Assembly (NCBI GenBank): GCA_947568835.1
Contig: OX387605.1
Span: forward strand, 16,186,418 to 16,250,417
Source of the DNA: Protonemura montana
Lineage: Eukaryota > Arthropoda > Insecta > Plecoptera > Nemouridae
Length of the DNA: 64,000 nucleotides
Direction of reading: 5' to 3'
Below, one piece after another: positions 1 to 64,000 of this stretch. Numbering within the stretch: position 1 is the first letter of the stretch; each line of letters opens with the position of its first letter. The notes beneath the pieces are model-generated. The model searched no databases. It had not been told where the DNA came from and saw only the letters and a program-made list of their open reading frames with translations. A program made the translations under genes and the position numbers.

Positions 1-1708
1 TGGGGTGCACCAAAATCAGCTCTACTTCTGTGATAGTTATGATATGCTGGACCTGAGGGTGACTTTGGCATACACATATGTAAATATAGTTCTGTCACAA
101 TGATGTGAAAGCCTTAAATACAGAGACCGTTTTGAGAAATGAAAATATGGCGGAGCGTTAGCGCACTAAACACGCCGCGTCAGTGTTCCCATGGAAAGCA
201 ACGCGATACGATTTTGATAAGGTTTATCATATTAATATTAGATATATGTGCCAGTGGCAAGGAAATTGACCACGAACCATATATAAGCTTGCAGTGTACT
301 ACAGTAATTATATGTATGTGGTTCAGTAGAGACTGACACATCGGTAGGGGAAACGGATCGCGGTTAGCCAACTGTGATAATAGTGCTGACAGATGAAAAT
401 GGAGCGACTGGAACATTGATTAAGGAAAATAAGAGGAATATAACAAAAATATTTAAAAAATTCTCTAAGGGCAATTGGCAGCAAATGAAGGGCAAGGAGG
501 TCGGAGACAGCCTGTCTGTCATCTCTGTACTCATGATAACTTCACTGAATAGCAGACAAAACGTTTGTTATTGTTATAAACTGCCTGATAACAGAAGTCG
601 GGGACCTTTTGGAAGTTGGAACAGTCTGCTCATTAGTGAAGCACACAATGCTTTGCTTAAGTTATGGTCACAAAGGTGAGTCACGTGTAAAAGTGTTATC
701 ATTTGGAACACTCTCAGCTGAGTGTCAAGTGGTAGGAACAGACTGACCAATTTCAGACCTGATTGTTCTTCTTTGCACTACGATAAGATCAAGACCACGA
801 AAGATTACCGGTTTGTTTAGGGAAATGTAATATCACATCACAATTCATTCATAGGATTACAATGTGTCGATAATAGCACAGACATTTAACTTCAATTAAC
901 ATATTGATTTATGAGTCATCGTGCTTATGATCTATAGTTTCAATTTACAAGTCGGGTTCCTTAGTTAGCTGGAAACAAAGTATTGTCCAATACAATGTAA
1001 TCAATAATTTTCATAAGACGCTAGACAGCTTATCTGTATCAGCTTAAGGGCGGTGTAGACAAACGCTATGTATAAGAATGTACACAAAAATTTCCAGTTT
1101 TTAAGTAAAATCTGAAAGTTAACAACATTTGCAAAATAGTAATTCTCCAAAAATTATTTAGCAATATCTCACTAGGATAAACGTAGTTTATCAAAGTTAA
1201 TTGCAGTTTTTCGAAGTACGGGCTATTACATTTCGATAACAGTTCACAACATACTCAACACCTTCCTCTAGGTTGTTATGTAGAAATTATGTCATTCTGA
1301 GCGAAGAGCTGTTTCTAGGAATTATTTCCGTCACCCTCAGTATTATTTCCGTCGTCAGTAATTATATTTTTCCTGTAAAACCAAAACTGGCTAGAAATCG
1401 ACCGCCTTCTAAAAATCTCGGTCGCCAAGTCGAGACATGTTATATTATGGATGTATGTGTCTGTGGTGATAAGTGATAACGAAATAAGCTCGGCCGGTTG
1501 AGGGGTTTGTTGACAATCTTGGCGAACTTCGATCGTGTCTGTACGGTCCATTTTGCATCCCTTAGTTTTGAACGAATATCGAAGTTTATCTATGTAACTA
1601 GACCAATCGATTGGCTTCATAAAAAATCGAAATTCCAAAAACGTCCACGATAGGAACTTCCCACAAATCTAGCTCGATGTGCATGGTTCAAGCCAAAACA
1701 ATCCGTAA

Positions 1709-1737
1709 CCTATGCATTTGTGACACAAATGCATAGG
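1709..1737. repeat. 29-bp near-perfect palindrome
   Basis: Two perfect 14-base arms (CCTATGCATTTGTG and its complement) surround a single central A. As RNA it would form a tight hairpin; as DNA it is a symmetric site. No flanking terminal repeats were seen that would make it the core of a larger element. Its function is unknown. Confidence 0.8.
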
Positions 1738-2954
1738 AGGAAAGAGGAAACTAAACTAGAGAGGAAAGTAGTACATTATGATAGGGTCTTATGTCCCCCT
1801 ATACATTGCATCTGGGTACAGCGCCTTTAAAGGGAACAATAAATCACATTTTAAACAGTGGGTGGCATTTTAATAGAGTGGGTGGGAGCTAATATGAGAA
1901 TAAACCCTTTGCTCTAAAATTTAACAAGGACATATAGATAAATAAGTCAAGGAATTAATACTGGCCAATGTCATATACTATGAATTGCATTTCGAAGAAT
2001 CCTCAAGCTAGACATAGTTCCGCTGTCAAAAATTGAAGCACACAAACTATAAAGCTATAGTTTTGCTATGACCTTAAGTGATGGTTGATAACAGGTATCG
2101 ATTGAAACACATTGTGTAGGCGACTTGTCAAAGCAAGGCCGATGCTGAGTCTGTCTTCTGTGCTAGAGGGGTCCAGCACAGCCTACTGACTGGCAGCACG
2201 TAGGCCATCCTAGTTCGCACGCACTTGCAGCGTGATTCCAATAGATACTGACAATGCATGCATGCCCGTGGGCGCCCACACGTGTTTTATTTATGTCAGA
2301 GCATTAGCAGTTTTCCAAAACACTGTACACACACATAACACACGGGACGGAAACAGAATTTTCGTTTACAGGAAGTCAATGTAACGAGACATACATAGTG
2401 AATTGAAGTGTAGTCTTGCTTACCTCTGTGCTACCTATCGTAAGAGCAATGTGTTGTTGACTGTTGTTTACATAAAGATTTTGACACAATTTTTAAAACG
2501 TTTGTATGCCTAACTATACATTCTCTTTGCGTTGCTGACATACAGTACGTTGGGAAATAGGTAAGGCTAAGACGTTTGGCTTGTAAGTTCAATGATACGT
2601 GAAATCTTGCTGAAACTCAATTTAAAATCGATGGTTTTCTATTAGTTAACCAGTGAAGTGTGCTGTGATCGAAACCAGACATGCGTCTTCGGATATTACA
2701 TCGTTTTGGTTCTTCAGTCATGTGAAAATAGGCAATTAGCCGCGGGGAATGAGTATAACCCTATAAATTGATTCCTAGGGCGGGCAATATTAGTATTATC
2801 AAGTTTAAACTCGTAGCATAAAAGCATCGTAACAGATTAAACCGCACCTTTTAATGCCGCTACTCGAATAGATTAGACTAGCCTAGGTGTGGACCTTATA
2901 CGATCTGCATATATATTGCATCTCATTGATACCCACTCATATAATATCCCAGCA

Positions 2955-3090
2955 GTCACTGACCTTGCCGTGCTTCTACGCCTCACGTCTGGGTTCGATC
3001 CCAGTGCCGCGCAGTTTCCCTACATCGACCCGCGGAAACTCCCCTAACTCCAAACCCCGTGTGATTTCGGCGTCCGATTCGCAGAGCTAA
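2955..3090 (+). repeat. Possible tRNA-derived SINE fragment
   Basis: The segment contains GGTTCGATCCC at 2992-3002, an exact match to the RNA polymerase III B box (T-arm) of tRNAs. The arms around it (CTGG before, CCAG after) can pair as a T stem. The upstream part no longer folds as a full tRNA and no clear A box remains, so this is not a functional tRNA gene. A GC-richer body follows to about 3090. A decayed tRNA-head SINE is the simplest reading. Its ends are not defined, and a single B box can occur by chance. Confidence 0.35.
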
Positions 3091-6059
3091 CCAGTGAATT
3101 ATTAATTCGGCAATCCGGTAGCCTTGCAGTTGCAACGTTCCTACATTATTTGTGGGCTAGCCTTACAGCAATTCAGTCGATTATATTTGTATTTAGATTA
3201 CACGCGACTTGACATAGTTATGATGGGCATATTGTTATCATACATTGTGCAAACTAAATTGGTTTATTTTATAATTACAAGCTATAGCAGTTTTCACAAC
3301 CATCACGAAGTACACACGTGTACAGCGTACAAATAGTTTACTTGTGTGAACCCTCTAAAGTATATGTATGAGGAATGAGAATTGCTCAGCCTCGTTTAGG
3401 GCCGGAAGTACTGTTTAATTAATCAAAATAGTATAAAAAAGAAAGTGGAAAAATTAGAGAATGCCAATCTCACCACATACGAAACGATGATTGAGAGTTA
3501 CGCTAGCAAGATGCTAGCAAGATACTAGAGAGAAACATCGTGAATGTAGTAAGCTTGCGATTTCTTTGATTTTATTGATAAGCCGACAATAATAACGCGC
3601 CACAAACATTTCAATGCCACACGTATGACGTGATCGAGACCAAGTGCGTAGAGCATCTTCAAAATAGCACCTTCTCGGAAGTGCATGATTCGGGAAGCCT
3701 GTCTTGGGGACGACTCAAGATTTCTCAAGATGCGAAAATGTGCAGATTGACGACGAGTTTAGTTTAGTTCGTACCCGTCGCGCCACGTTGTTCCCGCCTT
3801 CGACCGATTGTGACACAGGTGCAACTGCGAAGTCACCAAGTTCAAACCAACATATCGTACACGGTACACGTGCTCCACTAAATAGTTACCACGTCACTCT
3901 GTACACGTGATCATACATTGCGCAATACTAGTAGATAAAGTGCGAGTTCCCAACCACGGACAATATGCGATCGGCTACTAGCCGAGGTCAAGGAAATGTA
4001 CGGTCAGTTGATTTTATACGCTATGTGTTCTGTGCGATGTTGGATAGCACAGACGCCGAGCCATGCTTGGGTGACAAGGGAATTTCACGGGATCTTTATA
4101 CCATGTGCTACCTATTTCTGTCGTCTTAGCGTAGGTACTCGATTTCTAAGTCGCACACCTTAATGAAAAACAAAGTCACCGTGACAATGTGGACATGCAC
4201 CTGCTCTGTCCTCGATTGCCCGCCCTAGCTAAAAATTATTCAAATTAATTTTATATTCGTTTTTAGTTAATATCTTCAGGTCTAGTGAAATGTTCCTAGT
4301 AATTAATAACAAGCATATGAGGCTCAATTGTTAATTACACTTTTGGGCCATGAAGATACTGAGAATGAGATCGGCTGCAAAAGTCTGCCTTCTCGTGTTA
4401 CCGCGGGTATTGGCGGTTTCTGTATCCAGCTGTATCTCGCCCGACTGCAATTTGCGATGAGCGCCGTATAGTAGCATCTAATTTGGCGAATCGAATTGCA
4501 TCTGTCCCAAGCAGGAGCAGTTCATTGCAGTCTCAATCAGACCGATTACTCGGGGTAGACGGGACGCGGTGTGATATTTATAGATGCCGTGTCGGAAATG
4601 AGCTTGACCTCGCCGATCGGTGGTGGCGTCGGTGCTTAGAGGATCATAGAGGAACGATAAAAAGAGGTGACAGCCAGATAGTGTAATGTATCCAGTGTAA
4701 TTAAATGTCGCGCACGTGTGGGCAGTTGGCTGGGATGCTAGGAAATCTAGGCGAGATTGCCATAGTGTAATTGAGTTGCTGCTGCATCCGGGAATTCCAG
4801 CTGCTTCAATTAGGTTCAGCCAAAAGCGAGGAAACGTTGATGGTTCCAGAAATAGAGTGTCAAACTATCTCTACTGGTCAGGTCGACACTTTAGGCTCAG
4901 GCCGACACTCAGGCAGCATGAACTAGTGTTAGGACTTGAGTTGTAATGACAAACCAGACAGGTTGAGACTTGTTGCATATATTTTGAACCATAATCGACT
5001 CAGCTGTTTATTGATTTACACTTTTCCCTAAAAGGGGACCACAAACATGTTTCTTTGTTACGAATTGCCACGACACGCTCGGAAAGAAAGCTCCCTATCT
5101 AGAGAATTGTACACAGGAGATTGAATAATTGTATGCAATAAAGCATTGATCCATGAACAGAGGAAGTAGAGAAGGTGGTACGGGTAGCATGTTCACAGAA
5201 AGGGGATAGTCATAGAGAAACAAAAATAAAATGGAATTGCGTTGTAATATCGAGAACTAACTGACCGTATTTTTAACTGCGCGTTTTTTTGGAACTGAAT
5301 CATATTAAGTGGGACGCGTTTCATTGGGTAGGTACATGTGCGGTTTTTCATTTCGAATTAATTTTATCAAATAATTATGGAAAGTAAGTACAAGAGTACA
5401 CAAACACTTATGGGAAAGACTCACAAAAATGGTCTAGAACAAAGTAAATTTAGGAGAGTCCTGTCTTACTTGAAAGTTGAGAGTCCGAGTCAGTCCCGAT
5501 TTGAATGTTTGATCAATCAAAGTAATAACCATGCTATGCACTTCCATGACAGATGCTACTAAACAACACTGGGTACCTCCAGAACATGTAATGTCAAGGC
5601 GACGCAAATCACAAGGTGGCAACAATAACAATGAGGGTTGATTATTAGGTATTGGTATACTGTCTTACCTCCGAGAAGTTCTTCATTGGTAGACTTTGGT
5701 GTGGATGTCATCTTTATCTGGTGCTTGAAAACGAACTCTCACCATACGCTGCACAATAGGGACTATCTGACAGATGCTGCGAAATTTCCCGTACCAACAC
5801 TTGCGTAGCTCGCTCCACTCTGCAGCCAGCTTGCTTTGTTTTGATGCTAAACGTCAACACGAAACGTCATTAGCTGGTAACCAATCATATTGCGAGAAAA
5901 GTCAAGATAAAGCTGATAATGAATCGATGAATTTTGTGAACGTGGAGTAGACACGCTATTGCAAGAAAACAATTAAATGCTTTTTAGATTAATTATATTA
6001 TCATTCTTGCATATCGTTTTTTTTTTATTAATGTCAAGACTCTGTCAAAAATAAGCGCA

Positions 6060-6210
6060 TTATAGGTGGCAGCACTGTGCGAGGATTTAGTGAAAGTTCA
6101 TGCAACAGCTGATGGAGTTTTGTGAAACGTAGGCCGTTCGTTACATTTTTTATCGGCGTAATAGATTATACAAATTTCAGTGATACTGTCCTCATAATTA
6201 CACACAGGTA
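6060..6210 (+). promoter_or_regulatory. Possible 5' untranslated exon/promoter zone of PAIP2
   Basis: The first coding exon of PAIP2 begins just after an acceptor (CTTTCTAAATAG, ending 6629), so an upstream untranslated exon is expected. The best nearby donor I see is CAG|GTAACT with GT at about 6210-6211. A CCAAT element lies upstream near 5880. This is inference only; the transcription start is not visible from sequence. Confidence 0.25.
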
Positions 6211-6641
6211 ACTTGTTTGTATTATACTTTCTGTATGGAGAACATTCGGTCTTATACTAAGTACAAAACTCTCAAAATATGCAATTATGGGAAGGTGGGC
6301 CAATGCCTTTTTTGGAGGATGATGGAAAATGGTCGTCTATGGAAGGCAACGAACTGTCAGCATGACCTACTGAAAATTACGCGGATCAGTGCTCTAGAAA
6401 GCAATGGAAAGCAAATTGTTTCTGGCCAGTGAGATACTGATATATTCCCTAAGACCCCTTTACTTTTTCCCTCCTGATTCCTATGATTTATTGTTCGACT
6501 CGTGTCTGCTAGCTTGCCAACATAAACAATATGGAGCCCTAACCTAGATATAGATACCACTTATGCTACCATTAGCAGATTAATTTGCGGTTGTTCAAGT
6601 TATTGTTTTGTTATCACCTTTCTAAATAGATACAGCCGGGA

Positions 6642-9600
6642 ATGATAATGAAGATCCCCAGCGGCGGTTCCGGAAACGGATATTATGGACACGAGTCGAA
6701 TGTGATGGGTTACTCGCCGGAAAACTCTGATGCTAGTGCGGCAAACCAGAGCAATGGCCAGGTGGTCGACTCACCGACGTTAGATGGCGACTTTTCTGAG
6801 TACATGTGGATGGAAAATGAAGAAGAGTTTGACAAACAGGTATGAGTGAAACTTACTTAACCTATGCCAGAAACGACACATGGGTCGCCCGCGGTGAGCA
6901 CTTAATGCCACCACCCGCGGGCAATGGATAAGTGAGACGAAGGTGACTGTGTTCATGTGATTGAGCGAAAAGCTTTCCATCACCAATCATATCCACACAT
7001 TATCTTACCAATTAAATTATTATAATTATTATTTATTATTGTATATAAGTATTACCACAGAATTACCCAGGAATCCAACAAAGTTTTTAAAGTAAATTAA
7101 GTAGTACTAAAAAGTGTGATTAATTTAGTATTCTTATTTTTAGGACTTGATCTAGCATGATTCTAGATCTTGGACCTTTACTTGTAAATGCAGGAGCAAA
7201 GGCTTTAGTGAGATTGTTAGAGTTGCTCTTGAGCTATGGATTTTCCAAGTAATTTTTACCATCAAAAATCAATACAGAACAGTGTGAATGCACCCATTGT
7301 TCCATTGCTTTGCAATCACCTCGTGGAATCTGGAGGATCAACTAAGACAATTTTTTACGAGTCGATGTAGAATTGTTGGAAGTTAACTGCCCTATCTGAG
7401 CTCAAAAGTATCTAATTGTTCCCAATTGTCCAAGCGTACGATTAATGCATTGCCACATAATCAGTAATTGGCTAGATTTTGACTAATGGCATCCCCGGTG
7501 CATGTCGGGTCTGCACCGGTGGCCATCTACGTTTTCAACTGGGTATGTGACTGCTCCAGTGCTACTTTCACATGTTCGTTTGGCAGAGTTGCTCGCTCTT
7601 GGGTCTCTTCCAGGGTATTTTTACTTGTTCCGAGAATTTGTCTGTGTAATTAAAAAACAAATGAATGCACCGACAGCTTGTGATGTTGGTGCAGTTCATG
7701 AAAAGCTGGATGATGTCATGCCCGTCCCAGTGCACACCAGTCACAAACGCCATTAGCTGGTTTTCCCCCCTTCCCCCTGCTGTGAACAAGCTTCTCAGTT
7801 TTATAATTTCACCCTCAGTGAAATTGAGAGCTCTGTTGTTACTGTAAAAACCGATAAGAGAGCAGATTTAATTTGTTTTGTTAGATTAGGCTCTTATCTC
7901 TGATTTAACAAGTTGGACCATCAGCTGATTAAAGCTGAGGGAACAGCTGTGGTGGATGTCTGAAGATGTCTAACACAAGGTCACAGTCAGAAATCACCAC
8001 GCCGCAATGGACTCATCAGCACATAGTTCAAGTCAGGCTGCGCATTGTCCTTTATCAGGTGATGCAGCAACTCGAGGAAGAGGCGCTTATGGAGCAGTGC
8101 ATAGAGGCGATGCTGGAGGACGAGCGAGAAGTTCGGAACAGTCGCAACCAGGGGCCGACGAACGGAGCAGCGGTGCCTGAGACGAGGCCACAGTGGAGCA
8201 ACGTCGTGGACTTCCCGCAGCAGTCCGCTAGGTGGGTCACTGCACGTTCAATGCAATTCGCCTCTCACGGTTTTCACTTTGGCCCATTTGCTGCCGTTTT
8301 GCCGCCTGCCACTGAGCAAACTATTGGAGAATGCTAAATTGTCAGTAAAACTACTGACTATTGTTCACAAGGGTAGGAGGCATAGATAAAATGTGGGATT
8401 AGTTTATTTAATTTTTGGTAAAAATCATCGTTTAGCTTTATCGTACCAGTGAGCATCATATTTGTATTTTTTATTGTGCACTGTCTTCACAATTATGTGA
8501 CCCGATTAAATGAGTGTCAGGTATGCTTGAGTGAGAGTGTTCTCAAAACTCACCCTCTTTGTACATGCAGTTGGAAAATAGTCTGAATATGCACGAATAG
8601 GGTATAAGAGGCCCGTCTCTTTCTCGTTCCTTTTTGGGTGATCTGATACCCCTAGACCGGTACAGGTAGCACATTGTACCTCACGTATGCTGGCCTTTTC
8701 TTACATCTATTTTACTCTAACCTCAAGTCAGTGTTTAAAGTCCGTGCTTATTCATGTTTCCTTTAGCAAATTTAAATATCCTCCTTGCCATTTGCAGCTG
8801 ACATACAGTTAGTATTATGTTTTATAATTCAAGATATTATTTGTAGATATTACTCACATAAAGATTTTAACTAGCATTTAATATACCATAACAACTTCTC
8901 CTCTCTCTGTACTTGTAGCAACACCTCCGACCTCTGCCAGACGATGGAAAATATGCGAGTACGGGACGATTTGGCGAAGGAGGTAAGTTTGGCACCAGTG
9001 ACTCTGCATGAGTCACCCTTGCTTTAGCAAAACTAAGTGGCCAAAGTGATAAAAAAATTACTTAGAAGCAACTGATAGATGCTGAATGTTTGAGTTGGTG
9101 AACAAAGTAGATAAATGGTTCCTTTGTTCAAGACCTTACTTAAGAGTTAAAGATCTAAAGTACTAATTGCACTCTCCTATTTTCATGTGACAAAAATCAA
9201 ACAATGGTAATGCAATAATGCTTGTTGGCTATCAGCTGAATCACAGTCCTGATCGGTTTTTAAATTGGATTGTTTCAGTTTATGTGAATTGTATCCAGAA
9301 CAAGTCACATAACTTTTATCTCAATAAGTTTAGGTGTGTTGTCCAATTTAAGAATTATCTTCATATTCAGATGATCATATTCATAGTTAGGGAACTAATA
9401 AAAAAACCCTCCTATATGTGTGGTCATTGTCTGGGTAATTTTGAGTGGGTCAATGAACTTTACCCCTTGCGGATCCTGGCGAGAATAACACTGCCAGGAA
9501 ACGATAACAAGATTGTACTACCGACTGCATGATTACCAATCCGGTGAATGACCAGTCCTCCTTTTTCCAGAGCACGCTGAACCCGAATGCGGCAGAGTTT

Positions 9601-9642
9601 GTGCCGATACCGCGCATGGCGCCAGCCCCGGTCCCGTCCTAA
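6642..9642 (+). CDS. PAIP2: Polyadenylate-binding protein-interacting protein 2 (PAIP2)
   Basis: Represses translation by binding poly(A)-binding protein (PABP) in the cytoplasm and competing with poly(A) and PAIP1 (family knowledge). Coding exons: 6642-6839, 8059-8231, 8919-8982, 9571-9642, all with GT-AG introns and compatible phases (0, 2, 0). The protein is 168 residues, against 127 in human. Residues 1-50 are a Ser/Gly/Asn-rich leader. Residues 52-66 carry the family signature EYMWMENEEEF, followed in exon 2 by an acidic stretch (EALMEQCIEAMLEDERE) matching the region that contacts PABP RRMs. Exon 4 (residues 146-168) is almost entirely a PAM2 motif, STLNPNAAEFVPIPR, which binds the PABP MLLE domain. 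The acceptor before 6642 puts an in-frame stop out of the mRNA; Met at 6648 is an alternative start. The extra length lies in the leader and in the linker of exon 2. Confidence 0.95.
6840..8058 (+). other. PAIP2 intron 1
   Basis: The intron runs from the GTATGA donor after the acidic motif exon to the acceptor TCCTTTATCAG. Exon 2 then resumes in phase 0. The interior is AT-rich with short random frames, and I see no nested gene or repeat. Confidence 0.85.
8983..9570 (+). other. PAIP2 intron 3
   Basis: The donor is GAG|GTAAGT and the acceptor is a strong polypyrimidine run ending TTTTTCCAG directly before the PAM2 exon. A 104-codon frame inside it (9218-9532) has no recognisable content and ends before the acceptor. 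Confidence 0.8.
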
Positions 9643-10600
9643 GCCGGCGGCGGCCTTCACGTCGTCACGACCCGCAATCCCCTAGCAAACAAACTCTGAT
9701 AGTCATTAGTGAAAGTTGTGCTCGTCGCAAGCTGGGCGAATCGTGTGAAGAAGGAACCGGGAGGGGATTCGTGTCATTTTCAATGGTTGTATAGCTAAAG
9801 CATTACATGTCATACATTCAATCACTCAATTTATTAATCAACATATTGATTAGCAATGAAATACTTAATACCATAGGCAAATCATAGTTAGAGATCTAAT
9901 ATTTTCGGTCGGCTGTTTAAATATTTTGGTCAGCGCGTGTTTTGCGGTTCATCTTCTATTATGAGTTTGCTAAATAATATACCATAGTATAATTTTATTA
10001 TTTAGAGGTGTTTTCTTTTTATATTACAATTTACAGTTTTATTTTAAATGGCGTTTGTTTTTTTGATTATTTTATTATACATGAATGTCTCTTGATATAA
10101 TATACGTTTGATTGATCTGTTTTTGTCATGTTGCTTTGGATGGGCTAGAAGTAGCTGAACATCTAGTTCTATCATTGAATTCATTTTCTTCAGAAGCTGC
10201 TAGCTCTATTAGCAAGCTAAGCTTCATTAATACATGTACTGTCCAGTTGTTTCATTTCTATACTGTATTTGAAAATGGTAATTATTTGAGCAATTACTTA
10301 CATATTTATTAGAGAGATAGTTCGATCATGTGGAATAAATTACACCAAACATGTAGTACCTGCCACAGATTTACAAGTCTTTGAAACGAGTTAAAAATGG
10401 GTACATATGCCTAAAATAAATGCATACCTGCTACTAGCAGCTTATTACGGATGTAATTGAAATTGTATTTATTTTACTAAATTTATCTGAATATATTTGT
10501 TAAATTTATTATGCTTTATAAGCATGTTCATTAGGGGATGTCATAGGAGGAAATGTTTAAAAACTCTTCTAATTGTGTAGGTTTAACTTTCCAGTTCTAC
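9643..10600 (+). other. PAIP2 3' untranslated region and polyadenylation zone
   Basis: An AT-rich tail follows the TAA stop. Canonical AATAAA hexamers occur at 10334-10339 and 10415-10420 and would end the transcript within 0.8 kb of the stop codon. Earlier, weaker variants cannot be ruled out, so the real cleavage site is not assigned. Confidence 0.5.
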
Positions 10601-12960
10601 GTACTCCATATCTGTATTTAGGCGTGAATTATAAGCAACTGTTGATGCAAAGAAGCAGTTCGTATTTATTTTCACCGAAAAGTTGATTTCTTGTGAGACA
10701 ATAGGGATATTTTTAACTAAGATTTGAAACCATTGTACTGGGAGTTTGAACAATGAATCACAAAATGCTTGTAACATTTGTCTCCCGACTCCTGATCTCT
10801 GGCAAGTGATAAAGTTGAGAAATCAAGTCGTTACGTGTCAGGGAAGCTACAGGAGTAATTTTGTCCAAAAGTACAAACCCATTTATGAGTGGCCTACTTG
10901 TGATGTAAGAAAGTATCTACTGCATACTTAATATTACATATTATATTGTACTAATATGATGATTTAAAAATGTGCTCTTAAACATTTTATAATAGCATGT
11001 AACCTGATTTGCATTATAATGGAATTCAAAAAAATATCCCTCACTGTAATTAAATTCAAAATTCAATTATAGAATCTTCTGAACTGTATCTATGAATTCC
11101 TGCCAATCTATTTGAAGTGCAGAGCAACCAAATTTGATTGTTCTTAATATAAAGATTTCAAAATTATAGTCGCATCTAGTTTGGCACAAAGATAACATTG
11201 GAAAAATATCTAGCCTCTTTTCTTATGACTATGCCAGTTTTAAAACTTTGCTAATGGGTATCGCCCTGTATTTTCACTTTTGACTTATAAATTTGGTTTA
11301 ACTTAAAGTTATATTTTTCTCTGAGATGTTATAACCACTAGCTAAAATTCTTCGTGCAAATTTGGGATTGGTGTTTCAAATTCATTATTCAATTCTTGTA
11401 TGTTATGGAATGGATTATGCAGTTTAGTTTGCTAGATTAGAGCATAGCTATAAATGAAAAATACAACTACTAATTTAAAAAATGATTTCTCTACAGAACT
11501 ACCTTCCCGCCAGCTTTCCTTTTCTGTCCTCGCAACAATCGTTCTTGTACGAAGTCGACTTCGGTCAAAGCTTTATTTTTTAATCAAATTTCTGTCATTT
11601 TACACACAAATGTATCGTAAGAGATCTTCCCAAATATTTCAACCAGTTTTTTTGGTGGAGGGGGCAACAACTATAATTCAAATGCATTTACATTTTTTTG
11701 TATTGTACCTAATAATTATTTTGAAAACAAGTACTTAAAAGCCATGCTAGCAGTTATTGGCACAAATCATGCCACCAGAAAAACCAGTGAACTAATTGCT
11801 ATGAAACAAACATTTACAAACAATTTCCTCACACTTAAATTTGAAAAACAAAGAGATGACAAAAAAAATATGAAAAGAAATTAAGGCACAGGCATCTTTA
11901 TTATTTCAATAACTAAATATTTTTTTCATCATGTGTGTTTCATTTCTTGGGGCTGTTCTTGTTTCATTATTTTCATTATTTAGAAACCCGTAATACGCAG
12001 AGACAAAAAATCCACTTCTTGCAGAAATTGGTACGAAGTCTAAACCCGATACGAATAAACGCGACTTATGAGCTTAAGTTATTTTTCCGGATTTTCTGCA
12101 TTTTCTTTGTTGTTAATTTTTCAAATTATTCATTGTAAATGTTCAATATACTCTTAGAACACACATATATGGAAAAGATAAAATTTCATGCTGTATTGCA
12201 GCACTAGAATGACCTTAATAATTTCTGGCCTATCTTTAATTACCGACTACTTTTTAGTTTGCTTATTTTTACAACAACCTTCACCAGGATAGAGGTTTAA
12301 ACCTTTGGACTGTTACTACAGCATGGGTTTCATATTTAAATTTATATCAGTTAGCACTGTATTTATTTGCATTGTCTCTGTCTGGCCCTGCTTGTCACAT
12401 TTCGAAATGACACAAATGCAAATAAGTGCTCATTGGAATTGAATTGGCAGTGTCATTCTTTTCGGCTAGCTGCAGATCAGACTCCAAAGACACCTAGACC
12501 ACCCAGTTGCTGCATTTAAGAACTGAACACCAGTCAGGAAAATTATACCAACAAATGTGTGAAAACAAAGATTGCCTAAGAAATGATTTGTTAATAGATT
12601 AACAGTCGTTTTCCAGCATCTGGTTGTAAGAAAAGCGAATACCTTTTCAGCATTTTGCACTTTGTAGTGATCTGATTTTATCGTGTTCCTGAGGTAAGTG
12701 TTCCAACGAAAAGCACGTGTTGCTTTTCTTCTTGAATTGGTGACGCAATAGACAGCTGTTGCTGTTACAGACTTGAATCTTGGCGACTGCACGTCGCGTC
12801 GTGAGTGGTGTTTGTTGTTGTTTTGATTGCGGGTAGACAAGTCTGCGTTGACTGCCAACTAACCTATGTAGAATTTACATTATGAAGGTTCTGACGTCTC
12901 TGAAACTTCACCGCCAATTGTTGTTAAAGGAATGCGTGGACAGGTTTTTTGTGCGTGAGA
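10600..12960. other. Intergenic stretch between PAIP2 and PGAM
   Basis: The stretch is AT-rich with no recognised gene. A 130-codon minus frame (12466-12858) lies just upstream of PGAM, but its composition is unremarkable and it matches no family I know. The last 150 bases are slightly CpG-richer, as expected near the PGAM promoter. Confidence 0.55.
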
Positions 12961-13010
12961 AATAATTGGATCTGAGTGTGGAGAAGACAAATCATACGAA
13001 AAAAGGTTAA

Positions 13011-13029
13011 GGGCCTATCCATTAGGCCC
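13011..13029 (+). promoter_or_regulatory. Small hairpin in the PGAM leader
   Basis: GGGCCT (13011-13016) and AGGCCC (13024-13029) can pair around a 7-base loop. GGCCCAGCC is then repeated twice over the next 20 bases. The stem lies about 30 bases before the first in-frame ATG. It could affect start choice if transcribed, but this is inference. Confidence 0.3.
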
Positions 13030-13055
13030 AGCCAAAGGCCCAGCCCAGCACAACA

Positions 13056-15458
13056 ATGTCAATGTCATTCATCACTAATGGACATAACAACATGCTCTTA
13101 GAGCATAATGAGTCCGATTTTAAGATGTCCAAGTACAAAGTTGCTATGGTTCGGCATGGTGAGAGCGAATGGACGGTTAAAAATTGGTTTTGTGGGTGGT
13201 ACGATGCACCTTTAAGCAAGAAAGGTAAGTAATCAAATGTGAAAACTGAGAATTTCCTCAGCTCAATTCCACATTATTCATTCTGCTTAAAGTGTGCATT
13301 ATTATTTTAGGTCTGGATGAGGCGATAGTTTCTGCCAAAGCGCTGAGCGACATAGGGCTCAAATTTGATGTGGCACACACATCGTTGCTGCAGAGAGCTC
13401 ATCAAACTTTGGATGTAATTCTGAGAGAGATTGGACAGCCAGATTTACCGATACAACAGTCGTGGAGGCTGAACGAGAGACATTATGGTGCTTTAACAGG
13501 TTTTAACAAAGCCGAGACAGCAGATAAATATGGTTCTGAACAGGTTAGTTTTTGTCACATGTAAGTTACTGGTATGTAGATAGTATGCTACCATCTTTGG
13601 AATTTGAGTGAATGGGACCACAAAGTATGTACATGTTTCTAAGTTATTTTAGACTTTTAAACTAAATGTATTACCAACAAGGCTGGAGTGTAGCTTATAA
13701 ATTTCCTTGTAACAGATCAAATTTGTTTTCTAGCCAAAGTATTTCTTCCTTTGGCTGATAAATTTCTGTGTATTCCTACTTACTTTGTAAAAGTATACTG
13801 CTAGAAAAATAGACATTCAGTTCATTTCTAGGTACAGGATATTTCAGACTGCGATGCAATCTAACTCATATTTATTTTCTGACCTTGGTTGGGTCGGCCA
13901 TTCTCATTAGAATTTTCCTGTTACAGACTTAACTTTATAACGAATAAAGTCAACAATTAAATTCATAGAAGGTTTAATAAGGGACATAAATTCCTGCCGC
14001 TTATGTCTAGCAGATAAATTATAGAATGCAAATGAAAAGACTCGTGTACTGCCCTTGCGATACCTACTTCATATTTTAATAGGGACATAACTTTTTCTCT
14101 CTATTCTTGGTATTATTATCAAATTGCAGATGACCTTCATTGTAATAACCCAATGTTCAGTAACAAAAAATTTTAGTCAACAAGAAAAATGAAAATACTA
14201 ATTCTCCAATGTGTAATTGCTGGCTATTAGAATGCAATGCAGAGCATGATGCAATGCAATTAAGAACATGTCTTTAAAGGCAAAAACTTAACATTTCTAT
14301 GTACCTGCAGGTGCAAATTTGGCGGCGAAGTTTTGACACTTTGCCCCCGCCGATGAATGAAGATCACCGTTACTACGCTGACATTGTTAACAACCCAAAG
14401 TTCATAGCGGCAGGTCTGGAAGAAGAAGACATTCCTCGAGTTGAGTCGCTTAAGTCGACCATGCTAAGAGTTGTACCTTACTGGAATAAAGTTATTGTCC
14501 CACAGATAAAAAGCGGGAAAAAAATCTTGATAGTTGCTCATGGAACAAGCTTGCGAAGTTTGTTAAAACACATTGATGGTAGGTGTACATAAAAAATTAC
14601 TTTTGAAGACAATAATATGACTCAATATAAATCCATTTGAAACAACATAAAGCGATAAGAGAGGGCAATCCTTTCTCTCTGCATTTTTAATAGGCTGGTT
14701 CTTGAAAAGGTTTCAAATGCATTTTCTTTGCGGTCTTTTCAATGCATTGTGGTCAGTGTTTGAAAACTTTTTTTTTTTTTTTTTTAACTGAACAACTGTT
14801 GCAACATATTTAATTTAAAATTTTAGAGATAATCTAAAAGCCTATCCACAAACGCACAAGCGGGTGACGGATGGCTTTAGGTCAAGGTGTAACGCAGATG
14901 GTAAAATTACCGGAAGCTCACAAAAGACATAAATAGACGCTATAGTAAAGATTCGATGGGTATAATCGTGCTTCCTGATAATCACTGGAGCTCATTTCGT
15001 TTGAAACTAAACATATTTAATTGACTACCCTGACAGGGCATGGCTTTAACGCAGAGACAGTTGTGGTCGTTTGACTTTGACGCTGAAATAGAATGTCTCG
15101 GCACATCCATTTTTTTTATTTAACTATTGCGAACAAAGCCCCTTGTCGTTCCTGGGAATTGTTTTGTGTAATCTTATTTGAGACTGAATGTTGAATTTAT
15201 TTTAAATTGAGCTATCCGCTTCCATTTGTTGTTGGTAGACCTTTAATTGCGATAGTTTTACCAGCGACTAATCTTGTTACTTCAGAGATGCCCGAAGAGG
15301 AGATAATGAAGCTGAATTTACCAACTGGGATTCCGTTTCTTTACGAATTCGACCGTGACGTCCAGCCCGTTGTTTCCATGCGGTTTCTGAGCGACAAGGA
15401 GACTGTAGAACGGGCGATGGCGAAAGTCGCGTCCATCGGCAAAGGCTCTGACCGCTAG
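13056..15458 (+). CDS. PGAM: 2,3-bisphosphoglycerate-dependent phosphoglycerate mutase
   Basis: Interconverts 3- and 2-phosphoglycerate in cytosolic glycolysis and gluconeogenesis through a phosphohistidine. Exons: 13056-13224, 13311-13543, 14311-14578, 15286-15458, all GT-AG. From Met at 13125 the protein is 257 residues (human PGAM1 is 254) and the nucleophile falls at His11 in RHGES, exactly as in the family. Other active-site features are Arg62 (LLQR), LNERHYG with Glu89, WRRS (residues 115-118) and His188 in VAHGTSLR. The C-terminus has the conserved NLPTGIP block. The frame is open upstream to an ATG at 13056 (a stop lies at 13023), allowing a 23-residue extension MSMSFITNGHNN..., so the span given uses the longest start; 13125 is the more likely start. 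PGAM converges on RAB24. Confidence 0.95.
13544..14310 (+). other. PGAM intron 2
   Basis: The donor is CAG|GTTAGT and the acceptor is TGTACCTGCAG. The interior is AT-rich, with no repeat or nested frame seen. Confidence 0.85.
14579..15285 (+). other. PGAM intron 3
   Basis: The intron runs from GATG|GTAGGT to TTGTTACTTCAG and interrupts a codon in phase 1. It contains an 18-base T run (14768-14785) and otherwise no recognised feature. Confidence 0.85.
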
Positions 15459-15937
15459 CTGTGGCATCGACTCCTCGTGCAGTATTAGACAAGAGACTGA
15501 GGAGGTACCGAAATCTTGCATCACTAATCAATCATACTCTGTTGGGTTTCATACATACAGGGCATGTTTTTCATGTACAACTTGGAGACAAAATATGATT
15601 ATTGTTTATTGATGATAACATTTATTTTATATACTATAAATATATATATATATATACACATGTTTTAATAACAAATGTTGTTGTTCCTGTCCAAACTTAC
15701 ATTTTTGTTTTCTTAGTTATTAACATTCTAAATTGTGGTAGTAAACTTCGTCTTGCAAATTATATTGGTAAATAAGAGAACAATCGGTGAAAAACCATAA
15801 TGGTTGGATAATTGACATAAAGAGTTATCTTTGTTAAGGTAGACGTGGCATTTATCTTCTTTTAAGGGACTCATCTTATTAATTGAAATATAAAGTGACA
15901 AATACACAAGTCAATTAAATAAAAATTTTAAGACTGG
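15459..15937 (+). other. PGAM 3' untranslated region
   Basis: AT-rich sequence follows the TAG stop, including an (AT)n run near 15640-15656. Candidate AATAAA signals include one near 15917. The transcript end is not resolved. The tail faces that of RAB24. Confidence 0.45.
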
Positions 15938-16136
15938 GGTAAAGTTGCCGCACATTTTTATGTACGGCAAGCTCCCTCCATAACATAACTGTGGCGGTTT
16001 AAACATTGGATTGCCACTTTATAGTGGTCCAACCATTTTTATACTGGTATGATTTCACGATTGAAAGACCTCTGAGGCTTGCAGTAGAAGTCGAAGCGGC
16101 ATTAGCAACAAATAAAAAATGAGTGGCAACTCTACC
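15938..16136. mobile_element. Candidate MITE (14-bp imperfect terminal inverted repeats)
   Basis: GGTAAAGTTGCCGC at 15938-15951 and the complement of GTGGCAACTCTACC at 16123-16136 agree at 12 of 14 positions, both differences being transitions. The 199-bp interval has no coding potential. No convincing target-site duplication is visible and a T16-type run abuts the right end. A small non-autonomous DNA transposon is possible, but the arms are short. Confidence 0.3.
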
Positions 16137-18023
16137 AATTTTTTTTTTTTTTTTTTAGTATGTTAAATTAATTGGTGTTTTTCATGCATTGTCCGTGAAC
16201 AAATGTTAAAGTCTAGAAACCTTAAAAGTAATTATTGTAGAAGTAAAACACAGTACAAAATTTTGTGTGGAATTTCAAATTTTTCTCCCGCCAAAAAGTA
16301 TTCTTACCAAATCTTATGAAATGCTTGCAATAGCATGTTCTAAAAATGTTGATAGTTCACAGCTGTAAATTTGTATCTAACAACATTTACCAAGTTCAGG
16401 TACAATTCTTGTAAAAAATTTAAGATTGGACAGGAATGCCAATTGGCCTTTATGGCAAGAGTACCGTGGTAGGTACTAATATTAATAATGAAAGGCCTAA
16501 TGGAAGTTAAAATCTCTACTTTTTAAACCTATGTAGAAGAGAGTGATACGAATTGCTGTGCTCTTGATGTAAATGATGTATGTAAATGAAGAAGTTGCAC
16601 CATTCCTGTCAAAGGTACTGTAAAACATAAGACACAATGTGTTGTTTTCACCGCACATGAAGGACAAATAATTTTACAAGGAAACATTACGATGCAATTT
16701 ATTCTTCTTGCATATCTAAAAAGCAAAAGCAGTTATTTTTTTAACCAATTATTTCAAAATTGAATCTCTCAATATTTTAATCAGGATGATGTTGGGATTG
16801 TTTCATAGAGGATAGAATATAATCTAGTTTATTTGATCTAGTTAGTCACAAAATATGTACAATTACAACCACATGAACAAAATTGGTTACAAGTTACCTT
16901 CAATTAGCTCAGTGGTTTGTCCAGTCTGATTAACCATCCCACAAGTTGGTTGGAAGATTTTTGCAGTTCCGTGCGACTATTCAAGCCATTTTCTAACAAA
17001 CAATTTTGCTTAGAGCTGTGCTATTTCAGTCTTAATTAAAAATGGCTGAAATCATACGTGCCCCAACAAATCTTTCTATCTTTTGTGAGCATGGACATTA
17101 ATACTATTGGAATAGGTATCATCACGTGACGGCATACTGAATTTTAGAGTACAAATCATGATCTGATCATAATGCACGTATAAAAATTGGCTTTACCATT
17201 TTCATAGCACCCAGTCGATTTAAGTTTAAGGATTAACGACAAGGCAACAGCCAGGGAAAAACAGCAAAATCTATTAGATTCTAAGGGTGAGACAGGGTTA
17301 GAAAGGCATAAAACGATATACAAATGAGCATGCAAAAGTGATCATCTGTGATCTGGATTAGCTATCTCAACTCTTTGCTGATGTCACAAAAGTTGCTTGT
17401 CCAAATAAATTTTGTTATCTGATAATAGAAATCGTATAAAAATAAATTGTTCAATATAGGATTTTGCTACTAGTAGTTTGAAATTGTAAAAGAAGCATTG
17501 TTCACATAACATTGATAAAAGAGATGATGATATTTGTGGCTGTTTCAACTGCGAGTCAATTGTAAAGTTCAAATTATTTGTTTGCATAAATGGATTTTGT
17601 TCATTATACTGCCAGCAAACATTTCTTGCATTGCAATAAATAAATATATAAACAGAAAAAAATGTACCTTAAGTGCAACAGTTGCTAGATTGTTGCTCAT
17701 CACATTTTGTAAATCTAGTTTGACATGGCACAAAACTGATACGAGAATAACCTTTAATTTTTGGGCATGGCAATAGTACCAAATCACCAAATGGCATAAC
17801 AATTATTCCTTACGCATTATTATCATTACTATTATTATTATTACTACTACAGTTAAATCGGTTAAATCTTGTTGGTAGATTGGTAAGTGTATACCTAGGT
17901 AGGAAAGTTGTCATTGATGTTAATAAACAAATAATTACAACAATTTCTTTGAATAAGCTCTTTTAAAAATGTATTAAACAAAGCTATATGTATTCTCATA
18001 CAGCCAGTGGTCTTCATATGCAG
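16137..18023. other. Intergenic stretch between PGAM and RAB24 tails
   Basis: AT-rich, with short frames only. An imperfect ATT/ACT trinucleotide tract lies near 17815-17850. No recognised gene or repeat was found. It separates two converging genes and probably contains the 3' end of RAB24. Confidence 0.55.
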
Positions 18024-19150
18024 CTAGACTGCCCCATTTTGACTCGAACAGCACGAGCGTTTGTTTTCCTTTGCACTTAGTGTAATTGTGTCTTCTACTT
18101 GGCGTACGTTGTCGGGACTTGATATGAAATCCTCTGCTACTGTCTGGAACAGTTCCACTGCAAGAAAATGCAACATTGAATAAAAATACCTGTACAAATG
18201 TTCCTGAAAATATTTTACCTTAACTGTAATGATTAGAGAATACATTTATAAGACATTTTAGGCATAGATAGTACAAAGGATGTAAAATCAATGGTGACCA
18301 ACTGACCAACATTTTCTCCAGTTTTGCTTGATGTTTCGTAGAAAGTAGCCTGAATACCATCAGAGTAGCGATATGCGGTATTGATCTCCACTTGTCTGTT
18401 TTCAGACATGTCCTTTTTCGTCCCACAAATATATATACGGCAGTTTTCCTCCTGGCTCCTCAATTCATTCACCCAGAACTTTGCTCGATCCCACGAGGCG
18501 AGGTTACCGATATCGTAACATACTATGGCAGCTTTAGCTCCTCTATAATATATCCTACTCATCGATTCGTACCTGGCAATAGAATATGCTTTTATTAATT
18601 AAGATGACATTAAAATAACCCCTTAGTTAATGGCACATGGTACCTGCCATCGACAATGGGGTGGGTGGACAGTGAGTTAAAATCAGGATCACTAACCGTT
18701 CACTGCCTGCTGTGTCCCAAATTCCAATGACAAACTTTTTGTTATGTACTTGGACTTGCTTTGCAGCAAATGCTGCTCCAATAGTCTGGAAGAAAATACA
18801 ATGTGAGGAGCTGACCACACGTATTCTCGAATACATAGTCCAAGCGTATCTGTTTTCAGTAATGAGCTGATGTACCATAAAAAACGTGGTTTAAAGTACG
18901 TGGTTTGTTACTGTTTTACTACTAATTTATCCTTAATAGACTGCAATAGGCTGTCTGAACGGACAAGTTTTACCTTGGCCTTATTGATTCTTATTTCAAA
19001 TCGTGGTATTGTAATGTTATGTTCATTTTTAGGTTAACTTACATTTTGGTAAAATTCTGCAAATCTGCCGTAAGCGTATCGTTCTAGTAAACTTGTTTTT
19101 CCAACATATTCACTACCTAAGAGAACTATTTTCAGATCAACTCTACTCAT
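18024..19150 (-). CDS. RAB24: Ras-related GTPase Rab24
   Basis: Atypical Rab linked to autophagic and late endocytic traffic, with low GTPase activity and mainly GTP-bound (family knowledge). Exons in transcript order: 19150-19043, 18785-18697, 18572-18307, 18157-18024; all GT-AG, giving 198 residues. P-loop GSEYVGKT at 12-19; switch I YQNTIGAAF at 34-42; DTAGSE at 60-65 has Ser64 where most Rabs have the catalytic Gln, the Rab24 hallmark; [15 protein letters not shown] at 72-86; GTKKD at 116-120; ETSSKTG at 145-151. The Tyr in the P-loop (Tyr15) corresponds to the phosphorylated Tyr17 of mammalian Rab24. The tail [12 protein letters not shown] has the Cys pair eight residues in from the end region rather than at the very C-terminus, so conventional double prenylation is doubtful. 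The start ATG has no upstream rival. Confidence 0.95.
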
Positions 19151-19303
19151 TTTTTTTAAATAATAACTTTACGTTAATTCTGAACGATGAAACATGAGTC
19201 ATCTACAGTCATGTGCGAGGCCGTACAATAAAAACAATGACTAAATGATGCACACGTACGCTGCTGTGTTGAAGAACGTAGTCCGTTCTGCGTTCTAAGA
19301 TAT

Positions 19304-19315
19304 GGCGCGTGCGCC
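19304..19315. promoter_or_regulatory. NRF-1-like site upstream of RAB24
   Basis: GGCGCGTGCGCC is self-complementary apart from its centre and, read on the minus strand, contains GCGCACGCGC, matching the NRF-1 core GCGCAYGCGC. It lies about 155 bases upstream of the RAB24 start codon in a locally CpG-rich patch, the position expected for a housekeeping promoter. Assignment rests on motif and position only. Confidence 0.45.
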
Positions 19316-22300
19316 TGAAAGCAGAGTGGCAGTTAAAGGGACGTAGTGCGGTTGTCGTAATGTGCTCATGCAGGGGAGGAGATTGTGTGTCATAATATCA
19401 AGATATTGACAGATATTTACAAGAAAGAATCATTCTGTTATCAGATTATCTACACCCTGTGTTTGTCTCATCTTCGGAATAGCCCTCACGGCCTAATTCA
19501 AAGGTAGGTTGCAGCTGTGAGATCCTTCACCTCTATTTTGGTAAATCAATGGTAAGGGTTCGCCCCCTTTCTGTGCTTGTTTATTTGTTCAAGAGTAGGT
19601 TGGCAAGGGACTAGGGTGAGGATAGCGAGGACTCGATATAAAAATGTTACAAACTATTGTAATAGGATTGAATCGTTCACTCAAAGTTACTCCTCGATGT
19701 GTATTTTCAGGGTATATGCAGTATTATTTTGTTGCCTATCTGCAGTAGTACGGGTACCAAAATTATGTAACCCCACAAGGTACCTTTAAAAAATGTTTTA
19801 AAATCATCTTGCGTTCCTAGTCAAATTGCTCCATTTTTACAAGCATATATTTTGCTTTGGAAACTATATAAACCTCCGAGACCGTACCTACCCACATTCT
19901 TTTAGCTGTTTTTGATTGGGACATCGTCCATTTGTGCCACACATGCATCTCAAAAGAAAACTGGAATTACCATGAAAACCATTTGTGTGTAAGAATAAAG
20001 ACAGTTGGCGCAGTCTCGTGTTACTCATATCCTTTCGTTTCTCGTTCATCCGACGGTCAAACCACGATTTTGTGGTACATCAGCTCATTAATGAAAACAG
20101 ACACGCTTGGACTATGTCTAATTGTATTAGCTAACCGAATTATCGGCCTCCAAAGTGCGAATTGTCGTCGGAAATCAAAGAACAATAAACTCACGAATCC
20201 ATTAACGCTTGGCTACCCACCCGAGTGGCCAGAGATTGACAACGAAACGAAAGGGATATTGAAACATGATTCACTATACAGATAGTATACTCACTATCCT
20301 TACCCCGACGTTGCGCTACGTTCCTTTAAGCTGCTCCCGACGAGTAAAGTGCATTCTGTAGTTCTTCATCCCTTGAGGGAGTTGTTCTGTAATGTAATCC
20401 ATGCCAATCGCCGACTCAGTGACGCAGGCTGAGTAATTCCTGTGTATGCCTGTTGCCTTCGTTCCCCACTGAGATTGCTCTTATAAATTCCGACAGAAAG
20501 CACCTAGTTGGGAGTGAGATAAGCACTCCATAACCAAAACTCAGTCCTCTGTTATGCCTCCACGTTGAAGTTACCCAGCCGAATAGTTTTTAGTTCTTAC
20601 TGAAAACCCAATATCAAAGAAGAGTGCTACGATACATTAGTGATCGCTATGGGAAAAACGAAGCCTTACTAGTTCTTATATTATCAGTTTGGTTTTTTGA
20701 CTTGGCCATCCGTTCAATTCATAAATCTACCCAATTACCGAGCAGTAATTTTGCAGAGCCAACAGCTATTCTATTCTCTTTATGACACCGCATCTATGTA
20801 ATTTGCATACAATGCAAGAGCTCTTTTTTTTTCTGCAGTATCGGTTGGAGAATAGACCGATTCTATTTGTCCCCGGTGAATTGCAGAGATTTAAGCTAGC
20901 ATCCGACGTGAAACAAGCCAGGTTTTGCTTCTGAAATCTTTCATGGTGTTGACCGAGCATAGTTTATTCAGGAGTTCATTCGATGATCAAATCGAAGATG
21001 TACGGGGAAGCTATCTGCCGAACACCAAACGAGACCGACCGCTATGTAGCTATCTCTCTCTTACACGTTGCCGCCAGATGTAACATTGAATTATTTCTGA
21101 AGCAAGGGGAGAACTAGAAATGAAGATCAATGCATAAACACAAGGTGGATTTTGGTCTCAGGTTTGTGACGTTACCATACTGTAAAGGAACAAACAATAG
21201 GGTTGCGAAACCACGGAACGCTCTGCATTTAGCATCACCTTGCCGTTAAGTCACTTAAAATTGCCACATTAATTATTGTTCACTAGTTTGTGTATAAACG
21301 TAAGCTACTTCTAGTGATCAAATTCTAAAACAAAGGCTGTCAGTTCATAATAAGTGGATGCTGTTAACTCTGTACTTGATGCCAAATTGTACTCAGAAAA
21401 CATACGAACAGTTGCTCTAATAATTTTTATGTAAGTTATTCCTGCGGAAGAAACCTCCTCTGTCTCCAGAAAATGACAAAGGGTCCTCTTCTTGCCCACA
21501 TGCAGCTTATGAGTTAAGAAAATAGTGTTTTTTTGCACTTTGTAGCTCAAAATAATTTGGCAATTGAAAAAAGATTTTAGCAAACCTTTCTCGTGTAAAA
21601 TGAATCAAAGTATTGCCTAAGGCTGGAGACATAAAAACACATTTTCTAATGTGGTTACCGCGGGGCAAAATTCGTACCAAGGCTGAAAGCTTAGCAATTG
21701 TCAAGTCTTGCCAGTGACCCAAATAAACTGCATGCCATCATGATACTATACATATAAATTGCGAACAATCGCCTCGATCAAACAGTTTCTTAGCAGATTG
21801 TGTTGTTACATGACTATTGCGCTCCGGTTCTTGCGGAGGGCAAACAAGCAAATCTACTTGGCATTTTGAGTTACTCTAATGCGTTTGTGGACTACACCCC
21901 TATCAAGTTGCAGTCTCGTTTTTGCAGCTTGACATTTACAGAATTTAGATGGGTGAATTTCAGTTGCGCTTGTTTGTGTGTCAATTTGGTAATGCAAAGA
22001 TGTTCAGGAAAATTGAAAATGCCGGAAAGGGTGAATTGTGGTTCTCGTTTTCACTTCAATAACAAATTCTATAACCTTAGTACTTGAAACGTTCTAAAAT
22101 TGTAGGTTTACTGTACGTTTATTGCGCCGGTTCTATCCTAAGGACTGCTATAACTATTGTAAAAACTTGAAAATATTTATGAGTCTCAGCGCTGGGACTC
22201 GAGCTGTTTGCGTTTGGCCGTGAACATTCGGCGCAAAATTGTGCATTACAATACAATGGTACAAGTACCAACACAAATATGCATTGTCAATCTTTTTCTC

Positions 22301-24290
22301 CTTTTCGTAACTATTATTAAAAAATGTTCTATTTTAATTATTTAAATTAATTGCAAATTACATCAGCATATTACTTTGACTAGTGAAATAAAATGTGCCA
22401 AGCACACAAAATCTGATCAAAATTGGGAATGTCGTTCTTTGTGATTGCCTTTGATTTCGCACATGTCTTTTTAACGAGAAGAAGTGCAACTACTCTTATC
22501 TATTTGTTTTCAAAATTTGAATGGGTATTTTTATAGAATCGATATATTGCTTTTTGATATGTTATTAATCACTTTCAAGGCCAATAGGCATGGTTTTATC
22601 GAGGCTACATTTTATCGCAATTTAATTTAATTTTTTTTTGACACATATTAAGTGTTCTCGCAGCGTTTTATCTTCACATTGATAACCATTTGAAACACGT
22701 ATATGAAATTCAGAATTGGAGCAGTATTGTCATGCAACTTTTTTTATGGATGACGCTAAGTCAGCATGCCATTATTATACCACCAAATAAAGACAACTCT
22801 CATTTCACACTTCTTGTCATTTTATTGATTCGACTAAATCCGATTTTAAAAGCTGATTTTTACCGATTTTGAATCACACCTGTCGCCCGTGAATTACCGA
22901 CTGAACGAGACTTTAAGTTTGCAGCAAAAGGCTTCAAACAGTTAGTGATAAGAAATTGTTGTAAGCATTCTGGGAGCAAAATTGATGAGGTAAGCAAGCA
23001 GCAATAAAATCAATCAATCGTTATCTATAAGAGGTTACTAGTTGTATTGATATTATTGGAATGTTTGCGAAAATCCAAGTCGATACTTTTTTAAACGGTC
23101 GGTTTGCGTGAATTTTGACCATCTTGGAAAAAAGTGCAGACGTTCGAAGCAACCTGGACCACCTAGACACTCAAGTGGCGATTTCATTATTTGCTCAAGA
23201 AATTACAACTTCAGTTACAAGTTTTGAGGAAAGCAGAGTGATGACATCGAAAGGCTATTCAAATAAATCCCCTCATTCCTATATCCCGCAAATCCTATTC
23301 AAATCCGTATCGCGGCTGGCAGCGTTCCAAGGCCAAGGATTAACTTCTTGATTACAATATTTAGTAATTTGATGGAGTTTTCTACTAGAAATTGGCGTTA
23401 TGCACATTTACTTCTCAAGACTTTTAGGGGTCTTAATTTGCTTGAAAAAGCCTAAAAAACAGTGCATGGGGACTGGATGTGGTGAGGATTTCTATTCGAT
23501 ACTTTTTCGATTAGTGTCATCACACAAAGCCTTCAAATATGTGCAGTTTACCTCTTTTTCAACAACTCGCCTGTCAACGCTTTTCAAAATATCAACATTG
23601 GATCGGATAACAATCCTAGATACACTGACAAAAACTAGTGCTAAGGTTAAGTAAAGTAGACATGAGTCTAAAAACTACCTAGACACACTTTCCTTTTTAC
23701 ACAGTTTGTAAAAGTTCTTAAAAGTCTTTAGACGTGGACCTCTGGTCGCAGAGGGGATATGAGGACTCTTAGTCAACCTATAATCACAGCTATAATCGCT
23801 AAAACAATGTGTTTGTGAGATACGTTAAAATGTTATCTGGAGAGAGCTGAGTTTAATTTTATCTCATTGTAGTGTTTGAGAGACTTGAAAATAAAACAAG
23901 CTTTACGTGGATGTAAAGTGTAAACCAATAAAAACGATTGCATTCTCGTTTAAAAAAATATCGTTTCGACCAGCGAAGGTACATCAATGAAAAGAATGAA
24001 AATAATACAAATAATACAAATAATACAAATAATACAAATAATACAAATAATACAAATAATACATTCACCTCCACAGTCGCATAGCTACAGACTACAAAGT
24101 TGTAAACTTATTCCTGTTAGGATGAATTTGATGAATTTGGATGAATTGAATTGAATTGGAGTGGGGGCTAGGTCTGCTTTTACCCTTGATGAAGTAACTG
24201 GCATAAGTTGCGAAAGGTCGGGTAAATAATTTATTTTACTTAGCATACGAAAGCCCAGTTTTTAAATATATTTTTTTCAATGATGTAGAG
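19316..24290. other. Gene-poor intergenic stretch
   Basis: I see no recognisable protein family on either strand. Open frames are under 120 codons and mutually shadowing, and composition is AT-rich. The only structured feature is a nine-base minisatellite at 24000-24062, listed separately. Confidence 0.55.
24000..24062. repeat. Minisatellite, seven copies of a 9-base unit
   Basis: AAATAATAC is repeated seven times without interruption over 63 bases. The unit length is a multiple of three, so the minus strand reads as a Leu-Phe-Val repeat in an open frame. That frame is a by-product of the repeat and not a protein. Confidence 0.9.
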
Positions 24291-24292
24291 TG

Positions 24293-24640
24293 TGTGTGTT
24301 TTTTAACGACAGTTGGCCCGCATGTCATCCCAAAACGGCTGGTGGTGCCTCTACCGGAAAACTATATTCTCTCGCTGAACGGAGTCATGCTATGCAAAAT
24401 CAAATGAATGAAATTCAGTGTATTTCGCAGGGGCCAGAGTCCAAATGCTTGTTCACCAAACACGATATCCACACATTATCTGTTCACCGTCTGACGGATG
24501 GCTTCTTCCTCTGTGTTGCCGCTGAAATTACGTTTCTTTCGCCCGTGTCCAAGTGGAGAACTAATGTGCCGCTGGCATGCAATTCGCCGATAGGGCACGC
24601 GATAGCGAAAAGAATTGGAAAGATCATTCTTGAGTGGTAA
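24293..24640 (+). repeat. Dispersed repeat, copy 1 (related to 45657-45900)
   Basis: The first ~100 bases, from ACAGTTGGCCC to CTCGCTGAACGGA, align with 45672-45755 at roughly 80% identity by eye. Weaker collinear similarity continues downstream (near 24548 versus 45836). A 116-codon frame is open across it, but the second copy does not keep that frame, so it is probably non-coding transposon sequence. The family is not recognised and the ends are undefined. Confidence 0.5.
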
Positions 24641-26940
24641 ATAGGTTAATACCGCTGATTCCAAGGGAGATCTGATTTTTTACCTATTGTGCTCACGGAG
24701 GTATACGAACACAAATTCATGGCAAATCATTATTAAACTACTTTGTCATGTTATTGATTATATACATTACCTTTATCGTAGAGTGCAATTGATGCAAAAA
24801 TTAACTAAACACTAGCATCATATTCTATGGAACTTGTGTACAAACGCGAATATCTCGACGCAAATGTCACTCAATTATTACTGTCAATGTGATATACACA
24901 TTAGCGCCATTTTAACAATGCGTGCATACATTTTAACGTCTGCCATCGTCGCCATAGCAACAGCGTAACAAATATTCCTAACGGCATAAATTTTGAATAA
25001 GCTGTCACTTGCTGTACATGTCCATTCTCTCTCATGGCACTTCATAAGCATGCGTATCGGCGTTCACATCGCCGCAAGGGCACATGTGCGTTGCGGTCGA
25101 TGATTGGAGTCATCAACTCGCGGTGTCGTCGTCAAAAGACGACCCTCGAGAGCAGAATTACTGCTGAACATCACCCCGTATTGGAACATACACCTAGCTT
25201 TATTTGTAGGGACTACGTATATGCTACCCGCAACACGAGTGGATAACCGTTCATCTGCTTATCTCGTTTACCTATATAACCAATTTATGGTGATCCTTTA
25301 TCCTTCCATTATCCTTCGTCTACCTTTATAGTTCACGTTGAGTTATTATAGTCAACTAGCGTTTAAATATAGGCAAAGGTTTAAATATAGGTTATACTTA
25401 TAAAATATAGGAAGCGCGATGAATCTATCGGCTAGGATATAGGTGCAAAAAGTGATGGCAGCAGCACGTCAAGTTTGCTGCATCGGCATTACTCGAGAAC
25501 TGCATCAAGAAATGCTCTTGAGGCGGTTAGACCATGTGCAGCATACTTGACCCAACTATCCGCGTTGCCTGCATCTTCACTCGTGTAAATTGACTGACGT
25601 TATCCTCCTTTTCTCCTTGCCAACACGATGGAATGAGCGAATCTTTATCGCGAGCTTTTTCTTGGTCATCAATCACGATTTGCTGATTGATGCAGTCCAT
25701 CACGTCTGTGTGTAGACAGCACGCACGCATACACCTGCCACCACCTACCTGTCTCTGTACTCAGTCGCCGCATGCCTATACAGTTCGTTTATTACCGGCC
25801 TAATGGACGGCCGGTAGCATTGTTATAGTCATCTCATTCGGTTTGATACACCAAAGCATTATCATGTGTTTAAGCTAATGGCTTAATAGTGTCAGAGCGC
25901 GGCTGGGTTGGATTAACATTTTGTTGTATATGGCTGACTTATTGGGATCAACGTTTGCAGGCGTGATGTTTGTCTATCGGTGCAATTAGACCTTTGAAAT
26001 GCATGGTTTTTTATATGCACGTGAAAGTTAAGCCAGGCAGTGATATCGGGTGCTGAATGGGTGACCACTCATAAATTGCGATTCCCGGATTCTCGTAGCT
26101 GTGACCTGAAATAGTAATCATGAAGATGAATTCAATTCACAGTACATTGAATCATGATCGGATGTTAATCCCGAATCTAGTGCGAGTTTGAGAGTTTTGG
26201 AAATAAAAGATCCACATCCCGTCTCGCTTGAATGGTTCGGAAAGTTTTGGCGGCGCATCAGGATCAGCCGGTGTTTGTCCATCGATGCCAAGAGTTAGGT
26301 GGAAGTCAGGAGAGGTTGACCGCACTGCTGATGCCGTTGGTAAGGGCGTTAGGTCGGGACTTGCCCTTAGCCACACCGATGTGTCGACGCGATTTCAGTC
26401 TGCGGTACGAGCCCCGACTGCCGATAACTTGCCAGTTTGTCGGCTGTTTACCCCGGGCTTGCATAATTTCGAACTCTGCTAGCTTCGAGTGACGGCAACG
26501 CCGACCTCGCGTACCTCACTGTTAATGAGTTTACTTGCAATGTGGCCATACTCGAGGCACCAAGTTTTACTGTAATTAATTGGAGCAATTTAGAAACATT
26601 AAAACTTGTGTGCTTTGACGGACGCTGCCATGAAGTTTGTTAAGTGATGTTTACCCATTGTTTTGAAAATTTCATGACATTAAAGAGCCATCCACGAGAT
26701 CTGCTTAACAAGGAAACAAAATGTTCTCTCTTTTTTTTTCGTTTTGTTAAAGCGGAGATAGAAATTAACATCGTTACTGTCGTTTCGTCTGAGCTTAAAA
26801 TACTCTTCTTCACTTTATTCTGTCGATAAAAGAAAGTATGCTTTAGGTTGGGAGTAAAAAGTAACAGCTCAGCTAGCGCCCCTTGATTGCAGATACTGGT
26901 TTGATCTAAGTCCAGGGTTGAACAGCGTGACTGTTGGCGA

Positions 26941-26968
26941 GGGTTGGGTTGGGGGGGGGGGGGGGGGG
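26941..26968 (+). repeat. G-rich run with G-quadruplex potential
   Basis: GGGTTGGGTT is followed by 18 consecutive G. Several sets of four G-triplets are available for a quadruplex on the + strand. The length of such a run is often misassembled, so the exact count is uncertain. Confidence 0.8.
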
Positions 26969-29900
26969 ATTGACAGCGCACACAGATTCAACTTTAAACA
27001 CGTCTTTTCAACTTAACAAGGCAATCAGGGGCACACCTTCGATTTATCTCTATACCTACCAGACTTGCAGCTGAATGCCAGCTTGTAAAGGCGGCGAGAT
27101 TCGATCGAAGGAAAAGCTATCGGAAAAAACATTTTCCCCGTGGGAGTTTTTCGTAAGTCCAAACAGCAAGGCACGTCCCACGACTGGCCTCGTGGACAAT
27201 GCAGGTTAATCGAGATCTCGGGGCTGTTTGGGGCTCCGGTCGCTCCTAGCCCCGTTCGACCCCTAGGGCCGAACGTACTCCCCTAAGGAGTGAGGGTGGG
27301 AGAGCGCAAGCTGGCTTTTGCAAAGAAACCCAACCGATATTTACCCTCGGGTGTGTGTAGATGCTACGACCGAATTAACGGATAGTTTCTCGTATTTGGA
27401 AGGTCGTTGCTTTTCAATGCACTCTCCTAATCGTAATTACTGGGGTTTGGGAAATGTTGGACTGTTTCTTATTTACGGAAGATAAAATTGCATGATGTGA
27501 CAATCGTCTTCTCCCGGAAATGTTCAACTTGAAGCTATTCTGCCGCATAGACCTACTCGTTTTTACTGACATGATCGAATTGCTACCAGTGCGATGATAT
27601 TTATTCGTACACATCCTTTATTATATCCACCTTTTCTCATTTGAGATGTATAGGATGTAAAACTTGAGCTACTCCATTCCAAAATGGCATTTCGAGATAG
27701 GAGCTGTCTCATATTTTGACATCTCATACTTTGCAGTAGAATGTAGATGCCGTTAAAATGATTCGCTCAGGGCTCAAAAATCTTTCTTTGAACAGACGGA
27801 AAACTTATTCTATACATCACGGTGACTTTAACTTTGATCTTTTTTACCTTCAAGGAAATGCGTAACATAAAGTAAATGTTGCAATGAGCGAATCCAGGTT
27901 TAATATTATTCATAGCTTATTACCGTAGTGTTGGTATTGAGAAAAATAAATAAAATCCAAGTATACTTTATGACGTCGATGAAGATGTCTCGGAGTCTTA
28001 CCGTGATGCCGACTTCTTTTATAGCCTTTGTTCATTTATATTACAAACGCAATTTCAAAATAATACTGCAATCGAGCAATCAATCACTACCGTGTCAAAC
28101 TAACTAGACATGTCGAAGTTAGCTAAAAGAAGTTATTGATTTTGCTCAGCACTCGTTTTCCCTTCAACCACTCTAGCTTTAATCTATTCCGTTCCTCTGT
28201 CGAGTTAAGCTACGATTTATATCGATTTGCAGCGTCGACATACGCGCCGATAACTCGGGGCGACACTTCGCGCAAACCAATTCCGATTCGAATCATCCCC
28301 AAATCCACAGTTTCAAATTTAATTTGTCACTCTGCTATTACCTCTTTCGCAAGCAACATCTCCCCTTTTCCCAGTTTGCGTGTTATTATTGCTTGAAAAA
28401 ATACACCATCCGTTAGAAATTTCGATAGCATTACACTCCTAAATTGAACACCTCGTTAGGTTCTGTCACATTTTCATCAAGTTAAACATAGGATTCCTTT
28501 AATATACTCGGCAAAACTGTGTATATAGTGCAAGGCGGTGAATGAAAACGCGTTGCTGGTGCAGCCTCACCCCTTACCAGCTGCTCAGCTGACTGCTCAT
28601 CAGGCTAATTAGATCCACGGATGTTTTAGAGACTTTGCGGCACAGGGAGAGTAATTCGCCGAGTGCTGAGATGCGCCTTGCATAAATTGCTGGAGTGGTG
28701 TCTGCCCTCATCTCTATCGGTAGCGTGCTCCTCTCTTCACAGCCACCCTCTTCTATACCAAAGGCAACAGCAACCTGCCATGCCGTGGCGTTATGAAATT
28801 CAATAATGAGAGCAAACCTTTTTCTGCCAACTCAGCAGCAGCAGGAACATCCACTTTTGCATCGTTTTTTATAAGATATGCTTTAGGTGGGATTGCGGAG
28901 GACGCCAAACAAAATCAATGGCCGTTGCAACGAATTCTCAAATCTCATTCTAAGCGAAATACAATTTTATTCAGCTGCCATTGGTTAGTTTCTACAGGAC
29001 TGGGGTGCACACAGTGTATATCCCATCACGTGTGGAGCCAGTGAGTGAGTGAACGCTTGCTCGTCCGAACGAAAACCAACCCCACATATGATTTAGCGAA
29101 AAGAGTTCTACTGAATGCGATAAATTTTCCAAGCAAACCAATTCCCAAAGTTACTAGATGGGAACCGAAAACCCACGTATACACCCACCTACTAGCGTTA
29201 TGAAAATGAAAAAAAAAGTAAAATTTCTCAGAAATGAAACACACATACATTTTCTGAATACGAAAATTTTTGCAATATAAAATAATCAGCCCCTCTTGTG
29301 TCATTGCGCACCATTGGGCCCAAGACCTGGAGGTTGGGTCCTGGTAGCTGGTATAGAAAAGCGGTGTCTCAGGAACTGTTTGCACCAACCAAGTTTCTCG
29401 TGGTTTTCCAATTACGAACTCGAGCTAAGTTGCGAGTGCAAGTACAAAGCAAACTACTTGAGAACGAAGTTACCATTCATGTTACAGCGTTACGTCGCTC
29501 GCTACATGAGTAGTTAGTCCAATGAGCATGATATACCACTGTGATCATGCTACGTGCTCAGATCTGCTGTGCGACCCACAAACTGGGGGACTTATGCCCC
29601 AATTGCGTTTTGCATGATAATTAGTATAGAGTAACAAGCACCACCGTATTGTCTCTAGAAACGCATTGTGATCGAATGCGAGCTGATCTAGACTACTTTT
29701 ATATCAAATTGTGCTCCGTACCAAAATTATTCTTCCTTTTAAGATTAGGCTATAGGGATTAGTTTTGAGTACAATCCTCTAATCCTCTCAGTCGATTCAA
29801 AATGCAACATTTCTCTACAATTTCACTTCTTTTTTTTAACAGCTGCCGTATCGGTTAGCCTAAACGTATGATTAAAAATTCTTTTGGTAGGTGCATGTGT

Positions 29901-31319
29901 TTTCTACCGCCCTGCAAGTTTCAGTCGATTCCAATCAATATTCTATATGCAATTGGCCGCAGAAGAAGGGACTGTTTTTCAGCTAAACCAAAGATTGCCA
30001 CGAAACGACTTGAGCTAAAAACTTGAAATTAAACGCTAATGTTGTTGACACAAAACCATGTTCTTTATCCACGACTTTTGTCGAAATTCGGTTTGGTTCA
30101 CACATAAATGTATTTCATATATTTTTTTAACAAAATTGCTAATATATTTTTTCGGAGTGCAACTTCGTATTGAAACTAACGGTAGGAACTAAATAATGTA
30201 AATATTTGTTTTGAAAAAAATCACGAGCGCTGTAACTCCAATGAGCTAGGCGGTACACGTTTAATTGATAATTGTAAACACAGAGGTGAATCGATGCAAT
30301 TATCTGTCCAAAAACTGCTAGTTGTTCCCCTCACCCGGCTGTCGAAGCAGCGTTATCGCCTTAGATTTCCTAGCGCACAGTATTATAATAATTGCCGAGC
30401 GACTGCAGTGACTGAGCTGAGCAACAATTCATCTCCTTCCACGATCAGAGGCTGCCAGAGTCTTGAGAAATATCGACGGCGAAATTTAGCGTCAACTTGT
30501 ACGGCGGAATGGGATGGCAGTGGTCTGTTACTTACGTTATGCCTAAAGTCGTCATGAATCATGATACGTTAAAACCAATGAAAACGTTTGGACTTTCGGC
30601 CTGTTAGACTATTCAAATTGCCGGTCTTTCATTAGCCCAATGTGTCGACAGTTTTGGTGCTGCGTGGTTATGATTCTCGATAATACAAGTAAAATAAACG
30701 GTAATCAATAAGAAAGAGTAATAAGTATATAAAGGGTGATTTCTTGTTCCCTGTTTTGTATTATATATTCATACTTCACAATCACATTTATACAAGGCAT
30801 AAGTCACTCAATTATTTCGTTCAATCTATTGCACCGACAAGTTCAGTTCGGTACAGAAAGAATCTTACGTTACAATGCACCTTAGTGCAATGTAATGAAC
30901 GAGTTTGTAACTCCGCAGACGCAGTACCTACAATCATTCCTTTTTCTTAGCTATAAATCGTACAAGCGATATGTCAAATCTAGTCGGCTGCTAATTTCGG
31001 CATGTAAAGTGCATGCTACTGAACTAAATTGTAATATCATATTTCAGCCCGATAGACTGCGTGGAGATTGCTTATAAAAATACCGTGTGCTGTTTGGAAG
31101 TCGCTGTGAGCCTCGCATACCGTGCATTAACGAACATGACCATATGTCGCATTGACATTGTTGGTTAAGAAATTATGTCAAATCGCTAAATTTGGGGCTA
31201 GGATATCGTTCAAAAAAGATTTCCACGAAAATTTTTTTGGAAAGTAATGTGGATTGTTTCAAATTTCAGAAATCGATCAATTTATATGTATTTTTACATG
31301 ACGGGTGCTTATCTCTTGT

Positions 31320-31350
31320 GTCTTAGACGATTATTCAAATCGTCTTAGAC
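31320..31350. repeat. Imperfect hairpin, 13-base arms
   Basis: GTCTTAGACGATT (31320-31332) and AATCGTCTTAGAC (31338-31350) pair at 12 of 13 positions around a 5-base loop. The arms share the direct repeat GTCTTAGAC. The function is unknown. Confidence 0.6.
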
Positions 31351-31951
31351 ATCAGTAGCATAGCCAGACACCCACGTGATACACTCCCATTTTGCCACGG
31401 TAGAAAATGTGTGGAAAGTGAAAATGCACACCACGTCCCGTATGATGCGTTTAACACTGTCCTCTATGCAAGTAATGCACTAAATATTCAAAGGTGTGGC
31501 GCTGAGAGGTAAAACTTAGTTTTCTAAAGAAAAATATCTCTCACTTTCTGTTTCATTCGGCTCAGACGGTTTGAAACGAAACGAGCCCAATTTAAAACGA
31601 TCGCTCGGGATTGAACAAAACGGAACTTTATCTAGATTAATTATTATCTGCTGGGAAATCTCAACAAGTTTCTTAATTTCATAATTTTTCATTAAGTTTC
31701 GTAATGCAAATAAAAGGAAGTAATTAATTGCGTCCCAGGATCACGGATGACTTAGCTGGTTGGACTTCGCTAGAGCGAGCTCCATCGACGAATTAGGGTA
31801 TTCCTAGCGTCGCCTCGCAAATTTGATTGATGAAGATGAAAAGTCAGACAAGCGGAATCGAGCAAAACGTGTTTATTAGCACTAGCGGCACCACACAAAT
31901 CGGTTTACCCTGATCTGCGTGTCGAGTTCCAGTGATTTCATTTGTTTTTAG

Positions 31952-32084
31952 AAGTTTGGATGAAAACGTCAAAGATTACAAACGTCGACTGCGGAGAGAC
32001 CACAAACAAGGCACAGACGACGAGATGAACTGGGATGATGTTTTCCAAGTTCTATCTCTGGAGTCTGTTCAAGCGTGTTTTTGA
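31952..32084 (+). CDS. Candidate 3'-terminal coding exon of an unrecognised gene
   Basis: A good acceptor (TTCATTTGTTTTTAG, ending 31951) is followed in phase 1 by 43 open codons and a TGA. The peptide is hydrophilic and protein-like: SLDENVKDYKRRLRRDHKQG, then TDDEMNWDDVFQVLSLESVQ and ACF. It combines a basic KRRLRR patch with an acidic cluster and two amphipathic segments. I do not recognise the family and found no matching upstream exon in the preceding kilobase. A chance frame after a chance acceptor remains possible, and the call rests on splice signal plus composition. Confidence 0.25.
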
Positions 32085-33297
32085 TGCTGAACGCAGTTGG
32101 GCGCAAGCAATCGCATCACAGATATATTAATATTTGTAAGGAATGAACGGTAGAGAAGGAGCAAAGCAAGTGAGTCTGAGGAAAGGAATGCTAAGTTAAA
32201 TTGAGACACTGCTGGACTTCAGCCAGACAAAGCTCATGCCGCCAGATTACTACTTGAAATGCATTCCTTGGCCGATGCACATTATACCCATTGCACGTTT
32301 GGCTTTGACGTTAAACAAACCGCCCCAGCGAATTTCTTCCACTCTATTTGTTTGATCGTCAAAGCAACGCCAGCTCTGACGATCGACCTCCGAATGCAAA
32401 TTAGACTATTCTCTAAAGCAACTGCAATTTGGTTACAAATAAAACATCCCACTTCCTGGCAACAAACTCTATAGTACTGTTAAAATCTTCCACTTACTGG
32501 ATCTCACCGTATTCTCAATACTTATTACTTCCAGGACTCTTACCGTTAGGGGGATATCTTCCGGAAAACGAGTGTAAAGGCTGGTGAAAAAGCTTTAATG
32601 CCTGCAAAGCCACGACTAACTCTTCCGGAGCTAACTTTTATTATCACACCATACCATCAAAGTTTGTGAATACTTTTGGTCGGTTCCCCGAAAGGCGAGA
32701 TGTAAAATTGAAACAAGAAACGCAGATGAGTGTCTTTGAGGGTTGACTGGGGGACAAAAAACTTTATTATCTTCCAGGGGGACCTCCCCTGGGAGATCCC
32801 AGGACCCATACTTGGTGGGGTAATGTATCATTAATATCTTTGCCCCTGCGTGCGTAAGAACGTAATGGGCCCTGACATAGCTGTAAGAACAGGGACAGTG
32901 TATCGTTGTTGCTAGCTTCTAGCTAATTACTAATTCGATTTTCGGTAATCATTAGGGATGGTCGGCTTTGAATTACTGTTTGTTGTGCAGAGAAGTTAAG
33001 ATGTCTCTGGAGTGAGTGCTTTAGTTACCTGCAGCCTGCTTTGAACAGCGACTCGAGCCAATTATAAGTGTAACGAATAGAGAACTCGCTGAACGGATTT
33101 TGTATTTAAGCGAATTATATTATTAGCAAAATGGACGCGCACCATAAATGGTGTATGATCATGTTCATTTAATGGGCTTGCTCATGGGGCTTGCTTATAG
33201 TTTGCCTTAGGATTGAGCGGTGAAACATTGGCTGCTGCATCTTGAAAGTTTACAAAGAGACACTGATTAATATGGCAAAAAAGGCAATTCTAACAAA
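32085..33297. other. Intergenic stretch
   Basis: No recognised gene or repeat. Frames are short on both strands and nothing I see explains the segment. Confidence 0.5.
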
Positions 33298-33470
33298 CCA
33301 GGGGTCGGATCCACAAAACAGAGTTTAATCTTATAATCCCCAAATGGTGGTAAAGTTGTTATCACCGTGGTAAAAACCTCTGAAAATCTGAAAATACCCT
33401 TTTTGTTTGGCTGAGCATCTTTAAGATCCGGAGTTAAAATTAAATTCTGTTTTATGAATTCAGTCCCAGG
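33298..33470. mobile_element. Candidate decayed MITE, about 173 bp
   Basis: The first and last ~36 bases are imperfect inverted repeats (about 27 of 36 matches). Both ends share the block AAAACAG followed by a TTTAAT stretch. In the outer 24 positions six of seven mismatches are transitions, as expected of an old, deaminated copy. The interior is non-coding. The superfamily is not assigned because no target-site duplication survives. Confidence 0.45.
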
Positions 33471-36400
33471 TGTGAAAAGTTCTTGTTCGCAGACAAATAA
33501 ACTGTATCTAAAGTAAATATTTCATCAACATGTCACATATCACTTCTGAGCTTTATCAGTCATCCTTTTTCAAAATGGCCGCTCCCAAGCATGCAATTTT
33601 CGGAGAGTTTCACAACAAACATTTACATTTATCCTCCTGTGAAAATAATTGTGAGTTGCGAGGGCAAAATGATGTAGTGCTGCAGCCGTTTCATTGTATA
33701 GAGACAACACTGTGAACGAAACTATTTCTCGCGCAATTCAAAAGCTAAATATAGACCAATCAGAAGCATATGAGTTATGACGGGAAATCTATTATCATTA
33801 ATAATATTGGTCAGTGGCCAGCACTTTCAACGCTGAAAAAGTGCGTTACGCAACGCTTCTTTGTCATTTGATCAACTTGTTTTCCAAGACTTCAAACATT
33901 TTTAAAAAATCTTCGAGTCTTAAAGAGACAATAGAGACAATTAACAGTTATAACCAACTAATAAAATTGATCGATTTCCGTAATTCGATATTATGAAATA
34001 CCCCACACCCATCGTTACCGTCATCTAATTTATCACTGTCTCCCATCCTAAGCACACAACAGAAGCGGTAACTCGCACGCTTGACCTGCGGTGACAGTAT
34101 TATAAAACCAAACTTTTCCAAAATGAAACAAAAGCGCAGCTTCATCACTCACATCAAACACATAGCTCAAGTTCTGGACCTGACCTTTGTCTGTTGGGCG
34201 TAGTTGGCCAAAGATTGGAAGGAAGAGGGACCATCCGTTTCGCGATTGACCCTAACAGTACTTGGGTGTCAAACGTGGTGTCAGGGTACAGTATGAAACG
34301 CGTCACTGACCGTCGCCTATGGTATTACGCCTCTCGATGGGGCTAAAAACTATCAGACCGCCATCCTCTGTCCGTGATTAACAATGGACCTTTGTTTGCA
34401 TATAATTTACATGTAGTAATATGTTCAAATATTTTTCCTGAGATGGTTTCTTGTACCGTAATTGTGAGTCACCTTGCGTCCAGAAGGTCATGGGAACGAC
34501 TTGGATTATTCAATGTCTGTCTGTGAATGGTGTGTATGATTGCGTTAATGTGTAATTACATGCTTATTACATAGTTAGATTAGATGAGCTGTAACACTGT
34601 GCGAATTGGCGGTGTTTATTTCGTAGGCGAGTACCACCTAGATCTTGCTCATATAATTGTAAAAATCAGGTGCGCAAGGTTCAGTTCCTCCTGCACAACG
34701 TCAAGTTCCTTGCTCAAAAATAGTGTCGATAAATATTGGGGTGGAACAAAGTGCAGTTTAATTCCATGATTGATTAGAGTCAGCCATAAATGCATAATGG
34801 CACCCTCCCTCTCTAGCTATGAAAACTTTGAGTGGCTCCAGCTGATTAAGGATGCAGCATGTATAGGTATGCAGCGTTCATACGGGATTATAAGCCGGAC
34901 AATGTAGCTTTGTTATTTCTGTGTACAAGGAGAAAAGCAAATTTCTTCTCCCATTCCGCGTAACTTTTAATAAGCTTAGCATATACATAGTTCCATTTTC
35001 ACAATGCTCTGTTCTTGAACGTTTTTTTAATAACGAAGTTATGCAAATTAAAACTAAATTAAAACAACGTGCACTGAGAAGTTACAATATATAACACGTA
35101 TATTTTGTGAATATTTACATAGATTCAGTTTCAGTTTTCATTTTTTTTTCACGGGAAACTTCGAAAAAACTTGCCAGTACGTCTGAATGTCGGATGGGCA
35201 GATAATTGTGTTATAACGCGACTAGTTTGGCATCTCAAGACTTCTCTCAGATTTCCCGAGTCGTCGGTAAAGATGCGTCAGGCGCGGCAGGGATCTCAGA
35301 TCAAGAGAAAAACGAAAAACTTCCCAAATCTAGCCAGCTGAAAACAAGAATCTTTCTCATTGAAAGTAGAAACCCCGTGCGAAACTGGTTCAGGAAATTG
35401 AAAGCCTGGATTGAAGAAGCTTTGTTTCCAGGGCGGAGCGCGCGCTAACTTTGAAGAAAATAAAAAGAGTGTGTGTTTCTTTTGTCGAAGAAAAGCTCAA
35501 GAAAATCGCGCTAAAGAGCAACCATACACGTAAGGTTAGTAATAAAGAATAACGATCGGTAGGTTTTAGCCCAAGCCCCACAGGACAGGTGATTTTGAGC
35601 CTTGGTGGTCTTGTATCCTTGGTACGTAACCAGACTTCCTTTAGTCCTGACTCCTGTGGCAAAGCGGTTTCGCCCACGCTCAGAAACGTCCAACATCCAG
35701 CCAAAGTTCTTGTTCCTTACACATGGCTTCGCGCACGGTTATTAAATTCAGTGCCGAAATTACAATGGTTTTTTTGTGTATGTTTATATAATGCAGGAAA
35801 TCCTGTAAAATTTCATAGGATGAGACAAAAAGATGGGTCATGGGTTTTGGATTTGTATGGATAGCAGGAAAGAGATGCACTGATGTTTGAGGCTTTAATG
35901 GATAGTTTCAGGTGGGAATTATTATTATCCTCATAATAATGTGTAACCATATGGCAAAAAGAAAATAAATCGACATATTGCACTTTCTTTGAGATGGGCG
36001 TAGGACCTAGATGACGACTCGGTCGCGAATTAATAACTGTGTTTAAACCTGGCTTTTCCTTGACAATGTCGAACAGCGCACTGCTTCAGAAATAGTGGCT
36101 TTGTTTGACATGGATTGGATTTTAACACTTTACCGAGGTAATTTAAGTTACCAGTTAGCATTGGGTGCGGTTTTGCGCACACCTTTTTCAAATGAAAACA
36201 TCATAATACAACTTTCGCCCTTGCAGGTGCACAACTTGAATGTATCAATCGTATACCGTTTCATTTGCACACATCTACCATAGAATTATCTTGAATATTG
36301 GCATAGGTTTATTTCACAATATCCGTTCCCTTAGCTATAAGCTATAGCCCTCGCATTGTATAAATATTTATTAGGTACACTTCTCGGTTTCTACAAGCAT

Positions 36401-39110
36401 TACAAACCCACCCCGTTTTCCCGTGCTTTCCGCGATGTATCCCACGTGATATTTGAAAAGGTGGATTGATTTTTTTAATACTTTCTGGAGTGTTGTTCTA
36501 TGGGTATACTTATTGCATGCTTGCGTTGCACTCGTCGCTATTACTTGTTGCACTTGCATTATACGATATATGCTCACGAAACACGATAGGTCGTACATTA
36601 TCCGGCGCCCTCTGATACGATCTGTGCCCAATCCTATATACCTACTTTATGAGCATGTGCTGTGGGAAAAGTCAGAATTTACATCTTCACTTTGCCGCAT
36701 GAACAACTAAAGCATTAGCATAGCCGGGCAGTGTGTAGGCTCACTAATAAACATGCCTAATCAAAGGTCCAAAATGCCAGTTTTCAAATTGCAAATTTTT
36801 TATACTTATTTTATTTTTAAAAACTTTTGTATTTACTGCATAATTACATTGATTATTATTATTATTATTGGGCCCAGTCTACATGAACCACTTATTTTGC
36901 GAGCCGTCGCAAATTCATTGGCTAAAGAATTTCAAAATTGTGTGAATGTGGCTACCCTATTCTAGGCGCTGTGCGTTAGAATTTACAGATTAGTTGCCCC
37001 GGAGTGTGTGCAGCTCAGTTAGGTTACTATCCTTATACCATGGTTTAGGTTAGCTTAGCTGTACTGAAAAAAATACTAGCTTCAATTTCACAAATGTTCC
37101 ATGGGTGTACTCTGTTCCCTTACATTAGCCCCCCCCCCCCCCCCCCCCCCCAACCTCAAAGGCTCGTCAGCCTCACCTAATGGGTGACCCTGCTCATTCC
37201 TCTGAGTAGGTACTACTTCACCTGGTGTGCATAAAATATTCTATAAATACTTCATTATAAATTCTTACTTAATGTTTAATATTTTAGCAGGCAGCATTAT
37301 TGTGCATAACATTAAACAGCAAATTTTTAATTAAGAGTCGTAGCGTTCCGAAACGAAGTGGTCGGGAGAGCGAGCTTGTTATTAATTTCAGATCAAGGAT
37401 CGTTTCCTCGAAGACCAAAGAGCGTTGCCCCATCCATTTTTGAACAGTTTGTGGAGCATTTTCAAACTGATGGCCGTTGAGTATATACGTGTAGATGGCT
37501 TATTACTGCTAGGACACGCGATTACAATCCTTGGCCTGTTCAGTGTCAATCAGGACTCGGAACTGAGGAGGAAACATCATGCGAAATGAAGTTCGTTAAG
37601 CACGCAGTTTCCGATTACGAGCGTTATCGGCGGTCGGTATAATTTTGGTCAATATAACGATATGAAAACTCCGGGTGAAAAGTTGATACGAAGTTGAAAT
37701 TGAGTTAATAGTCATACCGAACGGAACTTTGCCAATAAAGATAAGGCACCAACACCAAAGAAGCCTACGGGATGAAAATTTAGTGAGTATGTTGTTTATT
37801 AGTTTAGTTTTAGAACAATATAGTCCGCGTCTGCCCAGTCACTGGCCCCCAAAATTTATAGGTATGTATAACGCGTTCGATAACGCAACGACGGTCTTGA
37901 TGGAAAAACCTGTCAAAAAGTGTTTTCGAATATTTTAGAGGACATTTCCGTAAGTGATTACATTTTTGACAAAGTTTTTCAAAGGCACTTGTATAATCAC
38001 TAAAGTTCAGGTCAGTGAAGCGAGATAAGTATAAAAATAGACGAATAATGCTAACGAATAACGATCCCGCTCTGTAGACAGCAGTTCAAACACACGATAT
38101 CTGTGTGCCTACTGCCCGAAACATAAAAGTGCGTGAACTGTAAGTAACACTGTTTCTGCATTTTCCTCTTGGAGTGTTTGAGAAGGTGCTTCCTGTTCAG
38201 AGCACTGCTGAGCTACCCGTGGAATCGAAGGATGAGGCACGTTGCTCACAAATTCGTATCATCATCGATCGATACATCATTACTCGAACTCTGAAATCGT
38301 TTGTTCATCCTACGCGATAGGAATGAGAGAAGGTACTTCAATTTCAAGTCTCTCGATCTCGTGTTTATTCCGAAGATTTCAAGCCGTTCTCTCCTTAGTC
38401 CTTAGTCCTTGCTGAGGGGCGCTAGTCATTTTCACGCTACGAGTTTCAATAACGACTGTGAAATTCTTTCGCCGTTTTTCGAGTGAATGTGGAAATCTGC
38501 AAATTCAATAAAATTGAAAGGTGCATGTGCATTGATCAATTCTAATCTCGTGTTTTCATCGAGTTTTTCTTCTTTTTACTCTCGGTTTAGAAGCGGCAAG
38601 CTGACAAGTCTTTCATTTGCAACCAGAAAAATTCAAAGCTCTTCTCCAGTCCTGAATATTCAACATTCTACAGGGTTTTTTCCGCACTTTCTTTCCCAAG
38701 CTTCTTTCTGTAAAATCCTTGCGCAAGCAGCGAATATTTTTCATATCCTACAGGATGAAAATTTACTTTTGCAAATACGGCCATCCGCGGAAATGCACGT
38801 CTCAGTGCTTGGTATCTTTCCCGGAATGCTTTTTATGCATAAGTGTCATGGTTCTTTCTGCTACATTTCACGTACCTTTCATTATGGAGCTAGAGGGATT
38901 ACTTCGATCGAGAACTTTATATATTCTACTAAATAATAACCCATCATTTTATCGTGATATCCCATCGTAACCGAATCGGCGCTGAACTGGCACTTAATTA
39001 TTTGCATAAATTATCTCTATTTAAAGCGTACTTTATTCAAAAGTGTCTCTTCAATGTCATATTTCGAATCAATTAGTGACAAGCGAATCCAAAACAATTT
39101 CACATAACAT
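33471..39110. other. Gene-poor intergenic stretch with C homopolymer
   Basis: No recognised gene. The longest frame, 149 codons (38487-38936), is Ser/Phe-rich with no domain and is probably chance. A run of 23 C occupies 37129-37151, and an ATT microsatellite lies near 36853-36870. The word AGCTATAAGCTATAG at 36333-36347 recurs at 53923-53937. Confidence 0.5.
37129..37151 (+). repeat. C homopolymer, 23 bases
   Basis: This is an uninterrupted C run, the opposite strand of a potential G-quadruplex or i-motif. Exact length is unreliable in most assemblies. Confidence 0.85.
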
Positions 39111-39534
39111 TTTTTTTTTTTTTTTCTCTTCTCTTCTTATTTATGATCAGGTACAAAGCATGCTTGCGCGTTCATTCACGAAGGTGGCCTAATATCTTGT
39201 CACATCAATCCCCTATGGTATGAAGTGGGTGATAACCTATACTAATTTCACTGATCCAACCAATATTTGAGTCATATCTTATCAAAAATCATATCTTTTT
39301 TTCTAATTTATTGTTTTTCTCGTGAGCTAAGCGCGCGCAAAAAAAAAAAAATAATTTTAAACTGGGTTTTTTTCACGCTTTTTGAAGAGTGCTCCACTGA
39401 TCAATTAATTACAAACAGATATTACAAATAATTTACACTAAGATATCACTATTTGTGGTACAGCACTGCGGTGATAAATGTGATCAGACACATTTCGGAG
39501 ATAACTGCAGAGTCAATTCCGAGTCCCGCAGCAT

Positions 39535-39640
39535 GTGTGTGAGTGTTCTACCGCGCAGGGATTCGAACCTAAGCCATCTCAATGAGCGTGGACTGTAATC
39601 TGCTCTCCGGTTCGCGACGCCTACTGCTCTCCCCGACGCC
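39535..39640 (-). repeat. Possible tRNA-derived SINE fragment
   Basis: On the minus strand GGTTCGAATCCC (39558-39569) matches a tRNA T-arm/B box. The sequence upstream on that strand does not fold into the D and anticodon arms of a working tRNA, although a long-variable-arm (Leu/Ser) ancestor is conceivable. The call rests on one box. Confidence 0.3.
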
Positions 39641-40450
39641 GGCTCGAACGTCGTACCGAAACCAGTCTCGCTTCGAATCTCGTCGCGTCAACACCTCCTC
39701 GTTGCGCTCTCACCATTCTCGTCACTCATCGACGTCGTGGTCTCGCAATTACCTCTTCATTAGCGTTAAATCGCTGTCAATTTAGAGCATAAGTCCACTG
39801 AAAGTGACATCAGACATCTTCAAGATATATCGTAAGTCGTTTTTTGAATGATATCTTTGTTTTAACAAAAGTTATTTGGTCCTGATAACTCATTTATTAT
39901 CAGAATTATGATTTTATCTTTAAATATCATTGTAGCGCATCATTCTTCTGTCGGATTTAGAATTCAGTCGTGGTTTTAGTGGTGCATTTGACCCATTGTT
40001 TCAATATGTATGTTTTTATTTCTGTCCTAGTCTTGAAACAAGTTGATTAGTTGCCAAAGTGTCTCGCTCTTGCGAATGCAATGGCGTGGGATTGCTATCC
40101 CAGTTGTACATTTGGCGTATAGGAGGGCAGGGAACCTGATCACGGTGGGAGGACAATCGGCGATCTGTTCCAAATTAATGAACCTAAGTCGCTTGCCAAT
40201 ATGTGTATCGATGTAGTTATGACCTTACCGAGACTATCTTACAAAAAGTAATCGAAGGCATACCGATTGCAAACGGAGATAGTAAAACATCTAGACAATT
40301 GGGTTATTTTGCCGTATCATTCCAGAATCAGTAGTAATATACAATCATCTTATCAATAAAAACGACAGTTGAGTATTCAGATTAATAAATGCATTAAATG
40401 CTGGACCATTTTAGATAGAAATAGATACCCGTTATTCCAATTTACCCATT

Positions 40451-40473
40451 ACTTTGGCAGGACCTGCCAAAGT
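40451..40473. repeat. 23-bp perfect odd palindrome
   Basis: ACTTTGGCAGG, a central A, then the exact complement. It has the same architecture as the palindrome at 1709-1737 (perfect arms with a single central A). No larger inverted repeat surrounds it. Confidence 0.8.
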
Positions 40474-41074
40474 CATTTTTTTATACGTAAGCGACATCCC
40501 CTTTTATCAAACGGTTTTCAACAGAAAATGTGACAGTGCAGAAAAAGTAAACTTGCATCTTGGTAGAAATGTTATTTTGTTTGCATTGGTCTGTAAAAAT
40601 GGATTGCAAGTCATGTTAGGGAAGTAATGAAATCTGTTTAACAAATTCACTGAATTTTAAGAACGCTATGCCTTTCCTGGGAAAGTGCACCACCCGAAAA
40701 GTTGCTACCACTGTCGCTCATGTATAGATCCGCCATACGGAGTTGGCATTGATTGTTGTATATTGTATATAAATTGATCAATGGCCTGTCAATAATCTAC
40801 GACTAGATTGAACGAAAACTGTGCATATGGCATTGATCGCAAAACCATTGCGCTCGGTTCTTGGGTTGAATATTTCGCGGAAGACATTTCTCATCCCTCT
40901 CAAGATCTTCAAACTTTTATAAGATCCATTCGGTCCTCGTTTTACGAGCACTTTGTTTAATAGATCGTAGAGACGAGTGTGCAATACAAGAGTCGGTATT
41001 CGCAATGTGTCTGCGGTCCAGAAAAGAAACTTTCAGTATTTTTGCGGCGATGGGTAGTAATGCCTTTTGGGTAA

Positions 41075-41400
41075 GGTTACTTGTTAGAATTCGTTGACAT
41101 ACCATATCAGGTGCATAAATATCGACACGGTAAAAGGCGGATAAAAACAACTGGCCCTGTGGCACTGGTCTATTGGTGTGGTGAATGATTGGATAATGAT
41201 GCAAATGATGATGAACCTAACCAAGCCTAGAAGTGAGGAGGGGAAACCCGGTGCCAGCACGAAGCCTACTCTTGTCAAAGTGCACCAAGGGGACCACCGG
41301 CTTAACGTTTCTTATGAAAGACGGTTGCTTGGTAGAATTCGGTGACATGGTAGATATATTAGATGCTTAAACATCGACACACGGTAAAAGGTGGATCGCG
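41075..41400. repeat. About 75-bp direct repeat flanking a SINE fragment
   Basis: 41075-41148 and 41327-41400 are alignable along their length, sharing GAATTCGTTGACAT-like, CATAAATATCGACAC-like and GGTAAAAGGCGGAT-like blocks with scattered substitutions and small indels. A 5'-truncated SINE sits exactly between them. The flanks are too long for a target-site duplication, so a local tandem duplication or a larger element is implied. Confidence 0.6.
41149..41324 (-). mobile_element. 5S-derived SINE, 5'-truncated copy
   Basis: Aligns with the body and tail of the copies at 45128-45554 and 62425-62812: GCACTGGTCT, the GATGATGAACCTAACC stretch, GGGAAACCCGGTGCC, then GGGACCACCGGCTTAACG. The 5S-like promoter head is absent, the usual result of incomplete reverse transcription. 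Orientation is minus. Confidence 0.75.
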
Positions 41401-43950
41401 GTGAACAAATTGATAAAATAAACGTATTGCCGAAACGACTTTCACCTAAGGTTGGCAAGTCACAATGAATAATATCCGTACCTACACATTGACATCGTCT
41501 GTGGTGCAGATTTTGTCGCGCTCACTACCGCTTAAGGATCCACGGTATTGCAGTCATTTAATAGACACGTGTAAACAGTTGATGAACACACTTTATTCAC
41601 TTGTGTAAATAGACATCAAGTGAATTGGCTGCAGGCTTGTTTTCACGTGGATTGCGTTACGCTATTGATTTACAATAATATTTTGTTAATTAGGTAGAAA
41701 TGTTTCATGTGTTTTTACATTTTACAGTCGTCAACATCGCGGCTAGTTATACAGTTTGTTACGCAATTCTCGAGTCGTACAATTTCCTTTTCATAAGGCT
41801 TCTGGGCTTGTAATATACGCATAATATGCGTGGAAGTAATTTGTTGTAAATAATTGGGTAACTGTCACAAATGTCACGAAGCTATATAATCATTGAGCCT
41901 GTTATGGTGTCTACTGCATGTGTGACTCGTGTCACAGAACTGAATTCAGATTAAAAAGACAATTGCGCAGTGATGTCATCGCTGTATACCTGGAGCGGTC
42001 GCCGCAGACAGTAAATGCTAAATTGAGAGTGAGAATGACAATCAGCTGGTTTGCATTGCAGCGCTCAAATGAACCGGTAACAGTAAAGGAACCGCCTTCG
42101 TCTTGGCAACAACTTTCATTGCAGCCACGAAGATTAGCGGGCGAATATCTGTAACCTTGCCGTGCGGTACGCAGGAAAGTCCACCTACCTATAAAGGACG
42201 ATGAACCAAAACTTCGTTAGCAGCAGGCAGAGGCTAAAAGAGTTTTGAAAACTGCTTCGGCGACTAGTGTCGTCGTCAAAATTGTGGCTTCGCTTTAATA
42301 CTATTATGAACATTTCACTATGGGCTCAAGTAGAATTATTAGTTGCTGTATTGTGCTTTGCAAAGGGAGGAGCTTAACAAGCTTGTCACATGAACGTTAT
42401 AATTTCACCTTGTTCAAAGCGGGTTAAAGTATTAAAATTATTTTATAGTATTACTCTTTTGGACGGTTGCGAAACTTTGTTTAGACTTTAGAGAGGCTAA
42501 AGGTACTTTACACCGTCTCTCAAATCGCAAATACCGATTTGTTTTACTTGCATTTACGGCCATTCACAATGTGTTTGGAAATAGGTAATAGCACCATTAT
42601 ATTAATATCATCTACGCTCAATTTCTATGAAAAATAAATGGCTTACGTGAAACGAAATACCCATTTACAGTTGGTGGTTGAAATGATCACTTAGATGCAT
42701 TACTGTGACCTTTCCCGCATACCCCAATGCATCTTCGAAATTAACACGCCCACTTGATCTTTCTCGAGCACATTCACCGAAGGACGATTCGCAAATCGAT
42801 AGAAGGAGAAAGTTTGAAACAGGTGGCGCAGGTACTTGCACGAGTCTTGTCTATTCAAATCTTGTGGGTGTGCGGACCAGGATTATTCGCTTTGTATATG
42901 ATCCTATGGTATACGTGTAGGGCTCTCGACCGTAGGACACAATCATTAATGAACTGATCTTAGTGACTAGGAAACTGTAAGCGAGGATTACTGTTTGATC
43001 AACGTGCGTCGGTAATGGTGCCAGGACTTTCATGCGGAATACGTAATATAGTAATCGTGCTCATTGTAGCCTTCTTGTCGAATGGATCTTTATATGGTTA
43101 AACGATGGTCTATGCTAATCATATTATCGCTCGTTACGGCTCCAGTATATTCCTTGTTGTCGGAAGTGACCGTCACAAGTGATATATGGAACTAAAAGAA
43201 GGCATGACTTAGGCGTCACACTGACCGACAGAGACTGTTTATTAGCACCTTACTTGATTCGAGATTTTTTTAAGTGTTTTTCATACATTCTCGTCGTGTT
43301 CTCATGAAGGTTTTTTATAATTTGTTATCTAACACCATAAAGATTCACGGCGAACAATTTTAAAAGTAAAATTAATTCTACTTGCCTTGTCGGTGGCAAG
43401 TGACGTGGGATTTTTATTCAGGGCATCTTTCATTCTTATCGGTGATCAGCAACACAGGCCCTCATTCTCAATACTGTGTAATACCGGCAACTTTCTGGGT
43501 AAAAACGAGCCCATAATATGACCAGAAGTTTATATATACGACGCCGGATAGTGCTGTTTTTCATCGGCGTCGTCGACGTCGTCGCTGAAACCGACGTCGC
43601 TATCACACAACTCATCCACATCACAGAAAATGATGTATCCTATATTGTCTGGGTTCTTGCTCACAACTTTTCGCTTGGAATAATTTACTGGAATGTGCAA
43701 AAACAGGTACTGCGATCGAGCATACTCGTTTGAGACATACACCCACACGCAGCACATTATCATAAGTGAGTTGGGCCATGAACGAATTCACACAATTAAA
43801 AGCAATTATTAATGCTGAAATCAACAATCTGTAGGTCACAAGGTCTCGTGCTTTGAACTCATTATATCAGCGACATCACGTGTCTAGTGAAAGAGGCATG
43901 AGTCTAAATTGGACATCGTTCGGAGAGGGGTATGTGGCCAATTTCGGGCA
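41400..43950. other. Gene-poor intergenic stretch
   Basis: No recognised gene. A minus-strand frame (43530-43763) ends in an acidic stretch (DVDELCDSDVGFSDDVDDAD) encoded by a GTC/GAC-rich CpG patch at 43555-43610. It resembles low-complexity linkers but no domain follows. Other frames are short. Confidence 0.5.
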
Positions 43951-44020
43951 TTCCATGAGCGTTTCAGTTTAGTTTTCCCACAACCGCTGACAGCGTATGA
44001 AACAGAAATATGACAGTTCT

Positions 44021-44245
44021 AACCTCCGAGAAAGAGTTATTTAAGCTGGATGAAATCTTATTTAAATTACAAACGCTTGCAATGCCCGGTATTTTATTAT
44101 TCATTACGAACACTAAAACCGTCTCAAAAATTGATGTCCTAACGGGGACTCGAACCCAGATCTCCACCTACCGCGGGTGTTGCTCTAACCTATTGAGCTA
44201 CTTGGACACTGGCTTTTTGAGACGATTTTAGTGTATTTGATGAGA
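44021..44245 (-). mobile_element. tRNA-like retroposon with internal inverted arms, copy A
   Basis: A 73-base tRNA-like module (44135-44207, minus strand) has a 7-base acceptor stem, a 4-base GCTC/GAGC D stem, a 5-base anticodon stem, a 4-base variable loop, a T arm with GGTTCGAGTCC and a discriminator A. It contains Pol III A and B boxes. It is framed by inverted arms at 44110-44130 and 44214-44234 (20 of 21 matches). The whole unit lies between perfect 11-base direct repeats ATGACAGTTCT (44010-44020 and 44246-44256), as expected of retroposition. Position 33 is G rather than the invariant U, so it is not a working tRNA gene. Most likely a SINE; the paired arms are unusual for one. Confidence 0.75.
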
Positions 44246-44369
44246 ATGACAGTTCTCCAAAGATTAGAACCAAGAGGCTGTGAATACTCACAGTCACTCT
44301 GATTCTAGTGACGTCATACCACGTCACAACCTGTCAATTTCGAGTAACTCCAATTTGACGTCGGATGCG

Positions 44370-44575
44370 TTGAATGTTGATGAAATCGCATTCAATTTGC
44401 AAACGCTTGCAATGCGCGGGGTAATTTATTATTATGAACACTATAACCGTCTCTAAAATTGATGCTCTAACGGGGACACGAACCCCGATCTCCACCTAAC
44501 GCGGGTGTTGATCTAACCCATTGAGCTACTTGGACACATGCTTTTTGAGACGATTTTAGTGTATTTGACGAGATA
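44370..44575 (-). mobile_element. tRNA-like retroposon, copy B
   Basis: Same layout as copy A: tRNA-like module 44463-44535 (73 bases) with arms at 44438-44458 and 44542-44562. Similarity to A continues about 70 bases beyond the arm on the 3' side of the element (shared GCAAACGCTTGCAATGC). The T stem is perfect here (CGGGG with CCCCG), while the acceptor and D stems have decayed. Confidence 0.7.
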
Positions 44576-44599
44576 GGTGGATAGGTGCGATAGATACGA

Positions 44600-44668
44600 T
44601 TGGTGAAGATCTGAGTTCGAGTCCCCGTTTGGGCATCAATTTTTGAGACGGTTATAGTGTTCATAATA
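44600..44668 (+). mobile_element. tRNA-like retroposon, inverted partial copy C
   Basis: The 3' half of the same element on the + strand: GATCTGAGTTCGAGTCCCCG, then an arm at 44640-44660 and the ATAATAAT tail. Together with the left end of copy B it forms a long inverted repeat across 44430-44668. The A-box half is missing and replaced by GATAGG/GATAGA-type sequence. Confidence 0.65.
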
Positions 44669-45127
44669 ATAAGCTATAAGCTAGGATATGAGCTTGTCTT
44701 TGAGTCATCCCAAAATTCCACCCTTCGCAGCGTCCCCCGCCGTGCCTAGTTAAGATTTCATTCCACGATCACAAGCATAGAATCACCGGCTGTTGATGAG
44801 CATTGTCAGTGTAACCCCCCAGATTTGGAGTAAAATTAATATATTCAACTGGATGTATAAGAATGGAAACTTATTTAGTTAGCCGAAAGAATTTGAAAAA
44901 GTCGTAGTGAAAAATGTGTGCATGAAGGTACTACAGTTCACAGTTCGTACTATCTCTATTCTGTGTGAACCCGGGTTTCTACAGTCTAGCCCACGAGAGA
45001 AGATACCAGCCTAAGGAGCTTTCCAGCATTGCCACCAACTCATGAATTAAATTTTAGTCATGATTTTGGGCTTTCAAAATACTTCTGATGTCTGCAAAAC
45101 ATTTCCCAACATTGTTAATTGATTTGT

Positions 45128-45554
45128 GGTGTTTAACGACGCACTGTTTTGACATCTGGTCATGCGGCATTGGTCTAATGGCGTCGGTGAATCAGTAGAT
45201 GATGATGAGGATGACGATGAACCTAACCTAGCCTAGAAGAGAAGAGGGGAAACCCGGCGCCGGTGCGTAGCCTATTCCTGTCGAAGAGCATCAAGGGGAC
45301 CACCGGCTGAACGTCCTTTCCGAAGGACGGTACAACTCGAACAGCAGAATTCCTCCACAAATTATGGTGTCGAGAGGTTGAAAAGCAAGGCGAATAAAGT
45401 TGCTGTACTATCTTTCATCTCTCTAACCTCGCTCCAGAACAGAACTGGTCATGTGTATGATGGTCACCCATCCAATACCTGACTCAGCTCAGTGATACTT
45501 AACTTCGATGATCTAACAAAAACCGGTGTTTCCAAACTGTCAAACCGCTCGGTC
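45128..45554 (-). mobile_element. 5S-rRNA-derived SINE (SINE3 type), near full length
   Basis: On the minus strand the head reads GATCATCGAAGTTAAGTATC, then TTGGATGGGTGACC, the order and wording of the 5S rRNA internal promoter (A box and C box). Just upstream is CCGAGCGGTTTG, like a tRNA A box. The body contains GTCCTTCGGAAAGGACGTTC and GGTGGTCCCC, which resemble the conserved Nin core domain of metazoan SINEs (from memory, not searched). The 3' part has a short (ATC)n-like stretch and ends near ...GTGCGTCGTTAAACACC. Transcription would be by RNA polymerase III, and mobility depends on a partner LINE. Confidence 0.75.
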
Positions 45555-45656
45555 ATCATTGTTATATTTGGTAGAAAAACAAGAGCAAAACAAGACGTTT
45601 TGGCACGAAAAAGATTAAGAGCAAAAGGAAAATGACAAATAGCTGTAGAGATTTGT

Positions 45657-45900
45657 TGTGTTTTTAAAAATGACAGTTGGCCCACTTGATTTCCAAAAAC
45701 GACCGGTGGTGCCTCTGCCGGACAATTATATGTTCTCGCTGAACGGACTGTATGCATAGACTTGCTAGCTTTAGGCATACACTTTATTTACAGCCCAAAA
45801 TATGAACAAAATTCCACTAGCTTCTTTCTCACACGTGTTGGAAGAAATGAACATGCCACTCGAACGTCGAAGAGATAACAGGCTAGTCATGCCCAGTTCC
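45657..45900 (+). repeat. Dispersed repeat, copy 2 (related to 24293-24640)
   Basis: 45672-45755 matches 24308-24395 (shared GGTGGTGCCTCTGCCGG-like and CTCGCTGAACGGA blocks). It begins about 100 bases after the SINE head. The frame open in copy 1 is broken here. Confidence 0.5.
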
Positions 45901-46414
45901 TCTCGGTTTCAGCGCAGTGTATGGTCGGTTATCTCCGTTTGTCCGTTTGTCCGACATTTATTTTGTAGGAAAACGGTGACATATTTGGCATGTGCTTCCG
46001 TTGCAGCGGAAAAAGATGACGAAATGTATCATCGTGTGGTTGCATTTTACATTTTACTTTTTACGTTACGTTTTACTTTCCTGTCTAAACTAGATTATTT
46101 GAGAGTGATGTTCATGCTTGTGATTCTTGTCCGGTTCCGTGTTGTACTACATTAAAAATCCAAGCCATTTTTTAATGTAAATTCAAAATATTAATGCAAT
46201 ATGAAACGATCCATGTTATTGCCTACTATATCGTATATTTCATGCAACTGCCTAGAGTTTGTACGTTTCCTGGATTATACACGCGTATTTCCTTCTTGCA
46301 ATACTTGCTTGAGAGCATCGCTGAGTTACAAAAAGTCGAAGTGCAATTATCTTCGCCATCTTTTCGTCCCGAGAAAAACTTGAAGATATATATTTCGGCC
46401 GAATTATCTCTTTT

Positions 46415-46436
46415 TACCGCTCGCTAGCGAGCGGTA
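46415..46436. repeat. 22-bp perfect palindrome in a palindrome-rich patch
   Basis: TACCGCTCGCT is followed directly by its exact complement. A second palindrome, TTCGGCCGAA, lies 12 bases upstream. The patch is GC-rich within AT-rich surroundings. No transposon ends were identified. Confidence 0.8.
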
Positions 46437-47746
46437 GTCGGTTTTCTTCGGAGATCTCGCGGAGAATATCCGGACCGCATGGGGCGTCGCGAGGAAGCTA
46501 GAAACGACGCCGACATCGACGTCCCGTAATGCGAGATAAAAAAATCCCTAAAAAATTGTTGAACGTATTAATGGATTTCATAGCTGTTTTCATGGCGCTT
46601 TCCTATTGGTATACATCGGTATATATGAGGTTTCATTGTTTGCGTCACGCTTTTTTATCAATTCCCACCTAATGTGCTACAGGTAAACTACACATTAACG
46701 TGATAAGAAGGAAGTATTGATATTTCTATAAAATAACTATCAGCCTCGAAACACGATAAAGCCTATGCTATTTTCCTCTTATCGGGTCATGTACAAGATT
46801 GATTTTTGTATGGAAATCTCTGCGTGCAGGTGTTAACAATGCCATTGTTGAAATCTTAAAGAAATCACGCATCCGTCCATCACCTTAACACATTTACGCA
46901 TGCACATGAAAGGGAGTTTAACATGAATCACGCCATCGATTTCACCTACCGAGAAAAGAGTTTTATTAGATATAATTTGAAATATTTTTCACCTACCGAT
47001 TTGTTTAATAATGACATCAATTAATCAAGTACATAATCGTCAATAATACTCCAAGTCTAGCATATATTTTTTTAAATCTACAGAAAGAAAACGACCATCT
47101 ATCTCACGAGACAGTTGAAAACACCTCGATAGCCATTGAGGTCTCCGTTTAATCAGACAGGAGCATGGCTTTACTTTCAGGTTTCCAACTTTTTTATTGG
47201 TTTTTCTCGCCAATGATTGGTTTCCCACCCGAAAAGTGGCAATGTGGTTGATTGATCAATTGCCGATATTGTCTTGCCCTTTCGCAATCTCTTATTTAAT
47301 CGAGCCAGGTTATTTGATCGGAGGTACAAAATGAAACCTCTTCCAGAAGGCTTCGGTAGCTAAATAGAATGAATCTAAGGAACAAACATTTTCTGCCGTG
47401 GTTCCGAAACCAGGACATTTTTACACTTCTTTGTGTATTAGTAGAGTTTTTTTTAGAGCTGAGCCATCGCAAAGTACTCCTTGATATGGCCTTTGGATAA
47501 TTCAAATATTACTACGAAGTTCAAAAGGATGTGTATATAACGGTAGTCTCCCCACTCGACTTCAGAAATTGTGGTATAGGCATCAAGCCAAGTAAAAACT
47601 GAAAAATCAATCCAGAAATTACTTTACACCTAGTGTTGACTGCGTGAACAATTTGTTGTTAATATTTGCCGCTTCTCCAGAAGGTAATTAACTATGGGTA
47701 TTTCCACCAACAGGAAATTACATCGTCGTATTCTGTTTGTTTACAG

Positions 47747-47794
47747 GAGCTGATATTCCTGTCTTGATCAAACATGGACCATCTTCCGCCATAG
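47747..47794 (+). other. Candidate 48-bp internal exon
   Basis: Bounded by a strong acceptor (TTCTGTTTGTTTACAG) and donor (ATAG|GTAAGA). One of three frames is open and gives ADIPVLIKHGPSSAI plus one base, which faintly resembles the start of an Ig-type domain, but 16 residues prove nothing. It could equally be untranslated or fortuitous. Confidence 0.25.
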
Positions 47795-49429
47795 GTAAGA
47801 TTTCGTCGATCATTCTGACCGAATTGAAATTTATTTTAGTAGAGACTATAGCGAACAGTTTTCACTATTTTGTGCTTTTGAAACTATATTTTTGCATGAT
47901 TCTAATCAATACGCACTTTTTTAAAATAATTTCATTATTCAGTCATTTTTTATCAAACGGGTAATTTTAATAATTTTAAAATGTAAATCTGTACACCGGC
48001 ATGTTTTGTATGTGATGGATTTTATGGCAATAAACGATATTATTATTATTAGTATCTTATGTTTAAGGTACGGTAATACTTGGTAATACCTAATAGACAA
48101 TAACAAAAAGAATATATACCTACTCGTCTAAAAAAAATCACGATATCGCCCCGTGATTAATCATGAGCTTTTAACCATTGTGTTAGTGTGGATCACCGTC
48201 ATGCATACCAATTATTCAAAACATGGGTGGTCAAAATTCAAATTAACCGATCGGTAATGGGACTTTATGATTCTGAAACTTTTAAGGAGGCAAGTTTACG
48301 TTGAAACCCAATCGATCTCTTGCTAGGTAGAAAACGACAACGTAAAATCTAATAGCATGTCTTGACCACTTCACAGATCTTTAACCTGGTGTAGACAGCG
48401 TAGCGTTGAAAGCGCAACCGGCATGTTTTCATGCAATTAATTGACGTAATTGACACATTATTATTCCTGCCTCAATGTCAGTTCAGCTGTACGCTGGACA
48501 AACGCCAGAATGCAAATGACGATGAACCAACTTCACGGGAATCGCTAACATCGATTTTTGTAAAGCACATTCGAAAAATAATATTCACTAAGGTGTGCTC
48601 ATCATTTTGTGAATATGGTTGGGTTTTTTGCACTGAAAATTAATGAACTATCGCGCGTGGAGCCTCATTTTTGAATAGTTAATAGCCAAGAATTATATGT
48701 CAAGTTTGTATGTATTCGGTCGATCCATATGAGAAATACGGTTCGCTGTCAACTCGCAGTTTAATTCACCATGAAATTGTCGAAACGTGTGCTCAGTTTT
48801 TTGAAAATTCCTGTCGTTATTGTGTGGCTGGGTCGGGGCGATCGTGATGTCCACTTTTTTTGCTGACTCTCTATTCACCTTTTCATTCCACCACAAGTTC
48901 AATCAATGATGACAAAACGAGTTTCTTTTCCGCACGGGTTGCAGAAAATAGCTGTAAACAAAATTATATCGATGTGCCATTTCCGTGTGCCCTTTTGCTG
49001 GACTGCACGGCCTGCACATTTTCATTTTGGTGCGGTTTCAACGACTTTTAGCACATACAATTTTTAGCTGTCATGACAGACATTCGTGATTTCTTGCATG
49101 CGCTTCTAGCGAGCACGATATCTGTTAGCATGGACTCGTTTTGATACGCTGACAGTGTTTTTATTTAGTGAAAATTAATGAAATATGTCTCTCGTTCTCA
49201 ATATCAAAGCGGCAACTCCGAGCGTCAGAAAATCCTGCACCCCTCCAGTGGCGATACATCGTTCCGTGCCCACCCGAAATTCGATTCCCAACTCAATATA
49301 TGACCAGTATCGCATGGAAAAATGAGAAGGCGAATTGCAAACTGACTTAGTCTAAAATTACTGTTTAGCAACGGTAGCTAACAAAGGTGCTGTGAAAAAC
49401 AGTAATTGTTCTCCAGTTTCATGATTTAT

Positions 49430-49890
49430 GGTATGTTTTGGCATATTGTTTATTAATTTTGTATTGTATTGCATTGTTTTTATTTTCCATAAGATTATTA
49501 AACATGATATCGACTATTGTAAATTATAAACACATTAAAACTAATATCACAAACATAAGAATAAACAACACATAAAGATTAAACTTACTAAAACTAGAGA
49601 GTTAACGTCAAAGAATAAAACTCTTCTATTTCGTATAGCAGGTTGGCTAAGAGAGACTCTTGTATGCGATTTTTGAAAGTGTTAAAATTTGCTATCTTCA
49701 ATAGATAAAGCAGCGTATCAAACATTTGTATACCCGTATTATGTAAAAGTGTTAAATAGTGTCTTGGAATTACAAATTTTGCAGCACTTCTAGTGTGGTG
49801 ACAGTGAAAACCTGCGTTTGTTGATATTGATGTTCTATTTAAATAACTTAAAGAAAGTGTTTCCAAAACATATACTCTATGAAGGGTCAA
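49430..49890 (-). mobile_element. Non-LTR retrotransposon relic (end of reverse-transcriptase ORF and 3' tail)
   Basis: The minus frame 49890-49594 ends with the pattern seen at the C-terminus of CR1/Jockey-type ORF2 proteins: CHHTRSAAKFVIPRHYLTLL, then GIQMFDTLL, FKNRIQESLL and YEIEEFYSL before the stop. This matches the usual N-TR...PRH...FN.LP...FK..L....FY...EF layout. An AT-rich 3' region follows to about 49430. The catalytic part of the enzyme is not here, so the copy is 5'-truncated. Family assignment is from pattern recall. Confidence 0.5.
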
Positions 49891-49899
49891 AGTAAGTTT

Positions 49900-50740
49900 C
49901 CTTTAAACAATGATTAAATTTTTTATTAATGATTAATTAATTACATATTTATATATTTATATATATTTATAATTGATTAATTATTTAACAACGATATTTA
50001 AATGTCCTGATTACAATAGAATGTGTTCTGGGCATCCGAAGTAAATTAAATAAAAAAAAAATAAGCGAAATATTACTAAAGCAACGAATTATGAGCCTGG
50101 GCCCGGCATTAGGACTAGGCCCGCCACTGCGCCTAGTTCTTCGAGCGTCCTTCGCCTCTTGCCACTTAATCTTGTTTTCATCCTATCCATGACACACCCA
50201 ATCCATATCCGATTTTTCAATAAATGATAAACATCACAAAGCTAACGCACGCTATTAGTCAGCCGTCAGGCAGAAGCAAGTTAGGTATTTCATATATGGA
50301 AATGTTTAAGATTTCTGTAATATCACTGTAAAATTTTGTCCGTTTCTTATGTTGTGAACTAATACGTGAATATCGTCAATCAAAGTGTCTATCCAACATG
50401 CGCGAGCAGACCATTTCTTGTTTTATTAATTTTTATCCTTGGCTGCATCTTTTTTTTTGTTTTAATTTCAAATTTCACGGCTCTCAATTTAGTATTTTGC
50501 CATGCATCGATTATTCGTCACAGATCAGTTTCTCGTAAGTCACTGTCAATCATTTTTTTTCAGTAACGGAAGGTGTTGAAAAGATTGACTATAGCCAGCA
50601 TATTACGTCAAGTTAGAGTCTCAATCGCATGAAGCGTATCGCAACGCATCTTCTGTTAAACGAAGCGTTGCTAATGTCGTTAAACTTGCGCGAATGAGCG
50701 GTGTACGGATTGTTGAGCACGAGCCGCGAAAAAAACGGGG
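49900..50740. other. Intergenic stretch
   Basis: AT-rich, no recognised gene. Near 50642-50670 a short hairpin (GCAACGC with GCGTTGC, extended past one mismatch) lies just before the reverse-transcriptase-like fragment. Confidence 0.5.
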
Positions 50741-50751
50741 ACAGCACAATC

Positions 50752-50880
50752 GGGCCACCAACGGCGGTCTTTGCGCAAATACGGGTAATCTCACGGGGAC
50801 ACATTGCACCCAGAGGAAATATTTTAAATTCTGTCTACATAATTTTATATTTGGACGATTTTTGTTTAATCGGTAACACC
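50752..50880 (+). mobile_element. Reverse-transcriptase fragment, DIRS-like
   Basis: A + frame reads GPPTAVFAQIRVISRG, then about 18 residues, then YIILYLDDFCLIGNT. YLDD is the catalytic polymerase motif (the FxDD box), and the spacing from G-x-x-TA-x-x-F resembles DIRS/Ngaro-type enzymes, where GL-TAP-x-FT precedes YLDDF. Upstream and downstream frames are broken, so this is a relic. The match is by eye over about 43 residues. Confidence 0.4.
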
Positions 50881-50899
50881 TGAAGTTGAAATACCGATT

Positions 50900-53800
50900 C
50901 AGTGTAACCCCTTCATGCTTTCTACGTGCACATTGCATGTTAGCGACAATTATTCAATTGGTGTTGCATTTATTTGGTAAACGTAATATGGTAAAATCAC
51001 CTGCCAACCAATCCCTTGGGGGATAAATTATTAGTATCTAGACATAACCGGAGGAACGCTTTCGACATTTTAGACTTGCTCCATTTGAAATGAACTAAAT
51101 TTATAGGATTTAAATCATACAGAAGAGACGGTACAATAATTTTCAATTTGTATTTTTGACATTTCTATCTTTTCGGATTTCGTCGGTTATATATTATTTT
51201 AACTTCCGATTCGCACAAATCACTGCTCACGATAACTGTCCTGGCGTATTTTATTCCTGCCAGGATCGGTTGTCAATGCCCCAACGGTTTCTGAAGTAGA
51301 TTCAAAACGAACGCCATCACGGCAGCGCCGTTCTGCGCCATGTTTTACATTGGACCCTGTCTTTTGATAGCTTCTACGTGACGTAATCACCACCTCTTTT
51401 AATTTCCTGAAACGACCGTCCACCTTCTGATGGCGTTTATCATCATCTTGTCAGCACGTACGAAAATAATGCCCTCAGAAGAATCCTTTACACCGGGACT
51501 TTAGTTTTGACACTGATTTTGTGGTTTACCGAGAAGGCACCAAAAGCATTTTTATTTTGGATCGTATCTGCACAATGCAACTCAAGGAAGATTACCGTTC
51601 AAGCTACCTAAACTGTCCGCAAAAAGCAGAGGAAGAAGTTCAATAATGAGCGTTTTATACATGAAAAAGATGGGCGAACAAAGCATGAATGACTTCTTTT
51701 CTAGAGCGAATCAATTGAACCACATGATGGCACGTATTGTTAAAGCATGTTGGATGATAAAACGAATGTCCCATTAGATTTTATACTTGAATCCACTCTT
51801 GGTTAGCAAATGTCATGTAATCAGCGTAATGGGGACTGATTTGCAAGTAAGAATACTCTCCCACCTATAGCGAATATTATACAAAAATGTTCTCTCTATG
51901 AAACATGAATATTGCATGCCATTAAGTAAATCATGCCATTAGTTTTTAAAAGAGACAAAGTATAACTTTTTTTCTATCTGTTGTACCTCCTGCTATCCAA
52001 TGCATATTTCGCCAGGTCGTTTTGAAATGCAGATTCGCACTTCTGGGCTACCCACGCTAGATACCGGGGCTGACAGTCTTGGTAGGTATGCACCCCGCAG
52101 CACGAAACCATTCATGATAACCAGATGTTTTTCTTTCGCCGTGTTTCTTGCGCTAGATTTGCATACCAGAACCAGGGTTTCATGACGTGACCCTTGCCAG
52201 AGTTACCCGGTCAAGTGTTGGTAGCGCTGCCACAGTTTCCTGCCCTACGCTTCCTGTGCGAGCTGTCTTGATCCTTACAGGAATTAATTTGCATGTTTCA
52301 GGGATGAAGTAGGATCTAGCTAAAACACTTTGTTATATTACGTTGAAAATTCTGCTTATTTTAGTTATAAAATCTTTGAGGTGACAGTCAATCATTTGCT
52401 CCCTTTTTTTACTTACACCACAGATAGACAATCTGTGCTTACACCTTTCGAGTTTCTTTTAAACGGATCATGACCAATGAAGTGCTGGAATAGATGTGAG
52501 TTTTCGACGGTTTTCTGCCAACAGTGAAGGGGACACGGGGAAATTTAATTTTGACACTTGCTTTACTGTGTGTTTTTTTGTTGCAATTGTAATAACTTTA
52601 AAATTCAGGTCAATTTGCATTTTCGTTCTTTAGGTTTGTCCCCGACAAATCGTTTGTAAACGCTTGAAAATTGCTTGTATTACAAGGTAATACTACCAAA
52701 TGTAATTTAAAATTCCTGCAGTGAACATGCAAAAAATTGCCGTATTCCTATGTGTTTCTTACATAAAAAGTAGGAACACGGTAATTTGAAAAATAAAAGG
52801 CGTTGATACCCGCGTACATCCAGGACTACACACCACTGATACAGACTTACCCTTGCGGAAAAAGACTCGCGGGAAATGACACACAAGAAAGAATCGTAGA
52901 ACAACGTCTGCGGTTTTATAAGTTTATTCTTAGCTTAGTTATAAGGAAGAGATAGTAAAATTATAATTTAAGTTAAGTTCGTTTGGTCTAAAAATTACCG
53001 TTTATTCATTTTTTTAATCTTATTTTCATATAATGAATTCTTATTTGACGTGTTCAAAATTAACTTTTTGTAATTTTAAATATTTTTCCCCCCAACCAGT
53101 TAAAACAGTTTCTCATTAGCAAGATAATTCAACACAATTTCCTCCAGCTCTTTCGTGTAAAATTTCTCTTGCACGTAGGTACTATGCAAAATACGAGAAA
53201 CTTACAATCAGTCCTCGAGTCTACTGTTCTCTGTTCGTTCGTAGACATGTTTCCAACATTAGTCCATAAAATAGCTACCACAAGCAAAACATTGCCACCC
53301 CAAACCCTAATGATGTAGCGCCTTACACACTTTCACACAATCAGCAAATACCTCCACCCTTACAGTCTCTCCCGTCCAATTTTAATCGCATCCCGAGCAC
53401 TGAGCAGTTGAATCAACAGCTAATCACTTCGGCTAATGACTCACTGAATTAATGCTAGCCTCCTTTATTCTGAAACTCCTAAATCAGCACTTGTTTTATT
53501 CCCTTCCTCCCCTGCGTTGAGTCGTTTAGTTCACTATCGAGCCCCACTGGACCATGAACCACATTGAAACCTCTTGTCAAACGTCGTATGAATCTGGACA
53601 AGAATTTGATTATTGGTGAAATCGCATAGAACGATTCGAAATTGACAAATTGCTCTCGTGCAGTTTTTTGAAATGCAATTGGATCATGGCTTGATTATTC
53701 TCGTGCAAATCAATTCCACTTCGATGTGGTGCGTCAGCATTTCGTTTGGTTCATAAAAATGCAGATTTAAATTCCAATTTTGTTCCACATCTAATAATGG

Positions 53801-54900
53801 ATTCAGTCTTGAAAAAATGTGCATTTATTAAAATGCAAATTTCTCATCCCGTACATTTCGTCCGTCCTGAAACGTGCGGTAATGTATGACAAGAACTGGT
53901 TTAATTATTTTTTTTTTTCTTCAGCTATAAGCTATAGTCGTGAGAAAGTCTTGGCACCTTATCCGGCCACCTTTATCACAAGTAATTTTGCATTATGCAC
54001 TCTATAAATCAGTTCAATCTTGACCATTTTTCTTCTCATATACCTAGGAACGTCAAAGTATCTGTTACCGTATCCTGCTGCTTGTTGCTATCTTATCGAT
54101 AACACACGCAGTGCAACAGGACGACACTGTACTAATTTCTTTCGCAATTTACTCACATGCTAATTTGTAGTGTTGAAATGCTAAGTAAATCTGCATATCC
54201 TAATAGGGACACTATCTTTTAATTAGCCACCTTTATTAAGTATTCAGGAATCAGAACACACACATCGGCCTTCGTCCAGGCGTTTGTGGGACATTTGCGA
54301 ATTAGGTCGCTGATTGTCCAAGAGAAAAATTGCAGCTTTTATCAACTCACAGTGCAGCTAGTTGGATATTTAATGCGAGTTTTCCGTACTTGTGTAACTA
54401 TTTTAAAGCAAATAACAGAATACAATCTAATGACTGTTGCTGCACATATTTTCTGACTGAACTGACGTATTGATTTAGGTACCGTCTCATTGATTTTGGC
54501 ACTGCTTGCGGTTATGCCAAACTCAGACTTAGTTGGGATGAAAACTTGAAACTCAAATGCTCGGAACCAACCCAAACTAATTTTTCAAATTGCCTCAAAA
54601 GTAGTGACAGAGGACTACCACTTTGAGTTACTGCTGTTATCCTCACATGGCCCGAAGCACATTTCCCACCCGTCCGCAGAATTCATCCCATCGCTGGACG
54701 AAAACGAATTGCAATAGCGACGAAATGTTCGGACAGTTTCGCACCAAGCAATTGATGGGTAACGGGTTGGGAAGCCACTCGGTCCGGGTATTGTGTGCCC
54801 TCCGGTTTCTCTTTTCACGCGTCAGAACTGAAAAACGCAACAATTAACAATCGCACTGACAATCTAAAGCTTTTGTTACGCAAGTTTGGTACCATGATTG
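50900..54900. other. Gene-poor intergenic stretch
   Basis: No recognised gene. One structured hairpin at 52734-52787 is listed separately. Region 54615-54847 is GC-richer and open in several frames on both strands but resembles nothing known. Confidence 0.5.
52734..52787. repeat. Imperfect hairpin of pre-miRNA-like size
   Basis: 17-base arms (52734-52750 and 52771-52787) pair at 15 positions, with a second inner stem TATGT/ACATA and a small asymmetric bulge. The total is 54 bases. Size and shape allow a structured RNA, but no conservation evidence is available and MITE debris is as likely. Confidence 0.3.
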
Positions 54901-54919
54901 TGATTGCGTCTGTTGTCAG

Positions 54920-55044
54920 CTGAGATGAACGACGACGCGGAGATTTCAGTTCGCTGCAGACGGCGGCAGTCGTCGCTCGAGCTAGCGTCGCGACGCTTCA
55001 CCTTGTAGGCGCCGGCGTCGCGGCGGATGCTCAATCTGTAAACG
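54920..55044 (+). promoter_or_regulatory. CpG-rich leader-like segment ending in a splice donor
   Basis: About 125 bases dense in CpG (GACGACGCGG, GTCGCGACGC, GGCGTCGCGGCGG) end at AACG|GTGAGT, a good donor with GT at 55045. Short ATG frames inside close quickly (27 codons, then 4), as in a 5' untranslated exon. It could be the first exon of a gene whose next exon is at 61791-61837. Confidence 0.3.
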
Positions 55045-56513
55045 GTGAGTACCTCATATGACTTCTTTCGTTTCGTGATGATTGGTGTTGGTCTTTCAAC
55101 TGTTTTCTTGTATACACTATCGGGACTAAGGCGAAGATAAATTAATTGCAGATGTACTGTGTATGCGAATGGATTATTTTTGCCTTCAAAATAATTTTCA
55201 AACTCCATGCAGCTTGTAAGCGGTCCAAGTTTGTGTTGGAAGATGGTGTGGTCCGAGTGTACAGCATGGAACGAGAGCGCATGAAGGCCAAGATTCGTGT
55301 CTGTCCGTATATAGTGTGTAAATGGCTTTACGCACGGCTTTCGAAGGACGGTACACGTGCCATGCCATGGTACAACAATTTAAAGTGTATGATTCCATGG
55401 TAAAGCAAATTGAAGTTTATGTTACGGTGTTATTTATCCATACTCTAGCATTGATGAGATGCTTTGCGACAACTTAACACCCTCTCAAAGACAGCGAAGT
55501 TAATTTAAATTTCTCCTGACGAGCAAACGAAAGTTTCCAACAAACGGACGTTACATTGTGTCAGTGTGTAAGGTTTCATTATGAGACAAAACAAATTCAG
55601 TCTGAATTCGCTACCCCTTTGAGTTGCACCAGACAAAAGGTGCTGATGACGAGCTCAAATAGTCGACTTCAATGGAAATGTCGCTTGCGGTGACAATGTG
55701 CTCAAGTCGTTGACGCTAGAGGCACAACAACAGAAATGGCGTTAACGAGACGTTAGAACGAAGACGACGACGAAGAAGCCAGTTTGACTCTATATACCCC
55801 TAGTCTTAGTTTACGACATCTCTTCTTGAGACAATCTTCCCTTTTGTTTTCATTGCTTTTGTCTCGTCGTCTTTTCACCTTCGCTGAGCCTCGGCGTCGG
55901 CGTCGGCTGACAAAACGTTTTATCGACACAAATCCGCGACATCCTCGAGATCTGCAACGAGGCGGTTGGGACTAAAAGCCGGCCAAAGAGCTCTTCAAGA
56001 GACCACCGCCGTCTTTCTCGTTCGTGTCTTCGTTGCGGAGCCGACCGACGGCTAGGCCACACTCTGTCAAAATTATTTCTTCTCTCAGAAAAAAATACTT
56101 TAGCCGACTTCATATAGTTTTCCAGACGCCTTAATTTTCCAGAGTTCGTTAATAACGTCTAGCCACTTTCATTAGACTCGAGACAAAAGAAAATTGGGAA
56201 AACAAGTACGACTTGACCAGTAGACGTGAGTGGAAATGTTTCAGACTTGCTGTAACTCGTTATTAGTTTTCACTATCTATTTCTTGGATCCTTGCTGAAA
56301 GCGACGAAGATGATCATCTTGAATGCTAGTCAGTAGAAAAGCACTCGCGATCTGTCACGCGCCTTTGTTTATTCCTTTGCTGTCCTCTCAAATTCGCTTG
56401 CTGTATCGTGAGGCAGTTCATTCATTAGCATTCGTTTATTATTTAATCACTGTACGGTGGTTCTCCAGTCTTCATGAACATTCATGAACTTTTGAAATGT
56501 TCTCTGAGTCTAA

Positions 56514-57183
56514 TGGCCCGTTTAGTGCTACTGAAATAAACGTCGCGCGCAAACTTTGCGCGCAAAATAGTAGCGCGTTGGAACTTTGCGTGCAAATTAA
56601 CCATTTAGTGCTGCGCGAAAAAACTCCGCAAGCGGTCGAGCAAGTCCACAAAAATGGCGGACCATGATACGGCTGTCCGTCAGTGGCATGCAGAATGTGT
56701 TTATTTGTGGCAAATATGTTGCTATAATCTTGCTGTGCGCCACAGGAAAGCCAAAATTTTGATAGCTCTTTCGTCATTGACACCTCGACAAAGAAGCTGT
56801 CACGTACGTGAAATTTTACGTAATAGACGGAAACAAGGCGCCCACCTTAACCTAGTGGCTGAAATGCGGCTAAGTGACCAGCAGGGCTTTTTCAATTTTC
56901 ATCGTATGAAATACGATGTTGTACGATGTCTGAGTTGATTCCGATTTCCGAGCGCCTTGCGAAGATCAGAACCTATTCCGAATCTCGACTTTACAAGGCT
57001 GTATCTCGCGTACAAAATGTTGCGCGCGAAAAAAGTTCAACATGGTTGAAGTCTGAAACGCTGCCGAACAAAGTGGCGCGAGGTTTGTCACGTGACCATA
57101 GATCGAACTGTGATTGGCTGACCGCGATTATTTGCGCGCAAAGTTTGCGCGCGACGTTTATTTCAGTAGCACTAAACGGGCCA
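56514..57183 (+). mobile_element. PIF/Harbinger-type element with remnant transposase
   Basis: Terminal inverted repeats of 53 bases (56514-56566 and 57131-57183) match perfectly and begin TGGCCCGTTTAGTGC. The element is flanked on both sides by TAA (56511-56513, 57184-57186), a 3-base target duplication typical of PIF/Harbinger. From 56654 a + frame encodes MADHDTAVRQWHAECVYLWQ..., then REILRNRRKQGAH, LNLVAEMRLSDQQGFFNFHRM, resembling the HARBI1-like transposase N-terminus. It stops at 56938. A frame shifted by one (from 56926) continues with IPISERLAKIR, like the segment after the next helix. The DDE catalytic domain is missing, so the copy is non-autonomous. Identical arms suggest recent mobility. 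Confidence 0.85.
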
Positions 57184-57186
57184 TAA

Positions 57187-60100
57187 GGTACGAACGCTCG
57201 CTTGATTTATACCCAAGATTTCCTCTTGATATTTTCGTGTATCACGCGTTAACCTGATGAAGAATAAGTACAATCTGTATATCATTTAAGCAAGGAAGAA
57301 TATGTCGTTCATAGCCGAGGATTCATAAAGTTTTGGTAACGCAAAATTTAGCTGAGAGTTCACTTTTAAAAAACATGCGCATGATTTACCGTCTCATATT
57401 CCCAACATGTCACGTTGTTTTTTGTTCTAACTCGGGTAGGTTTTTTGTCAGAACGTGGGGACGACATATTATCATCATATTCTTTCTCATTTCACGTCTT
57501 CGCGTTCTCCTCTTCGTCTACGAATAAAGTAACGTCCTTCCTTATATTACAGCGGTCGCCCCATCTCTTATTCCAAACGGCGGGAGCATTTTATTCGAGG
57601 TCGCATCTTAACGGGGTAATGAGACTAATGCTTCAGCCTTATTTTCTTGGGGCTTACATCATAACTGGCTGCGTTTCGGCGGTTGAGACCAAGTCACGTT
57701 ATGGTACAAGGGATGGGTTTTAATGATCAAGTCAAGCCATTCAGACTCTCTAACGTATAATGGAACGATTCGGATGCTGGAAGCCTCGACGATTCTTACG
57801 TGGATATGCTAATCACCAGAGTGCTGTTTCAAAGCCGTTGCGGGGTTAAGAGGAATTCCACTTGCAGACGAAAATTCATTCACATTTGCCGGGAAAGGCC
57901 AAAGAGACCCCTAGTCAATGTGCCTGTCGACTTTGAATCGCCAAGCAAAGACGAATATTGTTTTAGATTGCGTGTCAAACTTAGTAAATAAGTTTTGAAA
58001 AATACTTGAAGCTTTTCATTTGTCGATATCCGAAATAATTTCGGCAGATAACTCATTTCGCCGATAAATCTTAAATGCTTAGCATTATACAGAAAAGAAC
58101 TTCCAAACGTTGAATGGAATTTAACTGCCTCTCTCAAAAGTCTCAATATCCTCTCGGCGCTCTTTCTATATCGGATGTCGTGGAAATGGAAAATGTATCT
58201 ATCAATGAAAAATGTGAAAAGCGCAAGTCCCACGGGTCGGTTGAATTGCTCTCGATTCGCCGAGCGTCGCGAGCGTCGCTGGAGGTCGGCGTCGTATCGC
58301 AGAGATTCGGTTCGTGAGTTTGCAGCCCACGCATTGATCTGTGATTCACATGTCTGTCTTATCGCCTGTGGGTGGGTGTCCGCCCACTCACCGCCCTTCG
58401 ATACACTAACCCCCATCGATCTCAGAGTCAGGAACCGCATAACATCATGGCTAGAGCACCGGGGAGCTTTTTACAATTCCTAGTCTGTCCGCAGAAATCA
58501 GCGCCCTTGAGCTGGCTTAAAAGTCCATGATAATATACGATTAATCCTTATGGGATTTTCTTTTATACTTGCGTCGGCTCCAATGTGTTTTAAATTTAAA
58601 CCATGGCCGTTTATGGCCGCTATGTTGACCGGATAAGAGCTCACATGAACGACTCCGCTAGATTCAGTGCAAATCTCCGTGCTTCCATGGCGTCCCACCA
58701 AGTCCCTCGAGAGTGCAGCTGGTGGCCAAATTCCAAATCTACATGAGAATCGTCGCTATATACGGTTACACTCTGCGGCGTGCACATGCATGCTCATCAG
58801 CCGGCTTATAATCTCCACAGCTTTCCCGATGCTCAAATCGGAAACGTAGCCTGCAGCGTAATCCGAGCCGAGCACGTCTTGTGTTTCCAAGCGTGCGTAT
58901 TCCTCACGGGACAACCATGTGTTTTTCGGACAACGGCTCCATGTTCCCGTTCGCGTACCTCGCCTGCGAAACCCCGCGTCGACAGCCGTGCGAGAGCCCT
59001 TTGGAGCGTGGCGATCGTCGCCACGACGAGAACCTTGCGACTCGTGAGAACTCCGTTCCACACCGCCGACAGACAATTGTATAGAGGGACCACGCCGCAG
59101 ACATTGGCATTCCACTCTCGTTATTACATTCCTCTCTTAGCGGTTTCCTTCCTGATCGACTCTGACCGGCCGACAGCAGCGTAGGGTGCGATTGTTAAAC
59201 CACACACTGTCGTCGCCGTAGCGCGCCAAACGAGCAAGCTCGTCAAAATCGAATTATCTTTGCGACCAGACTCCTAGTTCCGCCACATTTCGGCGCAATG
59301 TCAGGCCGAGCGTGTTCTTTACGGGCCGAAACACCAAGGGTCTTGGTCACACACCCCACGGGCTGTGATTTAAGTTAGGGATGGACGATGGGTCTGATTT
59401 AATTTCTCTGATAATCGGCGGCCAGCAGGCGAGTACGCGCGGCCGGTGCACCCGGGAAATTACTGCAATAACTAACGTCGGGGTTTGGGGTATTTTGGGG
59501 GCGGGGGAGACTGTAATTACCGATGTGCCCGAAGTGCGGTGCGGTAATGCAAGGTAGTGTATTATTCGTGATGTGCGCGTGTGCACACACAGCGTTTGCA
59601 GATTAGTACGCACGGCAGCGGAGGCGTTTAATCAGAAATGTAGAGACAACAACGCCCGGCGTCACTTGACTCCACGCTTACAGACAATCCAATTAAGCTA
59701 GTTTAATTACGAATTTAGATTGCTACCAAGGAATGAAACAGTGCGCGCTCACGGCTGCGTTTGATGGGAAAACATTTTCATCGGCAACGCTCCGTGCCCG
59801 ATTCGCTCCATTAAGCATTTTCAATTTTTGTTTTTAGATCTATTACGGTTTCCGCTCACAGAGAAACAAGTACTTCGTTTCCAACTCCATTTTCCTATAA
59901 CTCTGCGAAACACTTTAATTTCCCCATTCGCTTTTTGGAAACCATCTTTTGAAGGCGCCCCACTGCACATTACGCATTTACGTGCACGCGTCTAGCCGGC
60001 CGTTTAGTGCGTGCGCTGTGCTACGCACTTTCCTCCCATTTCCCCACAGCTTTCGTGTGCATTATTAAATGTGACGCGTCTTAGGTGGAGGGGCCGCCCT

Positions 60101-61790
60101 CCCGTTTGTCGTCTGTATGCCGTCACGGGGCCTGCTAGGTGGAAAGCGTTTTGGGTACTACAGGAGCGGATTATTAATTGACGGGAAAGCTCTTGGGAAA
60201 TGCGGTACCTGGTCGGGAAAGCCAAGTGACGTATAGCTGACGATTTTCTATTCGTGATAATTTGCGTGGTCTGTCGTTTGCATGCACAAATCGAGTGCTA
60301 CGAGTAGCCAGTGTACTCGTTGTAATTACCTTGTCGTTGAGTGGATTGCTTAACATGTAAAGGGTGCACGGTATCAATATGGTATCGTGCCTTGCTATTT
60401 ATAGGTGGCACTAGCCTAGTTTAGTGGCACTAGAGCAAATTAGCTCTGGGATACGGTTTAAAAATCAGTGAGGCATGCGAAAATAATTGTGAGAAAATGG
60501 TGGAAAACGAAAAGAAACACATGCTTAATCATAAATTGTTCCATAGAAATTTTTATGCACACTTGTAAAGGCACGTAACACTCTGTTATGACAGCGGTAC
60601 AGATACCAATTTAGGCAAATTGCTTAGTTCATCATTGTTGTGAGTGAGGAGGTACCTGACAGTTGAAGCTTGTGTTTGGAGCGAGTAATTGCTCCGATTC
60701 ATCACGTAGCGAATAATTTCTGCTCATTACATGCTCTCTACCGGGACTGGGATAGAGATTATCTCGCGAATGGGGCACGAGATAACTTCATTTCACACCG
60801 ACGCAGAACTACTGGGCAATTAAAACACTTCTTGCAGACTTCTTGGCCCATGCCCGAGGCTATTAAAATTTCTTGCATCTAGCTTAGGAAAGCGAGAGCT
60901 TTTATTAAACATGCTTTATTACTTCATGTATTTACTTTGCCGAGTTTTGCCAATTGAGCCCGAGAAAATCAATCAGATAGACGAGTACTCTATAATTTTA
61001 ATTATAACTGCCATGTGCACATCCGCCTGTCACAAGGGATGAAAGGGCTTATTTACTAAGAGTAAACAGACGCTAGTAATTAATACGAACAGATGGGATG
61101 TTTTTTTTTTCATTAGGCTCTTTCACAAAGTACAAAAAAAAATATCAGGATGTTTGTTTCGCTGGTGTTTGTAAGCCTTGTGACAGGGGCCAGATTTGGG
61201 ATCGAATTGCGGTGTTAAAACAGTGACAGTCGCTCGGACCATGCTCGTGTCAGCTTGCAAATATGTCCACTGGCTGCATTAATCGTGGTCGCGTTCAGGC
61301 GACACACATGTGTGCACATCATGGCTTTGATGCTGCGTTCGATCAAGTCACGCGGGCTTGTGTTTTTGATAACGTTAATCGCGATACGTTTTTCTACTAA
61401 ATCAATTGCTGGAAAAACCGAAAAAAGCATGTTCTTTTCAATATGTGGTACACATGTTTTTCATTTTTTTTGTATTAACACGAGTTTTGAGCTGACTTTA
61501 TTGAAAATTACAAATTTGCAATTTGGTGCTATTCTCGTATACATTAGAGTCAAATGAAAATGTTTAATTTTTTTATTAATTTTTTTTAATTGCCTATAAA
61601 CATTCCCCAACAAATATGGTACAGACCACAGATGTACAATTGTCACATGCATAATTTACGTACGTATCTATATTTCAAACAAATTTCTTATTTTAAATCA
61701 TTTCCTTGCATATGAACATGTCGCTGACAGCTTTAAAGCGAATCACCGGAAATAATTTTTCTCTTATCTACCGTTTTTTCTTTGCTTCAG
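57187..61790. other. Long stretch without recognised gene, locally CpG-rich
   Basis: Includes the longest open frame in the window (minus, 58440-57880, 186 codons) and several mutually overlapping frames at 58756-59184. None shows a recognisable domain, and several are open only because the segment is GC-rich. CpG-rich blocks at 58230-58330, 58850-59250 and 59940-60230 alternate with AT-rich blocks. It may be the intron or regulatory span of a gene starting near 55 kb, but nothing shows this directly. Confidence 0.45.
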
Positions 61791-61837
61791 GTTTCTGTCA
61801 TATAAGACAAGAAGACAGCACACGGCTGCAATGCGAG
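61791..61837 (+). other. Candidate 47-bp exon
   Basis: Excellent splice sites: acceptor CCGTTTTTTCTTTGCTTCAG and donor GAG|GTAAGT. Two frames are open: FCHIRQEDSTRLQCE and LSYKTRRQHTAAMR. The second contains an ATG (61831) four codon positions from the donor, so it could carry a start codon. No family is recognised. With the leader-like segment at 54920-55044 it could begin a gene that runs past the right end of the window. Confidence 0.35.
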
Positions 61838-62424
61838 GTAAGTTTCAACACGACACCAAAACACCAATGACACCTAAGCAGAGATATAGAGTTGAGTGCA
61901 AGTTGGAGTTAGCGTTATCTCGCTTCTTGTCTCATGCTGTAAGTTGGTCTGAAAGTTTCTCGAAGTGAAACGGCATTGTGCGACGTCGTCTTGCGATGCG
62001 TAAGGCGTCGGGGTGTCCCTCGCGTCCCTCAGCCTATCGTGCTGTTCTTGTTGAGACAACGGGGACATGGATTTAATGTAAATCTGATGTGAAAATGCCG
62101 TGCGCAAAATCTTTGTTTTCATTTCCTTCGGTCGTGATTTTTTAATTAAACTTTCTTCTCGTGTACATAGTTAAAGTCTGTGACAAAACCCTAGAGTTAT
62201 ATCTTTCGAGGATTTGATATACAAAGAGATAAACGTCTCTGCCATATCGTGAACTTTATGCTTCGAAAATGTTCATTATTTGAAAAAAAAAAGACTACAC
62301 GGGAAATTGGTTTTTCATGGGAGGTTAGGTTTTATCATCATGAAATCGTAAACCATAGAACAATTTTACAGCCTGATCTAATGTAGTATTTGATTGCATA
62401 TTTCTGAGACGCACTTCAAGTTTG

Positions 62425-62812
62425 ATTTGTTGAGTTTGATGACGCACTGTTTTGCCAACGGGCCTTGCGGCACTGGTCTCCTGGCTTCGGTAAATGAGTG
62501 GTTGAAAAAAAGAATAATGATGTATCAAACCTAGCTTAGAAGGGAGGAGTTGAAATCCGGTGTCAGCACGTGGCCTACTCATGATAAAGAGCACCAATGT
62601 GACCACCGGCTTAACACCCCTTCGGAAGGACGGTACAATTCGAACTACAAGATTCCCCTGTCAATCCATGCTGTAGAGAGAGAGGTTGATAATCAAGGAA
62701 GGTGGAGTCTCTCCCAAACAGATCTGGACATGTGTATGATGGTCACCGATCCAATACCTGATTCAGCTCAGTGTTGCTTAACTTTGGTCACAACACGCCT
62801 AACCGTTCGGTT
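62425..62812 (-). mobile_element. 5S-rRNA-derived SINE, near full length
   Basis: Second long copy of the family at 45128-45554. On the minus strand: CCGAACGGTTAGGCG (tRNA A-box-like), GACCAAAGTTAAGCAACACT (5S A-box-like), TTGGATCGGTGACC (5S C-box-like), then the core with GTCCTTCCGAAGG on the opposite strand and GGTGGTCACATTGG. The tail ends at CAGTGCGTCATC. The head agrees with copy 1 better than the middle does. Confidence 0.75.
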
Positions 62813-62819
62813 AATTTAA

Positions 62820-64000
62820 AGTTTTCCACATGAGTAAGTCTGCAGGAAATCCATCTCTTTCTTGAGCACATGGCTTAATTAAGCAATCGAATATGTTCAC
62901 TCGATAGCAACAATAAATTCACCTCTCACCTCTCGTTCCCTTTCACAGGTCAAACACCATCATCTCCCTAGTTGAACACCATGCCCACAGTAAATACAGC
63001 ACGCCTCTAATCGCCCTTTTTTCTCTCTTTACGATATTTTCACTGCGTCGTCGGCGCCGCGACGCCGTGTCGTGCGCGACGTCGTTCGCCCGTCGATGCG
63101 ACGGCCCGTGCACAGAGGCAGAGATTAATTGCGTAATTAGACAGCGCCGTTAATAACGACACGGCGCTATGTCTTTGAAACCCGCCGTCTCTCGTGGGAC
63201 ATTCTTGGGAGGAAACTGAGTTACCAGTTTCACCCTCGATCGGTTTCTACGGGCGTAGCTCGGGTTAAAGGCTTATGTGGCGGGGGGATGGATATTAGAT
63301 AGGGGTGTTAAATTTGGTTCCTTTGGAAGGCTTGGCTTTGCATGGTATTCGCAAGGAACGGTAATGGGATGGACTTCAGGCGCCTATCTATCTGGCAAAG
63401 TAAAAGAGTTTTGTCATGCAAGCTTCAAAAACCCTTTTTTTCAGAAGACAAAGTTTTTTTCCTCAAATGCTCTAATTTGAAAATGCCATTCAATTCAACA
63501 GCGAAACAGGGTTTTGTAAAAAGCTCTTTGTGTAGTTTTTGCTTTTTATCGGGTATGTTGTAATCAGTCTCCTTAATATAATACATGATTGACGCATTAA
63601 ACAATTCTTTTAACGAAAAGCGACGAATTTCAATCGATAACGTAACAGAAACTATGAAGATAAATCATGGATTGGTGCCAAACACAAAGTTTTGCATTCT
63701 TGTCTCAGATACACGCTTTGCCTTGGTTTGTCGTCATCGTAAATCTACGGATTCCTTCGGTAGTCAACAAGTGGCGATCGATTAGATTAACTTGCTGCAG
63801 TGGCATTGAAATTGCATACAATTAAATTATTTACCAATGCAAATCACTCTGTCACGGCCGCGGGCAGCGCAAACCGATAGTCACTGGACCGCGGCAAGGT
63901 GTACGTCACAACTGCATTTAACAGACAGACTATTGTCGTTAGACATAAATGAGAGGCGACATTCTGACTTTCTGCTACCCAAAGGATGAAATTATAGGGC
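62820..64000. other. Right-end stretch with CpG-dense block
   Basis: No recognised gene. A very CpG-dense block (63043-63118) is followed by an AT-rich string with TTAATTGCGTAATTAG (two TAAT-type homeodomain cores) and a perfect 8-bp stem, AGCGCCGT at 63143-63150 with ACGGCGCT at 63161-63168. This layout suits a regulatory element or promoter, but that is inference. Confidence 0.4.

What the first reader, a model, noticed from the sequence alone, without database searches (positions are those of the whole stretch)
44010..44256. A 73-nt tRNA-like cloverleaf framed by 21-bp inverted arms inside a retroposon with a perfect 11-bp target duplication
Seen directly: the 73-base minus-strand module (44135-44207) folds by hand into all four tRNA arms with a discriminator A; 20 of 21 bases pair between arms 44110-44130 and 44214-44234; ATGACAGTTCT flanks the 225-bp unit. 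SINEs normally carry a tRNA head at one end and a LINE-like tail at the other; inverted arms clasping the tRNA part suggest an RNA presented on a long stem, or a DNA-transposon shell that captured a tRNA-SINE. The 21-bp duplication points to retroposition. Two more partial copies next door show it is a family.
Basis: partly seen in the sequence, partly recalled or inferred. Interest (0 to 1): 0.75.

Follow-up and report, generated by a model that had tools for sequence, protein, structure and literature searches.

The report
Penelope-type retroelement carrying tRNA-like module
A short non-coding mobile element, present in over a thousand places of an animal genome, carries a tRNA-like piece where its self-sufficient relatives carry a self-cutting RNA, and its copies bear the double-start and inverted-copy footprints of the poorly understood Penelope class of retrotransposons.

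Summary
The tRNA-like cloverleaf and its 21-bp inverted arms are real, but the unit and its "target duplication" are misread: ATGACAGTTCT at 44246-44256 is element sequence, exact behind the unit in 14 of 41 copies and within 3 mismatches in 31 of 41. The true insertion is about 44048-44669: core, spacer, core, truncated inverted core. It belongs to a family of 331-bp units (1,219 exact matches to a 3'-end 35-mer). Copies show the signature of Penelope-like elements (PLEs): head-to-head inversion (43 of 60), two preferred ends about 45 bp apart, duplications of 10 bp or more in 23 of 60 (shuffled 0.12%). A PLE with an open 845-aa frame and the same layout lies in this genome. I conclude: a non-autonomous PLE-type retroelement with a degenerate tRNA-like module and no hammerhead found. 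The arms do not covary and look like a fossil of an ancestral inverted insertion. In many copies the tRNA body is a 52-bp tandem array (6,242 exact junctions). Partner PLE unidentified; transcription untested.

The parts
44048..44669 (-). The whole insertion (sense = minus strand): core + spacer + core + junction + inverted truncated core; right edge uncertain by about 3 bp
   Evidence: segments m1-323, m2-196 direct, then an inverted piece ending at t~283
44048..44245 (-). First core (t331 to t136 of the 331-bp monomer), pseudo-LTR-like
44246..44378 (-). Spacer (t135 to t1) between two cores; begins with ATGACAGTTCT, misread as target duplication
44379..44573 (-). Second core; its outer edge is at the recurrent 5' boundary t~136
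44574..44601 (.). Scrambled junction between second core and inverted piece
   Evidence: printed; unaligned
44602..44672 (+). Inverted 5' piece of the core (t213-283) ending near the inner start site t~285; last 3 bp shared with the flanking TAAGCT
44135..44207 (-). tRNA-like cloverleaf; family consensus lacks U33, T-stem pair broken in 29 of 85 copies
44214..44234 (-). 5' arm (arm1, t147-167)
44110..44130 (-). 3' arm (arm2, t251-271); contains TTTTT, a potential Pol III terminator
44048..44093 (-). 'Tail': about 45 bp between the two inferred RT start sites (t~286 near 44093, t~331 at 44048); approximate
44042..44047 (.). Left copy of a 6-bp direct repeat TAAGCT (other copy 44670-44675); possible target duplication, not significant alone (6 bp or more in 20% of shuffled pairs)

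Best explanation
A non-autonomous retroelement inserted by the machinery of Penelope-like elements (PLEs). Its RNA contains a start region near the 3' end of the core. The enzyme cuts both strands of the target, and each cut end starts cDNA at one of two preferred places in the RNA (t~286 or t~331), giving two cDNAs that meet head to head. The result is a direct copy plus a truncated inverted copy, with an optional ~45-bp tail and a target duplication of about 8-18 bp. Templates longer than one unit give tandems. The tRNA-like module keeps recognisable Pol III boxes and probably began as the promoter of an ancestral tRNA-SINE; it sits in the pseudo-LTR, the part in which PLEs carry a hammerhead. 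The arms are most likely the relic of a founder insertion's own inverted 5' piece. Shown: family, monomer, two preferred ends, inversions, duplications, a PLE in the genome with the same layout. Inferred: that a PLE supplies the enzyme and that the ends are its start sites, the order of steps, the promoter role, the fossil origin of the arms.
For: Inversion in 43 of 60 copies taken in order on C1; outer end of the inverted piece at t280-291 in 30 of 43, 18 of them at t285-286; duplications of 10 bp or more in 23 of 60 against 0.12% of shuffled pairs. In 20 copies chosen by arm1, not by the 3' end, direct 3' ends fall at t285-289 (6) or t330-335 (5); 4 lie elsewhere and 5 run into arrays. Over 111 clusters, 55 of 179 outer 3'-ward ends lie at t281-290 and 96 at t326-331 or up to 10 nt beyond; 68 of 111 are head to head (without duplicates 54 and 92 of 173, and 66 of 107). 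The 29 duplications of 8 bp or more are 71% A+T against 60% in the flanks. Published PLE hallmarks: direct plus adjacent inverted pLTR, 8-10 bp duplications, pLTRs sufficient in trans (PMC3846280, passages); two internal RT start sites whose interval is the 30-40 bp tail, both strands cut and extended, A/T-rich targets (PMC11167929, parts 1-2 of 4). A PLE in this genome has an open 845-aa frame with RYVDDTF and a GIY...YIG-like motif, an inverted pLTR of 297 bp at 99.3%, a tail of about 56 bp and the duplication ATGAACCTATTT. Arms: no covariation; the recurrent 5' boundary at t~134-136 lies 11-13 nt outside arm1, as the start site lies 14-15 nt outside arm2.
Against: No letter similarity between the monomer and that PLE (alignment score below the mean of shuffles); the partner is not identified. 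Pfam does not recognise a GIY-YIG domain in it; the motif was read by eye. The tail is 45 bp, longer than the 30-40 bp published. 37 of 60 copies lack a duplication of 10 bp or more, 13 of 43 inverted pieces end outside t280-291, 4 of 20 direct 3' ends lie at neither site, and the window's own duplication is only 6 bp. The arms still pair in 91.5% of cells, though many of those copies were chosen by arm1 or by similarity.
Confidence: 0.8

Rival explanations
1. An ordinary tRNA-derived SINE moved by a LINE, with frequent L1-like twin priming making the inversions.
For: tRNA-like sequence with A and B boxes; duplications of 8-18 bp; many RT frames in the genome, not sorted into classes (150 of 1,781 candidates scored).
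Against: Inversion in 43 of 60 with a preferred outer end, and direct 3' ends at both t285-289 and t330-335 in a sample not chosen by its 3' end. Twin priming predicts scattered inner sites and one 3' end (recalled). No poly-A tail at the 3' ends printed.
Confidence: 0.1
2. The arms are a maintained RNA helix that presents the tRNA-like part.
For: Fold z -6.0 for the consensus core and -7.3 for the window copy; 91.5% of arm cells pair; some published PLE pLTRs have 5' palindromes.
Against: 1 of 21 arm pairs with a two-sided change; an A-A mismatch in 76 of 85; cDNA ends are not concentrated at arm2 (6 of 86 in t271-280, 2 in t261-270, 4 in t251-260) but at the tRNA-like 3' strands (31 of 86 in t231-250).
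Confidence: 0.15
3. A retrozyme (tandem element with hammerhead, moved as circular RNA).
For: Tandem units of about 300 bp, as published for non-LTR retrozymes (PMC7229834, passages), for which PLEs are named as likely carriers (PMC7761336, passages).
Against: No hammerhead-like core on either strand of the monomer by a scan that finds it in this genome's PLEs; nothing in six loci by Rfam at E up to 5. No circular RNA tested.
Confidence: 0.05
4. A terminal-repeat retrotransposon in miniature with a tRNA-like LTR (Helenus type).
For: Core-spacer-core looks like LTR-internal-LTR with a tRNA-like sequence (PMC10886601, abstract).
Against: Helenus makes 4-5 bp duplications; here they are variable, 8-18 bp, with truncation and inversion.
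Confidence: 0.03

Closest known systems
Penelope-like elements (Penelope/Poseidon type)
   Same: Tandem or partial-tandem pseudo-LTRs, adjacent inverted pseudo-LTR, optional tail between two start sites, variable target duplication (published; here)
   Different: No coding frame, no hammerhead found; tRNA-like module in the core
Metazoan non-LTR retrozymes (PMC7229834)
   Same: Non-coding tandem units of about 300 bp
   Different: Retrozymes are defined by a type I hammerhead; none found here
tRNA-derived SINEs
   Same: tRNA-like sequence with A and B boxes, high copy number
   Different: The tRNA-like part is internal and framed by arms; ends are of PLE type; no partner LINE found
Helenus TRIMs (PMC10886601, abstract)
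   Same: tRNA-like sequence inside a terminal repeat of a non-autonomous element
   Different: 4-5 bp duplications there; variable longer ones here

Membership tests
Penelope-like element | RT frame with GIY-YIG endonuclease | tested here: not met
   331-bp non-coding monomer; so at most a non-autonomous relative or parasite
Penelope-like element | Tandem or partial-tandem pseudo-LTRs | tested here: met
   24 of 222 segments exceed one monomer
Penelope-like element | Adjacent inverted pseudo-LTR, head to head | tested here: met
   43 of 60; 68 of 111
Penelope-like element | Optional tail between two RT start sites | tested here: met
   direct 3' ends: 6 at t285-289, 5 at t330-335, 9 other, of 20; 45 bp against 30-40 bp published; that the ends are RT start sites is inferred
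Penelope-like element | Hammerhead in the pseudo-LTR | tested here: not met
   found in PLE loci L129, L130, L132, L133, L134, none in the monomer; the remaining loci gave 4 more hits (L069 twice, L070, L004); Rfam is blind to this type
tRNA-derived SINE | tRNA-derived Pol III promoter | tested here: inconclusive
   A and B boxes present by sequence; no transcript tested
tRNA-derived SINE | 3' end shared with a partner LINE | tested here: inconclusive
   no other body attached to the 3' end in 60 loci; LINE 3' ends were not fetched
Retrozyme | Type I or III hammerhead | tested here: not met
TRIM / Helenus | 4-5 bp target duplication | tested here: not met
TRIM / Helenus | Primer-binding site and polypurine tract | not tested

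The most novel reading that the evidence does not exclude
A SINE-like parasite of the PLE machinery: a tRNA-promoted non-coding RNA that a PLE enzyme accepts in trans because of its start region alone, with the tRNA-like body free to grow into 52-bp arrays (about 65 units at one locus). It would make the tRNA-like module a replacement for the hammerhead of PLEs and retrozymes.
Probability: 0.45. Interest if true: 0.7.

Novelty: new variant of a known kind. Interest (0 to 1): 0.55.

Why it matters
PLE mobilisation rests so far on one purified full-length active enzyme (so stated in PMC11167929, 2024). A non-coding family of over a thousand copies with clear footprints of both ends, both strands and the cDNA stops is a natural data set for that mechanism, and may show which RNA stretch is enough to be moved in trans. 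It also warns that tRNA finders may call such pseudo-tRNAs, as ARAGORN and Rfam did here, in a family that forms arrays.

Tried and rejected
Target duplication ATGACAGTTCT: rejected. DNA transposon with terminal inverted repeats: considered after L002 showed 31-bp inverted ends; rejected because a right-hand inverted end was found in only 5 of 41 copies and the inverted pieces mostly end at t~286. LTR/TRIM, retrozyme and LINE twin priming: see rivals. Hammerhead by Rfam: nothing, but the same scan misses PLE hammerheads and warns that its control rang nowhere, so only the hand-written scan counts; that scan has a background of 5 hits in 574,580 bases read (both strands, PLE loci L129, L130, L133, L134 left out; L132 is one of the 5). 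Partner PLE by shared letters: none in the pieces fetched. Weak Rfam hits on L013 such as mir-5014 lie across its inverted layout and below gathering scores. Literature for a PLE-driven tRNA element: 15 of 17 papers listed; 12 of 40; 15 of 43; 1; 13; 0; 8; none of the titles and abstract starts shown describes one; open PMC library only. One search (SINE with twin priming) found no paper. The Heliconius paper PMC6685494 mentions short non-autonomous Penelope elements without detail in the passages seen.

Full report
What is there. The tRNA-like cloverleaf is found by ARAGORN (44133-44208 minus) and Rfam (44135-44207, 42.1 bits). The flanking arms are real and the 125 nt from arm to arm fold as one clasped cloverleaf (z -7.3). 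The window is part of a 258-Mb genome in 34 contigs; contig C34 holds a COX1 with in-frame TGA, presumably the mitochondrial genome. No tool names the organism.

The unit. The 225-bp query had 1,913 first-look candidates, of which 40 were scored; besides the window there are 39 long matches, 37 beginning at query position 27-32 (near 44048) and 2 at 18-20, reaching position 222-225. I fetched these 39 with flanks (sample 1, L009-L047). It is element sequence; the match at 44010 is best read as chance or an older fragment. The repeat is a 331-bp monomer: a 196-bp core holding the arms and tRNA-like part, and a 135-bp spacer. I number the sense strand (minus in the window) t1-331: spacer t1-135, core t136-331, arm1 t147-167, arm2 t251-271.

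The window insertion. In sense order: inverted piece (44672-44602, t283 to t213), junction, core (44573-44379), spacer and core (44372-44048). The flanks share only TAAGCT, 6 bp, not significant alone.

Copy number. Exact 35-mers: arm1, 611; 3' end, 1,219; reversed-pattern controls 0 in both.

How copies are built. Sample 2: 60 loci (L048-L107), from the first 61 listed 3'-end matches on C1; one match was not fetched apart because it lies in a locus already taken. Two insertions are also in sample 1 (L059 = L011, L107 = L029), and L068 and L104 have identical flanks. In 43 of 60 the 5'-most piece is inverted; its outer end lies at t280-291 in 30 of 43, 18 of them at t285 or t286, and elsewhere in 13. 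Target duplications: 10 bp or more in 23 of 60 (0.12% of shuffled flank pairs), 8 bp or more in 29 of 60 (2.6%). The 29 are 71% A+T against 60% in the flanks, and 22 of 29 end in T. Sample 3: 20 loci (L109-L128), the first 21 arm1 matches listed on C2 minus one already held; not selected for the 3' end. Direct 3' ends: t285-289 in 6, t330-335 in 5, elsewhere in 4 (t258, 187, 272, 224), and 5 run into a tandem array. Over samples 1 and 2 plus the window, 68 of 111 clusters are head to head; of 179 outer 3'-ward ends 55 lie at t281-290 and 96 at t326-331 or up to 10 nt beyond (samples 1 and 2 favour the t331 end by selection); without L059, L107 and L104 it is 66 of 107, and 54 and 92 of 173. 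A recurrent 5' boundary lies at t~134-136: 4 of 20 in sample 3 (L116, L118, L119, L121).

Why PLE. In published PLEs the frame lies between two direct pseudo-LTRs with an adjacent inverted, shorter one, 8-10 bp duplications, and a ~31-bp tail optionally present; pseudo-LTRs alone carried a host gene (PMC3846280, passages). The purified Anolis PLE starts reverse transcription internally at two adjacent sites whose interval is the tail, cuts and extends both strands, and prefers A/T-rich targets (PMC11167929, parts 1 and 2 of 4 read). Head-to-head inversion with a preferred outer end and two alternative direct 3' ends is this signature; L1-type twin priming (recalled) would scatter the inner site and keep one 3' end.

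PLEs in this genome. A peptide of a PLE RT motif (recalled) gave 62 matches at E up to 1, 55 of them at 0.001 or better. The C4 copy reads 845 aa without a stop, with RYVDDTF and GVYEVSCECGKVYIGETGR; Pfam sees RVT_1 (E 2.7e-13) but no GIY-YIG, and the GIY-YIG family finds one place in the genome, not this one, so that assignment is by eye. A second copy is 99.7% identical over 1,939 bp. The C4 copy has an inverted pseudo-LTR (297 bp, 99.3%) whose outer end equals PLE position 1145, a 3' end at position 1201 (tail about 56 bp), and the duplication ATGAACCTATTT. Its pseudo-LTR carries a minimal hammerhead-like core (CTGAAGA...GAAACGTC), and such cores are also in L130, L132, L133 and L134; the monomer has none on either strand. 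Rfam misses this type. The element shares no significant letters with this PLE (score 15, shuffles average 17.8), so the partner is open.

Arms and cloverleaf. On 85 distinct copies (A1) 91.5% of arm cells pair, but only 1 of 21 arm pairs shows a two-sided change (2 cells), and one pair is mismatched in 76 of 85; T-stem pair 88/101 is broken in 29 of 85. The whole structure has 8 two-sided cells against 3.4 in shuffles (1 of 500 as high) and a covariation score of 0.055 against 0.052 (9 of 500), which related sequences can give by themselves; structures slid by 1-3 columns have 6 to 21 two-sided cells. These copies are biased towards intact arms. The anticodon loop consensus CGCGATA lacks U33, while an A box (TAGCTCAATGG) and a B box (GGTTCGAGTCC) stand in the consensus (box and U33 rules recalled). 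So: a pseudo-tRNA with promoter boxes. Arm1 mirrors arm2, and the recurrent 5' boundary lies 11-13 nt outside arm1 as the start site lies 14-15 nt outside arm2. The simplest history is a founder insertion whose short inverted piece became arm1 (inference).

cDNA stops. I took sample 2 without L048, and of 97 segments with a 3'-ward end at one of the two sites the 86 shorter than a monomer and ending below t290. Of these 86 inner ends 31 fall in t231-250, the 3' strands of the T and acceptor stems; 7 in t171-180; 6 in t131-140; and across arm2 6 in t271-280, 2 in t261-270 and 4 in t251-260. The tRNA-like fold, or the palindromic letters of its stems, seems to shape the junctions; the arm helix does not. 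No excess of outer 3' ends at the TTTTT of arm2 is seen, so templates probably read through it; Pol II or leaky Pol III remain open.

Arrays. Five of 20 sample-3 copies, plus L048, L050, L052/L135 and L136, hold a tandem array of a 52-bp tRNA body (junction t~228 to t~177); both arms around it were seen in L048, L050 and L052/L135, one side only in the others. The junction 35-mer has 6,242 exact matches, control 0. Of 70 neighbouring gaps up to 1 kb among the first 100 listed, 65 are multiples of 52; those 100 fall in 30 clusters. One array spans about 3.5 kb (L052 to L135, about 65 units; its middle known only from pattern positions). The junction joins two similar words, GGTTCGAGT and GTGTCCAAGT, which suggests misaligned copying (inference).

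Verdict. A non-autonomous PLE-type retroelement with a tRNA-like module and expandable tRNA arrays: a new variant of a known kind. Shown: structure and footprints. Not shown: transcription, partner, function of the tRNA-like part.

Noticed in passing
Genome-wide; L048, L050, L052, L109-L111, L113, L115, L135, L136: 52-bp tandem arrays of the tRNA-like body inside the element; 6,242 exact junctions, one array of about 3.5 kb.
   Followed up: partly
G000 C2, C4, C5, C11-C15: Groups of PLE RT motif matches with identical scores and 310-aa or 487-aa open frames lie within about 1 Mb of contig ends, which suggests telomere-associated PLEs.
   Followed up: no
L068 and L104: Two insertions far apart on C1 with identical flanks, so probably copies of a larger duplicated or mobile segment.
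   Followed up: no
L108 (C4:5760925-5762262) and C34: COX1 on contig C4 scores exactly as that on C34, with further COX1 pieces on C4 and C12: recent mitochondrial insertions or an assembly effect.
   Followed up: no
window 18233-18598, minus: Open frame that reads by eye like part of a Rab-type GTPase; probably an exon.
   Followed up: no
L132 167 +: A hammerhead-like core downstream of the RT motif at C11:18089452, in letters unlike the C4 PLE: perhaps a second PLE type.
   Followed up: no
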